Origin: Thermanaerothrix daxensis
GTDB taxonomy: Bacteria > Chloroflexota > Anaerolineae > Anaerolineales > Anaerolineaceae
DNA: 64,000 nucleotides
Assembly: GCF_001306145.1 (NCBI RefSeq)
Contig: NZ_LGKO01000002.1
Location: 1,054,001-1,118,000, forward strand
Direction of reading: 5' to 3'
The position numbers and the translations under genes are program-made. The notes under the pieces are model-generated. The model was given only the letters and a program-made list of their open reading frames with translations, had not been told where the DNA came from and searched no databases. The stretch's first letter is position 1; the number at the start of each line of letters is the position of its first letter. Positions 1 to 64,000 of this stretch are shown in pieces.

Positions 1-25
1 CATCTACCGATAACAAAGGCGCCAA
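1..25 (-). CDS. possible 5' end of a gene leaving the window
   Basis: After the rel stop codon the minus strand carries a GGAGG at 35-39 followed, nine bases on, by a TTG at 25-23 that opens a frame running to the window edge. Only eight codons are visible, so no product can be named. The ribosome binding site is the only support. If real, the gene is co-transcribed with rel, with a gap of about 25 bases. Confidence 0.25.
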
Positions 26-49
26 TGCGATATGCCTCCGCTGAGGAAA

Positions 50-2281
50 TTATTCAATCAAGCGCCGGGCTTCCATGATATTGGGTAGGTTCTCAATTCG
101 GTTAAGCACCCGGCTGAGGTGCACAATGTCTTTAATCTCAATAATCGCCCGAATCGAAGCCAGGTTATGAGTGACACGCGTGCTGAGGTTAAGCACGTTG
201 GCTTTTTCGTCCCCGAAGATTTTGGAGATATCGCTCAATAAGCCTTGGCGATCGTAGGCTTTAATTTCAATGGTCACCGGGTAGGTACGCTGAGTTTCAC
301 CCCAGGTAACTTTTACGATGCGTTCTCTTTCTTGAATGCGTAAAAAGTTTGGGCAATCGCGACGGTGTATGGTTACTCCACGCCCACGCGTAATATAGCC
401 CATAATCTCGTCACCGGGCAGTGGCTTGCAACAACGGGCAAAATTGATTAACAGGCCTTTAACCCCTAATACCGAGATCTCGGCTCCCCCCTCTGTGGGT
501 TTGGGCTCACGGGCGGGCGCCTGGACCAGTAAGGGGTCCTTTTTGGGTGAGATATCGCTGATGCGGTTGATCACTCGCCCGAGGGGGATATCCCCACACC
601 CGATGGCTACATACAAATCGTCTGCACTGCGAAATTCAAAGGATTGGGCTAGTTTTTCAATATCCACATCCTTAATACCCAGGCGAGTGAGCTCCTTTTC
701 AAGCATGGCTCGGCCCTGGTGGACATTTTGCTCACGATCCTGGTGCTTGAACCAGGCACGAATCTTTGAAATGGCACGCTGAGTCTTCACCAGACCTAAC
801 GCGGGATTGAGCCAATCGCGGCTGGGCCCCCCTTGTTTAGCCGTCAAAATTTCAACCTGATCTCCCGTCTTTAGGGTGTAATCCAGCGAAACCAGTTTCC
901 CATTGACTTTAGCGCCCCGGCAGCGGTGACCGATTTCAGTATGGATGTAGTAGGCAAAGTCAATCGGTGTGGACCCGGCCGGCAGATCTACAATATCCCC
1001 CCGGGGAGTAAATACATACACCCGATCCTGAAAAATATCACTCTTTAGCCCATCTACGAACTCCTGGGCATCCATGACTTCCTGGCGCCACTCGCTGAGC
1101 GTTTTGCGCAGCCAGTTAATCCGCTGTTCATAAAGTTCATCGCGAGGACTGCGTTCCTTGTATCGCCAGTGAGCGGCAATACCATATTCCGCATTTTGGT
1201 GCATTTCGTAGGTGCGAATCTGAACTTCAAGCGGTTTGCCATCGTCATAAATGACTGCCGTGTGAAGGGATTGGTAGAAATTGTCTTTGGGAGCCGCGAT
1301 GTAATCATCGAATTCTTGAGGAATGGGACGCCAGTGTCCATGGATGACCCCGAGGGCAGCGTAACAAGTGGCCTTGTCTTCGACTAACAGGCGCACCCCC
1401 CGCAGGTCGCGCACCATGTCAAAGGTTTTTCCGCGATCTACCATCTTGCGGTAAATAGAATAGATATGCTTGGGACGCCCAGTGACCTCGGCTTTGATGC
1501 CATTTTCTTCCAGGACTTTCTTAAGGCGGGCAATAATCTGCTGGATTTCACGTTCACGGTCTTCGCGTCGCTCCGCCAGTTTTTCGGCAATCTCGCGGTA
1601 CTTTTCGGGATTGACGTAGCGGAATGCAAGGTCTTCCAATTCCCACTTAATTTGCCAGATTCCCAAGCGGTTAGCCAGTGGTGCAAAGATATCCAGGGTC
1701 TGTTGAGCGATGCGCCGCCGTTCTTCCTCTGGGAGATACCCCAGAGTGCGCATGTTATGCAACCGATCTGCTAGTTTAATCAACACAATGCGGATGTCAT
1801 CCCCCATCGCCAGGAAGACTTTCCGCAGGGTTTCATTTGTCAGATCGGCGCGTTTGGGGCGGGGATATGTACTAATTTCTGCAGGGTTCTCACCCTCACG
1901 GGTGGGCTTTTCATCTGCTGAGATGCGAGGCAGATTCGAGAGTTTGGTCACCCCGTCCACCAAATGAGCGACCTCGTCGCCAAACTCTCTCCGCAAGTCA
2001 TCCAGAGTGATGTGGGTATCCTCGACGGTATCATGGAGCAAGGCAGCCATTATCATGACTGGTGGCACTTGAAGTTCAGCCAGGATAGCAGCCACTTCTA
2101 CGCAGTGCGTGATGTACGGCTCGCCCGAAGCACGTTTTTGACCGCGATGGGCCTCTTCTGCAAAACGATAAGCCCGCATGATGAGTTCACGTTCCACTAA
2201 CGTGTAACTTTGCGGCAGGCGTTCCATCAGCGATTCAATTTTCATGCCCAACTCTTCTGTACCAATCGTCCGACCTATCAT
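50..2281 (-). CDS. rel: bifunctional (p)ppGpp synthetase/hydrolase (RelA/SpoT family)
   Basis: Makes and degrades the stringent-response alarmone (p)ppGpp. The 743 residues match the long RSH layout: an HD hydrolase domain (metal-binding HD at residues 83-84, second motif KLADRLHNMRTL near 170-180), a synthetase domain with DLRGVRLLV and the APKDNFYQSLHT stretch, a TGS domain beginning VYVFTPRGDIV, a Cys-rich segment (FARCCKPLPGD) and a C-terminal ACT domain. Because the HD pair is intact, this should be a two-way Rel rather than a synthetase-only RelA. Residues about 118-148 form an insertion before the second HD motif, rich in Glu, Pro and Arg, longer than I expect for the family. An ATG at 2242 is an alternative start. 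The 5' leader holds a CAGACC/GGTCTG inverted repeat at 2335-2351. Confidence 0.95.
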   Translation of the reverse strand: MIGRTIGTEELGMKIESLMERLPQSYTLVERELIMRAYRFAEEAHRGQKRASGEPYITHCVEVAAILAELQVPPVMIMAALLHDTVEDTHITLDDLRREFGDEVAHLVDGVTKLSNLPRISADEKPTREGENPAEISTYPRPKRADLTNETLRKVFLAMGDDIRIVLIKLADRLHNMRTLGYLPEEERRRIAQQTLDIFAPLANRLGIWQIKWELEDLAFRYVNPEKYREIAEKLAERREDREREIQQIIARLKKVLEENGIKAEVTGRPKHIYSIYRKMVDRGKTFDMVRDLRGVRLLVEDKATCYAALGVIHGHWRPIPQEFDDYIAAPKDNFYQSLHTAVIYDDGKPLEVQIRTYEMHQNAEYGIAAHWRYKERSPRDELYEQRINWLRKTLSEWRQEVMDAQEFVDGLKSDIFQDRVYVFTPRGDIVDLPAGSTPIDFAYYIHTEIGHRCRGAKVNGKLVSLDYTLKTGDQVEILTAKQGGPSRDWLNPALGLVKTQRAISKIRAWFKHQDREQNVHQGRAMLEKELTRLGIKDVDIEKLAQSFEFRSADDLYVAIGCGDIPLGRVINRISDISPKKDPLLVQAPAREPKPTEGGAEISVLGVKGLLINFARCCKPLPGDEIMGYITRGRGVTIHRRDCPNFLRIQERERIVKVTWGETQRTYPVTIEIKAYDRQGLLSDISKIFGDEKANVLNLSTRVTHNLASIRAIIEIKDIVHLSRVLNRIENLPNIMEARRLIE

Positions 2282-2539
2282 ACCTTTAATCGCCTGTTCC
2301 TGGTGATTAATATCTCAGTTGGTTACCTCTATATCAGACCTGTGCGGTCTGCGTGATAGTATACTCCTTCTACAATGCGAAAAGCAAGAGGGCATTACGT
2401 CGTGAAAGGCTTGATGTACAGGGGGGGCGTGGGTTTGTCCAGACCAGAGTGGATTTTCTTATAGTGAGTCAAGCGCTCTTATGTTAAAATCATTGCCGTT
2501 GCTCATCAGCATTTCATTGATCATAACGCGGAGGGATTC

Positions 2540-3508
2540 GTGAAACGAATTGCAGTTCTAACCAGTGGTGGAGACGCTCCCGGGATGAATGCGGCGATTC
2601 GAGCTGTGGTACGTACCGGCATTTATCGCGGTTGGGAGGTATATGGGGTTCAATTGGGATATCAGGGCCTCATTGATGGGAAAATTATTCCCCTTTCAGC
2701 GCGAGATGTGGGGGGGATTATTCAGCGTGGGGGGACTATCCTGGGAAGTGCTCGCTCCCTGGAATTTAAGACCAAGGCGGGCCAACTCAAGGCAATTCGC
2801 ACTCTTAACCAGCATGGGATCGAAGCCCTGGTGGTCATTGGCGGGAATGGTTCCCAGACTGGTTCCTACGCCTTGCATAATCTGGGATTTCCGGTAGTGG
2901 GGGTGGCCTCCACCATTGATAATGATCTCTATGGTTCGGACATCACAATTGGAGTGGATACTGCTCTAAATATTGCCCTGGAGGCCATTGATCGGCTTAA
3001 AACGACGGCTTCTTCCCACCAGCGCGCATTTCTGGTTGAAGTGATGGGCCGAGATTGCGGCTACCTGGCGTTGATGTCCGCCATTGCCGGTGGTGCAGAG
3101 GCTGTGGTGATCCCTGAAGTAGAAGTTGATCCCGAAGAAATTGCTCAGCGCCTGATCCGAGCCTACGAACGGGGCAAGGCACATGCACTGGTGGTTGTTG
3201 CGGAGGGTGCTCGTTACAATGCTGAAGGTTTGGCGGAATATTTCAAGCAACATCATGAGCGATTAGGATTTGATTTACGAGTCACAATCTTGGGGCATGT
3301 GCAACGTGGGGGTAATCCTAGCGCTTATGATCGCATTTTGGCCAGCCGGCTAGGTGCAGGCGCAACCGAGGCTATTGAACGGGGAGAGACAGGCGTCCTG
3401 GTTGGTTTTATTCGCGGGGAAGTGACCACGACCCCGTTAGAGCAGGTGGTCAACACTAAGAAACCGCTGGATTTGCGGCTATTCGAACTAGCCAAGGTGC
3501 TGGATTGA
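2540..3508 (+). CDS. pfkA: 6-phosphofructokinase
   Basis: Phosphorylates fructose 6-phosphate to the 1,6-bisphosphate, the committed step of glycolysis. The 322-residue length equals bacterial PfkA and the alignment by eye to E. coli PfkA needs almost no gaps: SGGDAPGMNAAIRA at the N terminus, Arg72 in GSAR, TIDND with the catalytic Asp127, the substrate motif EVMGRDCGYLAL and the HVQRGG loop. It starts with GTG at 2540 behind GGAGGGATTC. Position 103, the magnesium-binding Asp of GGDG in E. coli, is Asn here (GGNGS at 101-105), while Gly104, the mark of ATP-users as opposed to pyrophosphate-users, is kept. Position 124 is Ser instead of Gly. ATP as donor is inferred. The gene is monocistronic and ends at a bidirectional terminator shared with prfB. 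Confidence 0.93.
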   Translation: MKRIAVLTSGGDAPGMNAAIRAVVRTGIYRGWEVYGVQLGYQGLIDGKIIPLSARDVGGIIQRGGTILGSARSLEFKTKAGQLKAIRTLNQHGIEALVVIGGNGSQTGSYALHNLGFPVVGVASTIDNDLYGSDITIGVDTALNIALEAIDRLKTTASSHQRAFLVEVMGRDCGYLALMSAIAGGAEAVVIPEVEVDPEEIAQRLIRAYERGKAHALVVVAEGARYNAEGLAEYFKQHHERLGFDLRVTILGHVQRGGNPSAYDRILASRLGAGATEAIERGETGVLVGFIRGEVTTTPLEQVVNTKKPLDLRLFELAKVLD

Positions 3509-3511
3509 TTG

Positions 3512-3541
3512 AAATGGGCGCCCACCGAGGCGCCCATTTTT
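3512..3541. terminator. bidirectional terminator between pfkA and prfB
   Basis: An 11-base-pair stem (3512-3522 with 3529-3539, core ATGGGCGCC) closes a six-base loop. It has T-runs on the plus-strand side and A-runs on the other, so it can stop both converging transcripts. It abuts the prfB stop codon. Confidence 0.85.
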
Positions 3542-4653
3542 ACGTCGAGGGGGTCAAGATGTGTTGAGGGCGGGCATTTTGGCGTAGATAGGCTTCAATG
3601 AAACCATCTATGTCGCCATCCAGGACTGCTTGAGTATTACCCACCTCGTAATTGGTGCGATGGTCTTTGACCATCTGGTAGGGGTGCAGGACGTAGGACC
3701 GAATCTGATTGCCCCATTCGGCTTTTTTGTATTCGCCGCGTAATTCGGCCAGTTTGCGTTCCTGTTCCTCCTGCTTGAGAGCGGCCAGACGAGCGCGAAG
3801 CACGCGCATTGCATTTTCGCGGTTCTGCAACTGAGAGCGCTCATTTTGGCAACTCACGACGATCCCAGTTGGCAGGTGGGTGATTCGTACGGCCGTGGCA
3901 TTCTTCTGGACATTTTGTCCGCCTGCGCTGGACGAACGGAAGATATCAATGCGCAGATCATTCGGATTGATGACAATATCTTCGCTATCTGAGCCAGTTT
4001 CGGGAAGCACCTCCACCTGAGCAAATGAGGTGTGGCGACGGTGCGCAGCATCAAAGGGGGAGAGTCGTACCAGGCGGTGGACGCCTTTCTCGGCTTTCAA
4101 GTAGCCATAGGCATTGCGTCCGCTGATTGCCATGGTCACACTCTTGATGCCAGCCTCTTCACCTTCGGAGTAGTCGAGAATCTCTACGTCATATCCATGG
4201 CGCTCTGCCCAGCGCAGGTACATGCGTTGAAGCATAGCAGCCCAATCCTGGGCATCCACCCCTCCCGCGCCAGCGTGAATGGCCAGAATGGCGTTACCGC
4301 GGTCATAAGGTCCCGCAAGGAGGGTATTCAATTCGCGTTGTTCAAGTTCTTTTTGTAGTTCCTCAATCTCTGCTTCGATTTCAGAGCGTAGTGATTCATC
4401 CTCTAACAGAGCCAGGTCGAGCAAATCCTGAACGCGTGTGACCAGCCGATCCCATGATTCGATTTCTTCTTTGACCTCGGCCAGTTGTTTCATTACGCGT
4501 TGAGCGCGTACCGGATCATCCCATAGGGTAGGATCTTCGCTGGTCTTTTGCAGGTTCTCCAGGTCAAGGCGTTTTTTATCCAGGTCAAAGATGCACCTGT
4601 AGATCGTGGATTCGGTGCTTGATTTCTTCTAACCGTTCAATCAGGTCCTGCAT
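3540..4653 (-). CDS. prfB: peptide chain release factor 2, programmed +1 frameshift
   Basis: Releases finished protein at UAA and UGA stops. The reading frame is split: ATG at 4653 opens 22 codons ending ...CAT CTT, followed by an in-frame TGA at 4587-4585. Slipping +1 on CTTT joins codon GAC at 4586 and gives one protein of 370 residues, close to the usual RF2 length. This is the classic RF2 autoregulatory site: CTT TGA C preceded by a Shine-Dalgarno-like AGGTG three bases upstream of CTT. Stop-recognition tripeptide SPF falls at about 198-200 and the GGQ peptidyl-hydrolysis motif at 244-246, close to E. coli spacing. GGAGGT stands before the ATG. It lies 15 bases after the ftsY stop, in the same operon. 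Confidence 0.96.
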
Positions 4654-4668
4654 AGCTACCTCCGCTAA

Positions 4669-5580
4669 TTAGCCTTCTAAGATGCCTTGAACAAATGCTT
4701 CGGGGTTGAAAATCTCAAGATCTTCAGGTTTCTCACCCAAGCCCACAAAGAGTATTGGGATTCCAAGAGTGCGTTGGATGGCAAAAGCCATACCGCCGCG
4801 GGCAGAAGAATCTAATTTGGCCAGAATAATCCCATTGACGTTGACCGCGTCTTTAAAAGCGCGGGCTTGTTGAAGGGCATTTTGTCCGGTAGTTGCATCC
4901 AAAACTAGCCAGACGGCGTGAGGGGCGCCGGGAAGGGCTTTACCAACCACGCGATGCACCTTCTTTAATTCTTCCATGAGATTATAACGGGTGTGCAACC
5001 GTCCTGCGGTGTCCACCAGAGCCACGTCTGCTTTACGCGCAAGGGCGGCTTGGATGCCATCATAAGCTACTGCTCCTGGGTCTGCATTGGGTTGACCTGC
5101 CACAATGGGAAGATCTAGGCGTTCTGCCCATACCTGGAGTTGATCTACTGCCGCCGCACGGAAGGTATCTGCAGCCACTAATAGTACTTTTTTGTTTTGA
5201 CGTTTGAACCAATAGGCCAGTTTGGCAATGGTTGTGGTTTTGCCGGAGCCATTGACACCTACAATGAGAATGACCGCGGGCTGGTGCATCTCGAGATTTA
5301 TTGGCGGGGGTTCGTCCAGGCGCTTCAATAATTCTTCTTTTAGCGCTTGTTGCAGTTCGCTGGTTCGGGTCAGCCCTTGTTGATGCACACGCTGGCGCAG
5401 AGACTCGATAATCTGCTGGCTCGTTTCTACTCCCAGATCAGCCTGAAGGAGTAGAGCCTCTAGATCTTCCCACGTATCGGTATCTATTTCGCTAACGCCC
5501 AGCATGGCAGCCAGGCGGCCGAAGGTAGCTTTACGTGTGCGTTCCAGTCCTTGTTTCCATTTGTTGATTAAGTCAATCAT
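4669..5580 (-). CDS. ftsY: signal recognition particle receptor FtsY
   Basis: GTPase that docks ribosome-SRP complexes at the membrane for co-translational insertion. The 303 residues comprise only the N and G domains; the long acidic A domain of E. coli FtsY is missing, as in many bacteria. Visible motifs are the P-loop GVNGSGKTTT, the DTFRAAA insertion-box segment, DTAGRLHTRYNLMEEL (G3) and the guanine-specificity region AKLDSSARGG. No Shine-Dalgarno is seen before the ATG, but TATAAT lies at 5595-5590, only nine bases upstream, so an almost leaderless transcript is possible in addition to readthrough from rlmN, whose stop is 18 bases away. Confidence 0.95.
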   Translation of the reverse strand: MIDLINKWKQGLERTRKATFGRLAAMLGVSEIDTDTWEDLEALLLQADLGVETSQQIIESLRQRVHQQGLTRTSELQQALKEELLKRLDEPPPINLEMHQPAVILIVGVNGSGKTTTIAKLAYWFKRQNKKVLLVAADTFRAAAVDQLQVWAERLDLPIVAGQPNADPGAVAYDGIQAALARKADVALVDTAGRLHTRYNLMEELKKVHRVVGKALPGAPHAVWLVLDATTGQNALQQARAFKDAVNVNGIILAKLDSSARGGMAFAIQRTLGIPILFVGLGEKPEDLEIFNPEAFVQGILEG

Positions 5581-5598
5581 AGCGCGTAGATTATATCA

Positions 5599-6672
5599 TT
5601 ATTGAGATTGAGGATTATGCAGGGTGGCAAGTTGTCCACAGCCGGCTTGTATATCTATACCTCGACGGATGCGTACAGTGCATGGGATGCCATGGCGCTC
5701 TAATTCAGCTTTGAACGCGTTGGCGCGTTCGCGGGTACTTCCCGTGCCGGAGTAACGGCGGGTGGGATTAAGAGGGATCACATTCACGTGACAAAGAAGT
5801 CCCTTAAGGAGCGCGGCTAATTCACGCGCCGTTTCTACCGAATCATTCACCCCTTGGATCAAGGCCCATTCGAACGTGATGCGGCGCCCAGTTTGGGCAA
5901 CATAATCCCGGCAGGCTGCCAGCACCTCATGAATGGGGTATTTGCGGTTGATGGGAAGCAGGCTGCTGCGCAGGTCGTCTCGGGTGGCATGCAAGCTGAT
6001 GGCCAGGTTGACCTGACGTTTTTCGGCCGCAAAACGCCGAATGGCAGGCACCAATCCAACTGTTGAGATGGTGAACCGCCTGGCCCCAAGATTCATGCCC
6101 AGGGGATGATTAAGGGTATCAATGGCTTTCATGGTGGCCTCATAGTTGTGGAAGGGTTCTCCCATGCCCATGACCACAATATTAGTTACCTCTTCGCCTT
6201 CCTGGCGAAGAAGGCGTGCATAATATAGTACCTGTTCCACTATCTCTCCAGGGGAGAGGTGGCGCTTGAAGCCCATTTGCCCGGTGGCGCAGAAGACGCA
6301 CCCCATGGCGCAGCCAACTTGGGTGGAAATGCAGAGGGTGTTGCGACGTTCGTAGCGCATAAGCACCGCTTCAATGGCCAGGTCATCAGGAAGGCGAAAG
6401 AGGGTTTTGATGGTGTTGCCATCGCTCGAGCGTAATGAAGTCATTGGCGTTAGGTGGCTAAATGTGAATTCCTCCTCAAGTCTCTGCCGTAGGGTTTTGG
6501 GCAGAGTACTGAAATGGGAAGGCACATTCCACAGTTGTTGATATAATCCTCGCCAGATCTGTTCGGCACGATAAGCCGGTTCGCCCCAAGTCTGGACGAT
6601 TTGCTCCAATTCGGGGAAAGAGAGATCGAGGATGAAGACCTTTTGAGATGAAGGGGTTACCTGTGTCATCAT
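5599..6672 (-). CDS. rlmN: 23S rRNA (adenine-2503-C2)/tRNA (adenine-37-C2) methyltransferase
   Basis: Radical-SAM methyltransferase that modifies A2503 of 23S rRNA and A37 of some tRNAs. The 357 residues are a normal length. The radical-SAM cysteines appear in CAMGCVFC, preceded by the conserved TLCISTQVG. NIVVMGMGEPFHNY, the TVGLVPAIRR segment and LAISLHATRD are family hallmarks, and a Cys in the C-terminal part (AGCGQL) fits the mechanistic cysteine. The start overlaps the end of the upstream HAD gene, indicating translational coupling. The clustering with ftsY and prfB groups translation functions. Confidence 0.95.
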   Translation of the reverse strand: MMTQVTPSSQKVFILDLSFPELEQIVQTWGEPAYRAEQIWRGLYQQLWNVPSHFSTLPKTLRQRLEEEFTFSHLTPMTSLRSSDGNTIKTLFRLPDDLAIEAVLMRYERRNTLCISTQVGCAMGCVFCATGQMGFKRHLSPGEIVEQVLYYARLLRQEGEEVTNIVVMGMGEPFHNYEATMKAIDTLNHPLGMNLGARRFTISTVGLVPAIRRFAAEKRQVNLAISLHATRDDLRSSLLPINRKYPIHEVLAACRDYVAQTGRRITFEWALIQGVNDSVETARELAALLKGLLCHVNVIPLNPTRRYSGTGSTRERANAFKAELERHGIPCTVRIRRGIDIQAGCGQLATLHNPQSQ

Positions 6673-7466
6673 TCGGTTTCTAACCCAATCAGATGTGCCA
6701 GGGTGGGAGCAATGAGATCAGGCGGGGGTGACCAGCGCTTGGCTTCTTCGAACGTACTAACCCCACTGAGTACCAGGGCTGTTCGCATTCCTGCTTGTTG
6801 TCCACCGAGTATGTCGGTATCCAGGCGATCGCCCACCACCAGGGTCTCGGCTGGGGTGGCATTGAGCCGTTCCAACGCCACCCGAAATAGGGTGGGAAAA
6901 GGTTTCCCCACAATAACTGGTTTAACATCACTGGCGGCTTCAAGCGCTGCCAGTACAGTGCCGGCACCAGGCACTAATCCTTCCGGGCTTGGGTAGGTGC
7001 GATCGGGATTCGTGCCAACAAAAGGCACACCTTGGCGGATCAACAATGTGGCTTTACGTAATTTATCATAGGTAAGTTGCCGATCCAAGCCGGCCACAAC
7101 CGCGATGACCCGGTCATCTTCGACCGGATAAAATCCGTATTGGGCCAAGGCATGGCGCAGTCCCTCTTCCCCTACCAAAAAAACCGGTCCCCCTTGGGGA
7201 AACTGCTCGTGCAAGAAGTAAGCCGTGGCTTCAGCCGAGGTGACGATCCTCTCAGCGTCAAAGGCAACTCCAAAGCCCTTGAGTTTTTGGCAATATTGAT
7301 CAGCGGTGCGTGTGGCATTGTTAGTGGCCAGTGCAACTCGTAACCCCTGGGCTTTGAAAGCCTCAAAGATGCGTGGCAGATCGCCGATGGGCTGATCACC
7401 TCGCCAGAGGACGCCATCCATGTCCAGAATTAAGGCTCGAACAGGAGGATGAAGTGTTTTGATCAT
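6669..7466 (-). CDS. HAD-superfamily class IIA sugar phosphatase (NagD/AraL-like)
   Basis: Haloacid-dehalogenase-type hydrolase, probably removing phosphate from small phosphorylated metabolites. Catalytic motif DMDGVLWRG contains the nucleophile and acid/base Asp pair; VALATNNATRT is motif II, the central C2 cap segment runs through VVAGLDRQLTYDKL, and GDRLDTDILGG carries the magnesium-binding acidic residues. Type IIA cap arrangement and about 265 residues match NagD, AraL and 4-nitrophenylphosphatase-like proteins; the substrate cannot be told from sequence. I start it at ATG 7466, which has GGAGAA seven bases upstream, not at an upstream in-frame codon at 7499. A hairpin (arms 7487-7493 and 7506-7512) separates it from clpP. 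Confidence 0.85.
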   Translation of the reverse strand: MIKTLHPPVRALILDMDGVLWRGDQPIGDLPRIFEAFKAQGLRVALATNNATRTADQYCQKLKGFGVAFDAERIVTSAEATAYFLHEQFPQGGPVFLVGEEGLRHALAQYGFYPVEDDRVIAVVAGLDRQLTYDKLRKATLLIRQGVPFVGTNPDRTYPSPEGLVPGAGTVLAALEAASDVKPVIVGKPFPTLFRVALERLNATPAETLVVGDRLDTDILGGQQAGMRTALVLSGVSTFEEAKRWSPPPDLIAPTLAHLIGLETE

Positions 7467-7551
7467 AGCGATTCTCCGAGACAGCAAGCCGGACAGCAAC
7501 AGCTATCCGGCTCGCGGGGTGACCTCAGAAAAATTATGGCAGTGGTGTTAA

Positions 7552-8157
7552 TCACTTCTCAGGAGGCGTCAACACCTGATCCACAATCCCATATTCCACT
7601 GCCTGGTAGGCGTCGAGGTAAAAATCTCGCTCTGTATCGCGTTCGATGACTTCCAGAGGCTGGCCAGTGCATTCTGCCAGGATTTGATTAAGTTGCGCTT
7701 TGAGGCGCAAAATCTCGCGAGCCTGGATTTCAATATCTGAAGCCTGACCTTGGGCACCTCCCAAAGGTTGATGCATATGAATTGTGGCATGTGGCAAAGC
7801 ATAGCGTTGTCCCTTAGTACCGGCGGCTAGCAGAACCGTACCGAAAGAGGCGGTAACGCCAACTGCAACGGTGCTAATTTTGTTGGGGATCATCTTCATG
7901 GTGTCATAAATGGCCAGGCCTGCGTAAATCTGCCCTCCTGGGGAATTGATGTACATTTGAATGCCCTTTTCAGGATCCTCACGACTCAGGTAAAGCAATT
8001 GGGCAACAATTAAGTTGGCCACCTGATCATCAATGGGGGTGCCGACGAAGATGATTCGCTCTTTGAGCAGAAGCGAATAAATATCGTAAGCACGCTCACC
8101 CCGAGCAGAAGACTCGATCACCATCGGGATGATGAGGTCAAAATTGTTCAAACTCAT
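7552..8157 (-). CDS. clpP: ATP-dependent Clp protease proteolytic subunit
   Basis: Serine peptidase that forms the degradation barrel used with Clp ATPases such as ClpX or ClpC. The 201 residues cover the whole family length. The nucleophile Ser is in [14 protein letters not shown], a slightly unusual version of the common AASMGA context; the His sits in [15 protein letters not shown], and the Asp in the C-terminal [14 protein letters not shown]. The oligomer-loop region [18 protein letters not shown] is conserved. GGGAG is five bases before ATG. It lies 19 bases downstream of trigger factor, the tig-clpP order common in bacteria; no clpX follows in this window. Confidence 0.95.
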
Positions 8158-8176
8158 AAGACTCCCTTCTCTTTCT

Positions 8177-9673
8177 TCAAGACTCTGACTTTTTTCTCAC
8201 ATCTGAACTAGATTCTACCGCATCTGTCTCGGGTTTGTCAGTTCCTGTAGCACCCTCGGTTTCGGGAGCGGGAGAGGTATCTGTCTGGGTTTCACCAACG
8301 GAAGATTCCGGGGTCAACGTCCCTTCACCGGATGCCTGGGCTTCGCTCTTTTCGAATTGCCCGCTAGCAATGGCCTTGAGACGCTCGATCAGTTCACCGA
8401 CCATTTCGTTGCTGAGGCGGCGTTCCAGTTCTATGGAAATGCGGTTGCCCAGTCGTTTTTGTTCGCGTTTGGGCAAGCGCGAAATATCTCCAACGAGACT
8501 CTCAACAGCCCGTTGGTAAGCCTCTTGGGAGAGTTGAATATTTTCCTGTTGGATGAGTTTATCTACCAGGAGACGACGCTCAAGGCTCTGAATGGCAGCC
8601 GGACGGACGGTTTCATTGATAAAGGTTTGTGGATCCTTATTAGTGATGCGCAGGTAGGATTCGAGATTGAGCCCGTAATTGCGAAGTTCCGACTCCCAAC
8701 GCGCGAGTTGGCGCGAGATTTCTTCGTCAACGAGTTGGGGTGGGTACTTGAAAGTGGCCTGCTCGCGAATGCGATTCAGCATTTGCTCGGCCAATTCATT
8801 GTCGGCTTCGGCGCGATGACTGGCTTCAAGGACTGTACGAACACGTTTGCGAAGATCATCCACAGAGTTTAGGTCTGGAAACACAGATTGAATAAACTCA
8901 TCTGTGAGTTCGGGGACATTCAACTTTTTAACGCTTTGCACCATGACCCGGTACATCACCTTTTTACCCCGCAGGTTCTCATCCTCCCAATTTTCTGGAA
9001 ATTCGTGGACAAAGGAGGTCTCCTGATCCGCGGCGAGTCCAATCAAGTACGTTGAGAAGCCCGGGAAAGGTCGTTCCGTTTCAGGTTTTCTGCCAATCAG
9101 ATACTCTGATGCTTCGGGCTCAGAAAAAGTCGAGGGCGTTTCTTCACCTTCCAGAATGGCCCACTGGTATTTAACGTACACCACGTCACCATCCTGGGCC
9201 GGTCGTTCGACTGGTTCTGCCACCGCATTGGCGAGTAAGATATTTTGAATGTACTCTTCGATCTCTTCTTCTGAGACTGTTGCGGCTTGGGATTCAATGC
9301 GAATGTTATGATAATCACCCAGTTCCACAACAGGTTCTAGGGGTACCACAAAAGCCAAGCGTAAAGGCTCTCGGCTCAGGATGCTGTCTAAACGTCCTGG
9401 TGCTCCAGGGGTGACTTCAGCGGTCATCAGGACATCCCCGTATTTATCATCAATCAACATCTCAATCGCCAGTTCTTCGATGGCCTCGTTTCCCACGGTC
9501 CGACGCACCATCTCGAGGGGGGCTTTACCCGGCCGGAAACCAGGAATGCGCACCCTTTCGCCTAATCGTTTGGTAGCTTTACGCTTGTAGTCTTCCCAAA
9601 CCTCAGGTTCAAACTCGGCCACAATATAGACCTGATGGTCGTCGCGTTGCGTTTTCTCGATGATGTTCACCAC
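8177..9673 (-). CDS. tig: trigger factor, ribosome-associated chaperone
   Basis: Nascent-chain chaperone and peptidyl-prolyl isomerase. The ribosome-binding signature is visible as GFRPGKAP near residues 45-52 (family GFRxGKxP). A PPIase domain follows (about 160-245, [11 protein letters not shown] to [13 protein letters not shown]), then the helical substrate-binding arms. The protein is 498 residues, some 60 more than typical, because of a C-terminal tail from about 440 that is low-complexity, rich in Ser, Thr, Glu and Pro. Translation starts at GTG (9673, or the adjacent GTG 9670). Transcription is probably from the tRNA-Leu promoter at 9806-9834, so tRNA, tig and clpP would form one unit. 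Confidence 0.93.
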
Positions 9674-9709
9674 CTATGATTATCCTTTCGTATAGTGATT
9701 TTTTCGATT

Positions 9710-9794
9710 TGGTGGGGAAGGCGGGACTCGAACCCGCACGCCTCGCGGCACGTGATCCTAAGTCACGCCTGTCTGCCAGTTCCAGCACTTCCCC
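9710..9794 (-). tRNA. tRNA-Leu (anticodon TAG)
   Basis: Folds by eye into a class II tRNA: acceptor stem GGGGAAG/CTTCCCC, a seven-base anticodon loop CTTAGGA closed by GTGA/TCAC with anticodon TAG, a long variable arm, and a T arm GCGGG-TTCGAGT-CCCGC. Discriminator A and a genomically encoded CCA end at 9710. The long variable arm together with TAG identifies leucine. It stands between its promoter and tig. Confidence 0.95.
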
Positions 9795-9805
9795 TGGCTG
9801 GCGAA

Positions 9806-9834
9806 ATTATAAGCAATACTACTCCAGGCGTCAA
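9806..9834 (-). promoter_or_regulatory. sigma-70 type promoter for tRNA-Leu and probably tig-clpP
   Basis: Minus-strand TTGACG (9834-9829), a 17-base spacer and TATAAT (9811-9806). The -10 box ends 11 bases before the mature tRNA 5' end. No other clear promoter lies between the tRNA and tig. Confidence 0.75.
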
Positions 9835-9966
9835 TGACCCCTGCTTTCGGAGGCTATGCCTATGGCCCTAAGGACTGGTAAAAGACTGTTTTGGGTTACC
9901 TTCTCTTTTAGAAAATAATGGCTATAATCTGAGCCAATTGACAATTTTAACTTGCTTGGAGGATCA

Positions 9967-10398
9967 TTGAGTCGGGTTATTCAGACAGATGGCGTAGGAA
10001 AACAGCGTCAAACCTTGGTACGGTCATTGGCCTTGGCCGTACGTGAATTGATGCAGCAGGGAACAATCAACGCGCAAACGCGGGATTTGGTGGCTTTCCT
10101 GGTACTGGCGATGGAAGAAATTGCTCAAAATATTGATGAAACGGTCAAAGCCTGGGAAAAACGGGGGTATTGGCTCAAGGCTGATCGCTTTCGATTGGAT
10201 TGGGAGTGGACGCAGGTGTTGAGCCATCGTTTGCGAGAGGCGCTTGCTGAGGAAGACTGGGAAGGGATTGCGCGTCTGGTTGGTGAGGTGGCTTCCCGGA
10301 TCGGTCATGTGCAACTCCCAGTACGGCATCGCCTGGGAGAACCCTGGAAAGGGGCTTGGGAGAAATTGCGGGCGAAGTCTCGAGCAATTCAGCAATAA
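9967..10398 (+). CDS. hypothetical helical protein
   Basis: I do not recognise this protein. It is about 143 residues, predicted mostly alpha-helical from its Leu/Ala/Arg/Glu-rich heptads, with no membrane segment, signal peptide or cysteine cluster. The region WEKRGYWLKADRFRLDWEW is rich in aromatic and basic residues and might bind a nucleic acid or protein partner. The start is taken as TTG at 9967 behind GGAGG, four to five bases away; a TTG at 9952 is also in frame. A TATAAT at 9923-9928 is a likely -10 box. It is a single gene convergent with ftsH and ends at the shared terminator at 10401. Confidence 0.7.
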   Translation: MSRVIQTDGVGKQRQTLVRSLALAVRELMQQGTINAQTRDLVAFLVLAMEEIAQNIDETVKAWEKRGYWLKADRFRLDWEWTQVLSHRLREALAEEDWEGIARLVGEVASRIGHVQLPVRHRLGEPWKGAWEKLRAKSRAIQQ

Positions 10399-10400
10399 AA

Positions 10401-10427
10401 AGAGCGCCTGCCCAAGGCAGGCGCTCT
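10401..10427. terminator. bidirectional terminator between hypothetical gene and ftsH
   Basis: Perfect 12-base-pair stem AGAGCGCCTGCC with a three-base loop, preceded by an A-run, which is a T-run for minus-strand transcripts, at 10397-10401. It serves the end of ftsH best and probably also the plus-strand gene. Confidence 0.8.
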
Positions 10428-10447
10428 TCAAAATCCTATTGAGAAGG

Positions 10448-12307
10448 CTAGTTGTTGGAGACCATGCTGGGGATACCGCTGTGTTTGGGTACTGGCGGGG
10501 GGAAGATGGCTTCAAACTCTTCCCGTGAAAGAGTCTCAACTTCTAGCAGGCGCTGGGCAACCGCATCTAGTTTATCGCGGTACTGGATAAGTAATTGGCG
10601 TGCCTTCTGGTAAGCCTCATTTACCAAGCGGCGTACCTCACGGTCTATTTGCTCGGCTACGGCTTCGGAATAGTCGCGCTGTTCAGCAATTTCACGGCCA
10701 AGGAAGATGAGTTCCTCTTTCTGCCCGTACACCATTGGCCCAAGTTCTTCACTCATGCCCAGACGCGTTACCATAGTCCGTGCCAGTTGGGTAACCCGTT
10801 CCAGGTCATTGCCAGCCCCGGATGTGATATCGTCAAACACCAGCTCCTCGGCTGCCCGTCCACCTAGCAGGCCGACCATCTCAGCGATCAGTTTTTTCCG
10901 AGGCATCAGGGTGCGATCCTCTTGCGGTAGCGAGAGTGTATAACCAGCGGCCATTCCACGGGCAATAATAGATACCTTCTGTACCGGGTCGGCTTCAGGC
11001 AGGGCGTTCATGACCACGGCATGCCCCGCCTCGTGATAGGCGATGATTCGTTTCTCTTCCTGACTGATCAGGCGGCTCTTGCGTTCTGGCCCGGCAATTA
11101 CGCGCTCAATGGCTTCCTCAAATTCGGCCATCGAAATGCTTTTCCGATTGCGCCGTGCGGCTAGAATAGCGGCTTCATTGACGAGGTTCTCCAGATCAGC
11201 ACCTACGAATCCAGGGGTGGCACGTGCCAAGATGGAGAGGTCCACGTCGCTGTCCAGAGGTTTTCCCTTGACATGGACACGCAAAATGGCCTCTCGCCCG
11301 CGCACATCAGGCCGATCAAGCACCACCCGGCGATCGAAGCGTCCGGGGCGCAAGAGAGCAGGATCAAGGATGTCGGGGCGGTTTGTGGCTGCCATGATGA
11401 TGATGTTGGTGTCAGTGTCGAAGCCATCCATCTCGACCAACAACTGGTTAAGCGTTTGCTCGCGCTCGTCATGACTGCCACCGAGTCCTGCGCCACGTTG
11501 GCGCCCCACAGCGTCAATCTCATCTACGAAGACAATGCAGGGCGAATGACGTTTGGCTTGGTCAAATAGGTCACGCACTCGGCTTGCACCCACACCGACG
11601 AACATTTCCACAAATTCAGAGCCGGAAATCGAGAAAAAGGGGACACCGGCTTCACCAGAGACGGCTTTGGCTAAAAGGGTTTTCCCGGTACCAGGGGGCC
11701 CTACCAGGAGCACGCCTTTAGGAATTCGAGCCCCCAGCGCGATGAACTTTTGAGGTTCACGTAGGAATTCAACTACCTCTTTCAACTCCTCCTTCGCCTC
11801 ATCCACGCCTGCTACATCTGCGAATGTGACCGTGGGATGATCGCCCGTGAACATGCGTGCTCGGGATTTGCCAAAGGACATGGCAGCATTGTTAGTGCCC
11901 TGGGCTTGACGAAAGATGAAGAAGAACGCCCCGATCAGGATGAGGAAGGGGAGAATGTACCCAAGGGCTGTAATGACTCCCAACCAGGGGCTTGGTGGCT
12001 TGATGATAATGCTGATGTTATTCGGATGTAGTTGCTCCTGAGTTACGCCCAGGTGGAGCAATTGCTCAACCAGCGTGGCATCTGCCTCTTTTGTAGAGAT
12101 TGCCTCTGTCAGGTCTTTGTATACAACCCGTAGACGATTCTCATTCTCCTCAATCTTGCTAACACGACCCTGCTTAATATCTTCGGCTAACTGATTGATA
12201 GAAACCTCAGAAGTAGTTCCCCGCTGGCTGAAATTGTAGACCACCATGACAATGATAGCTACAAACAGCAGCAGGTAAATGATGTAGGATTGGTTACGTG
12301 AATTCAC
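10448..12307 (-). CDS. ftsH: ATP-dependent zinc metalloprotease FtsH
   Basis: Membrane-anchored AAA+ protease that degrades misfolded membrane proteins and some regulators. Order: transmembrane segment at about 8-26, extracytoplasmic domain, second membrane segment at about 109-133, AAA module with Walker A GPPGTGKT at 203-210, Walker [13 protein letters not shown] and the second-region-of-homology arginines ([16 protein letters not shown]), then the M41 peptidase with the zinc motif HEAGH. Length 619 is typical. The C-terminal tail is short. It is transcribed alone; a TATAAT on the minus strand near 12370 is a candidate -10 box without a good -35. Confidence 0.96.
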
Positions 12308-12434
12308 ACTGACCTCCGTCAGTTCTTAAACCTGTAAGGTTCATTTGCATTGGATGTGTTCTGGTGGAATTATACCAATCTCGGCATCAGGATACCAGGA
12401 ATTGCAAAACCGGTTTTTGGCTATTGTAGATACT

Positions 12435-12463
12435 TTGACAAGTCACATGGGGTTATATATACT
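12435..12463 (+). promoter_or_regulatory. consensus sigma-70 type promoter
   Basis: TTGACA (12435-12440), 17-base spacer, TATACT (12458-12463). It lies 29 bases before the ATG at 12492 and inside the longer reading frame that could begin at 12345, so it argues for the shorter gene. Confidence 0.75.
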
Positions 12464-12491
12464 CAAAATATCCCGGGTGAGGAGAGAGAAA

Positions 12492-13418
12492 ATGCTTGAA
12501 GAAGGTGTGGAATCGCAAGGGGTAGAAGTTGAAGAAGATACCCCAGATATTATCCAGCCAGATGTTTCACTAGATGATATTACTGATAAATCGGCCAACT
12601 CTCCATCCCCTAGTGGTAACTGGCCAGTGGCTATAAATGAGGGTTCTGAAGAAAAAGAACCGAAAAGGAGTGGCGACTGGGATGAAGTGTACCCCGGGGT
12701 CTTCATGGACCGTGTGGATAAAGCCCGGAAGAGCATTCAATCTAGCCTCAACAACCCCCAGAAGGCAATGGCCTTTCTCGATCTGCTGGAAAAGGCCCAG
12801 AATCTGGTTAGCCAGGGATCTGAGTATTACGAAGAGGCTGAGCGCCTGTTGAGCGAAGTGGAGTACCATCTTGCCTTCATGGAAAGGATGAGAAGGGCTT
12901 CCCAAAGGGTCGGGTTTCCGTTGTTTCTTTACGAGGTCTTATGGTTCGGGGTGTTTGCTTGGGGGTTGGTGCAAATTAACCTGGCACCGACTTACGAGGC
13001 CATTCGAAGCGCCAGTCCCATCGCTGAGGTAAACCTGATACATCTATTAAGTAGCCTGATTTGGGGCGGATTGGGTGGCGTAGTGGGAGCGCTTTACGCG
13101 TTATGGAAACACATTGCCAAAGAACAGGATTTTGACCCCCAATTTGCTTTGTGGTATCTCACCAATCCTGTCTTGGGGATTATGCTCGGAGGATTTGTTT
13201 TCCTTGTCATTCAGGCAGGTTTCTTCTCCTTGACCGCAGGAGTTGAACCCGGGCTTAATATTCGTTCAGCCTTTGTTATCTATGTGCTGGCGTGGATTTC
13301 CGGTTTTAAGCAGAACGTGGTTTATGAAATTGTGCGTCGCATTCTGGATGTTTTTCGCGTCGAAGCCCCAACTCCGGTTTCAGGTGCCAGTTCAGGTGGT
13401 GATGCAGAACGGAGTTAA
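12492..13418 (+). CDS. hypothetical membrane protein with acidic N-terminal region
   Basis: Not a family I recognise. The 308-residue protein has an acidic disordered N-terminal part (residues 1-70), a helical segment (about 80-145, EKAQNLVSQGSEYYEEAERLL) that looks like a TPR-like or coiled helix pair, and about four hydrophobic segments between 155 and 285, including one Gly-rich (IWGGLGGVVGALYALW). It ends with a short cytoplasmic tail. GGAGAG precedes ATG 12492, and the promoter at 12435 supports this start. The four-base overlap of its stop with the convergent HAD-DinB gene (13415-13418) is a shared TTAA. Function unknown. Confidence 0.75.
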   Translation: MLEEGVESQGVEVEEDTPDIIQPDVSLDDITDKSANSPSPSGNWPVAINEGSEEKEPKRSGDWDEVYPGVFMDRVDKARKSIQSSLNNPQKAMAFLDLLEKAQNLVSQGSEYYEEAERLLSEVEYHLAFMERMRRASQRVGFPLFLYEVLWFGVFAWGLVQINLAPTYEAIRSASPIAEVNLIHLLSSLIWGGLGGVVGALYALWKHIAKEQDFDPQFALWYLTNPVLGIMLGGFVFLVIQAGFFSLTAGVEPGLNIRSAFVIYVLAWISGFKQNVVYEIVRRILDVFRVEAPTPVSGASSGGDAERS

Positions 13419-14635
13419 GATGGACTGTGCCACTGTATTTGATCTATTGTGGCACCGATTTGACGAATGTGGGTGCGATCGTGAGTCACCACGAACTCCA
13501 TAATTTCTTGTAGGGTAGTGGGGCCGAAAATGGCGTGACGTGCCGGTCGTTGCCAATCGGTGGGAGAAAGGGTTTCAAGTCGCTCGAGAATTTTAGTACG
13601 CGAGGTCGTGAAGGTTTCCAGGGCTTCACGCCCGTCCTGGAGGTGGTAGTTGCGCGTTGTAGCCCAATTGTCGGTGTCAATTCCGGGGATGAAAGGATTT
13701 TCGTCGTTCAGCAGAAGATCCAGGCGAGGTAAATTGACTTCAGCGTCAACATCACGTAAGTGACAGATGACCTCATTAACTGCCCATTCTTGAGGCGCGG
13801 GGCGTTGTGTCCATTGGGATGGAGGTAGAGAGCGAGTCAGATTCTCAATGGCGGCTGGTGTGGCCGCGAGAGCGGCCATAATGGCGGCTGGTGTTTTGAT
13901 CTCAAGGCTCTTTCCGGCTTTTTCTACCTCATCCAACCAATCCAGGACGCCTGTGAAGGGACCCTGACGGCTGAGGGGGTGTTGTTGTATTCCATTGGGG
14001 TGGGGAGATGCAATGACCCAGTAGGTTGGAAGCCCAAGCGCTTCGGCCGGGAGAATATCTTCTTCGGCGCTGTTTCCTATCATGACCGCGGCTCCTTCGG
14101 GCCACCGCAGTGTGGCTAAAATCTCGGCCATGAAGGCTGGATGCGGTTTACAAAAGTGGAAAGTTTCGTAGTCGGGTATTAGAGTAAATGGATACTTTTC
14201 AGGTGGGAGCAAAGCCCACCGTAAGCGTTCTAGAATGGCTTTACGTGGAAAAAGTGGGTTAGTAGCCACGACGACACGATGGCCTCGGGCTAGAGCCTTT
14301 TCCACAAGGTCAACCGCTTCTGGACGAGGCTGTGTGTAAGTACGCAAAGAGGGAAAGACATTGGCGTAAAAATCATCTATGGGCTGTTGAAGGCGGGCTT
14401 GAGGAATTCCCAATCCAGGGTAAAAATGCGCATCAAAGGTGGCCTTTAGGCTTCCCTGCGGGGTTTTCTTTTGATACATAGCCCGTGTCGCCGTCAAAAG
14501 TTGCCCGATTAACTTCTCCGGTGCAACAAAATGCCTCAGATGTTCAGCCAAAGACCTGAGATAGGCTTCCTGAAACAGTTCGGCGTTGTTGATTAAGAGC
14601 GTGTCATCAAGATCAATAAGAAGGGTCAGTGTCAT
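13415..14635 (-). CDS. fusion protein: HAD-like hydrolase plus DinB-like domain
   Basis: Residues 1 to about 235 form a haloacid-dehalogenase-type hydrolase: DLDDTLL carries the nucleophile, VVVATNPLFPRKA is motif II, and MIGNSAEEDILPAEALG supplies the metal-binding acids. After a linker, residues about 250-400 look like a DinB/DfsA-type four-helix bundle: PPSQWTQRPAPQEWAVNEVI with the following CHLRDVD, then FVVTHDRTHIRQI; the spaced histidines are those that bind a divalent metal in DinB proteins. Related DinB-fold enzymes include mycothiol- and bacillithiol-dependent transferases. No substrate can be inferred. ATG overlaps the stop of the upstream eight-cysteine gene as TAATG, so the two are translationally coupled and probably downstream of efp. 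Confidence 0.8.
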   Translation of the reverse strand: MTLTLLIDLDDTLLINNAELFQEAYLRSLAEHLRHFVAPEKLIGQLLTATRAMYQKKTPQGSLKATFDAHFYPGLGIPQARLQQPIDDFYANVFPSLRTYTQPRPEAVDLVEKALARGHRVVVATNPLFPRKAILERLRWALLPPEKYPFTLIPDYETFHFCKPHPAFMAEILATLRWPEGAAVMIGNSAEEDILPAEALGLPTYWVIASPHPNGIQQHPLSRQGPFTGVLDWLDEVEKAGKSLEIKTPAAIMAALAATPAAIENLTRSLPPSQWTQRPAPQEWAVNEVICHLRDVDAEVNLPRLDLLLNDENPFIPGIDTDNWATTRNYHLQDGREALETFTTSRTKILERLETLSPTDWQRPARHAIFGPTTLQEIMEFVVTHDRTHIRQIGATIDQIQWHSPS

Positions 14636-14967
14636 TAGCCGTGTTCAGAAATAGAAAAGGGGATTGGATGACATTCACCGCAGCCAACTTCAGGGTGGGC
14701 TACTTCCTGGTGAACCTTCTGACAGAAGGCGCTGACGCGTACCCGTTTGCGCAACCCCAGCCATTGGCGTTCTACCCAGGCACGTAGGACCATATGCTCA
14801 CAGGCATTAGCCTGGGTAATACGAGGGACCGGGCATGTACGGCACAGGGTAGGTGCCCAGTTATTGGGGGGTGCGGCTGGGCTGATCAGACGGCATTCTT
14901 CCTGGTTACGACCGCGGTAGTAATTTCCGTAGAAGAAAGGGCACTCAGCCCCGGCTGGGGTGCGCAT
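14635..14967 (-). CDS. uncharacterised eight-cysteine protein
   Basis: A 110-residue soluble protein without a family I can name. It contains eight cysteines at 9, 25, 42, 45, 56, 82, 96 and 99, including CRTCP and CGEC, plus several histidines, a pattern that suggests one or two metal sites (zinc or iron-sulfur). The middle (MVLRAWVERQWLGLRKRVRV) is strongly basic and aromatic, compatible with RNA or DNA binding, which is an inference. It begins 28 bases after efp and runs into the HAD-DinB gene with a TAATG overlap, so it sits in an efp operon. No obvious ribosome binding site is seen before ATG 14967. Confidence 0.65.
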   Translation of the reverse strand: MRTPAGAECPFFYGNYYRGRNQEECRLISPAAPPNNWAPTLCRTCPVPRITQANACEHMVLRAWVERQWLGLRKRVRVSAFCQKVHQEVAHPEVGCGECHPIPFSISEHG

Positions 14968-14995
14968 GGCAATTTACTGGTTTACCGATATCTTC

Positions 14996-15559
14996 TCACG
15001 CCTGGACGCGTGTTACATATTCGCCAGTGCGGGTGTCCACTCGGATGATGTCACCCGTCTCTACGAACGCGGGCACCTGGATCTGCATACCGGTTTCCAC
15101 CGTTACCGTTTTTGTGACGCCGGTTGCTGTATCGCCTTTCACAGCTATATCTGCCTGGATGACTTTAAGATCTACGGTGGTGGGAAGTTCAATATCTAAA
15201 GGCTCGTTGTTGTAGAAGGTGAGTTTTACTTCCAAGTTTTCTTTCAGAAAGCCAGCAGATTCACCTAGAATTTCGGCCCGGATGGGGTATTGCTCAAAAG
15301 TTTCTGTGTCCATGAAGTAGTAAGTGTCCCCATCGTTGTAGAGATATTGCGCTGTATGATAGTCCAGACGGACGTCTTGCACACGTTCCCCGGAAACGAA
15401 CGTTTTCTCGATAGTGGCTCCCGAACGGAGATTGCGGGCTTTAATGCGAATGATGGCATTCCCGCGACCTGGTTTGTGATGGTGGTATTCCAGGACTTTA
15501 TAAAGATTCCCGTCGAGTTCGAAGGTCACACCTTTGCGAAGATCACTTACGTCAATCAT
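14996..15559 (-). CDS. efp: translation elongation factor P
   Basis: Relieves ribosomes stalled on proline runs. The 187 residues show the three beta-barrel domains of EF-P: a KOW-like N-terminal domain whose loop is YHHHKPGRGNA, with the Lys at the position that is post-translationally modified in many bacteria, then the two OB-like domains ending with TGEYVTRVQA. No epmA/epmB or other known modification gene is visible in the window. GGGAG lies before ATG. It heads a small operon with the eight-cysteine protein and the HAD-DinB fusion. Confidence 0.95.
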   Translation of the reverse strand: MIDVSDLRKGVTFELDGNLYKVLEYHHHKPGRGNAIIRIKARNLRSGATIEKTFVSGERVQDVRLDYHTAQYLYNDGDTYYFMDTETFEQYPIRAEILGESAGFLKENLEVKLTFYNNEPLDIELPTTVDLKVIQADIAVKGDTATGVTKTVTVETGMQIQVPAFVETGDIIRVDTRTGEYVTRVQA

Positions 15560-15656
15560 GATGAAAACTCCCTTTATTTCTGGTGGCTAACTTTTCAGGG
15601 CGGATTATAGCGCATGGAATAGGGCTTGACAAGTCGGACTACGGTAATGTTAAAAA

Positions 15657-15686
15657 TTTTCCCCCTCGTTCTCTCGAGGGGGAAAA
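15657..15686 (-). terminator. intrinsic terminator after hpf
   Basis: Twelve-base-pair stem TTTTCCCCCTCG/CGAGGGGGAAAA with a six-base loop, followed on the minus strand by T's (TTTTTAA). It lies just past the hpf stop at 15701 and isolates it from efp. Confidence 0.8.
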
Positions 15687-15700
15687 TCGAAGTGGCTTGC

Positions 15701-16273
15701 TTATCCAATCTTTGGCTCGATGAGGCCGTAAGTCCCATCTCGCCGCCGATAGAGCACGTTTATGGCGTTTGTGTTGGCATTATAAAACACAAAGAAATTT
15801 TCGTGACCCAAGAGCTTCATTTGTTCGATGGCTTCCAGTTCGTCCATGGGTGCCAGTGTGAAGGTCTTGCGGCGGGCAATAATGGGCATTTCTTCCTCCT
15901 CCATCTCTTCTTCCGGAGGTGCCACCACGCCAGCCACCGCAGAAGCCGGGGTGCCATCACCTCGACCTCGGTAGTGTTTTCCTTTGTAGCGTGAAATTTG
16001 ACGCTGCATTTTATCAACTGCTTCGTCAATGGCAGCAAAGATATCATCAGAGCGTTCCTCTACGCGCAGTATGAACCCACGGCCGCGTAAAGTGATCTGA
16101 GCAACCTGACGATCGGCTGCGTTGCGAGCCGATTTTACATAAGCCAGGTCAACGCGCGTTTCTTCCACGTCATTAATCATCCGATCGAGTTTTGAAACCT
16201 TCTTGTTGACGTATTCTCTAATGCGGTCATTCAAGTCAATGTTACGCGTAAAGATTTCAATATTCATAGGCAT
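15701..16273 (-). CDS. hpf: ribosome hibernation promoting factor, long form
   Basis: Binds the small ribosomal subunit and pairs 70S ribosomes into inactive 100S dimers in slow growth. The N-terminal domain (about 1-100) has the RaiA/HPF fold signature MNIEIFTRNIDLNDRIREYV and a basic face; a Gly/Glu-rich linker (about 115-135) leads to the C-terminal dimerisation domain (ARRKTFTLAPMDELEAIEQM to YGLIEPK) found only in long HPF. Start chosen at ATG 16273, seven bases behind GGAGG, removing ten extra residues of the longer frame. It is monocistronic with its own terminator. Confidence 0.93.
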   Translation of the reverse strand: MPMNIEIFTRNIDLNDRIREYVNKKVSKLDRMINDVEETRVDLAYVKSARNAADRQVAQITLRGRGFILRVEERSDDIFAAIDEAVDKMQRQISRYKGKHYRGRGDGTPASAVAGVVAPPEEEMEEEEMPIIARRKTFTLAPMDELEAIEQMKLLGHENFFVFYNANTNAINVLYRRRDGTYGLIEPKIG

Positions 16274-16340
16274 AGGTTTTCCTCCATAAAAGTTCGCGCC
16301 CATTAAGTCTCACTGGTTCAGGGCTTATCTAAAGTATAAC

Positions 16341-17099
16341 TTAAAGTTGGTCGTCTGCATGTGAGATAGCCCGTGCCAGAGTCAGACCGTAAACAGCACT
16401 GGCACCGGCATCGAGCAAAGCCTCAGCACAAGCATTCAGGGTGGCGCCCGTGGTGAATACGTCGTCTACCAGCAAGATGTTGTATCCTGAGACACGGCGA
16501 GGGTCAGATTCAAAGGCTCCTTGAACATTCTTCCAACGTTCACTTGCGGATTGTCCTACCTGGCTGGGGGTTTCGCGACACTTTTTGAGGCCTCGGGATA
16601 CCAATGGCTTGTGTAGCGCCAGGGCTAGAGGTGCAGCCAATACACTCGCCTGGTTGTAACCGCGTTGTCGCTGGCGGGCAGGACTTAGGGGAACCGGAAT
16701 AATCAGATCAATGTTCCAGTGTTGGGGTAAAAAGGTGTGAAGAAGATCCGGGGTAAAGTGATCTCCAAGCCCCAAATTTCGATGATACTTGAGGCTTTGA
16801 ATGGCCTTACGCAGGGGACCCTGGTAAATGGCCCAGGAACGTATTCCATTCAGGGCTAAGGGCGTATTTTGGCATTGGGAACAATAAGTGTTTCCAGAGT
16901 TGAGGAGGGGGGTACCACAACAGTGGCATACCCGGTCCTGGTTGAGGCGCACGACCTGGGCCTCGCAGTTTGGACAGAAGCGAAAGCCCATTGCGCCACA
17001 GCCCGCACAAGTGGGAGGGAAGATCCAATCTATAGCCCTCCAGAAGCCACGATAAATGCTGAAAGGCCATGAGTAGGACGTGGTTAACCCCGTCGACAT
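16341..17099 (-). CDS. comF: ComF-family phosphoribosyltransferase-like protein
   Basis: ComF proteins act in DNA uptake and processing in naturally competent bacteria, although many homologues are in species not known to be competent. The N-terminal part has zinc-finger cysteine pairs (CAGCG, CPNC, CHCCG, CSQC), then a phosphoribosyltransferase fold with the PRPP motif ILLVDDVFTTGATLNAC near the C terminus. Length about 250 is normal. It starts 11 bases after tadC, so it may be co-transcribed with the Tad pilus genes. That arrangement hints at, but does not prove, a role linked to the pilus. Confidence 0.88.
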   Translation of the reverse strand: MSTGLTTSYSWPFSIYRGFWRAIDWIFPPTCAGCGAMGFRFCPNCEAQVVRLNQDRVCHCCGTPLLNSGNTYCSQCQNTPLALNGIRSWAIYQGPLRKAIQSLKYHRNLGLGDHFTPDLLHTFLPQHWNIDLIIPVPLSPARQRQRGYNQASVLAAPLALALHKPLVSRGLKKCRETPSQVGQSASERWKNVQGAFESDPRRVSGYNILLVDDVFTTGATLNACAEALLDAGASAVYGLTLARAISHADDQL

Positions 17100-17110
17100 A
17101 AAGGCCAGAT

Positions 17111-18061
17111 TTATCGGAACATGGCCCCCAGTGCCGAATGCATCAGACGCAGGGCAGCGGGTGTTAGTAATACGATCATAAGCGAAGGGAAGATCAACAA
17201 TGCCATTGGGATGAGCATTTTCAATGGGGCTTTATGGGCCTCTTCCTCCGCGCGCTGGCGTCGCCGGACCCGCATTTGTTCAGATTGAATGCGCAGCACT
17301 TTGGCCAGGCTGACACCTAACATTTCACTCTGGATCACCGCAGCAACAAAGGAGGTCATTTCAGGAATGCCAATTCGCTCTGCCATGGAGCGTAGAGCCT
17401 CACGGCGCGTCTTTCCCAACTGAATCTCTTGAATGGCTCTGGCGAAAGCAAGAGAAAGCTCACTTTGCCATTTTTCACTGACCTTCTGCATGGCAGCATC
17501 AAACCCCAGACCGGCTTCGACGCAAATGGTTAGCAGGTCAAGGGCATCGGGCATGGCTTTGCGTATCTCGCGTTGCCGTCGCGAGATACGACTTGATAGC
17601 AGCATGATCGGAAAGACAAAACCCAATAGCGCGAAAACGAAAGCCAAGAGTAGCGTGGTTCCCAGAGGCTGGCGGTTGGGGCCCAGGGTAAAAAGAACGA
17701 AAATCAAGCCGCCAAAGACAACGGCAAGAAAACCCTGAGAAACGAGGATAAGTCCTCCATCCCAAAAGCCAGTAACCCCTGCCAGTTCTAATTGCTTGTT
17801 GTAGCTCTGGATCAAGTTGGCGGGGGTAAATCGCGAGGCAAATTCGCCTAATTTGCGAGCGAGTGGGAAAAGAACCCGCTCAGTGAAAGGTTGTGAGAGT
17901 TCCAATTTGCGGAGATCTACCGCTTCGCCCGTGCGGCTGAATTCTTCGAGGCGTGCCTGGAGAGCGCGCTCATTGGCTAATTCGGGATTGCGCAGGCCAA
18001 TGATGGTTAGAACGATGACTCCAACCAGAACAAATACAAGCAAGCCGATTAACATGGTCAT
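17111..18061 (-). CDS. tadC: Tad pilus inner-membrane platform protein TadC (GspF family)
   Basis: One of two membrane platform proteins that anchor the assembly ATPase of a Tad/Flp-type pilus. The 316 residues show an N-terminal membrane segment, two hydrophobic segments around 95-150 and a C-terminal one near 285-305, around the type II secretion F domain (AMPDALDLLTICVEAGLGFD and FVAAVIQSEMLGVSLAKVLR). GGAGG lies before ATG 18061. It follows tadB directly, 19 bases apart. The paired tadB-tadC arrangement is the standard Tad layout. Confidence 0.9.
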   Translation of the reverse strand: MTMLIGLLVFVLVGVIVLTIIGLRNPELANERALQARLEEFSRTGEAVDLRKLELSQPFTERVLFPLARKLGEFASRFTPANLIQSYNKQLELAGVTGFWDGGLILVSQGFLAVVFGGLIFVLFTLGPNRQPLGTTLLLAFVFALLGFVFPIMLLSSRISRRQREIRKAMPDALDLLTICVEAGLGFDAAMQKVSEKWQSELSLAFARAIQEIQLGKTRREALRSMAERIGIPEMTSFVAAVIQSEMLGVSLAKVLRIQSEQMRVRRRQRAEEEAHKAPLKMLIPMALLIFPSLMIVLLTPAALRLMHSALGAMFR

Positions 18062-18080
18062 CGTATGCCTCCTGGGTTCA

Positions 18081-19049
18081 TCACACCTCGATATTTCCCA
18101 GTTTATTCATTACTAGATAACCCGTAACGATCAGGAAGAGCGCAATACCCAGCGCAATATAACCGCATGGGAAGTTTTCGGCTTTGAAAAATTCCATAAC
18201 GTAGGGGCGATTGATCATGTAGAGGACGGCAATCAAAATGATTGGCAATAAGGAAAGGAAGCGTCCTGAATACATCACCTGCGTTGTCAGAACACGGATT
18301 TCACCCTTGATGCGGACGCGCTCGCGAATCGTGAAAGAAATAGAATCCAAAATTTCGGCTAGGTTACCACCAACTTCCCGCTGAACGTTCATGGCGGTGA
18401 TGACCAGATCCAGATCATCGCTGGGGATGCGCTGGAGAAGATTATCGAGCGCGCGGTCCATTGGCACACCCAGCTGAATTTCCTGAACAACTCGTCGGAA
18501 CTCGTCAGAAATTGGGCTGGGCATTTCACGGCTAACCGATTCCATGGCCTGCAGGGTGGAAAAGCCTGCCCGAAGGCCGTTGACCATTAGATTCAGCATG
18601 TCCGGCAGTTGTTCGTTGAATTTGATTAGGCGCTTGCGTTGCTGCATTTTAACGTAAAAACGGGGGATTTGACTGCCAAGGATGGCTCCAAGGATGGCCA
18701 TGATGATAGAACGATCGCCGATGTTCCAGAAAACCAGCCCAATTATGGCGGTGCTCAATAGGATAATTAGAAAGTATTCCCCGGATTTGAGTTTGAGATC
18801 GGCACGCGCCAACTCGCGTGAGATGCGATCACCATAAGAGGTACGTTCAACCTGGCGGTTAAGCCAGTCCACCAGAGGACGGGCTCTTTCTTTTTCCGTG
18901 AGGGGTTGAGCGCGTTGGAGTTCGACGTAGCGGCCCAGGCGTTGTTCTACGAGGGCTCGTTCGCTGGTTATGGAGACCACGATTCCAATGAGCAGGAGCA
19001 AGAGTGCCAATCCCCCGCCGATCATTAGTACTAAAAGTGGCTCAACCAT
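18081..19049 (-). CDS. tadB: Tad pilus inner-membrane platform protein TadB (GspF family)
   Basis: Second platform protein, 322 residues. An N-terminal membrane helix (about 7-27) is followed by a cytoplasmic stretch, two central membrane helices around 95-125, the F-domain signature QLPDMLNLMVNGLRAGFS, the segment ITAMNVQREVGGNLAEILD, and two C-terminal helices. Its similarity to TadC is low but the order of elements is the same. A good Shine-Dalgarno (GGGA) precedes ATG. It sits between tadA and tadC in the expected order. Confidence 0.9.
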   Translation of the reverse strand: MVEPLLVLMIGGGLALLLLLIGIVVSITSERALVEQRLGRYVELQRAQPLTEKERARPLVDWLNRQVERTSYGDRISRELARADLKLKSGEYFLIILLSTAIIGLVFWNIGDRSIIMAILGAILGSQIPRFYVKMQQRKRLIKFNEQLPDMLNLMVNGLRAGFSTLQAMESVSREMPSPISDEFRRVVQEIQLGVPMDRALDNLLQRIPSDDLDLVITAMNVQREVGGNLAEILDSISFTIRERVRIKGEIRVLTTQVMYSGRFLSLLPIILIAVLYMINRPYVMEFFKAENFPCGYIALGIALFLIVTGYLVMNKLGNIEV

Positions 19050-19080
19050 AGTTCCCTGTCCTGTCTGTTAATGCTCCCTA

Positions 19081-20478
19081 TTAGCGGCGTCGTTCCATCA
19101 TTCCAAATATAGAAGGTGGCAGATGTATACCGGCAGACTCGATTTTTTCCATAAACTTGGGGCGTAAGCCGGTTGGACGTAGCCGCCCAACCACCTTCCC
19201 ATTTTCGTAGCCAGTTTGCTCAAAGACGAAGAGATCGGTCATGGTGATGACCTCACCCTCCATACCTGTGATTTCAGATATGCTTACCACTTTGCGTGTA
19301 CCGTCACGCATGCGTTCTTGATGGACCACTAAATCAATAGCCGAAGCAATCTGTTCGCGAATAGCCCGACTGGGCAGGTCCATGCCGGCCATCATGGTCA
19401 TGGTTTCGATGCGAGCCAGGGTATCGCGCGGACTGTTGGAGTGGCAGGTGGTCATAGAGCCATCGTGACCAGTGTTCATGGCCTGGAGCATGTCCAGGGC
19501 GGCTTCATCGCGAATTTCGCCCACGATGATGCGGTCGGGGCGCATACGCAAAGCATTGATGACCAGTTGACGAATGGTAATCTCGCCACGTCCCTCAATA
19601 TTGGGTGGGCGGGATTCCAGTGTTACCACATGCTCCTGACGCAGTTGCAATTCGGCAGCATTTTCAATAGTAATAATGCGCTCATCCGGAGGAATGAAAC
19701 CAGAGAGGACATTTAGCAAGGTGGTTTTACCGGACCCGGTACCGCCCGAAATCACGATGTTGATGCGAGCCTTCACGCAAGCATCGAGGAATTGAATAGC
19801 CTCCGGGGTAATTGAGCCGAATTGAATGAGCTGATCAACCGTGATGGGGTTGCGAGCAAACTTACGAATGGTAATGACCGGACCTACGAGCGAAATCGGT
19901 GGAATAACAATGTTAACGCGCGAGCCATCTGGTAGGCGAGCATCTACATAAGGGGAGGATTCATCCACACGCCGGCCGAGAGGTGCTACGATGCGCTCAA
20001 TAATGCGCATGACGTGTTCATTGTCCTCAAAGGAGAGTGGAACTCGTTGGATCTTGCCGCGTCGCTCGACGTAAATGTTGCGGGCTCCATTGACCATAAT
20101 TTCGGTGATGGTGTCGTCCTCGAGGAGAGGCTGCAGAGGACCAAATCCTAGAATTTCGGCCACGATCTGTTCGTACATACGGGCGCGTTCAGGGCGTGAA
20201 AGTACGATGTTCTCTTCATTCAGAATTTGTTCAAATAGTTCCTGAATGGTGCGCCGTACCTCAGCGACCTTGGTCACATCCATCGAGGGGTCAAGTGTGG
20301 AGAGAAGTTTGGCTTGAACCCGATTCTTGAGATCCTGGTAAGTATCGGTGCCGGTAGGCTGAATCGGGGTGGGAACCCGCTTGACGGGAGTAGGGGTTGT
20401 GCGCAGGATACCCGAACCAGCGTCTTGATGGTTGTTGGGTGTTGAGGTTTCACCAGATAAACGACTTAACAGTGACAT
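19081..20478 (-). CDS. tadA: Tad pilus assembly ATPase TadA/CpaF
   Basis: Secretion-type ATPase that powers pilin polymerisation. The 465 residues hold an N-terminal domain ([20 protein letters not shown]), Walker [12 protein letters not shown], the Asp box and Walker B region ([20 protein letters not shown]) and the His box [20 protein letters not shown]. The first 45 residues are low complexity, rich in Thr and Pro. It begins four bases after the cpaE-like stop, indicating tight coupling. In Tad systems a single ATPase drives both extension and retraction; whether that holds here is unknown. Confidence 0.94.
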
Positions 20479-20481
20479 TGT

Positions 20482-21726
20482 TTATGCTCCCCATTTCTTA
20501 CTAGCGGTTTCACGTTCCGGAAGTGCTTCAAGTTGAGTGATTTTACGCTGAATAAGGTCAGCAAGGCTGAGAACCCCTTTCGAAATCGCACTGGCGCGAT
20601 CTTCTAACACAAAAGGACGACCTTTCAGGATGGATTGAATAACCGCGCGCTCGTCCAGGGGGATCACAACCTCTACCGGGTGTTTTAGGCTGTTGTAAAT
20701 TCTTTCTGCATCGAGGCTGATGCGCTTATCATAACGGTTCAACACCAGGATAATGCGTTCGCGCGAAATGTTGGATTTATCTGCCAGGGTTAGGAACAGG
20801 CTGACATTTTTAAGCGTTGGCAGTTCCTGGGTTGTGATCAAGATGATAAAGTCGGCGATTTCCAGAATGGCTTGCGTGGTATCGCTCAGATAGGAAGAGG
20901 TGTCCACAATTACAAAGCGATATAGGGTGCTCAAGAACTGAAGGAGTTTGGCAAATTGCTCACCATTTACCTGAAGGGCCATCTCGGGTTGAGAGGGAGC
21001 AACCAGGATGGGAAGCTTGGTCTCTCGGTGGGTGACCACCACCCCTTCAACTATCTCGGCATCAAGCTCATCGGCCCGGATGGCGAGATCAATGACGCTG
21101 TTTTTTCCCCGTTCATTGAGCATGACGACTACGTCGCCAAACTGCAAATCACCGTCTACCAAGATGGTGCGTTGGTTCTGAACCTGCAGGGCAATAGCAA
21201 GGTTAGTAGCCAAAATGGTTTTGCCTGTGCCACCTTTTGGCCCGTAGACTGCAATGATTTTACCTTTTTGAGCCGGGCCAGGCATGCCGCCCATTACTCC
21301 ACCCTCTACGACTCCAGGCGCCGGAGCGCTTCGTTTCTCTTCCAGTGCCATTGTGCCAGCGCGCCTGACTGCAGCCAGTAATTCATCAATATCCGGCGGT
21401 TTTGAGAGGAAGTCACGTGCTCCAGCAAGCATGGCACGTCGCATGTACCCAGGATCGTTCTGAACGGAAAGGATAACCACCTGGGTATAGGGCACCTTTC
21501 GGCGGATGGCTTCGGTCGCCTTGATGCCGTCCATATCCGGCATGTTGATATCCATGATGACGACGTCAGGACGGCACTCGGTGGCAAGTTCAATGGCTTC
21601 CTGACCATTTCTTGCCACGCCTACGACTTCAACATTGGGCTCGAGATGAAGGGCGCGCCGTATGGTTTCCCGAGTCTCCGAAATATCATCAACGATAATA
21701 ACCTTAATCTTCTCAGCGTTTGCCAT
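20482..21726 (-). CDS. CpaE/TadZ-like protein: receiver domain plus MinD-type ATPase
   Basis: TadZ/CpaE proteins position the pilus machine at the cell pole. The first 125 residues form a response-regulator receiver-like domain that keeps the phosphorylation Asp (VVIMDINMPDMDG) and a KPP lysine, so unlike many TadZ pseudo-receivers it could be phosphorylated. After a Gly-rich linker comes a ParA/MinD ATPase with deviant Walker A KGGTGKT, FVIVDTSSYLSD and LNRYDKRIS. Length 414. AGGAG precedes ATG. It follows cpaB by about 30 bases. No histidine kinase is in the window. Confidence 0.9.
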   Translation of the reverse strand: MANAEKIKVIIVDDISETRETIRRALHLEPNVEVVGVARNGQEAIELATECRPDVVIMDINMPDMDGIKATEAIRRKVPYTQVVILSVQNDPGYMRRAMLAGARDFLSKPPDIDELLAAVRRAGTMALEEKRSAPAPGVVEGGVMGGMPGPAQKGKIIAVYGPKGGTGKTILATNLAIALQVQNQRTILVDGDLQFGDVVVMLNERGKNSVIDLAIRADELDAEIVEGVVVTHRETKLPILVAPSQPEMALQVNGEQFAKLLQFLSTLYRFVIVDTSSYLSDTTQAILEIADFIILITTQELPTLKNVSLFLTLADKSNISRERIILVLNRYDKRISLDAERIYNSLKHPVEVVIPLDERAVIQSILKGRPFVLEDRASAISKGVLSLADLIQRKITQLEALPERETASKKWGA

Positions 21727-21756
21727 GCAGGCTCCTGATCCGATTGCCAGTAGAGG

Positions 21757-22839
21757 TTAAGGCATTGGGGTGGGTGTCACCTCACTCTGTAACTTGGGAA
21801 ATTCTAATTGATCCACTCGCGGCTCAACCGCATAAGGCAATTTAGCCGGCAGGGGGATGTTCTTTTGATCCATTAAATATTGGAGGGTAACCGCATCGGT
21901 AACTATTGGCTTGGTATCCGTTGGATTGCGCAAAGCCAGGTTGATCTTTATCCCCTCGAGCATCATGAAGTTCAAGATGACAGCATCTTCGGGGCTGACC
22001 ACAAGCGTCACAGCACTGGGAGCGGTGATGGTTGGAACCGTTTCACCCGGTTGAGGTGTGGGGGCAGGTTGCTGAGCAGTGCTAGCCTGTGCCTGAATAA
22101 CTTCGCCCATGCGCAATACTACGGCATCCTGAATGATGGTTTGGCAGACCAGCCGAGGACGTTGGGATTCAGAGGGAACAGCATAAAGGGGCTGATTGAG
22201 AGTGGGATCAAACTCAGCCCGCCCCTGGTCGGTTAACGTGGAACTATCCAGGAAGCCAGGGGTAAGCGATTCGGGTTCGTTAACCAGCCCTGGTTTGATC
22301 ACCTGGGGAAGTTTATTGGGTAGTTTGGATTGGAACTGTTGATCTACATCCACCAGTAGCATACACCCAATTACCATTACGTGGTCCCCTGGTTGAAGTG
22401 CGTAAGAAACAGAGGTCAGGCTTGAGATTGGTACCGACAGGGCTACATACTCCTTGGGAATGTCGAATGAAACGACAGAGCCGGCACCGGGCTCTAAAAG
22501 TGCCCCGGGGGTTAAGGGGATGCCACGCTCCAAATCGTATTTCGCCCGTTTGCCGTAAACGGTTTGGGGGTCAGTGATGAAAGTGCCAGCGACAAGTTTA
22601 TCGCGGGGGTAAGGAATGGTGGTGACCGCCCCTTCAACAATTTCTGATCCACGGGCAATGAACTGAGTGGTGATGACGATATCCACCATGTCCTGCGGAG
22701 CCTGAGTGGGCAGGGGTTGGGCCTGCCCCGGTAATCCTCCTTGCATTTGGAGCCATACGTAGGCAGCTCCTACAAGCAACAGAAGGATAAGTGCTACAAT
22801 GATGATTAATAGCCCACCTCGCCTGGTTCGACCGGCCAT
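21757..22839 (-). CDS. cpaB: CpaB/RcpC-like Tad pilus assembly protein
   Basis: Family members sit in the envelope next to the Tad secretin and carry SAF domains. The 360-residue protein has one N-terminal membrane helix (LLIIIVALILLLLVGAAYVW), a Pro/Gln linker, then SAF-type sequence (VITTQFIARGSEIVEGAVTT, GIPLTPGALLEP) and the RcpC-like SVPISSLTSVSYALQPGDHV. A Cys at GCMLLV and others are outside any motif I recognise. No secretin gene accompanies it, as expected for a single-membrane cell. It is the first gene after the pilin genes, whose terminator-like hairpin lies about 120 bases upstream. Confidence 0.87.
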   Translation of the reverse strand: MAGRTRRGGLLIIIVALILLLLVGAAYVWLQMQGGLPGQAQPLPTQAPQDMVDIVITTQFIARGSEIVEGAVTTIPYPRDKLVAGTFITDPQTVYGKRAKYDLERGIPLTPGALLEPGAGSVVSFDIPKEYVALSVPISSLTSVSYALQPGDHVMVIGCMLLVDVDQQFQSKLPNKLPQVIKPGLVNEPESLTPGFLDSSTLTDQGRAEFDPTLNQPLYAVPSESQRPRLVCQTIIQDAVVLRMGEVIQAQASTAQQPAPTPQPGETVPTITAPSAVTLVVSPEDAVILNFMMLEGIKINLALRNPTDTKPIVTDAVTLQYLMDQKNIPLPAKLPYAVEPRVDQLEFPKLQSEVTPTPMP

Positions 22840-22958
22840 CTTCTATAACCTCCCGTTGGACAGATGATTCACTGGATCGTCACTGCGATGTGTAGATAGC
22901 ACTATTATAAGGCAATTTGTCAAATGGGTATCTCTTCAAAATTGTTAGTTTTGCAACT

Positions 22959-22995
22959 CACGAAATAGACCCTGCCTAGCAGGGTCTATTTCGTG
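22959..22995 (-). terminator. hairpin after first Flp pilin gene
   Basis: Perfect 17-base-pair stem with a three-base loop (core AGACCCTGC/GCAGGGTCT) between the pilin stop at 23022 and cpaB. There is no T-run beyond ATTTCG inside the stem, so it may be a partial terminator or a stabiliser of abundant pilin mRNA. Confidence 0.6.
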
Positions 22996-23021
22996 CCTGC
23001 GCAATAGGTGATGGGGGTTGG

Positions 23022-23168
23022 CTAGATTTTCGTTATGATCTGGCTAAACACATTGCCGATGGCGGGGCCGAGGAGGGCGAGAACGACAATAACAACAACT
23101 GCTACCAGAACAAGGATTAATGCATACTCAACCAGGCCCTGGCCCTTCTCCTTAGGTGCAAACAGCAT
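23022..23168 (-). CDS. Flp-type pilin, copy 1
   Basis: Major subunit of the Tad pilus, 48 residues. The Flp prepilin processing site is visible: Gly9, then QGLVEY with Glu at +5 and Tyr at +6, followed by one hydrophobic helix (ALILVLVAVVVIVVLALLG). Cleavage would leave 39 residues. GGAGGTGAATTGCG precedes ATG. A -10-like TATAAT lies upstream on the minus strand (23215-23210). It differs from copy 2 only in the last residues (TKI against NSI). No prepilin peptidase gene is in the window. Confidence 0.9.
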   Translation of the reverse strand: MLFAPKEKGQGLVEYALILVLVAVVVIVVLALLGPAIGNVFSQIITKI

Positions 23169-23188
23169 CGCAATTCACCTCCTTTCTA
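23035..23188. repeat. duplicated pilin segment, copy 1
   Basis: 154 bases repeated at 23384-23537 with three mismatches that I can see. The two inside the coding part are synonymous and the third is in the untranslated region next to the start codon. Similarity stops abruptly on both sides. Confidence 0.9.
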
Positions 23189-23297
23189 TTTGTGGATAGC
23201 CTTGCCCTCATTATACAAATCTCACACCTAAAACTAATTAAAATATCCTTACAATTTACTTACAGCAAATGCACAAAAAATAATGAATTGGAGCAAC

Positions 23298-23338
23298 CAC
23301 CGAATAAGCCCTATCTACCAGATAGGGCTTATTCGGTG
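23298..23338 (-). terminator. hairpin after second Flp pilin gene
   Basis: Perfect 18-base-pair stem (23298-23315 with 23321-23338, core AAGCCCTATC/GATAGGGCTT) and five-base loop, placed after the copy 2 pilin stop. Its sequence is unrelated to the hairpin after copy 1, but it has the same position and design. Confidence 0.6.
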
Positions 23339-23370
23339 TGCTTATGTTGAACTGCAAGTACTAGGGTGAG

Positions 23371-23517
23371 TTATATGGAGTTCATGATCTGGCTAAACAC
23401 ATTGCCGATGGCGGGGCCGAGGAGGGCGAGGACGACAATAACAACAACTGCTACCAGAACAAGGATCAATGCATACTCAACCAGGCCCTGGCCCTTCTCC
23501 TTAGGTGCAAACAGCAT
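23371..23517 (-). CDS. Flp-type pilin, copy 2
   Basis: 48-residue Flp prepilin almost identical to copy 1: same leader, same Gly9 cleavage site with the GLVEY motif, same membrane helix, and a C terminus ending QIMNSI in place of QIITKI. It is first in the direction of transcription and has the best promoter (23561-23589) and GGAGGTGAACTGCG as ribosome binding site. The followed hairpin suggests that it is expressed more strongly than the genes downstream, as fits a structural subunit. Confidence 0.9.
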   Translation of the reverse strand: MLFAPKEKGQGLVEYALILVLVAVVVIVVLALLGPAIGNVFSQIMNSI

Positions 23518-23537
23518 CGCAGTTCACCTCCTTTCTA
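23384..23537. repeat. duplicated pilin segment, copy 2
   Basis: Partner of the repeat at 23035-23188, offset 349 bases in the same orientation. It covers all but the last codons of the gene and its ribosome binding site, not the promoter. Confidence 0.9.
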
Positions 23538-23560
23538 GTGGGTAGTTTACTTACGTTTTG

Positions 23561-23589
23561 ATTATAGAAAGAAAACGTAGCCTTGTAAA
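23561..23589 (-). promoter_or_regulatory. promoter of the Tad pilus locus
   Basis: Minus-strand TTTACA (23589-23584), 17-base spacer, TATAAT (23566-23561), giving a leader of about 40 bases before the copy 2 pilin ATG. Confidence 0.75.
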
Positions 23590-23710
23590 GCGCCTTCACC
23601 TTGCAAAACCCTTACATTTGCTAATCAATGATTGAGTCTTGTGCAGTCTACACGTTACACGTTCAATATGGGTGAGCAAACGGATTACTGAATAATTCCA
23701 GAAAAACCGA

Positions 23711-23739
23711 TTGTGCCCCGGCCTGTTTAGACCTATAAT
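23711..23739 (+). promoter_or_regulatory. promoter of the SPFH-associated operon
   Basis: TTGTGC (23711-23716), 17-base spacer, TATAAT (23734-23739), followed after about 48 bases by the ATG at 23787. The rest of the 269-base gap before it holds the divergent pilin promoter and no other feature that I can see. Confidence 0.65.
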
Positions 23740-23786
23740 CAAAGAGAGTCTATTCTTTCTAGAAAAAAGAATCTTTAGGAGGCAAG

Positions 23787-24335
23787 ATGAGCGATATCTA
23801 CGATCGCATCAAGGGCGATCAAAATATTTTCAATCAGTTGCTAAGCCGAATACCAGGATTCGCCGGGTATGTGGAACGTGCTCAGCGTAGGGTAGCCGAT
23901 AAGATGCTGCGTGAAACGCTTGCTAACCGTTTTGAAGGGTTATGGCAACGCGTATCTGCTGTGCAACGTGCCTTGCTTGGAGAAGGGGAACTGGAACTGG
24001 TGGATGACATTGAAGAGGCTTCATTAAAACTTCGCCAGTTTATTGACCGATTGAAGACAGCGGCCTATGGTTATACGGGATTCTTTGATGCCGTTCGCAT
24101 CCGACCAGAGGATTTGTCGCGTCTCTACGAGTACGATATGGCGATGGTGAATTTGGAGGACGAGGTGGCACGGGCTCTCGATCATGTGGAGGCTTCTATC
24201 GGCGGGGAGGGTTTGGGGGCAGCTGTGCGCAATCTCGTTGCTGCAGCCCAGAGATGCCTGGACACTTTTGAGAAGCGGGCTGAGGTGCTGATGGGGATTT
24301 CGCCTCAAAGTAACTCATCAGATGAAAAAGCATAG
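23787..24335 (+). CDS. hypothetical helical protein upstream of SPFH gene
   Basis: Not recognised. The 182 residues are soluble and look entirely helical, with heptad-like Leu spacing over most of the length (VERAQRRVADKMLRETLANR; EEASLKLRQFIDRLKTAAYG), so a coiled-coil or helical bundle is likely. It has one Cys and no membrane segment. GGAGG precedes ATG. It ends 45 bases before the SPFH gene and shares its promoter, which makes it a likely functional partner of that protein; this is inference from position only. Confidence 0.75.
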   Translation: MSDIYDRIKGDQNIFNQLLSRIPGFAGYVERAQRRVADKMLRETLANRFEGLWQRVSAVQRALLGEGELELVDDIEEASLKLRQFIDRLKTAAYGYTGFFDAVRIRPEDLSRLYEYDMAMVNLEDEVARALDHVEASIGGEGLGAAVRNLVAAAQRCLDTFEKRAEVLMGISPQSNSSDEKA

Positions 24336-24380
24336 AAGGCTATCCCAAACCCATTTTGGTAAGATAAGGAGTGATTCAAG

Positions 24381-25418
24381 ATGGCAAGAATATTTGATGT
24401 CGTTGAATATCCAAGCGAGATGGTGGATGAGATTGTGCATCGTTTTCCCGAAGAGGGAATTGCCGATTTGCGCATTGGTTCACAAGTGATCGTGCGGGAG
24501 GCCCAAAGGGCTGTGTTCTTCCGGGATGGTCGTGCGTTGGATTCCTTTGGTCCGGGCCGCCATACTATCACCACTGCCAATATCCCACTCCTAATTGATT
24601 TCCTGGGAAAGGCATTTAATAATCGTACTCCGTTTACGGCTGAGGTGTATTTTGTGTCTATGCGTGAATTTGTAGACCGAAAATGGGGTACGCCGCAGCC
24701 GATTTTGGTGCGAAACCCGGGGATGGGCTTGGGCGTGGCTCTGTTGCAGGGTTTTGGCACTTACTCATTTCAGGTGAGGGATGCCCAGCAGTTTGTGACT
24801 CAGGTCGTAGGAGCCCAGAAAATCTATCGCATGTCAGACATCGAAGATCGCCTTCGCGCTGTTCTACTATCTAAATTGCAAGATCTGCTGGGTGAAATTG
24901 CTGCCAAGCGCCCGGTAACGGAATTGATCGGACTTACTGAGGAGATAGGTGCGGGAATTCGGGCTAAGGCCCAGGATGATTTTGCAGCCCTGGGGTTGAC
25001 TCTCAAATCGTTTTACATTGCGAATCTGAAACCTTCTGAAAAATCGGCTGAAGAGCTTCGGGCGATGGGCATGCTGGATTTGCCCACTTATACCCAGTTG
25101 CAGGCAGCAGATGCATTGCGGGATGCCGCCCAGAATCCGAGCGGTGGCGCAGGGCTAACCGCGGGTATTGGGGCGGGAATTGGCCTGGGTAATGTGATTT
25201 CTCAATCTCTGCAAGGAAGCGGGAAAGGTGGTGAAGAGGCAGGCAAGTCTGCCACCGGGATTCCCGAAGTCATGACCCCTGCGGAGGCAGCAACAATCTT
25301 GCGCGTTTCAGAAGAGGATGTGCTGGCTGCTATCCAAGCGGGCGAACTAAAGGCAAAGAAAATTGGAAATGCCTATCGGATCAGTCGCCAGGCTCTTGAG
25401 GATTTTCTTAAAGGCTAA
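24381..25418 (+). CDS. SPFH-domain protein with C-terminal excisionase-type HTH
   Basis: Residues about 20-240 resemble the SPFH/Band 7 group typified by YdjI and virion-core-like proteins (FFRDGRALDSFGPGRHTITT, LVRNPGMGLGVALLQGFGTY, FYIANLKPSEKSAEELRAMG). They lack the N-terminal membrane helix of stomatins. A Gly/Ala-rich linker (about 250-290) follows, and residues about 298-345 form a helix-turn-helix of the MerR/excisionase kind (MTPAEAATILRVSEEDVLAA, then KKIGNAYRISRQALEDFL). SPFH proteins oligomerise on membranes; an added DNA-binding-like end is unusual and could also mediate protein contacts. AAGGAG precedes ATG. The gene is co-transcribed with the helical protein upstream. Confidence 0.8.
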   Translation: MARIFDVVEYPSEMVDEIVHRFPEEGIADLRIGSQVIVREAQRAVFFRDGRALDSFGPGRHTITTANIPLLIDFLGKAFNNRTPFTAEVYFVSMREFVDRKWGTPQPILVRNPGMGLGVALLQGFGTYSFQVRDAQQFVTQVVGAQKIYRMSDIEDRLRAVLLSKLQDLLGEIAAKRPVTELIGLTEEIGAGIRAKAQDDFAALGLTLKSFYIANLKPSEKSAEELRAMGMLDLPTYTQLQAADALRDAAQNPSGGAGLTAGIGAGIGLGNVISQSLQGSGKGGEEAGKSATGIPEVMTPAEAATILRVSEEDVLAAIQAGELKAKKIGNAYRISRQALEDFLKG

Positions 25419-25440
25419 CGTATGATAAATGCGCAAAAAG

Positions 25441-25470
25441 CCAGCCCGGCAAAATACGTCGCCGGGCTGG
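25441..25470. terminator. hairpin between SPFH gene and sucC
   Basis: Ten-base-pair GC stem CCAGCCCGGC/GCCGGGCTGG with ten-base loop. The A-run in front makes it a good terminator for the minus strand, where no gene lies; on the plus strand the tail (GCGCTGTTAAATT) has few T's, so termination there would be weaker. Confidence 0.5.
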
Positions 25471-25546
25471 GCGCTGTTAAATTCCTTCAATACCTCCATG
25501 TTATAATTGCCACGCCATCCCAATTTGATGAGGGGCCAGATGAGTT

Positions 25547-26704
25547 ATGAATCTCCATGAGTATCAATCTAAGCAGATTTTTGCCCGTTTTGGCATTCCC
25601 ATTCCTCGGGGGAAGGTGGCTCTCAACTCTACCGAAGCCAAGCACATTGCTGAAGAGTTGGGAGGAAAGGTAGTCATCAAAGCTCAGGTGCTGGTGGGTG
25701 GGCGCGGTAAGGCGGGAGGGATTCGCCTTGCGCGTTCACCTGAAGAGGCAGAGGAGTTGGCTACCTTTATCCTGGGGATGGATATTAAGGGACTGCCGGT
25801 GCGAAAAATATTGGTAGACGAGGCTGTCAATATTGAGCGTGAGCTCTACGTGGGTATTACGAATGACCGCAATGCGCGCTGCCCGGTCATGATGGCTTCA
25901 GCCGAAGGTGGGGTGGATATTGAGGAAATTGCACGTCGTTCTCCGGAAAAGATTGTCAAAGTCTATATTGATCCCTTGATCGGCCTGCGAGATTATCAAT
26001 CTCGTGATATTGCGGTGGCAATTGATTTACCGCGGGAGTACTGGAAAACCTTCATGAGCATCGCCGAGGGGTTATGGCGGGTCTATACAACCCATGACGC
26101 GACTCTGGTGGAAATCAATCCGCTGGTCATTACCGCCGATAAGCGCATGTTGGCCTTAGATGGGAAGATGAGCGTGGATGATAACGCGCTTTTCCGCCAT
26201 CCGGATCTGGTTGAAATGCGAGACCTGGATGTAGAAGCCCCTGCCGAAGTGGAAGCCCGGAAGTATGGTCTCTCTTATATCAAATTGGATGGTGAAATCG
26301 GGTGTATGGTCAATGGAGCGGGGCTGGCGATGGCGACCATGGACATTATTAAGTTGCATGGTGGTGAACCAGCCAATTTCCTTGATATTGGTGGTGGCGC
26401 GGGTGCGGATAAAGTGGCGGCAGCTCTGCGCATTATTCTTTCCGATTCGAGGGTGAAAGTCGTTTTGATTAATATCTTTGGCGGGATTACCCGGTGTGAC
26501 GAGGTGGCACGTGGTATTCTGGGTGCATTATCCGAAGTCAGACCCCAGGTTCCCATGGTTGTGCGCCTAGTGGGTACAAACGCCGAGGAAGGTCGCAAGA
26601 TGCTGGCGGATGCTCACATGATAACCGCAGAAACCCTGGTTGAGGCTGCCCGAAAAGCCGTAGCTGTTAGCAAAGGAGAGTTGGGTTATGAGCATCTTGA
26701 TTAA
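25547..26704 (+). CDS. sucC: succinyl-CoA ligase (ADP-forming), beta subunit
   Basis: With SucD converts succinyl-CoA, ADP and phosphate to succinate, CoA and ATP, or the reverse. The 385 residues begin with the family signature [20 protein letters not shown], continue through the ATP-grasp region ([20 protein letters not shown]) and the metal-binding VEINPL, and end with the CoA-ligase domain ([17 protein letters not shown]). A TATAAT at 25502-25507 may be the -10 box. It overlaps sucD by 17 bases. In this window 2-oxoglutarate:ferredoxin oxidoreductase (korAB) provides a likely source of succinyl-CoA. Confidence 0.95.
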
Positions 26705-27566
26705 TCGCAGGTCACGTGTATTGGTGCAGGGTATTACCGGACACGAGGGTTCCTTTCATACCCAGCAGATGTATGCTTATGGCACGAATATTGTGGCGGG
26801 GGTAACCCCGGGAAAAGGAGGGGAGTGGGTTCTCGATGGTAAAGTCCCGGTTTTTGATTCTGTCAAAATTGCGGCTGAGGCCACTGGTGCTGATGTAAGC
26901 GTCATCTTTGTTCCGGCGCGCTTTGCGCCTGATGCGATTTTTGAGGCTGCTGATGCGGGGATTCAACTGATCTTTTGTATTACTGAGGGCATACCCATTC
27001 AGGATATGATGCGGGTCAGGCGCTACCTGGATCAGAAGCAGGTGCGTTTGGTGGGACCCAATTGCCCCGGCGCTCTTACACCGGGGGAGTGTAAAGTGGG
27101 GATCATCCCTGGAAACATTGCCCTGCCGGGGAATGTTGGAGTTGTATCGCGTTCGGGTACCCTAACTTATGAAGTGCTTTACGCCCTAAAGCTTAAGGGG
27201 ATTGGGGTAAGCACATGTGTGGGCATTGGGGGTGACCCTATTCAGGGTACAGATTTCATTGACGTGCTTTCGCTATTCGAGGCTGACCCCTACACAGAAG
27301 CCATTGTCCTGATCGGGGAGATCGGGGGTAATAATGAAGAACGAGCGGCAGAATATATCTCTCGCCACGTAACGAAACCGGTGGTGGGTTTCATTGCGGG
27401 CCGCTCAGCCCCGCCTGGTAAGCGCATGGGACATGCGGGAGCCATTATCGAGGGAAGGGCCGGCACTGCAGAGCACAAAATTAATGCGCTTGAAGCAGCA
27501 GGAGTTCGGATCGCCGAACATCCTGAACAAGTAGCAGAATTAATTGAGCCTTATCTAGGAAAGTGA
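26688..27566 (+). CDS. sucD: succinyl-CoA ligase (ADP-forming), alpha subunit
   Basis: CoA-binding and phosphohistidine-carrying subunit. The 292 residues show the Rossmann start [20 protein letters not shown], the NCPG motif ([20 protein letters not shown]) and, near the C terminus, [17 protein letters not shown] with the active-site His. AGGAG lies inside the end of sucC before the overlapping ATG, so translation is coupled. A strong terminator at 27593 closes the operon. Confidence 0.95.
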
Positions 27567-27592
27567 ACCCGTTCGAGGTAAAAGTGCTGGTC

Positions 27593-27630
27593 AAGGCACG
27601 GAAGAGCAATTTGCTTCCGTGCCTTTTTCT
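27593..27630. terminator. bidirectional terminator between sucD and acpP
   Basis: Twelve-base-pair stem AAGGCACGGAAG/CTTCCGTGCCTT (27593-27604 and 27614-27625) followed by T's on the plus strand and abutting the acpP stop codon. Confidence 0.85.
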
Positions 27631-27869
27631 CAGGCCTTCTTGTGAGTTTCAATGTAGCGTACTGCGTCGGCTACGGTTTTGATCTGACGGGCATCTTCGT
27701 CGGAGATTGCCAGATCAAACTTCTGGCTGAGACCATCTATCAGGAAGAATTGGTCCATTGAATCGGCTTTGAGGTCTTCGATAATGCGGGTCTCGGGGGT
27801 GATTTCGCTAGGATCGATCTTCAAAACGTCGGCGATCACCGCTTTGACCTCTTCAAATGTGTCGCTCAT
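27630..27869 (-). CDS. acpP: acyl carrier protein
   Basis: Carries acyl chains on a phosphopantetheine arm. The 79 residues have the length, acidity and four-helix pattern of ACP, and the modified Ser lies in LKADSMDQFF. The usual sequence around it is DSLDxVEL; here Phe-Phe-Leu-Ile replaces the Val-Glu-Leu, changing the recognition helix. No fatty-acid synthesis genes are nearby, so it may serve the main pathway or a special one. Start chosen at the second ATG (27869), five bases behind AGGAGG. Its promoter is at 27901-27928. Confidence 0.85.
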   Translation of the reverse strand: MSDTFEEVKAVIADVLKIDPSEITPETRIIEDLKADSMDQFFLIDGLSQKFDLAISDEDARQIKTVADAVRYIETHKKA

Positions 27870-27900
27870 CATAACCTCCTGGGTCTCTAAGGTTGCAGTA

Positions 27901-27928
27901 ATTGTAATTCGGGATTAATGCATGTCAA
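27901..27928 (-). promoter_or_regulatory. promoter of acpP
   Basis: Minus-strand TTGACA (27928-27923), 16-base spacer, TACAAT (27906-27901), about 30 bases before the ATG. Confidence 0.7.
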
Positions 27929-28067
27929 GATAATAATAGGCGGTTTGTCAGAAGGCGATGCGAAAGAGATGTACTAAAACGATTCTAGTTGTACAATCTC
28001 TGCCAAAGATAACTCTCAGATTTTATGATTGGCTCTGGTATACTCCAACCCATAACAGGTCGAGCAG

Positions 28068-29114
28068 GTGCGCATGGAAGGACATGATCCGGATCTCCAA
28101 TTACGAAAAAATGATCACCTAAGGATCAATCTCGAGAAGGATGTGCAATCGGAACTAAGCAATGGGCTAGAGAACTATGTTTTTGAGCATAATGCCCTGC
28201 CCGAGCTCGATTTTGAAGACATAAGTTTGCGAAGTGAATTCCTGGGTAAGGTCCTTGGGGCACCGATTTTGATTTCCTCAATGACCGGGGGAACACCGGA
28301 AGCGGGGATCATAAATCTGCGGCTGGCGGAAGTGGCTCAACAATACGGGTTAGCGATGGGGGTAGGTTCACAACGTGCCGCCCTTCAACACCCGGAGAGT
28401 AGCGACACCTTCAAGGTGCGGCGAAGCGCACCAGATATTTTGCTCTTTGCTAATCTGGGTGCGATTCAACTAAATTATGGTTATAAGGTTGAAGACTGCC
28501 GACGCGCTGTTGAGATGATTGAGGCAGATGCTTTAATCTTACATCTCAATCCCCTCCAAGAGGCGCTTCAACCCGAAGGTAATACGCGTTTTCGTGGGTT
28601 GCTCAAAAAAATCGAGGAAGTGTGCCAAACGATTGAGGTGCCAGTTGTGGTGAAAGAGGTGGGGTGGGGAATCTCGGCTCAGGTGGCACGACGCCTGGTT
28701 GAGGTGGGTGTGGCGGCTATTGATGTGGCGGGGGCGGGAGGAACCTCATGGTCGCAGGTGGAGATGTACCGCATGCAAAATCAATCGCGAGCCCGTGTGG
28801 CTGCCCTGTTCAGGGGTTGGGGAATTCCTACAGCTCATGCCTTAGAGGCCGTGCGCAAAGCGGTCCCTGAACTTCCCTTGATTGCCTCAGGAGGGATTCG
28901 TAATGGCTTGGAAGTTGCCAAATGCATTGCTTTGGGGGCTTCGCTGGTGGGGATGGCGGGGCCTTTCTTGAGAGCCGCTGCAAAATCATCTGATGAAGTA
29001 GGGGGCTTGGTTGAGGAGATACTCCTGGCACTTCGTATTACCATGTTTTCGGTGGGGGCGGGCACCATCCCCGCACTGCGCACAATTCCCCTTCAAAGGG
29101 TGGTGAGATCATGA
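28068..29114 (+). CDS. fni: isopentenyl-diphosphate delta-isomerase, type 2
   Basis: FMN- and NADPH-dependent enzyme interconverting IPP and DMAPP. The 348-residue TIM barrel shows [45 protein letters not shown] and [20 protein letters not shown], then the Gly-rich FMN phosphate loops ([33 protein letters not shown]), all specific to the type 2 family. A GTG at 28068 and an ATG at 28074 are both possible starts. TATACT at 28039-28044 may be the -10 box. The stop overlaps the ATG of the polyprenyl synthase gene, linking isomerisation to chain elongation. Confidence 0.93.
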
Positions 29115-30127
29115 GTTCATTTGCTCCGTTTTTGTCACGCTATCGGCCAAAATTAGAGGCTGCCTTACAGACAGCCCTTAACCACCCGGTCTTGAACCAG
29201 TATTCTGGCATGGTTGGTATGTTGCGCTACCATATGGGGTGGGAAGGTGAGGGGGCAGGAGAGGAAGCCCAGGGGAAACGGTTACGTCCCATGTTATTGC
29301 TGCTTGTTGCCGAGGCTGTGGGGGGAGATTGGGAAAGGGCCTTATCGGCAGCGGCGGCTGTTGAACTTTTACACAACTTTTCCTTGATCCATGACGATAT
29401 TGAAGATCGCAGTCCTTTGCGTCGAGGCCGACCTACTGTTTGGGCGAAATGGGGGGAGGCTCAAGCGATCAATGCCGGTGATGCAATGTTTGCAACTGCG
29501 TTCATTGCGCTGGAAGAGTTGCGTAATCACTTTAGATCCGAGGTGGTTTTTCAGGTTCAATCGCTATTTGCTGAAACTTGTCTTCGTTTGACGGGGGGGC
29601 AGCATCTTGATATCGCTTTTGAGCAGGATCGAGAAATTCCGGTTGATCTTTACTGGAGGATGATTGCAGGAAAGACTGCAGCCTTGATCCAGACATGCGC
29701 TCATATTGGGGCTCTGATCGGAGGAGCAGATGAAGCACTTCAGCGGGCTTTCTCGCAGTATGGTTATGCACTGGGCTTGTGCTTCCAGGTGGTAGATGAT
29801 TGGCTGGGAATATGGGGAAGTGCGGCGCTTACGGGGAAATCCACAGAAAGTGATTTGGTCAGTGGGAAAAAAACGCTTCCCGTTGTATTGGGGTTGGCTA
29901 AAAACGGGCGTTTTGCCCGGCGCTGGCGAGAAGGGAACATCCAACCTGATGAGGCCCCTATCCTGGCACAGTGGTTAATTGAAGAGGGTATCCAGGCGCA
30001 AACTCTAGCCGAGGCAGATCGCCTGACACGTGAAGCCTTGGAGTGGTTGGATCGGTCAGGTCTAAGTAACGAAGCACTTCAGGCGTTGAGGGAGTTAACT
30101 CATGCCATGTTGAATCGTCAAAAATAA
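29111..30127 (+). CDS. polyprenyl diphosphate synthase (isoprenyl transferase, trans type)
   Basis: Condenses IPP with allylic diphosphates to build linear isoprenoids. The first Asp-rich motif is [17 protein letters not shown] (DDxxD) and the second appears as QVVDDWLG, where the usual DDxxD is reduced to DDWLG with no second Asp visible. The 338 residues match geranylgeranyl or longer-chain synthases; residues before the first motif are FSLIH, with small side chains, suggesting that longer products may be allowed, but chain length cannot be fixed. It overlaps fni by four bases. Confidence 0.88.
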
Positions 30128-30163
30128 ATTTGTAAAGAGACTATTTTATTAGGAGGTAGATTT

Positions 30164-30802
30164 ATGTCCTCAACCATTGATGCAAATATCTATGCGGCTG
30201 CCGAACTCCTGGATGGGGATGGAATTGATACTCAGGCTATTCAAGAAAGCGTTCGGAGAATGCTGATCGCTTTTGGGGAGAACCCAGAACGGCAAGGGCT
30301 GATACGCACACCTGAGCGGGTAGCCAGTATGTACGAAGAATTACTGGCTGGATATCGAGTAGATCCGGTTGAGTTGATCAACGAGGCTATTTTCGACGTC
30401 AATTATGACGAAATGGTTGTGGTCCGGGATATTGAATTCTACAGTCTTTGCGAACACCACATGTTGCCATTTATTGGACGGGCTCATGTGGCTTATATTC
30501 CCAGAGGCAAAGTTATTGGCCTTTCCAAGATCCCCCGGGTTGTTGATATGTTTGCACGGAGATTGCAGGTTCAGGAACGCATGACCCGCCAAATTGCGGA
30601 TTTCCTGAACGAGGTTTTGCATCCTCTGGGAGTTGCGGTTGTCGTAGAGGCCATCCATATGTGCGCAATGATCCGAGGCGTCAAGAAACATAATTCACGC
30701 ATGACCACATCCACCATGCTGGGTGCTTTCCGCACCAGCATGGCCACACGAATGGAGTTTCTGGATAACATTTCGCGGAGCGCCGAGCCCTTGCACATCT
30801 AG
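30164..30802 (+). CDS. folE: GTP cyclohydrolase I
   Basis: First enzyme of tetrahydrofolate synthesis, turning GTP into dihydroneopterin triphosphate. The 212 residues include the zinc ligands in [20 protein letters not shown] and the later MCAMIRGV, plus the family start [20 protein letters not shown] precedes ATG. It lies 36 bases after the polyprenyl synthase, possibly in that operon. Its TAG stop overlaps the stop of the convergent folB-folK gene at a shared CTAG, so the two folate transcripts run into each other tail to tail. Confidence 0.95.
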
Positions 30803-31650
30803 TTCAGGCGCGTCAAATGACGTAGATCGGTGCGCACAAAGGCAGAAGAGGAGGCGCGCAGGCGCTGAGCAATTTCGGCCAAACTCTCTTCGTTGGTGGA
30901 ACGGCTCAGGTCGGGTCGCAATTCAGCTAGCGGCAACGCAATGAAATCGCGTTGCCACAAATTATCATCTAAAACCCGCTCGTCAAAAACGATCACATCT
31001 AGATCAATGGTGCGGGGGGCGTTCTTGTCGGCGGTCCGAACCCGTCCCAGTGCTTGTTCAATGGGCGCGAGCACCTCGGCTTTGAATTTGTCCAGATCGA
31101 GGGGCGTAGAAATCCAGGCAATTGCGTTAAGAAAGCGTGGGCCGGGAGAACCCACCGCTTCGGTTTCCCAAATGTTGGAGAGGGCATTGACAATGCAGGC
31201 TTCCTTGAGGCGCTGGATTGCAGCCGCGATATGGGTCTCAGGGGCAATGTTGCTTCCGAGCAACACATAGGCCTGGTGTATGGTGGCGCTACTACTCGTC
31301 TCATGGAAGCGCTCGATTTCTACCCCGACAGAGCGGGCGAAGCGCACGGCGCCTGGCTTTTCAACACGTACGCGTACACCCATGACCCCGGGCTCTTCCA
31401 GGCACAAGCGGGCAATGTCGTTGGCCAGGGCTTCAACGGTAAAACGTTCAATGCGTTCCACGTAGGCGATGATTTTTTTGGCAATGGTTCGGTAATTGAT
31501 ACAATCCTCGATACGGTCGCTCTGGGCAGCCCTGGATACATCCCCGTACAAAGCCAGGTTAATCAGAATGTCCTGAGGCTGCGCCCGTTCGCGCTCGCTG
31601 ATTCCAATAACACCTCGCACTAGCAGATCATGAATAAAAGTGATGTCCAT
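30799..31650 (-). CDS. folBK: bifunctional dihydroneopterin aldolase / HPPK
   Basis: Fused second and third dedicated folate steps. Residues 1 to about 115 are FolB ([20 protein letters not shown]; the [16 protein letters not shown] region; [19 protein letters not shown]). Residues about 125-283 are Fol[21 protein letters not shown], the [16 protein letters not shown] segment, [20 protein letters not shown] with the two magnesium-binding Asp residues, and PLAELRPDL. Start moved to ATG 31650, seven bases behind GGAG; the longer frame would run into the SDR gene. Last gene of a minus-strand operon with the SDR, lgt-like and tlpA-like genes. Confidence 0.93.
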
Positions 31651-31675
31651 GGTGATCTCCTCGAAATGGCTTGGA

Positions 31676-32401
31676 TCAGACCAGGTGTCGTCCCCCATCA
31701 AGGTGAATGATCTCCCCCGTTATGTAAGTGGGGGCATTGAGGAAGAAGAGCAGTGTTTGTTCCACTTCTTCCAGAGTTGCCCAACGCTGGGCGGGTATGT
31801 TTTCTAGAAAATTCGGAGAAATGTTGCCATCGCTGGGAGGTAAAATGGCTCCCAATGCAATGCCGTTGACAACGATGCGTGGCGCCAGTGCCAGTGCCAG
31901 ACTGCGAGTCAAAGCGACCAGGGCGGCTTTACTGATAGTATATGCAAAGTGATCGCTGCCCGGCCGCAACGCACGCCAGTCAAGAATATTCAGGATGCGC
32001 CCTGTCTTCGCGGTGGATAGCCGCAGAGCAAATTGGCGGCTTAAAAGGAAAGGAGCCGTGAGATTGATATTGAGATGGCGTTGCCAGGCTTCTAAGTCCG
32101 TTTGCCAGAGGTTGCGATCCTCAAAAATTGCTGCATTGTTGATAAGACCATCCAGGGGTGCCATTTCCCAGGCACGCTCTAGCAGTGCCTCTACATTGGT
32201 AGGATCCGAAAGATCGCCTTCTAAGACCCAGGCCTTGACTCCCATGTCTGTGGCCAGGTGAGCGACTTCTTGGGCTTCATCAGGAGAGTGCCCATGGTGG
32301 ATGATTACGTTTCCCCCTTCTCTGGCAATGGCCAGAGCAAAGATGCGCCCCAAACGACGTGCAGCACCGGTTATAAGAAATGTTTTACCCTGAAGGATCA
32401 T
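31676..32401 (-). CDS. short-chain dehydrogenase/reductase, pteridine-reductase-like
   Basis: NAD(P)H-dependent SDR of 241 residues. The coenzyme loop reads TGAARRLGR, the version with a basic pair found in pteridine reductases (PTR1, FolM) rather than the common TGxxxGxG; HHGHSPDEAQ follows strand 2, INNAAIFEDRNL is the NNAG-like motif, and YTISKAALVALTRSL has the catalytic Tyr and Lys. The C terminus ITGEIIHLDGG is typical. Located directly before folB-folK, it could supply dihydrofolate or dihydropterin reductase activity, as no folA is seen in the window. Start at ATG 32401 behind AGGAG. It overlaps the lgt-like gene by 17 bases. Confidence 0.82.
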   Translation of the reverse strand: MILQGKTFLITGAARRLGRIFALAIAREGGNVIIHHGHSPDEAQEVAHLATDMGVKAWVLEGDLSDPTNVEALLERAWEMAPLDGLINNAAIFEDRNLWQTDLEAWQRHLNINLTAPFLLSRQFALRLSTAKTGRILNILDWRALRPGSDHFAYTISKAALVALTRSLALALAPRIVVNGIALGAILPPSDGNISPNFLENIPAQRWATLEEVEQTLLFFLNAPTYITGEIIHLDGGRHLV

Positions 32402-33137
32402 GGTCTTGCTCCTTAGGAGTTGTTTGAAGGCAGCGGCCAATCTGGTGCAGGCTGAGAGCCAGCACAGCCCAGGCAATGATTTGAGCCTGGCGGAAATGGA
32501 ACCAGGTGACGGAGTCTCCTCGAAAAGGCTCAATGATCAGGCGTGCCAATGCGGTCAAGGCGAGAAATGTCCAAAATCTCATTCCATTGGGCCAGGTTTC
32601 GCGCATGCTACGCAGGATAACTGCGGTGATGCCAAGGGCTAGGAGAAAGGCGTAAACTTGAGTGGGGTGACGGCATTCTCCCCATAAAGGAATGCACCAG
32701 AGAACCGAGGTTGGGGCACCGTAAGCGTTGCCGGAAGCCAGATCGGCGAGGTGAAGAGCCAGTGCAAAGATAGAGGCGGCTGGGGTTAATTGATCGAGAG
32801 TGGGCCAAAACCTCAAGCCACGACGATTGCCGTACACCAAGGCCGCTAAAGCGGCAAACATCATTCCCGAGGGAAGATCCAGCATCTGTGGGGAGGGGAT
32901 AATCAAGGCCGAGGGGGTTTGTAAAAATACGGATGAATTTTTGGCCGCATAACCCAAACGTGCTCCCAAGATGCCCGCAATAAGGGCAACCAGGACTAGA
33001 TCATAATAAATTCCAAATGTTTGGGTGCGGTACGAATACAATTTTTCGGAGATCCACAGGGCAAGCCAGAGCCCCAGAAGGAGAATAATGCCGGGGGTTT
33101 GTAAGGAAAGCGGGCCGATTTGAATAACCGGAAACAT
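32385..33137 (-). CDS. Lgt-like integral membrane protein
   Basis: Resembles prolipoprotein diacylglyceryl transferase, which attaches lipid to the lipobox Cys. The 250 residues have about seven membrane segments and keep GARLGYA near residue 60, RHPTQVYAFLLA and RLIIEPFRGDS. However, the region equal to the E. coli HGG (His103) is LPSGMMFAA, and the RxGNF motif (Arg143, Asn146) reads ADLASGNAYG, keeping the Asn but not the Arg. It may be a diverged transferase or have another role. It lies 6 bases after the tlpA-like gene and overlaps the SDR. Confidence 0.7.
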   Translation of the reverse strand: MFPVIQIGPLSLQTPGIILLLGLWLALWISEKLYSYRTQTFGIYYDLVLVALIAGILGARLGYAAKNSSVFLQTPSALIIPSPQMLDLPSGMMFAALAALVYGNRRGLRFWPTLDQLTPAASIFALALHLADLASGNAYGAPTSVLWCIPLWGECRHPTQVYAFLLALGITAVILRSMRETWPNGMRFWTFLALTALARLIIEPFRGDSVTWFHFRQAQIIAWAVLALSLHQIGRCLQTTPKEQDHDPSG

Positions 33138-33143
33138 CTTCGT

Positions 33144-33701
33144 TCACCTTGGTGCCTGCAGAATACGGTGAATCTCAGCCCGCAGCCAGGCTTCTGAAAC
33201 AGGACCGCCTAATACCATTGTCCGAATAACCTTACGCTGATCCAGGAGGAAAGTGGTGGGGAGGGCTTGAATTTGGTAGGTCTGACTACTCTGGCCTTCA
33301 ATATCGAGAGCGATGGTAAAGGTTAGGTCGTTATCGCGGACGAACTGCTGCATCTGTGTAATATCATCCTGGTAGGTGGTATTAATACCGATAAAGTGCA
33401 CCTTTGCAGGATCAAATTCGCGACTCAATTTTTCGAAAACCGGCATTTCAGCGCGGCAGGGCGGGCACCAGGATGCCCAGAAATTAAGCACAATCACCTG
33501 GCTATGAACCTGCTCAAGGTCAAGGGGAGAGCCGTTCAGAGTATCCAGTGTGAGGGGAGGGGCCGTAAATCCAGGCCTCGGGGCTGGGTGAAAGTCGGGA
33601 CGAGATGGGAAAAAGAAGGCAGAGAGACCTATCCACACCAGCCCTAAAATCAGAGATGTGGCCCTGACAGAGTGCCAGTGACGTCGTAGGAATTCGAGCA
33701 C
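33144..33701 (-). CDS. TlpA/ResA-like membrane-anchored thiol-disulfide protein
   Basis: Extracytoplasmic thioredoxin-fold protein. An N-terminal membrane anchor (about 15-32, TSLILGLVWIGLSAFFF) precedes a thioredoxin domain with the redox motif WASWCPPCRAEMPVF, the cis-Pro segment IQALPTTFLLD and the INTTYQDD insertion typical of the TlpA/ResA group. It may reduce disulfides for cytochrome maturation or protect exported proteins; no cytochrome genes are nearby. Translation starts at GTG 33701 with no Shine-Dalgarno, six bases from the -10 box, so the message looks leaderless. First gene of the operon ending with folB-folK. Confidence 0.88.
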   Translation of the reverse strand: MLEFLRRHWHSVRATSLILGLVWIGLSAFFFPSRPDFHPAPRPGFTAPPLTLDTLNGSPLDLEQVHSQVIVLNFWASWCPPCRAEMPVFEKLSREFDPAKVHFIGINTTYQDDITQMQQFVRDNDLTFTIALDIEGQSSQTYQIQALPTTFLLDQRKVIRTMVLGGPVSEAWLRAEIHRILQAPR

Positions 33702-33707
33702 AGTGTT

Positions 33708-33736
33708 ATGCTATTCGTAAACCGAGAGGGTGTCAA
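33708..33736 (-). promoter_or_regulatory. promoter for the tlpA-like operon, leaderless start
   Basis: Minus-strand TTGACA (33736-33731), 17-base spacer, TAGCAT (33713-33708). Only six bases separate it from the GTG start codon. Confidence 0.6.
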
Positions 33737-33806
33737 GGCATTGGCTTTTTACACCCCCTGGAAGACATAGGGGGCTAACTGGTATAGGAAAGAGGCCTTG
33801 TAAAAT

Positions 33807-33832
33807 ATACCAAATTATGGAAAATTTGGTAT
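33807..33832. promoter_or_regulatory. AT-rich inverted repeat overlapping the csoR -10 box
   Basis: ATACCAAATT at 33807-33816 is repeated inverted as AATTTGGTAT at 33823-33832 with a six-base spacer. It covers the region between -35 and -10 positions and could bind a second regulator or be part of the promoter. Confidence 0.5.
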
Positions 33833-33840
33833 AATATAAT
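33830..33840 (+). promoter_or_regulatory. -10 region of the copper operon
   Basis: Two overlapping TATAAT hexamers, 33830-33835 and 33835-33840, immediately in front of the proposed CsoR operator. No good -35 box is seen. Confidence 0.6.
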
Positions 33841-33865
33841 TACCCTCCCCCTGGGGGAGGGGGTA
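33841..33865. promoter_or_regulatory. CsoR-type operator
   Basis: TACCCTCCCCC at 33841-33851 faces GGGGGAGGGGGTA at 33853-33865: G/C-tract pseudo-palindrome bounded by TA, the design known for CsoR operators. It lies directly after the -10 box and before the csoR ribosome binding site (GGAGG), where bound repressor would block transcription. Confidence 0.7.
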
Positions 33866-33878
33866 GATTGGAGGAATA

Positions 33879-34157
33879 ATGGCAAATCCAGAAGTTCTGG
33901 CACGCTTGAAGACTACTGAAGGACATTTACGGGGAATCCAGCGCATGGTTGAGGAGGGTGCCTATTGTATTGACGTGATTCGTCAAATCCAGGCAGTTCA
34001 GGCAGCGCTGGACAAGATCAGCGCTATGATTTTAGATGACCATCTTCACTCTTGCGTCATTACGGCCTTGCGCGGAGAAGACCCTCAAGAGCGTGAGCGG
34101 GTCCTTAAAGAGATTGTTGAGGTTTTCAACGCTACAAATCTTTCCCAACGGAGGTAG
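33879..34157 (+). CDS. csoR: copper-sensing transcriptional repressor CsoR
   Basis: Small all-helical metalloregulator that leaves its operator when it binds Cu(I). The 92-residue sequence has the family pattern LKTTEGHLRGIQRMVEEGAY and copper ligands Cys30, His55 and Cys59, the Cys-His-Cys set of CsoR (36-61-65 in Mycobacterium numbering), which separates it from nickel or formaldehyde sensors of the same family. GGAGG precedes ATG. It leads the csoR-copZ-copA operon and sits behind a matching operator. Confidence 0.92.
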   Translation: MANPEVLARLKTTEGHLRGIQRMVEEGAYCIDVIRQIQAVQAALDKISAMILDDHLHSCVITALRGEDPQERERVLKEIVEVFNATNLSQRR

Positions 34158-34162
34158 ATCCC

Positions 34163-34372
34163 ATGTCAGAAATTGAGTTCTATGTGCCAGCAATGCACTG
34201 TGCTCATTGTATACACACAATAAAGATGGAATTGCATGAATTAAATGGGGTGCGTGCGGTGGAGGCCGATTTATCCAGCAAAAAGGTCAGAGTTCAGTAT
34301 GAGGCTCCAGCAACCCCTGAAAGTATTGAGAAATTACTGGTGGAGATCAACTATCCTCCTCAAAAAGCCTAA
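34163..34372 (+). CDS. copZ: copper chaperone, heavy-metal-associated domain
   Basis: Cytoplasmic Cu(I) carrier that hands copper to CopA. A single HMA domain of 69 residues with the metal loop MHCAHC (Cys13 and Cys16), followed by the usual beta-alpha-beta pattern (NGVRAVEADLSSKKVRVQYE). The Met before the CxxC has His in between (AMHCAHC), a common variant. GGAGGT before ATG; six bases after csoR. It is separated from copA by a perfect 12-base-pair hairpin. Confidence 0.92.
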   Translation: MSEIEFYVPAMHCAHCIHTIKMELHELNGVRAVEADLSSKKVRVQYEAPATPESIEKLLVEINYPPQKA

Positions 34373-34386
34373 AAGATCTTCGGTTT

Positions 34387-34416
34387 GGCTTCAGGGCGAC
34401 TCTCCGCCCTGAAGCC
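34387..34416 (+). other. intercistronic hairpin between copZ and copA
   Basis: GGCTTCAGGGCG/CGCCCTGAAGCC, 12 base pairs with a six-base loop, no T-run after it. It ends before the copA ribosome binding site (GGAGG at 34422). Likely an mRNA processing or stability element that sets different levels of CopZ and CopA, rather than a terminator. Confidence 0.6.
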
Positions 34417-34432
34417 CTTCGTGGAGGTGGTT

Positions 34433-36865
34433 ATGGAAAAAAAGCAGCAGGTGGTGCTGCCCATTACCGGGATGACGTGTGCTAATTGTGTCGCAACCGT
34501 TGAACGCAATTTGAAGAAAGAGAAAGGGGTAGAGCATGTGGCCGTCAACCTGGCTTCAGAGCGTGCTACGGTGATTTTTGACCCTACCCTGACCCGTCTG
34601 GATGCCCTGGTGGCTCGAGTAGAGCGTGCTGGTTACGGAATTGCCACGGGCGAAGTGCGCTGGTCAGTAGAGGGGTTGAGTGATATAAATGATGCTCATC
34701 GCCTGGAGCGGGTATTGGCTCGGCTGGAAGGAGTGCGCGAGGTGCAGGTGTTGTATCCGACTAACCAGGTGTTCGTGCGGTATATCCCTACACTGGTCAG
34801 CCAGCAAGATCTCCGCCAGGCTATTCGTCGTGCCGGATTTGAAGTGGTTGAGGGTCAGATTGAATTTCAAGATGCCGAGGCCGAAGCCAGGCGCCGAGAA
34901 CTTGCTCAGCAAAGGCGTTTGCTCGTGGTGGGATTGATTTTTACCATTCCACTGTTCTTGCTGGCGATGGGTCGCGATCTGGGGTTGCTACCCATGGCTT
35001 TTGCTCACACGCGCTGGTTTGATGTGCTTTTATGGGTGTTGGCGACGCCGGTGCAGTTTTATGTGGGTTGGCAATACTACCGTAATGGCTATCATGCTGT
35101 GCGCAATGGGTCCGCTAATATGGACGTGTTAATCGCCATGGGGTCTTCAGTGGCTTACCTGTATTCTGTGGCGGTGGTTTTGGGGTGGCTTAAGGGCCAT
35201 GTCTATTTCGAAACTGCGGCGGTCATTGTCACCCTGGTGCGTTTGGGGAAGTTTCTGGAAGCCCGTGCACGGGGCATGACCAGTGATGCCATTCGTAAGT
35301 TAATGGGACTGCAGTCGAAAACGGCCCGCGTGATACGCGATGGACAAGAACGCGAGCTGCCCGTTGAGGAAGTCCAGTTGGGCGATATTATATTGGTGCG
35401 CCCAGGTGAGCGCATTCCGGTGGACGGTGTTGTGATTGAGGGGCGTTCAACAGTGGATGAGTCCATGCTCACCGGTGAGTCGTTGCCAGTGGAAAAGAAA
35501 CCGGGCGATTCTGTCATCGGGGGCACCTTAAATAAGCAGGGGTTTCTACGATTTGAGGCTACCCGCGTTGGCAAGGAAACTTTCCTGGCTCAGATTGTGC
35601 GGTTGGTGCAGGAGGCGCAAGCCAGCAAAGCTCCCATCCAGCGTTTGGCAGATCGCATTTCGGCAATTTTTGTCCCCCTGGTTCTTTTAATTGCGCTGGT
35701 GACGTTTGTAATTTGGTATTTTGGGGTGCCCGTACCTGGAGATACTAATGCGACGTTTGCGCGTGCGCTGATTCACATGGTAGCAGTACTGGTCATTGCC
35801 TGTCCGTGTGCCCTAGGCCTGGCTACTCCGACCGCGGTTATGGTGGGTACTGGGAAGGGTGCAGAATTAGGTATCCTCTTCCGTAACAGCGAGGCTCTGG
35901 AGCGAGCGGGGCAGGTAAACGTGGTGGTGTTAGATAAGACGGGTACATTAACTCGCGGGCAGCCCCAGGTCACGCATATATTCGTTGCACCCACGTGGCA
36001 TGCCGCGCAGGACGAAAATCGCTTACTTCAGTTGGCCGCCAGTGTAGAACAGGTTAGTGGTCACCCCTTGGGAGAGGCGATTGTGGCAGAGGCAATCTCG
36101 CGAGGGCTTTCTTTAGAAACCCCTGCCGGATTTAGCGTTGATGTTGGGCAAGGGGTCGAGGGGGAAATTCAAGGGCATCGGGTAATCGTCGGAAGCCCGG
36201 GTATGTTTGAGAGGCGAGGCTTGGTACTAAACGGTCTGGCGCCGGTTGTGGAAAGGATCCGGTCCGAGGCTCGAACCCCGGTACTTGTGGCTGTGGACGG
36301 GGTACCTTGCGGCGTGATTGGAATTGCGGATACCCTGCGGGAGGGTGCGCGTGAAGGCGTGTGTGCTCTGAAAGACCTGGGACTGCGGGTTATCATGCTT
36401 ACTGGCGATCAGCGCCCGACGGCGCTGGCAATTGCTGCTCAAGTTGGAATTGAGGAGGTCATTGCTGAGGTATTGCCTCAACATAAAGCCGAGGCGATTA
36501 AAGCCTTGCAGGAGAGAGGTAATGTGGTGGCTATGGTAGGAGATGGTGTTAACGATGCCCCTGCACTGGCACAAGCTGATGTGGGCATTGCCATTGGGAC
36601 AGGTACGGATATTGCGATGGCTACCGCACCGGTCACCCTGGTTGGCGGGGACTTACGGGGCGTGGCGAAAGCCATTTTGCTTTCGTGGAGAACTTTGCGT
36701 ACGATTCGCCAAAACCTCTTCTGGGCTTTCTTCTACAATATCCTCCTCATCCCTGCGGCGGCAATGGGTTATTTGAGCCCGATTCTGGCAGCGCTGGCTA
36801 TGGCATTTAGCAGTGTCTTTGTCGTAACTAACAGCCTACGTTTGCAACGAGTGCAATTGGGCTAA
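34433..36865 (+). CDS. copA: Cu(I)-exporting P-type ATPase
   Basis: P1B-type ATPase that pumps copper out of the cytoplasm, 810 residues from ATG 34433 (GGAGGTGGTT in front). Two N-terminal HMA-like domains: the first has MTCANC, the second (about 75-140, [20 protein letters not shown]) has lost the CxxC. The core has the actuator loop TGES, the intramembrane CPC ([20 protein letters not shown]), the phosphorylated Asp in DKTGTLT, the SGHPLGEAI nucleotide-domain motif with its HP pair, and the hinge [18 protein letters not shown]. About eight membrane helices are visible. Cu specificity is inferred from CPC, the Cys-type HMA and the CsoR/CopZ neighbours. Confidence 0.95.
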
Positions 36866-36886
36866 TCAGAAGAGGGCGAAATAGAG

Positions 36887-36914
36887 GGGCTTGCACAACC
36901 GTGCGAGCCCTTTT
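36887..36914 (+). terminator. terminator of the copper operon
   Basis: Stem GGGCTTGCAC/GTGCGAGCCC (36887-36896 and 36901-36910, one G-T pair) with a four-base loop followed by TTTT. Confidence 0.85.
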
Positions 36915-37022
36915 GTCTTATTGGGGAAGGTCCTGATTTTGATGGTAGAATTTTGACAATTAGATCTTTGTCCGTAAACCCCCGTGCACTTTTTATATAT
37001 TCATTTCTCCAAGGAGCCTGTT

Positions 37023-39038
37023 ATGGTTGCTAATCCAGAGTTTGAGTTACGTGCGATCAATACGCTGCGATTTCTCTCCGCTGATGCTGTCCAAAATGCG
37101 AACTCAGGTCACCCGGGATTGCCGATGGGGGCAGCAGCCATTGCTTACGCAGTGTGGACGCGCCATCTCAAGCACAATCCGCGCAATCCCAACTGGCCGA
37201 ACCGAGATCGCTTCATCCTTTCAGGAGGTCATGGATGTGCACTGCTTTACTCCCTTCTTCATTTGACCGGCTATGATCTCTCACTTGACGAACTTAAGCG
37301 TTTTCGCCAGTGGGGGAGCAAAACGCCGGGGCATCCGGAATATGGGCTGACCCCGGGAGTGGAGACCACCACCGGGCCGTTAGGGCAGGGATTTGCCAAC
37401 GGCGTGGGAATGGCGATAGCCGCTGCTCACCTGGCGGCAGAATTTAATCGCCCGGGCTTTGAGATTGTGGATCACTATATTTACGCCTTGGTTACGGATG
37501 GGGACTTGATGGAAGGCGTGGCATCGGAGGCAGCCTCGTTAGCGGGGCATCTGCGGCTGGGCAGGCTAATTTACTTATACGACGACAATCGCATTTCCAT
37601 TGATGGCTCAACAGACCTGACGTTCACCGAGGATCGCGCTCGCCGTTTTGAGGCATACGGATGGCAAGTACTGCAGGTGGCGGATGGGAATGATGTGGAT
37701 GCGATTGATGCTGCCATCCGTGAAGCAAAGGCAGATCCACGTCCCTCGCTGATCATCTGCCGCACGCAGATAGGCTATGGGCTACCCACGCGTCAGGGCA
37801 CTGCCAAGGCGCATGGAGAACCGCCGGGAGAGGAAGAATTGCGGGGAGCGAAGGAGCGCCTGGGATGGCCATTAGAGCCCATGTTTTACATTCCAGAAGA
37901 TGTACTGACCTTTTATAGGAAGGCCGTTGAAGATGGAGCGGCGGCGGAGGCGGCCTGGCAGCAACAATTTGAGGCTTATCGGCGGGCTTACCCGGAACAG
38001 GCGGCTGAATTTGAGCGGCGCATGCAGGGGCGGTTGCCGGAGGGTTGGGATAAGGACTTGCCTGTGTTTGATCCCGATCCCAAAGGCCTCGCCACGCGGG
38101 CTGCTTCGGGGAAGGTGTTGAACGTACTTGCCACACGCCTGCCGGAACTAATGGGAGGGTCAGCAGATCTTACACCCTCCAACAATACCTGGATGAATTG
38201 TGCGACGGCATTCCAGGCTGAAAATCCAATTGGGCGCTACCTGCATTTTGGTGTGCGGGAACACGGCATGGGGGCGATTGTAAACGGCATGGCCTTATAC
38301 AGAGGGATTATTCCCTTTGGAGCCACCTTCCTTGTCTTTTCGGATTACATGCGTCCGGCGGTGCGGCTTTCGGCCCTGTCGCATATTGGCAGTATATGGA
38401 TTTTCACTCATGACTCGATTGGGTTGGGGGAGGATGGTCCCACCCATCAACCTATTGAGCATTTGCCCGCACTACGGGCGATCCCCAACCTGGTGGTCAT
38501 TCGTCCGGCGGACGCCAATGAGGTACGGGAAGCATGGAAGGTTGCCATTGAGCGTCGCAACGGCCCGACAGCGTTAGTGCTCAGCCGGCAAGCGATCCCG
38601 GTGTTGGATCGTTCCGTGCTTGCCCCGGCCGAGGGATTGCGGCGAGGGGCTTACGTGCTGGCGGACCTGGGAGGGGGGCGTCCGCAGATTATCTTGATGG
38701 CAACTGGCTCAGAGGTGAGCCTGATCGTAGAAGCGGGTTATGCGCTGGCTGCAGAGGGCTACAATGTGCGCCTGGTTTCCTTCCCGAGTTGGGAATTGTT
38801 TGAGGCACAAGATCGTGGCTATCAGGATGAGGTTTTGCCGCCCACCATTGAACGTCGCCTGGCGATAGAAGCGGCGCGTCCCCTGGGGTGGGAACGTTGG
38901 GTAGGCAATAAGGGGCGGATACTGGGGATTCATCGCTTTGGGGCATCCGCACCGTATAAGGTGATTTATGAGAAGTTCGGTCTCACTGTGGCCGATATCC
39001 TTCGCGAAGCCCGTGGATTGCTGGGTGTTGAAGCATAA
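37023..39038 (+). CDS. tkt: transketolase
   Basis: Thiamine-diphosphate enzyme moving two-carbon units between sugar phosphates. The 671-residue form starts at ATG 37023, seven bases behind AAGGAG; a longer frame begins at 36984. N-terminal signature [20 protein letters not shown], the TPP-binding [20 protein letters not shown] with its metal Asp and the following DDNRISIDG, and the pyrimidine domain ([20 protein letters not shown], with the catalytic Glu, and [19 protein letters not shown]) are all present. It opens a three-gene pentose phosphate operon. A TTGACA at 36953 has no matching -10 box. Confidence 0.96.
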
Positions 39039-39050
39039 AGGAGGTATAAG

Positions 39051-39506
39051 ATGCGTGTAGCCATTGCATGTGATCATGGTGGTTTTCCCCTTAAGGCTTC
39101 GGTCATTGAGGCGGTGCGCTCATTAGGGCATGAGGTGGTGGATTTTGGTGTAGATAGCGAGGAGCGGGTTGATTATCCGGATTTTGCAGAAAAAGCGGGG
39201 CGGGCGCTCCAGCGTGGCGAGGTCGAGCGCGCCATTTTAATTTGCGCTTCTGGTATCGGGGTCAACATTGCCGCAAATAAGATGCGCGGTGTTTATGCAG
39301 GGGTATGTCATGATACTTACTCGGCCCATCAAGGGGTTGAGCATGACAATATGAACGCGCTCTGTCTGGGAGGGCGGATCATTGGTCCTGAACTGGCAAA
39401 GGAAATTGTGCGCGCTTTCCTGAATGCCAAATTTCTGGGTGAGGACCGCTATCAGCGTCGCTTTGAAAAGGTGCAAGCCCTGGAGAAGGAAGCTCAACGG
39501 TCTTAG
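39051..39506 (+). CDS. rpiB: ribose-5-phosphate isomerase B
   Basis: Interconverts ribose 5-phosphate and ribulose 5-phosphate. The 151 residues belong to the RpiB/LacAB fold: MRVAIACDHGGFPLK at the N terminus, VDYPDFAEKAGRAL, the active-site Cys region ILICASGIGVNIAANKMRGV and the NALCLGGRIIGPELA segment. AAAGGAGG precedes ATG and the gene follows tkt by 12 bases. The allose variant cannot be excluded by sequence, but the neighbours argue for the pentose phosphate role. Confidence 0.95.
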   Translation: MRVAIACDHGGFPLKASVIEAVRSLGHEVVDFGVDSEERVDYPDFAEKAGRALQRGEVERAILICASGIGVNIAANKMRGVYAGVCHDTYSAHQGVEHDNMNALCLGGRIIGPELAKEIVRAFLNAKFLGEDRYQRRFEKVQALEKEAQRS

Positions 39507-39545
39507 TTGAAAGAATTAGATATAAGTTATGTGGGAGCGGCTACC

Positions 39546-42335
39546 ATGAGCGTAGAAGTCATTCAAAAACTCCATGCATTAGGGCAATCACTGTGGTATG
39601 ACAACATTCAACGGCGACTTCTGGAGAACGGGGAACTGGCCAGGATGATTGATGAAGGGATTATTCGTGGTGTTACCTCCAACCCTACCATCTTTCATCA
39701 GGCCATTGCGAATTCCAATGATTACGATACAGCCATTCAGACCATGGCCTGGGCGGGGTGGTCAGCACGCCAGATTTATGATCAATTGACTGTTGAGGAT
39801 ATTCAGAAGGCAGCGGACCTGTTTCTAGCTTTATACGAAGCCAGCCAGGGTGAAGATGGCTACGTGAGTCTGGAGGTGGCTCCAACTCTGGCTTATGATA
39901 CAGAAGGTACGGTGGCCGAAGCCAAACGTTTGTGGAACCTGGTTTCGCGGCCAAATTTGATGATCAAAATCCCAGCCACATTACCAGGATTGCCCGCCAT
40001 TCGACGCGCTATTTTTGAGGGGATCAATGTCAACGTAACCTTGATTTTCTCGCTAGAGCGTTATGCGCAGGTAATTGAGGCTTATCTAAGCGGGTTGGAG
40101 GACCGGCTAGCGGCGGGACTGCCGATAGACCGGATTGCCTCGGTGGCTTCCTTTTTCGTCTCCAGGGTGGACACAAAGGTGGATAAGCGGTTAGAGGAAA
40201 TACTGCGTCGCGAAGGCCCCGAAGCAGAACAGGCTCGCACGCTCATGGGCACGGCGGCCATTGCCAATGCCCGGCTGGCTTATGCTCAATTTTTAGAAGC
40301 CTTTGGAAGTGAGCGTTTTAAAGCCCTTGCGCGTCATGGCGCTAAAGTGCAGCGACCCTTATGGGCATCAACCAGTACAAAAAACCCGGCTTATCGTGAT
40401 GTGCTATATGTTGAAGAACTCATTGGACCCCAGACTGTCAATACGGTACCTCCCCAGACTCTGGCGGCCTTTGCAGACCATGGTGAAGTGCGATTGACTC
40501 TGAGTGCTGAGGTGAGTGCAGAGAAGAAGATTATTGCAGCGCTCGAACAGTTAAGGATTTCAATGGCGCAGGTAACTCAGGAACTGGAAGAGGAGGGCGT
40601 TAAGGCTTTTGCGAGTGCCTTTGAGGCCCTTTTGCAAACCATTGAAGAACGCCGCGCAGTAGCTGTGGCAGAACTGGGCCCTTTTGCTACCCTTCTAGCC
40701 GCTCAGATAGGACGTGCTGCTCATGAACGTTACATCCAACGATTATTTGAAGCAGATGCAAGCCTGTGGACGGATGATCCAAATGGTCAGGCAGAAGTAA
40801 GACAGCGGCTGGGATGGTTGATTGCCCCACAAAAGAGTCGCACCCTTTTGGCTTCTCTGAGTGCCCTGGCAAACCAGCTGGTTGCAGAGGGCTATCGCGA
40901 AGCCGTATTGTTAGGGATGGGGGGCTCATCTCTGGCCCCGGAGGTATTTGCCCTGACTTTCGGGGTTGGCCAGATCGGGAGGCAACCGGGGTTGAATATT
41001 ACGGTTCTTGATACCACAGACCCAGAGCAAATTGCTGCGGTTGCGCAACGCCTTAAATGGGGTGAGACCCTGTTCATCGTCTCTAGTAAGTCGGGGACGA
41101 CGGTTGAGGTCCATGCGCTGATGGAGTATTTCTGGGCATGGGCGAAGTCTCATGGTGACGAAACACCGGGACGTCACTTCATTGCCGTTACTGACCCGGA
41201 AACTCCGTTGGCTAAATTAGCCCAGGAACGTGCTTTCCGGGAGATCTTTTATGGAGATCCTCTGGTGGGGGGGCGGTACTCCGCCTTGACCGCATTTGGT
41301 TTGGTGCCTGCTGCATTGCTGGGGATGAATGTTGCGCAACTACTGAATCGGGCGGAAACCATGATGGAGCAGTGTCTGCCAACCCAACCGGCGGGTCGCA
41401 ATCCGGGGTTGGTCTTGGGAATTTTACTCGGACTTGCCACTACCCATGGGCGTGACAAACTGACTTTTGTGGCCGATCCGGAATTGATTCCTTTGGGGGC
41501 GTGGCTAGAGCAATTGATCGCGGAATCGAGTGGGAAAGATGGGCGTGGTATCATCCCCGTAGATCAAGAACCCAAGGTTTCTGTTGATACTTATGGTCAG
41601 GATCGTCTGTTTGTCTATTTTTGCCTTGACGGCGTGCAACAGGCCCGTGCTCAAACCCTGCTGGCAGCAGGGCATCCGGTATTAACTTTTAGGTTTAGAG
41701 ATATGTACGACTTGGGTGCGGAGATGTACCGGTGGGAAGTAGCAGTGGCTATGGCATGTGCGTATTTGCGGGTCAATGCTTTTGATCAACCGGATGTGGA
41801 GGACAGTAAATCCCGCACCCGAACCTTACTGGCAAGTTATCGCTCTCAAGGCGTCTTGTTCACGGAGTCGCCTCAGTGGACGGATGAAGGAGTGAGCGCC
41901 TTTACTTCGCAGCAAGTGGAAGGAGATGTGTCGTCCCTGACAGATATTCTGAAATCCTTTGTCGGGATGGCAGTTCCGGGTGACTACATTGCTATCAATG
42001 CATATCTTCCGCGCAATGAACAAACGATCGAGATCTTGCAGGCATTGCGTAAGAGGCTCCTTCAGACCACTGGATGTGCGACCACCCTGGGCTTTGGGCC
42101 GCGTTTTCTTCATTCAACAGGTCAATTGCACAAAGGCGGACCTAATCGAGGACTGTTCCTCCAGATTACCCGTGAACCCAAGGTTGATCTTGAGATCCCG
42201 GGCCAGGGGATTCGCTTTGACACCCTCGAACGTGCCCAAGCACTGGGCGACTTTGAGGCCCTAAAGGCACGAGGGCGTCGCGTGCTCTATCTACACTTTG
42301 AAAGCGCTTCTCTTGACGGGTTGTTAGATTTCTAA
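39546..42335 (+). CDS. tal-pgi: bifunctional transaldolase / glucose-6-phosphate isomerase
   Basis: Two enzymes in one chain of 929 residues. Residues 1 to about 360 are transaldolase with the Schiff-base Lys in PNLMIKIPATLPGLPAI, the NVTLIFS strand and ASFFVSRVDTKVDK. Residues about 410-929 are a phosphoglucose isomerase: LLGMGGSSLAPEVFALTFG, FIVSSKSGTTVEV, FYGDPLVGGRYSALTAFG and the C-terminal FLHSTGQLHKGGPNRGLFLQ. The join places a glycolytic step and a pentose phosphate step together. Start at ATG 39546, with GGGAG nine bases upstream; a TTG at 39507 directly after the rpiB stop is less likely. Last gene of the operon. Confidence 0.95.
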   Translation: MSVEVIQKLHALGQSLWYDNIQRRLLENGELARMIDEGIIRGVTSNPTIFHQAIANSNDYDTAIQTMAWAGWSARQIYDQLTVEDIQKAADLFLALYEASQGEDGYVSLEVAPTLAYDTEGTVAEAKRLWNLVSRPNLMIKIPATLPGLPAIRRAIFEGINVNVTLIFSLERYAQVIEAYLSGLEDRLAAGLPIDRIASVASFFVSRVDTKVDKRLEEILRREGPEAEQARTLMGTAAIANARLAYAQFLEAFGSERFKALARHGAKVQRPLWASTSTKNPAYRDVLYVEELIGPQTVNTVPPQTLAAFADHGEVRLTLSAEVSAEKKIIAALEQLRISMAQVTQELEEEGVKAFASAFEALLQTIEERRAVAVAELGPFATLLAAQIGRAAHERYIQRLFEADASLWTDDPNGQAEVRQRLGWLIAPQKSRTLLASLSALANQLVAEGYREAVLLGMGGSSLAPEVFALTFGVGQIGRQPGLNITVLDTTDPEQIAAVAQRLKWGETLFIVSSKSGTTVEVHALMEYFWAWAKSHGDETPGRHFIAVTDPETPLAKLAQERAFREIFYGDPLVGGRYSALTAFGLVPAALLGMNVAQLLNRAETMMEQCLPTQPAGRNPGLVLGILLGLATTHGRDKLTFVADPELIPLGAWLEQLIAESSGKDGRGIIPVDQEPKVSVDTYGQDRLFVYFCLDGVQQARAQTLLAAGHPVLTFRFRDMYDLGAEMYRWEVAVAMACAYLRVNAFDQPDVEDSKSRTRTLLASYRSQGVLFTESPQWTDEGVSAFTSQQVEGDVSSLTDILKSFVGMAVPGDYIAINAYLPRNEQTIEILQALRKRLLQTTGCATTLGFGPRFLHSTGQLHKGGPNRGLFLQITREPKVDLEIPGQGIRFDTLERAQALGDFEALKARGRRVLYLHFESASLDGLLDF

Positions 42336-42370
42336 TTCATCTGCCCACCCCCAACGGGTGGGCAGATGAA
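42336..42370. terminator. hairpin between tal-pgi and the convergent gene
   Basis: Perfect 15-base-pair stem TTCATCTGCCCACCC/GGGTGGGCAGATGAA with a five-base loop between the two converging stops. The flanks are A/T-rich but the T-runs are short. Confidence 0.75.
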
Positions 42371-42386
42371 AATTTCAAAGATGATC

Positions 42387-43388
42387 TCATTTCCGGCGAT
42401 TGCGGGAAATCATCCTCAGCAGTACCAAAAGGGCAATAGCCGGCACCCACGGGTGTGCAAACATCCACAGCCCCAGCCGTGCTAACTGGCGCCAGCGTTC
42501 AATCTGTCTGGCGGTTTGGATGGGTAGGTGGGGCCTTTGTTGCCAATCCAGGTCACGGATTAAAGGTAAGAAGTTCTGCTGGACGCATCCTTCCAGGCTG
42601 AATATGTAGATAAAGTCGGTATGCTGAAATGCTAGAAGGAGGTCGCGTTGCAATTCTGCCCAGCTGAGCGGACGGGTATTAGCAACACCTTCTAAGTTGA
42701 CCCCGCCCCCAGTGCTCCCTACTCCAATGGCCTGGGCGTCAAAGGCATAGGCCCAGAGATAACCATCCCCGACCGGGCGTATGAAACTGGAGTAGAGCAT
42801 AAGCACCTCGCGATCCACTTCCAGATCAACAATGCCCAGGAGACGTTGTAACAGTGAGGAACCCGCGCGGCGCTCATCTACGACCAGAGGTATTTGATAA
42901 GATTCCACGCGGTAGCCGTCCCGGCGAATGCGATTGACAAGAAACTGGTACGCCCGACGTCCGCTTTCACCTCGCTCGCGATTGAAGGCCTGACGGGCAA
43001 GGTACCAGTAGCCTTGCCAGCGGCTTTGACGTAAGTACTCGATGGCTCGGATGTCGGGCTCGATGTCCAGGCCGATGGCCTCCCATCGCAAGTTGTTATC
43101 ACGGCTCCAGGTTTTGAATTGCTCATATCGTTCATAGGCCTGGGTAATATTATCCAGATTGAACCAGTACCCCTGCTCTTTAGGAAGCAGCAGCCAGGCG
43201 TGGACAGGAATTCCCTCGCGATTAAGGCGTTGTACCACAGCAGCACGTTCGGAACTAAGATCAAGAATCCCCAGGCTGATTCCTGCTCCCAAGTCTTTGA
43301 GTTGGGTGAGGAGATCGGGAGACGCAAACAACGCCACGAGTGGCTCGGTTTCAAGTTCACAAAAGAAGGTGAGTACGGGTTTATCCAT
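42387..43388 (-). CDS. membrane-anchored protein, possible TIM-barrel glycosidase-like fold
   Basis: No family I can name with confidence. The 333-residue protein alternates strands and helices in a way that suggests a TIM barrel: LTFFCELETEP, LGAGISLGILDL, GIPVHAWLLLP, and WEAIGLDIEPDIRAIEYLR, whose DIEP acidic pair recalls glycosidase active sites. Near the C terminus a membrane helix (WMFAHPWVPAIALLVLLRMI) is followed by RNRRK, an arrangement that anchors a domain with the tail inside. There is no N-terminal signal from ATG 43388; a TTG at 43451 adds [20 protein letters not shown], which could serve as a signal peptide with a lipobox-like Cys, so that start stays open. Downstream of the ROK kinase gene. 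Confidence 0.65.
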   Translation of the reverse strand: MDKPVLTFFCELETEPLVALFASPDLLTQLKDLGAGISLGILDLSSERAAVVQRLNREGIPVHAWLLLPKEQGYWFNLDNITQAYERYEQFKTWSRDNNLRWEAIGLDIEPDIRAIEYLRQSRWQGYWYLARQAFNRERGESGRRAYQFLVNRIRRDGYRVESYQIPLVVDERRAGSSLLQRLLGIVDLEVDREVLMLYSSFIRPVGDGYLWAYAFDAQAIGVGSTGGGVNLEGVANTRPLSWAELQRDLLLAFQHTDFIYIFSLEGCVQQNFLPLIRDLDWQQRPHLPIQTARQIERWRQLARLGLWMFAHPWVPAIALLVLLRMISRNRRK

Positions 43389-43447
43389 GTAGCAACCTCG
43401 GGCAGAAGCAGTTATGAGAGGGTAAGAGCAAAAAAAGAATAGGGGGA

Positions 43448-44338
43448 TCAAATATGTTGGGCCAAAGCGATGGCTCCTAACACGCCAGCCATCTCCCCCA
43501 GGGCAGGAGGCACGATATACGAATCAATTTCGTCCAGGATAGCCTTGGCCTGAATGTATCCATTCAACAGGTTGCGGGTCATGGCGCGAATGCGGGGGAA
43601 AAGGTGACTTTGTTTCATAACCCCGCCTCCTAAGATAATACGTTGAGGAGATGTAACACAAATGATGGATTGAAGGGCCAGGGCAATGTACTCGGCTTCA
43701 AGTTCCCAGATGGGATGCTCTGGCGGCAGTAGTTCCGCTTTCTGTCCCGTTCGGGCTTGTAAAGCCGGACCATTTGCCAAGCCTTCAAAGCAATCACCAT
43801 GGAAAGGACAAATGCCAGGGAAGGGATCTTTTTGAAGATCGTGGGGTAGGCGAATGTGGCCCATTTCGGGATGGAGCATGCCATGAAATGGGCGGTTCTG
43901 GACGATTAGCCCACCCCCGATGCCCGTTCCAATGGTGAGGTAAACATAATCGCTCAAACCTTGTGCCGCTCCCCACTTGCCTTCGCCCAGGGCGGCTCCA
44001 TTGACATCGGTATCTATGACAACAGGGCAGCCAGTTCGGGCTTGTAGCACATCTCGAATGGCTACGTTAGCCCATCCTGGTTTGGGGGTTGAAGTAATAT
44101 AACCGTAAGTGGGAGATCCCGGAATCAAATCCAGCGGGCCAAAACTGGCAATGCCAATGCTTGCCAGTTGGGTATGGGACTTTTCCATAAAACGAATAAA
44201 GAATTCGGCTGCCTGGCTCAGTGTTTCTTCTGGAGTGGTGGTTGGAAAACGGGTTTGGGCCACTAATTCATTAGGCCCATTGCCGATTGCACAAATAAAC
44301 TTAGTGCCGCCAGCCTCGATTCCACCGAAGAGTGTCAT
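43448..44338 (-). CDS. ROK-family sugar kinase, fructokinase-like
   Basis: Phosphorylates a hexose. [19 protein letters not shown] is the phosphate-binding start of the fructokinase branch of ROK proteins, [19 protein letters not shown] contains the catalytic Asp region, [12 protein letters not shown] is the second phosphate loop, and a zinc site is visible in GHIRLPHDL with [14 protein letters not shown]. The 296 residues match YdhR/GmuE-type fructokinases; glucose or mannose remain possible. GAGGTG lies before ATG. It feeds naturally into the adjacent isomerase and pentose phosphate functions, though on the opposite strand. Confidence 0.88.
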
Positions 44339-44528
44339 GGATCACCTCGCTATAGAATGGGTTTGGAAAGATGAGTTAAGCGGGAAAGATCCCCAATGGC
44401 TTTCACTATTGGTTTATAATTGCAGAAAGCTCTTGTCCAGCCAGGGATGAGAGCCTTGAATTTGCCCTTCAGGGCGGGCTTTTTTGGTAATCTTATCACG
44501 AAACTACAGCGAAAAACGTGAGGGATCC

Positions 44529-45707
44529 ATGGATATTTTTGCTAAGTGTCATGATTTCACAATTGCCAAGCAAGCCATCGAGCAAGGGATTTATCCTTAT
44601 TTTATCCCCATGGCAGAAAACGAGGGTACCGAGGTCGTTTTTGAAGGTAAGCGGCTTATCATGTGCGGGTCAAATAACTACCTGGGCCTTACCACTGACC
44701 CGCGCGTAAAAAAGGCTGCCTGTGAGGCCATTGAGCGTTACGGTACCAGTTGCACAGGCTCCCGTTTCCTCAATGGTACACTGGCACTGCATGAACAGCT
44801 CGAGCACGAATTGGCCGAGTGGGTCGGGAAAGAGGCGGCCTTGGTGTTTTCGACCGGGATGCAAACCAACTTGGGTGCGATAAGCGCTCTGGTGGGGCGG
44901 AATGATGTTGTCATCCTGGATAAGGACGACCATGCCAGTATTGTGGATGGGGCGCGCTTGGGGTTTGGAAAAATTGAGCGTTTTCGGCATAACGATGTCG
45001 AGCACCTGGAGCGGGTCTTGCGTTCCATTCCAGAGGAGAGCGGTAAACTGATTGTGGTTGATGGCCTTTTCAGCATGGGGGGCGACCTGGCTCCTTTGCC
45101 CGATATTGTGGCGGTTGCACGGAAGTATGGTGCGCGGGTTATGGTGGATGATGCTCACGGCATGGGTGTGCTTGGAGGGGGACGGGGAACGGCCGCTCAT
45201 TTTGGAGTTACTGACGAAGTGGATTTGATCATGTCCACTTTTAGCAAATCTTTTGCCTCACTAGGGGGCTTTGTAGCCGGCGATGAACCGGTTATCCATT
45301 ATGTGAAGCATCATGCTCGAGCGCTGATTTTCAGTGCCAGCATCCCAGCGTCTAATGCGGTGGCAGCGTTGACGGCTCTGTGCATTATGCGGGAGGAACC
45401 GGAGCGGATCGAACGTGTTAACAAGATTGGTGAGTACATGCGCAAAGCATTTCGTGAGATGGGTTTTAACATCGGAAATTCTCAATCCCCTATTGTCCCG
45501 ATTATCATTGGGGATGATGAAAAAACGTTTCTGGCCTGGCGCTTACTGTTTGAGAATGGGGTTTTTGTCAACCCTGTGATCAGCCCAGCGGTTCCACCGG
45601 GGATGCAGTTACTGCGCACCAGTTATATGGCGACACATACGGATCAGCAGTTGGAGCAGGTTCTGGAAGTATTCTATAAAGTGGGAAAAATGGTGGGGCT
45701 TATCTAA
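44529..45707 (+). CDS. alpha-oxoamine synthase, resembling serine palmitoyltransferase
   Basis: PLP enzyme condensing an amino acid with an acyl-CoA or acyl-[67 protein letters not shown] and the PLP-Lys motif [19 protein letters not shown] are seen. The family holds Kbl, BioF, ALAS, CqsA and serine palmitoyltransferase; SKSFAS with GGF and SRFLNGT are closest, from memory, to bacterial serine palmitoyltransferases, while glycine C-acetyltransferase is the main alternative. Sphingolipid synthesis would be notable for this lineage. The 393-residue gene starts at ATG 44529 behind GAGGG, 16 codons inside the longer frame. It is monocistronic. Confidence 0.75.
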
Positions 45708-45737
45708 AACCGCTTGCAGAATTGCGGTGCTTTCAGC

Positions 45738-45762
45738 GAGGCGTAGGGAAACCTACGCCTCG
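45738..45762. terminator. hairpin at the end of the degV and oxoamine synthase genes
   Basis: Perfect 11-base-pair stem CGAGGCGTAGG/CCTACGCCTCG with a four-base loop; it contains the degV stop codon. There is no T-run on either side, so a terminator role is uncertain. Confidence 0.45.
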
Positions 45763-46604
45763 GCGTTAGAATGGGCATCAGCAATATAGAGAATTCCAAT
45801 TGTGTCGGGGCCACAATGGCTTGAAATGGTGGCTCCTGCCTGAGTGACACACACCTCTTCAACGGGGGCCATTGCTTTAATGGACTCGACCAGGTAGGCT
45901 GCATCATCATCACATCCGGTGTGAGTGACAAACACACGATGCTGGTCCAGATGGGGTAGGTGGGAGCGGAAATCCTCTAGCATGGTGTCCAGGGCCTTAA
46001 CCCGTGTGCCTCGGATTTTGGCTTTGACCCCCAAAGTACCATCTGGACGGACCTCGATAATGGGGCGAATCTTTAATACACTTCCCACAATGGCCTGCAA
46101 AGCGGTACAACGTCCACCCTTGTAGAGGTATTCCATGGTTTCGATGACGAATGAAGTGTGGACTCGGGGAACGGTGTTTCGAATTTCGTGCACAATTTGC
46201 TCTGCCGTCCATCCCATGTCGCGCAATTCAGCGGCTTTTAGGACCAGCAGTCCAATACCGGTGGAAAGGTTTTTTGAATCAATGATGTGAATTTTCTTGT
46301 GGGGTAATTGTTGCGCCGCCAGCAGACCATTGGGGAGTGTGGCAGACAATTTTGCTGAGATTCCGATGTAAATGATCTCATCCGACGGTTCAAAAAATTC
46401 AAGGAACTCTTTTATGGAGGGAGCCGATGTCTTCGGCAGTTCACCGGTCTTTGTCACCAGCCTAAAGAGTTCTTGGGGCGATATCGAACCATCAGGGATG
46501 GTTCGGTTGTCAATAAAAACCTGCAGGGGTAAGACGCGAACGTTAAACCGATGAATCAATTCTGGACTCAAATCTGCGCAACTGTCGGTTACAATATCCA
46601 CCAT
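45753..46604 (-). CDS. DegV-family fatty-acid-binding protein
   Basis: FakB/DegV proteins present fatty acids to a kinase (FakA) for use in membrane lipid synthesis. The 283 residues have the family start VDIVTDSCADLSPELIHRFN, IGISAKLSATLPNG with the fatty-acid carboxylate contacts, YLYKGGRCTALQAIVGSVLK and the C-terminal IGILYIADA. No fakA-like DAK gene is in the window. A GGAGGG is 11 bases before ATG. The gene is alone on the minus strand. Confidence 0.88.
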   Translation of the reverse strand: MVDIVTDSCADLSPELIHRFNVRVLPLQVFIDNRTIPDGSISPQELFRLVTKTGELPKTSAPSIKEFLEFFEPSDEIIYIGISAKLSATLPNGLLAAQQLPHKKIHIIDSKNLSTGIGLLVLKAAELRDMGWTAEQIVHEIRNTVPRVHTSFVIETMEYLYKGGRCTALQAIVGSVLKIRPIIEVRPDGTLGVKAKIRGTRVKALDTMLEDFRSHLPHLDQHRVFVTHTGCDDDAAYLVESIKAMAPVEEVCVTQAGATISSHCGPDTIGILYIADAHSNAEA

Positions 46605-46680
46605 AGGTTAAGAACCCTCCAAAATGAAACAATATCGGGCTAATTATAGTCCAGGATTGATGACGGAAATGAGGAACGCC

Positions 46681-47970
46681 ATGGGCAGTGAAAGTCGTTC
46701 AGTCTATTTGTTTGACTTGGATGGAGTGCTGGTTCAACCGGGGGGATACCGGCAGGCACTGAGGGATACCTTAAACGATTGGGCCGCTAGGATGGGATTG
46801 AGCCCCGCCTTTGCGCCTAGCGAAGAGGAGATTGCCATCCTCGAAGCCCAAGGCGTGACTAGCGAATGGGATATGATCCCCTTCTCGCTGGCTTTGATTA
46901 TTGAGGCATGGTGGGATTTGCATCCGGGGGTCGTTCTGTCGGCAGATTTGAATCAGACCCTCGCCATTATGCGTCAGGCGACGCATCATTTAGTCGCTCG
47001 TCCGGTGTTTGGACAGGCGTATGACGGGTTGGGAAATAAGCGCATTGAGGGGTATCCATTGGTTGAGGGTTTGCTCTTGCAGAAGGATTCGCCCTGGGTG
47101 CGGGAACGGTTTCCGCGCTTATCCCATCACCCGCTGTTGGAGACATTGTTTTCTTCAACCCGTGATATCCTGCGTCATCTACCCAACCGGGATTTCCAGA
47201 CGCGGGTGTTGGGTAGTCATTTATTTGAAGAGACTTACCATACGAAGGCCCCCTTTGATTCGGTTCCTTACCTTGCGGTGTGGGATCGTGTTTTGGTAGA
47301 AAAAAGGATTCTGGGTGAACTGCTTCACGATGAAGACGGGGTGGGGGCGGTGATTACGGCCCGGCCTTCACGCCCACCTCTGAACCCGCCTAGAATTCGG
47401 GTGGGGTACAGTCCCGAGGCGGAAATTGCCGTTGAGTTGCTTGGCGTTAAAGATTTACCCATTGTTGGTCATGGGGCCTTGACTTTTATGGCTGAACATA
47501 TGGGGATTCACGCTGAACGTTTGCTTAAGCCCTCGCCCTTTCAGGCAATGGCCGCTATCATGGCAGCTCTCACGGGTGATGTGCTGACGGGATTGTTGTG
47601 GGCTTATCAGGAATGTGGAAAATCGGAATGGGGGAAGAGCGCTTATCTGGATCGCTTGATCCTTAAGCAATCCATGCGCTCTTGTCACTTGCCGCCCCAC
47701 CTAAATCTGCACATCTTTGAGGATTCTCCAATTGGCATTCGAGCCTGTCAGCGTGCTGCGGAGATCTTGAGAGAGAAGGGCTGCCGGGTTGATCTTTATG
47801 CCTGGGGAATCTCGCATCAACCGACCAAGATAAAGGCCTTATCTGAACTCGGTGCTGAGAGCTTTACGAACGTTAACCAGGCTTTAGAGGTTGTCCTGGC
47901 GCGGCGCAATCACAGGAAACGCGCCCCTGTGGTTGGACTTGACTCGAGTTGGGAATCTTCGTCCACGTAA
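46681..47970 (+). CDS. HAD-superfamily hydrolase-like protein with large insertion
   Basis: Residues 1-40 carry HAD motif I (YLFDLDGVLVQPGGY), residues about 225-240 motif II (VGAVITARPSRP), then KPSPFQAMAAI with the motif III Lys and, late in the chain, IFEDSPIGIRACQRAAEIL with motif IV. The distance between motifs I and II is about 210 residues, so the cap domain is unusually large and of a type that I cannot assign. Total 429 residues from ATG 46681, six bases behind GAGG; upstream ATGs have no ribosome binding site. It may be a phosphatase but the substrate is unknown. The last 61 bases overlap the convergent membrane protein gene. Confidence 0.75.
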   Translation: MGSESRSVYLFDLDGVLVQPGGYRQALRDTLNDWAARMGLSPAFAPSEEEIAILEAQGVTSEWDMIPFSLALIIEAWWDLHPGVVLSADLNQTLAIMRQATHHLVARPVFGQAYDGLGNKRIEGYPLVEGLLLQKDSPWVRERFPRLSHHPLLETLFSSTRDILRHLPNRDFQTRVLGSHLFEETYHTKAPFDSVPYLAVWDRVLVEKRILGELLHDEDGVGAVITARPSRPPLNPPRIRVGYSPEAEIAVELLGVKDLPIVGHGALTFMAEHMGIHAERLLKPSPFQAMAAIMAALTGDVLTGLLWAYQECGKSEWGKSAYLDRLILKQSMRSCHLPPHLNLHIFEDSPIGIRACQRAAEILREKGCRVDLYAWGISHQPTKIKALSELGAESFTNVNQALEVVLARRNHRKRAPVVGLDSSWESSST

Positions 47971-48638
47971 ATGGGTTCGCGCTGAGGGCTTACCGGTTGC
48001 GATGGCGCAGCACGTAAGGGGGCTGGATTTACAATGGGTGATTCACGTCGCGGAGTTACCATGGGACGACGCTCGAGGGAACGGTGAGTGGGTTGAGGTT
48101 GAGAACGTGCAGGCGAAACTGGAACGCTGGCCAACAGGCGCTGACCAGCCAGGGTTAAAGCACCGATAAGCAGGATACGGGTTACCCAAACCAGGATGGC
48201 GATAAACAGTGGCACAACCTGCATCAGCAGTTCTGGGTTGATGAAAGCGCTGGCGCGTGGCGTGTGCTCAACCAAAGCCAGTGAGACACCCCACCAGGTT
48301 AAAATGGCATTCATGGTAGCGGCCGGGAGCCAGGCGCCAAAGAGAAGCCATACCCCCCGGTTTTGGACAATCTCCTCGTCAGGGAGGAATAATCGAGCGA
48401 TCCCGGCAAAATCAATGCTGCAGAACGCGATAGCGAGCACCGTTGCCCATTCCAGGGGACCGAATGCAAGGTTGCCCAAAAGGTCGTGGAGGGCAATATA
48501 AGTGGTGCTGTAATTGAAGATCTCGAACCCAGCCAGTGCGAGCAACAATAGTGCTCCGAAGAAAATTCCACGATGGCGGTGTAAGGCCACCGGAAGGTTT
48601 TCAAACCAGGTACCGATTGAGTTGGTTAAGAGGGTCAT
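47910..48638 (-). CDS. hypothetical membrane protein with Pro-rich tail
   Basis: Unrecognised. The 242 residues have four likely membrane segments (about 25-43, 60-82, 92-118 and 130-165, for example IFFGALLLLALAGFEIFNYS) and then, from about 175, a hydrophilic tail rich in Pro, Arg, Ser and Gln (ERRPMVTPRRESPIVNPAPL). The layout suggests four helices with a flexible cytoplasmic tail. GGAGGTG precedes ATG and a near-consensus promoter with an internal inverted repeat lies at 48682-48710. Its 3' end overlaps the convergent HAD gene. Confidence 0.75.
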   Translation of the reverse strand: MTLLTNSIGTWFENLPVALHRHRGIFFGALLLLALAGFEIFNYSTTYIALHDLLGNLAFGPLEWATVLAIAFCSIDFAGIARLFLPDEEIVQNRGVWLLFGAWLPAATMNAILTWWGVSLALVEHTPRASAFINPELLMQVVPLFIAILVWVTRILLIGALTLAGQRLLASVPVSPARSQPQPTHRSLERRPMVTPRRESPIVNPAPLRAAPSQPVSPQREPIYVDEDSQLESSPTTGARFL

Positions 48639-48681
48639 AGATTTTCACCTCCACCTGAGGCTTCTTACATGAGTTGTTTAT

Positions 48682-48710
48682 ATTATAGAATAAATGTTCT
48701 ATTGTGTCAA
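48682..48710 (-). promoter_or_regulatory. consensus sigma-70 type promoter with internal inverted repeat
   Basis: Minus-strand TTGACA (48710-48705), 17-base spacer, TATAAT (48687-48682). The spacer holds ATAGAACATTTATTCTAT, an inverted repeat with six-base arms and a six-base centre that resembles a LexA-type GAAC...GTTC box with one mismatch. Confidence 0.75.
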
Positions 48711-48745
48711 GCGCTGTAATGTGCTCTTTGCGGTACAATAAACCC

Positions 48746-49312
48746 ATGGGCAATAAGAATTCTGATTTTGACTGGGTTGCCCCCTATTATGAGCGCATCT
48801 TCAGAATGCCGCCCAGTGGTGAGATCAAGCACTGGCTGAAATTACCCTTTAAAGGCTGGTTATTGGATGTTGGAGGTGGAACCGGCAGAGTGGCTGCGGG
48901 TTTGGTTGGTACTGTTGAGGGAATTGTAGTACTGGATGCTTCAATAGGTATGTTACGCCAGGCACGACGTAAGCCAGGGCTGTTTCCGGTATGGGGAATG
49001 GCGGAATGCCTGCCGTTTCAAACAGGGAAGTTTACCCGAGTCTTGATGGTGGATGCCTTTCACCACTTAAAGGATCAAGAGGCCGTGCTGGGTGAACTGA
49101 TGCGCGTTTTGGCGCCAGGAGGAGTTTTGGTCATTGAAGAACCTGATTATCACCACTGGGCGGTCAAAGTGGTGGCCTTGTTTGAGCGTTGCATTGGTAT
49201 GCGAAGCCGATTCTGGTATCCTGAGGACATCGCGGCGCGCATCAAGGCAATGGGGTATATCCCTGAAATACACAAACACGGTACTACTTTACGTATCCTG
49301 GTTGTAAAATGA
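48746..49312 (+). CDS. class I SAM-dependent methyltransferase
   Basis: Small methyltransferase, 188 residues. Motif I is WLLDVGGGTGRVAAGL, the acidic end of strand 2 is VVLDASIGM, motif post-I to II continues through AECLPFQTGKFTRVLMVDAF and HHL, and ELMRVLAPGGVLVIEEPDY is motif III. It looks like the ubiquinone/menaquinone (UbiE-like) or Methyltransf_11 group, but the substrate is unknown. ATG 48746 follows TACAAT (48734-48739) by only six bases without a Shine-Dalgarno, so the mRNA may be leaderless. The SCP2-domain gene follows by 16 bases. Confidence 0.82.
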   Translation: MGNKNSDFDWVAPYYERIFRMPPSGEIKHWLKLPFKGWLLDVGGGTGRVAAGLVGTVEGIVVLDASIGMLRQARRKPGLFPVWGMAECLPFQTGKFTRVLMVDAFHHLKDQEAVLGELMRVLAPGGVLVIEEPDYHHWAVKVVALFERCIGMRSRFWYPEDIAARIKAMGYIPEIHKHGTTLRILVVK

Positions 49313-49328
49313 AAAATAAAGAGGGATT

Positions 49329-49691
49329 ATGGAGGAGATAACTATTCAGTATGTGATGGAAAACCTACACCGCGCCTTTTCTCCGGAAAACGCGCACGGA
49401 GTTCAGGCGGTGATTCAATTACATGTGACTGGCGACGAACCCGGCAATTGGGTAATCCGAATACGTGATGACCAATGCGAAGTGACCGAGGGTGAGGTGG
49501 AATATGCTGACCTCACGTTTACGGCTGATGCGCGTGACCTTTTGGAAATGTTGCAGGGTAAGTTAAACCCTTTGAGCGCCTACATGATGGGACGACTTGA
49601 TTTTAGAGGCAACAGTACACTGGCAATGAAACTACCCACTCTCTTTGCAAAGGGAATGGATTACTTAAAACAGCAGGGTGGGCAGGATTAA
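49329..49691 (+). CDS. SCP2 sterol-binding-domain protein
   Basis: A 120-residue single-domain SCP2-like protein, a fold with a hydrophobic tunnel that binds lipids or acyl-CoA. Signs are WVIRIRDDQCEVTEGEVEYA, DLTFTADARDLLEMLQGKLN and YMMGRLDFRGNSTLAMKLPT, the last being the usual GKLKxxGD-like segment. Bacterial free-standing members are poorly understood. GAGGG precedes ATG. It follows the methyltransferase in one operon, so the two may act on the same lipid. The stop overlaps the end of the convergent DUF59 gene by four bases. Confidence 0.85.
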   Translation: MEEITIQYVMENLHRAFSPENAHGVQAVIQLHVTGDEPGNWVIRIRDDQCEVTEGEVEYADLTFTADARDLLEMLQGKLNPLSAYMMGRLDFRGNSTLAMKLPTLFAKGMDYLKQQGGQD

Positions 49692-50041
49692 TACAACCCC
49701 CACCCGAGGTCAATGCCCTCTTCCATCATTGAAAAATCCCACATTTCCATGCCTAGTTCGATGAAGGCGGGAATCCCCAGGGCTTGTTCTGCTTTCTGGC
49801 GCGTCATCTCAATGAGTGCTGGCCCGTAAGGACAGAATGGAGTGGTTAGAATCATGCGAATCATCACCTGATCGGGCTCAATGCGCACATTGCGGATTAA
49901 GCCCAACTGGATGACATTTAACCCAATCTCGGGATCAATGATTTCGCGCAAAGCTTCGCGCAGCTTGTTGCAGGCTTCAGGGTGTGTGGCTTCAGCGTCC
50001 CATGCGGGGCGATTCGTTCCTGGTTGGGATGGATTTTCCAT
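49688..50041 (-). CDS. metal-sulfur cluster assembly protein (DUF59/MIP18, SufT-like)
   Basis: DUF59 proteins help mature iron-sulfur proteins. The core EALREIIDPEIGLNVIQLGL with IRNVRIEPDQVMIRMILTTP is the family signature, and the TTPFCPYGPALIEM loop carries the conserved Cys. The 117 residues start at ATG 50041, five codons inside the 3' end of sufR in another frame, behind GGAG; the overlap of 50 bases implies coupling. Its position next to sufR and the suf operon supports a role in cluster delivery. The sequence after DUF59 (ELGMEMWDFSMMEEG) is family-typical. Confidence 0.88.
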   Translation of the reverse strand: MENPSQPGTNRPAWDAEATHPEACNKLREALREIIDPEIGLNVIQLGLIRNVRIEPDQVMIRMILTTPFCPYGPALIEMTRQKAEQALGIPAFIELGMEMWDFSMMEEGIDLGWGLY

Positions 50042-50663
50042 GTTCTTTCTCCGTCTTGATAATATAGACGCAACGTTGATCCTTTTGGACAACGCAAGTG
50101 ACTTTGTCCGCTGGATGAGCCAACAATGCTGAGATGAGAGATTGGTCCACTGAGCAAACCTCAGGATATTGCTGGCTCAAATAGTAATAGGGGCAGTTGA
50201 TCTCGCGGATGCGGTAAGTGTCTCCCTCTTTTTCCCACTCCATCAAAAAACCTTCTTCAGCGAGCACTTTGCGCAGAAATTCCAGGCGCTCCTCGGTGCC
50301 CATTTTTGCAACAAGGTCGTGGTAGCCCGTAGCAATTTCCTCGCCAATTTGCGCAAAGATCTCGCTTATTGCCTTGGGAGATAGGGTGCCCTTAAGTTGA
50401 TCCAGCAAGCGCGTTGTTAGGCGCACATAACGGGTTGGAAAGCGTTCCAGACCTGCTTCGGTCAGGTAATAGACCAAGCGTGGACGTCCAACGCCGTGGC
50501 GCTCCTCCTCACTTGTAACTAAACCCTCGGCAAGTAAGGTATTCAAATGGTGGCGCACCGAAATGGGACTGATCCCTACCGCTTGGGCCAGTTCGTTTAT
50601 GGTGCAACGAGGGTTATTGAGCAAGGTTTGTAAAATGCGGTCACGCGTACTTTTGTTATTCAT
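49992..50663 (-). CDS. sufR: SufR-type iron-sulfur transcriptional repressor
   Basis: Regulator that represses SUF genes when its [4Fe-4S] or [2Fe-2S] cluster is present. The N-terminal winged helix (residues 5-75, STRDRILQTLLNNPRCTINE with ISPISVRHHLNTLLAEGLVT) is ArsR/DeoR-like and the C-terminal part contains four Cys: NCPYYYLSQQYPEVC, then DKVTCVVQKDQRC, matching the known SufR cysteine cluster in order and approximate spacing. Start at ATG 50663 behind AGGAT. Divergent from sufC with back-to-back promoters and a shared inverted repeat. The 223-residue length agrees with the family. Confidence 0.92.
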   Translation of the reverse strand: MNNKSTRDRILQTLLNNPRCTINELAQAVGISPISVRHHLNTLLAEGLVTSEEERHGVGRPRLVYYLTEAGLERFPTRYVRLTTRLLDQLKGTLSPKAISEIFAQIGEEIATGYHDLVAKMGTEERLEFLRKVLAEEGFLMEWEKEGDTYRIREINCPYYYLSQQYPEVCSVDQSLISALLAHPADKVTCVVQKDQRCVYIIKTEKEHGKSIPTRNESPRMGR

Positions 50664-50714
50664 CACTATCCTGGATTGGAACCGGTATTCCCCATAGATC
50701 TTTTAGTTTTTTTG

Positions 50715-50743
50715 AGTATAGCAAAGATTGGTTGAATTGTCAA
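50715..50743 (-). promoter_or_regulatory. promoter of sufR
   Basis: Minus-strand TTGACA (50743-50738), 17-base spacer, TATACT (50720-50715), about 50 bases before the sufR ATG. Confidence 0.75.
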
Positions 50744-50772
50744 TATATTAGAAATTTATCATAAATATTGAC
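50739..50772. promoter_or_regulatory. proposed SufR operator between sufR and sufC promoters
   Basis: GTCAATAT (50739-50746) is repeated inverted as ATATTGAC (50765-50772) with 18 bases between. Each arm overlaps the -35 box of one of the two divergent promoters, so one bound protein could shut both. The sequence differs from the cyanobacterial SufR site CAAC-N6-GTTG. Confidence 0.6.
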
Positions 50773-50796
50773 CAGATAGCGGAAACATGCTATAAT
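50768..50796 (+). promoter_or_regulatory. promoter of the suf operon
   Basis: TTGACC (50768-50773), 17-base spacer, TATAAT (50791-50796), about 50 bases before the sufC ATG at 50847. Confidence 0.8.
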
Positions 50797-50846
50797 GCAC
50801 AAAACTTGATCGGCAAGAGGCAAATTCTGAAGGAGGTAATGATTTC

Positions 50847-51629
50847 ATGACCGACGCTTTAGTGATCCGCAACCTGAGGGTGCGTGTGGAAGGGAAGGAG
50901 ATCCTTAAGGGGGTTAACCTGACTCTACCCAAGGGTGAGGTGCACGCAATTATGGGGCCAAACGGTACCGGTAAGTCCACGTTGGCCTACACCCTGATGG
51001 GACACCCGGGGTATGAGGTAGTAGAGGGTGAGGTCTGGTTCAAGGGGCAAAACATCTTAGAGTTAGAGCCCGATGAACGGGCACATTTGGGAATCTTTCT
51101 GGCTTTTCAGTACCCGGTGGCTATTCCGGGTGTTACGGTTGCCAATTTCCTGCGTACCGCCCTGAATGCCCAGCGGCGAGCGCGCGATCCTGAAGACAAG
51201 GGGATCCCGATTGCCGAATTTCGAAAGCTGCTCAAAGAAAAGATGGCTTTACTCAACATGGACCCCTCTTTTGGAGGGCGCTACTTGAATGATGGTTTTT
51301 CGGGCGGCGAAAAGAAACGGGCGGAGATCCTACAGATGGCTGTGTTGCAGCCGGAAATTGCCATTTTAGATGAAACCGATTCTGGGCTGGATATAGACGC
51401 TTTACGGATTGTTGCCCAAGGGGTGAACGCGCTTCGTGGCCCTAATCTAGGCGTGCTGGTTATTACCCACTACCAGCGTATTCTGAACTACATCCAACCC
51501 GACGTGGTTCACGTGATGATGGACGGGCGCATTGTGGAAACTGGCGGCCCGGATCTGGCACTCCACCTGGAAGAGAAGGGTTATTCCTGGGTGCGTGAAA
51601 AACTGGAAGGCGATTCAGTACTGGCGTAA
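50847..51629 (+). CDS. sufC: SUF system ABC-type ATPase SufC
   Basis: ATPase of the SufBCD scaffold that builds iron-sulfur clusters. Walker [17 protein letters not shown], the SufC-specific [18 protein letters not shown] signature and Walker [15 protein letters not shown] are present; the TDSGLD form is characteristic of SufC. The 260 residues match the family. AAGGAGG precedes ATG. It is first in the operon sufC-sufB-sufD, the order common outside Enterobacteria, and is followed by sufB after 37 bases. Confidence 0.96.
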
Positions 51630-51666
51630 TTCTCAATGAGTGGTAGATCCTAATGTGGAGGATGCG

Positions 51667-53082
51667 ATGGTTGCGAAACCTCAGCAAGAAGAATTCCTGG
51701 AGCAGTTAGGTGAATATCGGTATGGTTTTGCGGCTCCAGATGTCTCAGTTTTCAAGGCCCGCAAAGGGCTGGACGAAGAGGTTGTTAAACAGATTTCCTG
51801 GATGAAGGGTGAGCCCCAGTGGATGCTGGAATTCCGCTTACGTGCATTGGAGCATTTCCGTAAGCGACCGATGCCAACATGGGGGGCGGATCTTTCGGGA
51901 CTCAATCTGGATGATATTTACTACTATGTTAAGCCCACCGATAAGGAGGGGCGCTCGTGGGATGATATTCCGGATCCTATCAAGGAAACATTTGAGCGTC
52001 TGGGTATTCCGGAAGCGGAGCGCCGTTTCTTGGCCGGGCTGGGTGCGCAGTACGAATCTGAGATGGTCTATCACAGCATCCAAGAACACCTCGCCAGGCA
52101 GGGTGTCATCTTTGTAAGTATTGAGGATGGCCTGCGTCACTACCCGGATCTTTTCCGGGAGTACTTTGGTAAGGTTGTCCCCATTGAAGATAACAAGTTC
52201 GCAGCCCTCAATAGTGCCGTCTGGTCCGGAGGGTCGTTTGTCTACGTGCCGAAGGGTGTTAAGGTGGATCTGCCTTTACAGGCGTACTTCCGCCTGAATG
52301 TGGCCAATATTGGCCAGTTTGAGCGCACCCTGATTATTGCAGATGAGGGCGCTCAAGTGCACTATGTGGAGGGTTGTACAGCCCCGATTTACTCCACGGA
52401 TTCCTTCCATAGTGGTGTCATCGAGATTATTGTGAAGAAAGGGGCACGGGTGCGGTACACCACGATTCAAAACTGGTCCACCAATGTCTACAACCTGGTG
52501 ACCCAGCGTGCTATCGTCGAGGAAGGTGGCACCATGGAATGGGTGGACTGCAACCTGGGATCTAAAATTACCATGAAATATCCCTCCTGCTACCTGATGG
52601 GTCCTGGGGCGCATGGGGAAATTCTTTCAATGGCGTTTGCGGGTCCTGGTCAGTGGCAGGATGCTGGAGGCAAAGTGATCCACTTTGCACCGCATACCAG
52701 CAGCAAAATCACCTCTAAATCCATCAGTAAAGGGGGTGGGCGGGCTTCGTACCGCGGCTTGCTGAAGGTACACAAAGGGGCTTACGATTCCCGCTCCAAT
52801 GTGGTGTGTGATGCTTTGCTGCTGGATCCCAAATCTCGCTCAGATACATATCCTTACATCGAAATTGACGAGGAAGACGTGACCATTGGCCATGAGGCTT
52901 CAGTCTCGAAGGTGGGTGAGGAGCAACTCTTTTACCTCATGAGTCGCGGCTTGAGCGAGGAAGAGGCGACCACAATGGTGGTATCGGGCTTCATTGAACC
53001 CTTGGTCAAGGAATTGCCAATGGAGTATGCTGTTGAGATGAATCGACTCATCCAATTACAGATGGAAGGCTCGATTGGGTAA
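51667..53082 (+). CDS. sufB: iron-sulfur scaffold protein SufB
   Basis: Core subunit of the SufBCD complex, on which clusters are assembled. The 471 residues show the right-handed beta-helix core ([59 protein letters not shown]) and conserved Cys and Glu/His positions, ending with [20 protein letters not shown]. Start at ATG 51667, five bases behind GGAGG, rather than the GTG at 51640. It is followed by sufD, 38 bases on. Confidence 0.96.
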
Positions 53083-53120
53083 GGACATCGAGGACTTGAA
53101 TTGAAGAGGATGCAAAGGCT

Positions 53121-54485
53121 ATGACGAAAGAAACTCCCGAGATTGTTGTACGTGGGCGACGGCGCGAGGCTCAAGCACTGGCAAAGGCCTTTGCTTTTCA
53201 ACGCGCCATGGTGCGAACGGCGGGTTTAAGCCCGGGTATTCAGGCTTTTCGCGATCAGGCATGGCGCCTTTTTGAAAGTCTGCCTATGCCTGATCCCAAA
53301 GACGAGGCATGGCGACGCACCGATATCAGCGGCCTTCAGGCTGAAACTTTCCGCTTGCCCCAACCTGACGCTTATTTAGATCTGGCCCCTCTTGATGAGA
53401 GCCTGCTTAGTCCTCTGGCGGGAGAAGCCCATGCCGGTCAGGTGGTTTTACTCCCTGGTGGAGTCCGCACCAGTCTGAACGAATCCTTGCAGGCGCAAGG
53501 TGTGGTATTTACGGATCTACTAAGTGCAGAGCGCGACCATGCCGACTTACTGGAAGCGCGTTTGGGAAAAATTGTGCGTCCCGAGGAAGGTAAATTTGCG
53601 GCAATGGCGGCTGCCCTGGCGCATACGGGGGTATTCCTCTACGTCCCGCGCGGTGTAGTCATTGAGCAACCGCTCCACAGCCTGCTGTGGGGACCTGGAG
53701 TGGGATTGGCTCATATCTCCCACCTGGTGATCTGGGTGGAGGACGAAGCCTCGGTTACCTACGTGCATGAGTATGCCTCTCCAACTGAGGAGGGTGGGCA
53801 AACTCTGCATGTGGGTTTAGTAGAGGTGTACGTCGGAGAGGGGGCTAACCTCCGATTTGTTGAACTTCAATCCTGGGGTGAACATGTTTGGAATTTCACT
53901 CACGAGCGGGTACGTGTGGCGCGTCAGGGTAATGTGGACTGGGTTTTTGGCGCCATGGGCGGGCATGTGACGAAAAATTTTGCCGAACTGGACTTAGTGG
54001 GCGAGGGAAGTACCGGCCGCATGTCGGGTTTCTACTTTACGGATGGAGATCAACACCTTGACTACGACTCGCAGCAGAATCACCTGGCACCTCATACGAC
54101 CAGTGATTTGCTCTTCAAAGGCGCATTACTTGATCGTAGTCGGGTGGTCTGGCAGGGGATGATCTACGTAGCACCGGGAGCGTTTAAGACAGATGGCTAT
54201 CAGGCTAATCGTAACCTGGTCCTTAGTCGCCAGGCGCGGGCCGATTCTATTCCCGGTCTGGAAATCCTGGCCGATGATGTGCGCTGTACCCATGGGGCTA
54301 CGGTGGGGAAGATTGATCCGGAGCAAATCTTCTACTTGCGCGCCCGTGGTATCCCTGAGGTAGAAGCCAAACGGTTGATTGTTGAGGGATTCTTTGATCC
54401 TATCATGCAGCGGATTCCGTTTGAGGGAGTACGCGCGCGCTTTCAAGAGGCCATTCAGCGTAAGATGTTGAACTTTAAAGCATGA
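53121..54485 (+). CDS. sufD: iron-sulfur assembly protein SufD
   Basis: Partner of SufB in the SufBCD complex, needed for iron entry. The 454 residues have an N-terminal helical region (FRDQAWRLFESLPMPDPKDE with WRRTDIS) and the SufBD beta-helix (GVFLYVPRGVVIEQPLHSLL; FTHERVRVARQGNVDWVFGA), ending with the family motif ARGIPEVEAKRLIVEGFFDP. It keeps the His region of the interface (HLAPHTTSDLLFKGALLDRS). The start ATG 53121 has only a weak ribosome binding site. It is followed by a 213-base gap before the next gene. Confidence 0.95.
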   Translation: MTKETPEIVVRGRRREAQALAKAFAFQRAMVRTAGLSPGIQAFRDQAWRLFESLPMPDPKDEAWRRTDISGLQAETFRLPQPDAYLDLAPLDESLLSPLAGEAHAGQVVLLPGGVRTSLNESLQAQGVVFTDLLSAERDHADLLEARLGKIVRPEEGKFAAMAAALAHTGVFLYVPRGVVIEQPLHSLLWGPGVGLAHISHLVIWVEDEASVTYVHEYASPTEEGGQTLHVGLVEVYVGEGANLRFVELQSWGEHVWNFTHERVRVARQGNVDWVFGAMGGHVTKNFAELDLVGEGSTGRMSGFYFTDGDQHLDYDSQQNHLAPHTTSDLLFKGALLDRSRVVWQGMIYVAPGAFKTDGYQANRNLVLSRQARADSIPGLEILADDVRCTHGATVGKIDPEQIFYLRARGIPEVEAKRLIVEGFFDPIMQRIPFEGVRARFQEAIQRKMLNFKA

Positions 54486-54517
54486 GTAGTGATGGGCTAA
54501 GCCGCTTAGACAAGCAC

Positions 54518-54578
54518 TTCTCCTGGTCGCTCTGGTGGCTCAGGTGTGTCAGTAAGAGCTAGAGAGCGACCAGGAGAA
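54518..54578. repeat. long inverted repeat between sufD and the next gene
   Basis: TTCTCCTGGTCGCTCT (54518-54533) returns as its exact inverse at 54563-54578 with 29 bases between. A 13-base palindrome CTAAGCCGCTTAG lies just before it and an imperfect repeat GCACGCTCA/TGAGTGTGC near 54624-54649. No T-run follows; the rest of the 213-base gap shows nothing else. Confidence 0.7.
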
Positions 54579-54698
54579 CTCGAAAGAGCCATGAGTAAGA
54601 TCAGCCTAACCAGTAATAAAGTGTGCACGCTCAAATGATTGTGAGTGTGCTAAAATTAAATGATGCTTATTAAGAAAATTCACTCATAGGAGATGGAT

Positions 54699-55004
54699 AT
54701 GGCAGGTGTACCTTATATGCGTCCACCCGAGCCGGAACATGGTTTTGACGTTGGCGATGTCGTCGAAGTCTATTGCGATCACGAAAAAAACGGCCAACGA
54801 GTGCGTGGCTGGGTGAAAGGGATCGTGGTACAGGTGGATTCTAAAATGGTGGCGGTGCAATTCCGCACCAATGTCTATCTGACGGATGGCTGGATGGTGC
54901 CTGATCATATTCTTTGGTTCCCGGTTAACTCGCCGCACATCCGTGTACCGCAAAAGCGCTCCTCGCGGACGGAGGCCGTGGGCTCCAAAGCCTCTCAACT
55001 TTAG
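54699..55004 (+). CDS. uncharacterised small protein within the suf operon
   Basis: Not recognised. The 101 residues are mostly beta, with the pattern of a small barrel: DVGDVVEVYCDHEKNGQRVR, GWVKGIVVQVDSKMVAVQFR and TDGWMVPDHILWFPVNSPHI, similar in style to SH3-like or Tudor-like barrels that bind proteins or nucleic acids. One Cys only, so no cluster site. The tail is basic and disordered. ATG 54699 is six bases behind AGGAG. It lies between sufD and sufS, 27 bases before sufS, so it is probably made with them. Confidence 0.75.
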   Translation: MAGVPYMRPPEPEHGFDVGDVVEVYCDHEKNGQRVRGWVKGIVVQVDSKMVAVQFRTNVYLTDGWMVPDHILWFPVNSPHIRVPQKRSSRTEAVGSKASQL

Positions 55005-55031
55005 GGTTTACGAGCGGAGAATTTTATTCGA

Positions 55032-56276
55032 ATGGCTGCCGAAACCTATAAGATTTTTGATATCACAAAAATACGAGCGGATTTTCCGATTTTGCAGCGC
55101 GAAATCCGCGCTGGTGTGAAATTGGTCTATCTGGACTCCACGGCCACGGCCCAAAAGCCGTTGGCCGTGATCGAGGCCATGGATCGTTATTATCGGTGGT
55201 CCAATGCTAATATTCACCGCGGAGTTCATACTCTGGGGGAGGAGGCTACAACGTTGTATGAGGCAGCCAGACAGCGCGTGGCCAAATTTATCCACGCTTG
55301 CAAAGCACAGGAGATTGTGTTTACCCGCAATACGACCGAAGCTATCAATTTGGTGGCCTACTCCTGGGGACGTAGTCAGTTAAAGGCGGGGGACCTCATT
55401 ATTCTCACTGAAATGGAACATCATTCCAACCTGGTTCCCTGGCAGATTTTGGCCGCTGAGAAGGGTTTGCGTCTGGAATTTGTTCCCGTAACCGGAGATG
55501 GCTACCTGGATTTAGAAGTATATGACCGTTTGTTAGAACAACATCCTCGCCTGGTTGCTTTTACCCATATGTCAAATGTGCTGGGTACGATTAACCCAGT
55601 GCGTGAAATGACAGAGAAAGCCCATCGGGCGGGCGCACTGGTGATGGTGGACGGCGCTCAGTCGGTGCCACATCTACATGTGGACGTCCAGGCTTTGGGG
55701 GTGGATTTCTTGGCCTTTTCGGCGCATAAAATGCTTGGGCCGACCGGGATTGGGGTGCTTTATGCTCGCGAGACGCTCCTGGAGCAGATGCCACCTTTTC
55801 TGGGGGGTGGCGATATGATCAAAAGGGTTGAACTCAGGACTTTTACTCCTAATGAGATCCCCCATAAGTTCGAAGCTGGCACCCCCGCGATTGCTGAGGC
55901 GGTAGGCCTGGAGGCTGCAATTGCTTATCTGGAAAGCGTGGGAATGGAGGCCATTGAAGCACATGAGCGTGGGCTTATTGCCTACGCCCTGGAACGCCTG
56001 GCTGAGGTGCCGGGTTTGAAGGTTTATGGGCCTGCTGCTAACCATCGAGGTGGGGTCGCTTCATTCGTTATGGAAGGTGTTCACCCCCATGATGTGGCTC
56101 AAATTTTGGATCGTGAAGGGATTGCGGTTCGGGCTGGTCACCATTGCGCCATGCCACTCCATCAAAAACTAGGCGCAGTGGCCACAACGCGCGCGTCGTT
56201 TTATCTTTATAATACCTATGAAGAGGTAGACCGTTTAATCGAAGCCTTGCATAAAGTGCGGGCTATTTTTGGATGA
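55032..56276 (+). CDS. sufS: cysteine desulfurase SufS
   Basis: PLP enzyme taking sulfur from cysteine for iron-sulfur clusters. The 414 residues have the group II desulfurase features: YLDSTATAQKPLAVIEAMD, NIHRGVHTLGEEAT, the PLP Lys in FLAFSAHKMLGPTGIG and the active-site Cys in RAGHHCAMPLHQKLGA on a short loop, as in SufS rather than IscS. Its usual partner SufU follows 18 bases downstream. The ribosome binding site before ATG 55032 is weak. Confidence 0.96.
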   Translation: MAAETYKIFDITKIRADFPILQREIRAGVKLVYLDSTATAQKPLAVIEAMDRYYRWSNANIHRGVHTLGEEATTLYEAARQRVAKFIHACKAQEIVFTRNTTEAINLVAYSWGRSQLKAGDLIILTEMEHHSNLVPWQILAAEKGLRLEFVPVTGDGYLDLEVYDRLLEQHPRLVAFTHMSNVLGTINPVREMTEKAHRAGALVMVDGAQSVPHLHVDVQALGVDFLAFSAHKMLGPTGIGVLYARETLLEQMPPFLGGGDMIKRVELRTFTPNEIPHKFEAGTPAIAEAVGLEAAIAYLESVGMEAIEAHERGLIAYALERLAEVPGLKVYGPAANHRGGVASFVMEGVHPHDVAQILDREGIAVRAGHHCAMPLHQKLGAVATTRASFYLYNTYEEVDRLIEALHKVRAIFG

Positions 56277-56294
56277 GGAGGGCTTTCTGAGCCC

Positions 56295-56702
56295 ATGGAT
56301 GACCTTTATCGTGAATTGATTATCGAACGGTATAAGATGCCCCATCATCGGGGCATTTTGGAGCCCCACGATATTTCATTCGAGGATGAAAACCCCCTAT
56401 GCGGCGATCGCATTCGTATTGATTTGCGCGTGGCCGAAGATGGGACGATTACCGAGGCAGCATTTAGTGGGCATGGGTGTGCTATTTCACAGGCTGCTGC
56501 GGATTTGCTGATCGAGTCAATCCTCGGTAAGCCCATTGAGGAGGTCAAGGCGCTTGGGCGTCAAGATATTCTGGATCTGCTGGGGTTCGAAGAACTGGGG
56601 CCGGTACGGATTAAGTGTGCGCTGCTACCACTTAAAGTTTTGAAGGCGGGTGTTTATGGACTGAGGCATCATGACTCGGAAATCCTCAGTGAGGAGTCGT
56701 AA
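56295..56702 (+). CDS. sufU: sulfur relay protein SufU
   Basis: Zinc-binding carrier that accepts persulfide sulfur from SufS. The 135 residues show the SufU start LYRELIIERYKMPHHRGILE, the Asp/Cys pair NPLCGDRIRIDLRV, SGHGCAISQAAADLLIES and the third Cys in VRIKCALLPLKVL. The insertion between the second and third Cys separates it from IscU. It follows sufS in one operon and is followed by a Rieske protein after nine bases. Confidence 0.95.
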   Translation: MDDLYRELIIERYKMPHHRGILEPHDISFEDENPLCGDRIRIDLRVAEDGTITEAAFSGHGCAISQAAADLLIESILGKPIEEVKALGRQDILDLLGFEELGPVRIKCALLPLKVLKAGVYGLRHHDSEILSEES

Positions 56703-56710
56703 ACAAAGAT

Positions 56711-57037
56711 ATGGCAGAGGACTATGTGTTTTTGAAAATAGCCACCCTGGATGAGATCCCTGTTGGGGAGCGGCTCTTCCTGGAAATTAACAATGAACCT
56801 ATTGTGTTACTCAATTTGGGAGGAACGCTCTTTGCTGTTGGGGATGTGTGTACCCATGATGAGGGTCCTCTCGGGGATGGAGAAATTGATGGGTATCAGA
56901 TTGTGTGTCCCCGTCATGGAGCGCGCTTTGATGTTCGAACCGGCAAAGCCCTTACCTTGCCGGCAGTGGTAGATATTCCGGTTTATCCTATTCGGATTGA
57001 GGGGAACGAAGTTTATATTGGGATAAAGCGGGCCTGA
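56711..57037 (+). CDS. Rieske-type [2Fe-2S] ferredoxin
   Basis: Small electron-transfer protein of 108 residues. The cluster motifs are CTHDEGPLGDG (Cys and His) and CPRHGARFDVRTG (Cys and His), the soluble Rieske ferredoxin type seen in dioxygenase systems and next to suf genes in many bacteria. No membrane helix, so it is cytoplasmic. It may give electrons to SUF assembly or only be a first customer for new clusters; the sequence does not tell. Last gene of the suf operon, followed by a strong terminator. Confidence 0.92.
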   Translation: MAEDYVFLKIATLDEIPVGERLFLEINNEPIVLLNLGGTLFAVGDVCTHDEGPLGDGEIDGYQIVCPRHGARFDVRTGKALTLPAVVDIPVYPIRIEGNEVYIGIKRA

Positions 57038-57054
57038 GGGTGTTTTGGAGGAAG

Positions 57055-57090
57055 AAGAGCGACTGTCTTAAAGGGCAGTCGCTCTTTCAT
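57055..57090. terminator. terminator at the end of the suf operon
   Basis: Thirteen-base-pair stem AAGAGCGACTGTC/GGCAGTCGCTCTT with one G-T pair and a six-base loop, followed by T-rich sequence (TTTCATTTTT). It can also stop the convergent PIG-L transcript. Confidence 0.85.
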
Positions 57091-57112
57091 TTTTAGGTAG
57101 TTGAGTTTCGGG

Positions 57113-57766
57113 TTATTTATTGACACAACTGAATGCGCCGACAATCCGTAGAATGTCAAACCCTTCTGCATAGGGGCGCTCACAAATAGCCCCATTACGG
57201 ATCAGGGTGGCACGGGTAATCTTGGGATCGAAGTAGTATCGGTTCTGGTAGGTTTTGTATTCTGCCAATGCAGCAATTTTCTTTTCCACATCCTCTTCTG
57301 TGACCTCCACCAGAAAGCTGGGGAAGAACCCATAACTAGAGCGAATGACGTCAAACCCCAGCACGGTCGTACCCCGAAAGGCACGCAAGGCCTCCTCGGT
57401 AACCGTGGCATGATCCTGGTGGATATCTGCCTTGGTATGAACAAAGACCAGGTCAGGTTGGAATGTGCGATTGATGTGGATCAGATACTCCAGGATTTCC
57501 TGGCGAAAATGGGGAAAACGTCGTGTTTCGAACTGCCCAAGAATTACACGATCCTTAGGTACGCCCAGGACCGCCATGCTCCGATAGTGTTCCTCTACCA
57601 GATTCTTGAGTTCGGGGTTTTTCTGGTTATCCGAAAGGGTGACGCACAGTATGTCGGTCTGGCGCACGATGTGGGCAATTAATGCCCCGCATCCGAGTTC
57701 AATATCGTCGGGGTGCGCGCCAATGAAACACACCCGACGGCCGAAAAAGTACATATCCTGTCCCAT
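57113..57766 (-). CDS. PIG-L (LmbE-like) deacetylase
   Basis: Zinc-dependent N-deacetylase family acting on N-acetyl sugars, for example in bacillithiol or mycothiol synthesis or in modification of glycosides. Metal-binding motifs are IGAHPDDIELGCGALIAHI (AHPDD) and the later VHTKADIHQDHATVTEEALR (HxDH). The 217 residues are a normal length. The substrate is not readable. It begins five bases after the adjacent methyltransferase gene and both may modify the same small molecule. Confidence 0.9.
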   Translation of the reverse strand: MGQDMYFFGRRVCFIGAHPDDIELGCGALIAHIVRQTDILCVTLSDNQKNPELKNLVEEHYRSMAVLGVPKDRVILGQFETRRFPHFRQEILEYLIHINRTFQPDLVFVHTKADIHQDHATVTEEALRAFRGTTVLGFDVIRSSYGFFPSFLVEVTEEDVEKKIAALAEYKTYQNRYYFDPKITRATLIRNGAICERPYAEGFDILRIVGAFSCVNK

Positions 57767-57771
57767 AGGCG

Positions 57772-58572
57772 CTACTTCGTTGCCAGGATTCCACCCACGA
57801 CTTTGGTCATGACCAACTTCCCCTCTCGCTCCAGTCGGCGAGTGGCTACCTGGGCGATTTGATCCATGACCCGCTCAAAATCCTCTTTCCCTTCAAACAG
57901 ACCTTTCCACAATCGGCGGTCTTCGGAGAGAGAAGCCCGGGTGTACTCTAGGAAGGGTTCCACCGACTCGAATGTGAGGGGATTTTCAAAGATGTGAAGT
58001 TCTACTTTCGCAAATAGTTTCTGAATGGTGGCGTAAATTTCGCTGGCATAACGCGAACTTCCCGGCATAGGAGGAATAGGTTTCTGGGTGGCTTCGTGAA
58101 TAATTTCGTAAAATATCTGCTTGTTATTGGGCATAGGACCGGTAGTGAAAAGATGCCCTCCTGGCTTGAGAACGCGATGCATCTCTGCAACCGTGAAGGG
58201 GATATTCTCGGCGTAGTAGATGGCAAAACAGCACGAGACCACGTCAAAATAGTCGTCAGGGAAGGCGAATGGGCGATTGAAATCCAGATAAGTAAATTGA
58301 ATCGGGGCAGAGCGTTTTTGGCTCTCTTGGCGCGCCTGGGTCAGCAGTTCTTCATTGACATCACCACCGATAATCTCAGCCTCGCCCTGTAAATGGTTGA
58401 AAAAAACGAAACATTGTTTGCCCGCCCCGCACCCCACGTCCAGAATGCGGTCTCCCTTTTTGATGGGCAGGACTTCAAGCATCCACTGATCTATATCCCG
58501 GCTTCCATAACGGGCGTGGATGTCAATCCGCGTGAGTAAATCTCGAGAAGTTTCCCGATAATCGTATTTCAT
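57772..58572 (-). CDS. class I SAM-dependent methyltransferase
   Basis: A 266-residue methyltransferase. Motif I reads ILDVGCGAGKQCFVFFNHL, strand 2 ends IIGGDVNEELL, then FDVVSCCFAIYYAENIPFTV and EMHRVLKPGGHLFTTGPMPN complete the fold. The C-terminal third (FENPLTFESVEPFLEYTRAS) is family-specific, possibly for substrate recognition. Its neighbour is a sugar deacetylase, which suggests a glycosylated or amino-sugar metabolite, but this is only inference. AAGGAG precedes ATG and a good promoter lies at 58608-58635. Confidence 0.82.
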   Translation of the reverse strand: MKYDYRETSRDLLTRIDIHARYGSRDIDQWMLEVLPIKKGDRILDVGCGAGKQCFVFFNHLQGEAEIIGGDVNEELLTQARQESQKRSAPIQFTYLDFNRPFAFPDDYFDVVSCCFAIYYAENIPFTVAEMHRVLKPGGHLFTTGPMPNNKQIFYEIIHEATQKPIPPMPGSSRYASEIYATIQKLFAKVELHIFENPLTFESVEPFLEYTRASLSEDRRLWKGLFEGKEDFERVMDQIAQVATRRLEREGKLVMTKVVGGILATK

Positions 58573-58607
58573 TTCGGTTCTCCTTGGATAGGATTACGTT
58601 GGGGGTA

Positions 58608-58635
58608 AGTATAAAGGTTCAGGGCGAGTTGTCAA
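58608..58635 (-). promoter_or_regulatory. promoter of methyltransferase-PIG-L operon
   Basis: Minus-strand TTGACA (58635-58630), 16-base spacer, TATACT (58613-58608), about 35 bases before the ATG at 58572. Confidence 0.7.
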
Positions 58636-58655
58636 GGAATCACCCCATTACTAGC

Positions 58656-58685
58656 TTGACGTGGGGCTTTTGCGTGTGCTATACT
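58656..58685 (+). promoter_or_regulatory. promoter of the FadR-type regulator, with possible operators
   Basis: TTGACG (58656-58661), 18-base spacer, TATACT (58680-58685). Directly after it come two short repeats ATTCTGATGAAT and AATCTGATTAAT, each a partial palindrome and together a direct repeat of CTGAT, a possible binding site for autoregulation. Confidence 0.65.
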
Positions 58686-58738
58686 AATTCTGATGAATAA
58701 TCTGATTAATATGAGTGGTTAACCCGTCGGGGTGTGCG

Positions 58739-59440
58739 ATGCTCTTAGAACGCCTGACCAATCATCACTTGTCAGAGTTTTTACGCTACCTGGCTTCGGA
58801 AGTGTGTCAGGATGAGGAACACTTACCTTCTCTCTCCGAATTGAGTGCGCGCCTGGGGGTTAGTATCTCGGTTTTACGGGAGCAGTTAGAAGTGGCGCGA
58901 GCATTGGGGCTGGTAGAAGTGCGGCCGCGTACGGGGATCCGGCGGTTGCCTTACTCTTTTCGCCCGACTGTTGTGCAGAGTCTCGCGTATGCGATTGCAC
59001 TCAACCCGGAGTACTTTAGCGCTTTCTCCGATTTACGCAATCACATTGAAGCAGCTTATTGGTTTGAAGCCGCTGCCCGGCTCAGTGAAGAGGATTGCGA
59101 AGCCTTGTCTCGTCTTATTGAAAGGGCTTTTCAAAAGCTACAAAGCCAACCGATTCAGATTCCTCATCCGGAACACCGTGAATTGCATCTGACCATTTAC
59201 CGGCGCCTCAACAATCCCTTTGTGGAAGGTATTTTGGAGGCTTATTGGGAGCTTTATGAGGCTTCGGGTTTAGACCTATATGCAGATCTGGCATATCTGG
59301 AACGTGTTTGGAGCTATCACCGCAAGATGGTTGAGAGCTTGTGCCAGCGTAACTATCAGGCTGGCTACGAGGCATTAATTGAGCATATGGGCTTGATCCA
59401 TCAACGGAGCAAGCCTATGCCATTCCAACGCTTTGAGTGA
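58739..59440 (+). CDS. GntR/FadR-type transcriptional regulator
   Basis: Metabolite-responsive DNA-binding protein. The N-terminal winged helix (PSLSELSARLGVSISVLREQ with LEVARALGLVEVRPRTGIR) is GntR-like, and the all-helical C-terminal part (SDLRNHIEAAYWFEAAARL, HRELHLTIYRRL, YHRKMVESLCQRNYQAGYEA) is an FCD effector domain whose His and Asp/Glu positions can bind a metal and a carboxylate. The 233 residues are taken from ATG 58739. It lies 24 bases upstream of korA, so it may govern 2-oxoacid oxidation in answer to an organic acid. Confidence 0.85.
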   Translation: MLLERLTNHHLSEFLRYLASEVCQDEEHLPSLSELSARLGVSISVLREQLEVARALGLVEVRPRTGIRRLPYSFRPTVVQSLAYAIALNPEYFSAFSDLRNHIEAAYWFEAAARLSEEDCEALSRLIERAFQKLQSQPIQIPHPEHRELHLTIYRRLNNPFVEGILEAYWELYEASGLDLYADLAYLERVWSYHRKMVESLCQRNYQAGYEALIEHMGLIHQRSKPMPFQRFE

Positions 59441-59463
59441 GGTTCCCCTAGAAGAGGTAACGT

Positions 59464-61317
59464 ATGCTATCTCCGCAAATTTCCCCTCCTCTGAAAGAGC
59501 ATGCAGTTCGTTCGCCCATTGTCAATGACTTTTGCATCACAGTAGCCACAGTTAATGGATCGGGTAGTGCTACGTCGAACGGGATTCTTTTGCGTGCCCT
59601 GTTCACCATGGGGATTCCTGTTTCTGGAAAAAATATCTTTCCCTCGAATATTCAAGGGTTGCCAACGTGGTACTCCATCCGTCTCAGCCGTAAGGGCTAC
59701 TTGGGTAGGATTGAGACGGATGACATCATAGTTGCGATGAACCCCGCCACGTTTTTACAAGATTTGAATTACCTGATACCTGGCGGGGTTCTTTTTTATG
59801 ACGATAGTATCAAGATGAATATTCCGCGTGATGATATTGTGACCTACCCAATGCCGGTCAAGCAAATCGTTCGCCAGGCAGATGTCCCGGCGAACCTGCG
59901 CGATTACGTGGCTAACATGGTTTATGTGGGTATTGTGGCACAAATGCTGAATATTGATTTGCAGGTTATTCAGCGGGCGCTTGCTGTGCATTTTAAAGGC
60001 AAACAGAAGGCAATTGACTCAAACTGGGCCATCATCAAGGCGGCAGCGGATTGGGCGGCGGCTAACCTTGAAAAGCGGGATCCGTATCGTGTGGAGCCGA
60101 TGCCGGCACCAGATGACCGCATCTTGATTGATGGAAACACCGCCGGGGCCTTGGGGGCGATTTATGGCGGTTTTCAACTGGCGGCCTGGTATCCTATTAC
60201 ACCGGCCTCCTCTTTTGCCGAGGCACTGGGGGAATACGCCCCCGAATTGCGCAAAGACCCCATTACCGGAAAGCATACTTTTGCGATTATTCAGGCCGAA
60301 GATGAATTAGCGGCGGCGGGGATGGCCATTGGGGCTGGCTGGGCGGGTTTGCGTGCGATGGCTTCAACCTCAGGGCCTGGCTTTAGTCTGATGGCTGAGT
60401 ATCTTGGATTAGCGTATTTTGCTGAGGTGCCGGTGGTCATCTGGGATGTGCAACGGGTGGGCCCAAGCACCGGTTTGCCCACCCGAACAGCCCAGGGGGA
60501 TCTGACCTTTGCCTATTTCCTTGGTCATGGGGATACCCAATACGTGATCTTGCTTCCAGGTAACGTTAACGAATGTTTTGAGATGGGTTGGCGGGCGTTT
60601 GATATAGCAGAACGATTGCAAACCCCAGTGCTGGTCCTCTCGGATCTTGATTTGGGTATGAACATGCATATTGGGGCACCTTTTGAGTATCCGAATGCTC
60701 CAATGGATCGGGGTAAGGTGTTGTGGGAAGAGGATCTGGATCGCTTCCTGGCAGAGCATCAGGGGCAATGGGGGCGCTATTTAGATGTGGATGGGGATGG
60801 AATTCCCTATCGCACTTTGCCAGGCAACACCCATCCGCGGAGTGCTTATTTTGCACGGGGTACTGGCCATGACGAATTCGCCCGTTATAGCGAAGAACCA
60901 GAAGTTTGGGAGCGAAATCTGAATCGCATTGCGCGAAAAATGGAAAATGCGCGTACTCTGGTCCCGAAACCAATACTTCAAAACCATCCTAACGCTCAAA
61001 TTGGCATCATTGCCTATGGATCCACCGAGCCAGCAATTCAAGAGGCTCGTGATCTTCTCCTGGAGAAAGGGATAGGGACCGATTTTCTGCGTTTACGCGC
61101 TTTGCCGTTTACCGATGAGGTGGATGAATTTTTGCGCAGCCATGAGCGCATTTACGTTGTGGAACTTAATCGAGATGGACAGATGCGCCAGTTGCTGGCT
61201 ATGGCCTACCCGGAATATGCCACCCGCTTACATTCAGTGGCGCATGTGGACGGGTTGCCGCTGACAGCACGCTGGGTTGTTGAACGAATTGCGACTTTGG
61301 AGGGTTTACAATGGTAA
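59464..61317 (+). CDS. korA: 2-oxoacid:ferredoxin oxidoreductase, alpha subunit (gamma-alpha fusion)
   Basis: With KorB decarboxylates a 2-oxoacid, probably 2-oxoglutarate, to its CoA thioester and reduces ferredoxin. Residues 1 to about 190 are the gamma domain (VATVNGSGSATSNGILLRAL) and about 220-617 the alpha part that binds the pyrimidine ring of thiamine (DGNTAGALGAIYGGFQLAAW followed by YPITPASSFAE; AGWAGLRAMASTSGPGFSLM). This two-subunit layout is that of KorAB. AGAGGT lies before ATG. The ORF overlaps korB by seven bases. Substrate (2-oxoglutarate, pyruvate or branched-chain) is not certain. Confidence 0.88.
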   Translation: MLSPQISPPLKEHAVRSPIVNDFCITVATVNGSGSATSNGILLRALFTMGIPVSGKNIFPSNIQGLPTWYSIRLSRKGYLGRIETDDIIVAMNPATFLQDLNYLIPGGVLFYDDSIKMNIPRDDIVTYPMPVKQIVRQADVPANLRDYVANMVYVGIVAQMLNIDLQVIQRALAVHFKGKQKAIDSNWAIIKAAADWAAANLEKRDPYRVEPMPAPDDRILIDGNTAGALGAIYGGFQLAAWYPITPASSFAEALGEYAPELRKDPITGKHTFAIIQAEDELAAAGMAIGAGWAGLRAMASTSGPGFSLMAEYLGLAYFAEVPVVIWDVQRVGPSTGLPTRTAQGDLTFAYFLGHGDTQYVILLPGNVNECFEMGWRAFDIAERLQTPVLVLSDLDLGMNMHIGAPFEYPNAPMDRGKVLWEEDLDRFLAEHQGQWGRYLDVDGDGIPYRTLPGNTHPRSAYFARGTGHDEFARYSEEPEVWERNLNRIARKMENARTLVPKPILQNHPNAQIGIIAYGSTEPAIQEARDLLLEKGIGTDFLRLRALPFTDEVDEFLRSHERIYVVELNRDGQMRQLLAMAYPEYATRLHSVAHVDGLPLTARWVVERIATLEGLQW

Positions 61318-62363
61318 CCCAAGAAACGTCTTCGCCAAAAGCGCAGGTCAATCGCGTTGGGCTAACTCGTTCGGATTATAGGGGGCTACCCAGCACACTG
61401 TGTCAGGGGTGTGGACACAATGCGATTGCCAACCAAATTATCAGTGCAATGTATGAATTAGACGTGGTACCTGAAAAGGTGGTTAAGTTCAGTGGCATTG
61501 GCTGTTCCAGTAAAAGCCCCACTTACTTCCTTAACCGTTCGTTTGGGTTTAATGGTTTGCACGGTCGCATGCCCTCACTGGCTCTCGGGGCGCTCTTTGC
61601 CGATATGAGCCTAAAGGGGATTGGGGTTAGCGGCGATGGCGATACAGCCAGTATCGGGATGGGACAATTCAAGCACCTGGTGCGTCGCAATCTCCCCATG
61701 GTCTACATTGTGGAAAATAATGGTGTTTATGGGTTGACCAAGGGACAGTTTTCTGCCACTGCCGAAAAGGGGCTGAGTCTCAAGCGCCAGGGAATTAACC
61801 CGTATATGCCGATAGACATCTGTCTTGAAGCCCTGGTGGCTAATGCGACTTTCGTTGCCCGTTCATTCGCAGGCGACCCTAAGCAAGTCAAGGAGATTCT
61901 CAAAGCGGCCTTCAGTCATCGTGGCATTGCGGTTATTGACATTATCAGTCCCTGCGTTACCTTTCACAATCAGGAGAATTCGCTTCACTCTTATGCATGG
62001 GGCAAGGACCACGAAATGCCCCTGCACGATATCACCTTTGTACCGCCGCGCGAAGAAATTTACATTGAGGATTTCGAAGAGGGAACCGTGCGTGAGGTCC
62101 AGCTTCATGACGGGTCGGTGATCATGCTCAAGAAACTGGATCACGATTATGATCCCACTAATCTCTTCGAGGCTCTTCGGGTGCTTGAGGAAGCCAAACA
62201 AAATAACTGGCTGGTTACTGGGATCATTTATGTCAACCCGAATGCCCCAACCATTTTTGATGCTTATGATCTCCCCGAGGAACCGCTAAATCGTCTGACC
62301 GGAGATCGTTTACGCCCGCCGCGTGAATCGCTGAAGCAGATTAATCAAACCTTTGGGGTTTAG
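61311..62363 (+). CDS. korB: 2-oxoacid:ferredoxin oxidoreductase, beta subunit
   Basis: Thiamine-diphosphate- and iron-sulfur-binding subunit, 350 residues. The TPP motif is GDGDTASIGMGQFKHLVRRN ending in IVENNGVYGLTKGQ; cluster-binding Cys include LCQGCGHN, IGCSSKSP and later SPCVTFHN. Together with korA it needs ferredoxin, for which only the Rieske protein is seen in the window. Product succinyl-CoA could go to SucCD. GGAGG precedes the ATG inside the end of korA, showing translational coupling. Confidence 0.9.
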   Translation: MVTQETSSPKAQVNRVGLTRSDYRGLPSTLCQGCGHNAIANQIISAMYELDVVPEKVVKFSGIGCSSKSPTYFLNRSFGFNGLHGRMPSLALGALFADMSLKGIGVSGDGDTASIGMGQFKHLVRRNLPMVYIVENNGVYGLTKGQFSATAEKGLSLKRQGINPYMPIDICLEALVANATFVARSFAGDPKQVKEILKAAFSHRGIAVIDIISPCVTFHNQENSLHSYAWGKDHEMPLHDITFVPPREEIYIEDFEEGTVREVQLHDGSVIMLKKLDHDYDPTNLFEALRVLEEAKQNNWLVTGIIYVNPNAPTIFDAYDLPEEPLNRLTGDRLRPPRESLKQINQTFGV

Positions 62364-62390
62364 GCAACTCAACGTGGTTATCATTAAAAC

Positions 62391-62414
62391 AAGCCCTGGG
62401 GTATCCCAGGGCTT
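62391..62414. terminator. hairpin between korB and the convergent sulfurtransferase
   Basis: Ten-base-pair perfect stem AAGCCCTGGG/CCCAGGGCTT with a GTAT loop, touching the sulfurtransferase stop codon. On the minus strand it is followed by GTTTTAAT. Confidence 0.75.
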
Positions 62415-63267
62415 ATTTGCTTGCAGTTGCGATGGGATGAGAGGGGTCGCGAATCCATTCGCTCCAGGAGCCTACATACAGGCGAGCACCCCTTAAGCCA
62501 GCAATTTCCATGGCTAACAAATGATGACAGGAAGTGACTCCAGAGCCACAATATACCACCACATCATCAGGTGGGGTGCCTTGAAGAAGATCGGTAAATT
62601 CTTGCCGTAGCCGATCGGGGGACTTAAATGTACCATCTGGGTTCAGATTATTTTGGTGAAAACGGTTTACCGCACCCGGGATGTGACCGGCAACCGGGTC
62701 AATGGGCTCAATTTCTCCCCGATAGCGCTCTGGGGCACGGGCATCAATCAAGAGGAAGCGGGGTTGCCTAATGTGCTGCTCAATCTCTGCGGTGGTGACT
62801 ACCCAATGGAGATCCGGTTGGGTGTTAATCTTCACCGTGGGTGGATTGGTGTGGATGCCGCTTTCCGTTGGATAACCCAAGCGTACCCAGTGATCAAAAC
62901 CGCCATCCAATACAGCCACGGCTTCGTGATGATAGAGTCGTAGCATCCACCATAAACGAGCCGCGAAAGCCCCTCCAACGGTATCGTAGACAACCACTTG
63001 TTTATTAGGATCAATGCCCCAACGGCACAGCCGTTTCAAAAATTCAGTGGCAGAGGGCAGGGGATGTCGCCCAGTTTGGGGTGTACGTGGGGCAGAGAGG
63101 TCGCGATCCAGGTCCGCATAGACGGCGCCGGGGATGTGGTTTTCTTGATAGGAGCGGAATCCCCACTCGGGTTGTGCCAGGTCAAAGCGGCAATCTACAA
63201 TGATCCAATCCGAACGATGCAGGTGAAGGTTTAGATCCTGAGGGGAGATTAGGGTGGTGTAGGCCAT
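62413..63267 (-). CDS. thiosulfate/3-mercaptopyruvate sulfurtransferase
   Basis: Two-domain rhodanese-like enzyme transferring sulfane sulfur. The 284 residues have the N-terminal inactive rhodanese domain (DWIIVDCRFDLAQPEWGFRS, HIPGAVYADLDRDLS) and the catalytic C-terminal one with VVYCGSGVTSCHHLLAMEI; the loop CGSGVTS is the form of mercaptopyruvate sulfurtransferases, whereas rhodaneses have CRKGVT. Cyanide or thiol acceptors are not identifiable. It lies two bases after the nitroreductase gene. Confidence 0.9.
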   Translation of the reverse strand: MAYTTLISPQDLNLHLHRSDWIIVDCRFDLAQPEWGFRSYQENHIPGAVYADLDRDLSAPRTPQTGRHPLPSATEFLKRLCRWGIDPNKQVVVYDTVGGAFAARLWWMLRLYHHEAVAVLDGGFDHWVRLGYPTESGIHTNPPTVKINTQPDLHWVVTTAEIEQHIRQPRFLLIDARAPERYRGEIEPIDPVAGHIPGAVNRFHQNNLNPDGTFKSPDRLRQEFTDLLQGTPPDDVVVYCGSGVTSCHHLLAMEIAGLRGARLYVGSWSEWIRDPSHPIATASK

Positions 63268-63268
63268 G

Positions 63269-63925
63269 TTAGCACCCCCGATTTTCAGTAGGGATAGGAT
63301 TTGTGAAAGGTGAGGAAGGAGTCATTTCCAGTTGTGAGAAAGGTTGCCCCCACGTGCCCTCAAAAGCGATAGCCGCAAGGGGGAGCCGCAGGCGTGGAGA
63401 TTGTTCTTTTTCCAGTATATCCTCAGGTATCCCTTCCAAATTTTCGGCAGGATAGCCAATAGCCAGCATAATCACCGGGGTATACCCGGTAGGAATGTTA
63501 AATGCATGACGTGCTTTATCGGCATCAAAGCCACCCATAGGGCGCACATTCAAGCCCAGTGCGATAGCCTGAAGTATGAGGTTTTCATTTGCCAAACCGA
63601 GATCATGCAATGCTTTTGGATTGGGATGGCCGTCAGGACGAATTTCTTCAGCAATAGCCAGAATTAGCACCGGGGCACGGTTAGCCCATCTCTGGTTACC
63701 AGGAGTCAGGCATTCTCGTGCCTTTTGGAGCGCCTCAGGATCTCGCTCATCAAATACGAGGTAACGCCAGGGCTGCAAGTTATTGCTGGAAGGGGCGGAG
63801 CGCGCCGCTTCCAGCAAAAGTCGAATTTTCCAGATCTCTACGGGGCGTTGGGGGTCCATCAAACGAGATGAACGACGTTGGGCTATCAGTGGATGAAGGT
63901 TGGTTGAAGGCTGAAAAGTTTCCAT
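63269..63925 (-). CDS. nitroreductase-family flavoprotein
   Basis: FMN-binding NAD(P)H oxidoreductase of the nitroreductase fold, 219 residues. RRSSRLMDPQRPVE with the Arg/Ser residues contacting FMN phosphate, LEAARSAPSSNNLQPWRYLV (the SSxNxQPW motif) and AIGLNVRPMGGFDADKARHA are typical. Natural substrates of this family vary (quinones, nitro compounds, dehalogenation), none suggested here. Start at ATG 63925 behind AGAGGG; a GTG nine bases upstream is possible. It is first in an operon with the sulfurtransferase. The remaining bases to 64000 hold no gene that I can see. Confidence 0.88.
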   Translation of the reverse strand: METFQPSTNLHPLIAQRRSSRLMDPQRPVEIWKIRLLLEAARSAPSSNNLQPWRYLVFDERDPEALQKARECLTPGNQRWANRAPVLILAIAEEIRPDGHPNPKALHDLGLANENLILQAIALGLNVRPMGGFDADKARHAFNIPTGYTPVIMLAIGYPAENLEGIPEDILEKEQSPRLRLPLAAIAFEGTWGQPFSQLEMTPSSPFTNPIPTENRGC

Positions 63926-64000
63926 GAGTTTCACCCTCTTGCGCGTTTACCAGGTTGTTGCTGTGGGTAGCCCTGCCGCTGGTTCGGCAAAGTGAACGGC

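Follow-up and report, generated by a model that had tools for sequence, protein, structure and literature searches.

The suf locus and its regulator gene

The window, i.e. the whole 64,000-nucleotide stretch of Thermanaerothrix daxensis DNA analysed here, carries a suf operon on its plus strand and, divergent from it, a gene for a SufR-type regulator. The genes at the locus are as follows.

49688..50092, minus strand: sufT-like gene (FeS_assembly_P / DUF59), downstream of sufR and overlapping it (PF01883, E=2.6e-15)
49992..50666, minus strand: sufR-type regulator gene, 224 aa, winged HTH and C158-X12-C171-X19-C191-X7-C199 (TIGR02702, HTH, cysteine conservation)
50830..50836, plus strand: probable ribosome-binding site of sufC, AAGGAGG (sequence)
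50847..51629, plus strand: sufC (TIGR01978, 362.9 bits)
51640..53082, plus strand: sufB (TIGR01980, 728.4 bits)
53121..54485, plus strand: sufD (TIGR01981, 274 bits)
54693-55004, plus strand: 103-aa ORF inside the suf operon, between sufD and sufS (no Pfam or NCBIfam match)
55032..56276, plus strand: sufS (TIGR01979, 605 bits)
56295..56702, plus strand: sufU (TIGR01994, 101.8 bits)

The gene order on the plus strand is thus sufC, sufB, sufD, the 103-aa ORF, sufS, sufU and a Rieske ferredoxin gene. The regulator gene is linked to this operon through the divergent sufC and has the sufT-like gene as its other neighbour, which adjoins sufR in nearly all relatives. Against TIGR02702 (SufR_cyano) the regulator scores 95.8 bits (E=2.8e-27), under the curated cut-off of 178.8; as just 1 of 14 control genomes passes that cut-off, the model seems to be specific to cyanobacteria. 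The protein is called a SufR-type regulator here, and not a TIGR02702 equivalog. Residues 6-52 form an ArsR/DeoR-like winged HTH (PF13412, PF01022 and others above cut-off). C158, C171 and C199 are 99-100% conserved in 142 Anaerolineae orthologues and present in all eight members (8/8) of another Chloroflexota group, probably Chloroflexia, from which C191, an Anaerolineae addition, is absent. No solved SufR structure was found among the PDB sequence matches, which comprised generic ArsR-like domains only.

Several related observations were made along the way. The T. daxensis genome encodes a second SufR-like protein of 28% identity outside the suf locus (L063, G000:C3:230197-230799). A group of SufR-like paralogues (L056-L060, L062; 28-32% identity, same three-cysteine pattern) occurs in several SufR-bearing genomes, mostly with TTTGTCAAA upstream in place of the suf operator. 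In G058 (L061, L260, around 465-492) the sole relative of SufR shows 27% identity and is encoded close to sufS, and a variant dyad, AATAAAAAAGAAATTCATCTTATTTATT, precedes sufC. Finally, sufB has an in-frame insert of ~1.1 kb, giving a frame of ~840-885 aa, in G308 (L262/L267), G092 (L263/L266) and G038 (L264/L265); the insert looks like an intein.

Two back-to-back promoters joined by an inverted repeat

A promoter scan of the 180-bp sufR/sufC gap recovered exactly the two diverging promoters that the earlier note had named, with 17-bp spacers. Both match the consensus at 11 of 12 positions, each with a TG preceding the -10 element.

50743-50715, minus strand: sufR promoter, TTGACA-17-TATACT (promoter scan)
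50738..50743, minus strand: sufR -35, TTGACA (promoter scan; TTGAC counts in relatives)
50715..50720, minus strand: sufR -10, TATACT, extended (TGC) (promoter scan; relatives)
50768-50796, plus strand: sufC promoter, TTGACC-17-TATAAT (promoter scan)
50768..50773, plus strand: sufC -35, TTGACC (promoter scan; TTGAC counts in relatives)
50791..50796, plus strand: sufC -10, TATAAT, extended (TGC) (promoter scan)

Between the two -10 elements lies the inverted repeat GTCAATAT-N18-ATATTGAC, its sequence and coordinates being exactly as first reported. The 34 bp at 50739-50772 read GTCAATATATTAGAAATTTATCATAAATATTGAC, with perfect 8-bp arms at 50739-50746 and 50765-50772 about the 18-bp spacer. A search of the 3.0-Mb genome for the exact 34-bp pattern gives this one occurrence, and allowing up to three mismatches adds one further place, which is not above the reversed-pattern control. 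With spacers of 4-30 allowed, the window contains 122 perfect 8-bp inverted repeats, and an 8-bp inverted repeat arises in 9% of base-shuffled versions of the AT-rich sufR/sufC gap. The bare inverted repeat is weak evidence. Since an 8-bp repeat is not rare, and since facing TTGAC boxes make part of it by themselves, conservation is the deciding test.

A 28-bp core conserved among Anaerolineae

Aligned across relatives, the site resolves into the following parts (34-mer positions are counted along the 34-bp repeat; none is assigned to a strand).

50742..50769: predicted operator core, 28 bp, AATATATTAGAAATTTATCATAAATATT, found in all three site classes described below, aligned without gaps and unique in the T. 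daxensis genome
50742..50746: outer arm AATAT, two bases of which are common with the sufR -35 (34-mer positions 4-8)
50751..50753: inner arm GAA, consensus GAT (position 13 G at 0.82-0.86, position 14 A at 0.98-1.00)
50758..50760: inner arm ATC, which pairs with GAT in the dyad (positions 20-21 at 0.94-1.00)
50765..50769: outer arm ATATT, two bases of which are common with the sufC -35 (34-mer positions 27-31)

We compared 61 genomes, T. daxensis and its relatives, calling SufR at E <= 3e-42. A close SufR is present in 54 of the 61, mostly divergent from sufC, and sufC is divergent from sufR in 92 of 122 non-redundant sufR loci (named loci included). The sample consists mostly of MAGs, and its genomes are related to each other; among named genomes the closest is a Thermanaerothrix MAG, with a SufR that is 90% identical. 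The earlier note had looked to other Anaerolineae for confirmation, and the repeat region indeed proves conserved there: a profile built from the sites themselves gives more than 10 bits in 128 of 136 sufR/sufC promoter regions, against none of 1360 dinucleotide shuffles reaching 10. A second profile was trained on the T. daxensis family alone. With it, scores above 12 bits were obtained for 15 of 21 held-out regions belonging to other families in the order and for 75 of 76 further loci from genome contigs, and on 776 shuffles its 99th percentile is 5.4, with one maximum of 13.7. Two of the six misses (L014_C and L022_C) are sufC regions of long gaps in which the site sits at the sufR end, and the core is degraded in more distant families (L039, L041, L047, L052). 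It is this conservation across relatives that gives the repeat its significance.

The core follows SufR

In 12 genomes sufC is separated from sufR by kilobases or is found on a different contig. The distant sufC has its own full core in nine of them (G011, G012, G016, G022, G023, G032, G044, G057, G060), a partial one in G006, a degenerate one in G026 and none in G014, although a SufR is encoded there. Eight genomes possess sufC and sufB and no SufR (G018, G045, G050, G092, G143, G206, G308, G349). They are partly related and represent ~5 independent losses, and none of the eight has a core upstream of sufC (best score 2.4).

These genomes bear on the possibility that the core is bound by a regulator other than SufR, either one of the Rrf2/IscR type or a Fur/PerR protein, which recognizes words similar to GATAATNATTATC. 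The GATAATTATC of the core does resemble half a Fur box, and the T. daxensis genome has four Fur-family and two strong Rrf2 members. However, Fur or Rrf2-domain proteins also occur in several of the SufR-less genomes, and G018 and G143, which have both, lack the core upstream of sufC. Moreover, the core centre is free, unlike that of a 7-1-7 Fur box, and does not fit a GATAATNATTATC-type dyad; the core adjoins sufR wherever sufR moves, and occurs a single time in the T. daxensis genome. As the core is absent from SufR-less genomes and present near sufR and sufC, a Fur box or an Rrf2/IscR site is improbable, and we reject both on this pattern of presence and absence.

A core profile search of the whole T. 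daxensis genome gave one match, and matches in relatives fall mainly at sufR and sufC promoters. We therefore reject a wider SufR regulon, with the proviso that the scan scored best candidates only, so that weak sites may escape it, and that scattered weak matches had E values of 0.1-1. In SufR-less G045 an Rrf2-type gene occupies the usual place of sufR, between a divergent sufT-like gene and sufC (L269, G045:C1:9800-12300, 714-1178, plus strand). The SufR operator is absent from this suf locus, in an apparent exchange of SufR for an Rrf2 regulator.

Rearranged loci part operator letters from promoter letters

The sites fall into three classes, shared, sufR-only and sufC-only, according to the genes that they face. 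A TTGAC accompanied by a good -10 points toward sufC in 68 of the 74 shared sites and 10 of the 11 sufC-only ones, and a TTGAC points that way in 2 of 36 sufR-only sites; toward sufR, TTGAC stands in 32 of the 36 sufR-only sites and in none of the 11 sufC-only sites. TTGAC and -10 elements are thus almost confined to the side bearing a gene. Of the 71 shared sites whose -10 matches at no fewer than 4/6 positions, 66 have a 17-bp spacer in the sufC promoter. Shared sites keep both the left GTC and the right GAC. The sufR-only sites (35 distinct) retain the core and GTC, with positions 32-34 down to 0.46/0.46/0.34; the 11 sufC-only sites retain the core and GAC, and their positions 1-3 no longer read GTC. 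In all three classes, positions 4-6 and 29-30 are conserved at 97-100%, and position 22 C is weaker, at 0.47-0.74 in shared and sufR-only sites. These natural rearrangements separate the letters of the operator from those of the promoters without an experiment.

They also dispose of the idea that the repeat is a mere by-product of two strong facing -35 boxes and no operator at all. TTGAC boxes facing each other at such a distance do yield GTCAA...TTGAC automatically, and the end letters GTC/GAC of the repeat as first described are indeed -35 letters; however, the core between the boxes is conserved, inner GAT/ATC arms included, it persists in full in distinct single-promoter sites where the opposite TTGAC is gone, which rules the idea out, and SufR-less genomes keep the sufC promoter yet lack the core, so we give this reading next to no credence.

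Because GTC and GAC fade where the promoter of that side is absent and positions 4-31 stay, the core spans the 28 bp from 50742 to 50769. A gapless alignment of 64 distinct cores gives the family consensus AATAT-N4-GATAW|WTATC-N4-ATATT, in which letters of both the outer and the inner arms are almost invariant and the centre varies among sites (AAATTT, AAAAAT, TTTTTA, TAATTA). The middle of the T. daxensis copy reads GAAATTTATC, so that its inner dyad is easily missed. The site definition of the earlier note thus needs revision: its arms contain the AATAT/ATATT outer arms, its GTC/GAC ends belong to the -35 boxes, and the GAT/ATC inner arms have to be added. Judged by this alignment, the symmetrical 28-bp core, not the 34-bp repeat, is the predicted operator proper.

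One probable SufR site for two promoters

The centres of the two -35 boxes are 30 bp apart, and the core covers the inner end of each. By this geometry, one bound SufR unit would block both promoters. We consider it very probable, from sequence comparison, that the dyad at 50742-50769 is the SufR operator and that holo-SufR bound there blocks both -35 boxes, repressing sufR-sufT and sufCBD(x)SU. In the proposed mechanism, cluster-loaded SufR would bind the 28-bp core and keep RNA polymerase from both -35 boxes by steric occlusion, so that a single site would serve autorepression of sufR-sufT as well as repression of sufCBD(x)SU. When iron shortage or oxygen or redox stress removes the cluster, SufR would leave the core, and both operons would be expressed until clusters are restored. 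Repression by holo-SufR and release upon cluster loss are established in cyanobacteria and, by analogy, should hold here. The earlier note had likewise suggested that SufR controls itself and the suf operon from this site. The shared site in that model stands, being conserved and tracking SufR; its binding and repression we infer.

Alternatively, SufR bound at this operator could activate one of the two promoters, or control it in both senses, as the sign of control is something we infer. Fe-S regulators such as IscR can both activate and repress. IscR induces sufABCDSE (PMC6034842). We nevertheless regard activation as very unlikely here, because the core overlaps both -35 boxes, which suits occlusion, because the promoters, which come close to consensus and have extended -10 elements, should have little need for an activator, and because the SufR proteins characterised so far are repressors (PMC13421787, PMC6034842, PMC8593673).

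With repression by SufR as the preferred reading, Chloroflexota would be the third phylum beside cyanobacteria and actinobacteria, with an operator of its own kept in about a hundred genomes. With its defined length of 28 bp, the core can also serve as a target in binding tests and in annotating Fe-S control in the largely uncultured Anaerolineae.

Comparison with known SufR systems

The regulator type is already known, and the operator variant is new; an earlier description of a Chloroflexota SufR was not found in the open-access literature, beyond which reports may exist. The cyanobacterial SufR operator word is CAAC-N6-GTTG (PMC13421787, PMC8593673). The same word is given for Streptomyces avermitilis in PMC11995493, and GAAC-N6-GTTG is the word of Corynebacterium glutamicum (PMC11995493). 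As the earlier note had said, the site differs from CAAC-N6-GTTG: the word is absent from 49600-57100 and from the further upstream regions that were examined. With this word absent, the pairing of the core with SufR rests on co-occurrence.

The locus resembles that of Synechocystis, SufR/sufBCDS, in its divergent sufR and suf operon, its winged-HTH protein with C-terminal cluster cysteines, its predicted combination of autoregulation and operon control, and its inner half-sites about a 6-bp centre. In contrast to the published cyanobacterial word, the Anaerolineae operator has wholly other letters, GAT/ATC inside and AATAT/ATATT outside over 28 bp, and one site is common to both promoters, whereas the cyanobacterium has separate high- and low-affinity sites, according to PMC6034842. 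The regulator also differs in falling under the cyanobacterial equivalog cut-off and in its extra Cys191. With actinobacterial SufR it shares suf gene control and three cysteines whose X12/X27 spacing is that of C203/C216/C244, the cluster cysteines of Mycobacterium tuberculosis SufR (Rv1460) (PMC6034842); there, however, the suf operon begins with sufR, and a CAAC-type operator overlaps the -10 (PMC6034842, PMC11995493).

The other Chloroflexota group (L173, L174, L177, L180, L186, L188, L190, L192) has co-directional sufR and sufC and, upstream of sufR, GTCAATAAA-N3-GG-N6-CC-N2-GTTTATT or a sequence close to it. The same 28-bp frame thus lies beside the sufR -35, but with outer AATAAA/TTTATT and inner GG-N6-CC, in a co-directional operon whose regulator has no Cys191. 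Inner half-sites flank 6 bp in Anaerolineae, in this group and in the CAAC-N6-GTTG type alike. In the recognition helix, Anaerolineae have VRHHL and the other group has mostly [VA]R[ED]HL (VREHL-type), and we conjecture that this helix residue sets the inner operator letters. Tentatively, and with less than even confidence, we suggest that Chloroflexota SufR proteins may share a long 28-bp four-block operator, the inner letters of which changed together with the recognition helix, GAT/ATC with VRHHL and GG/CC with VREHL. Either two dimers or extended contacts of the wing might fill such an operator. If the suggestion is true, SufR specificity could be read from natural pairs of regulator and operator on one conserved geometry. 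Two distant Chloroflexota loci with co-directional sufR-sufC-sufB (L183, L193) show no operator of the AATAT or AATAAA kind upstream of sufR, and one of them carries TGCAGGATTGCA, possibly a third operator type.
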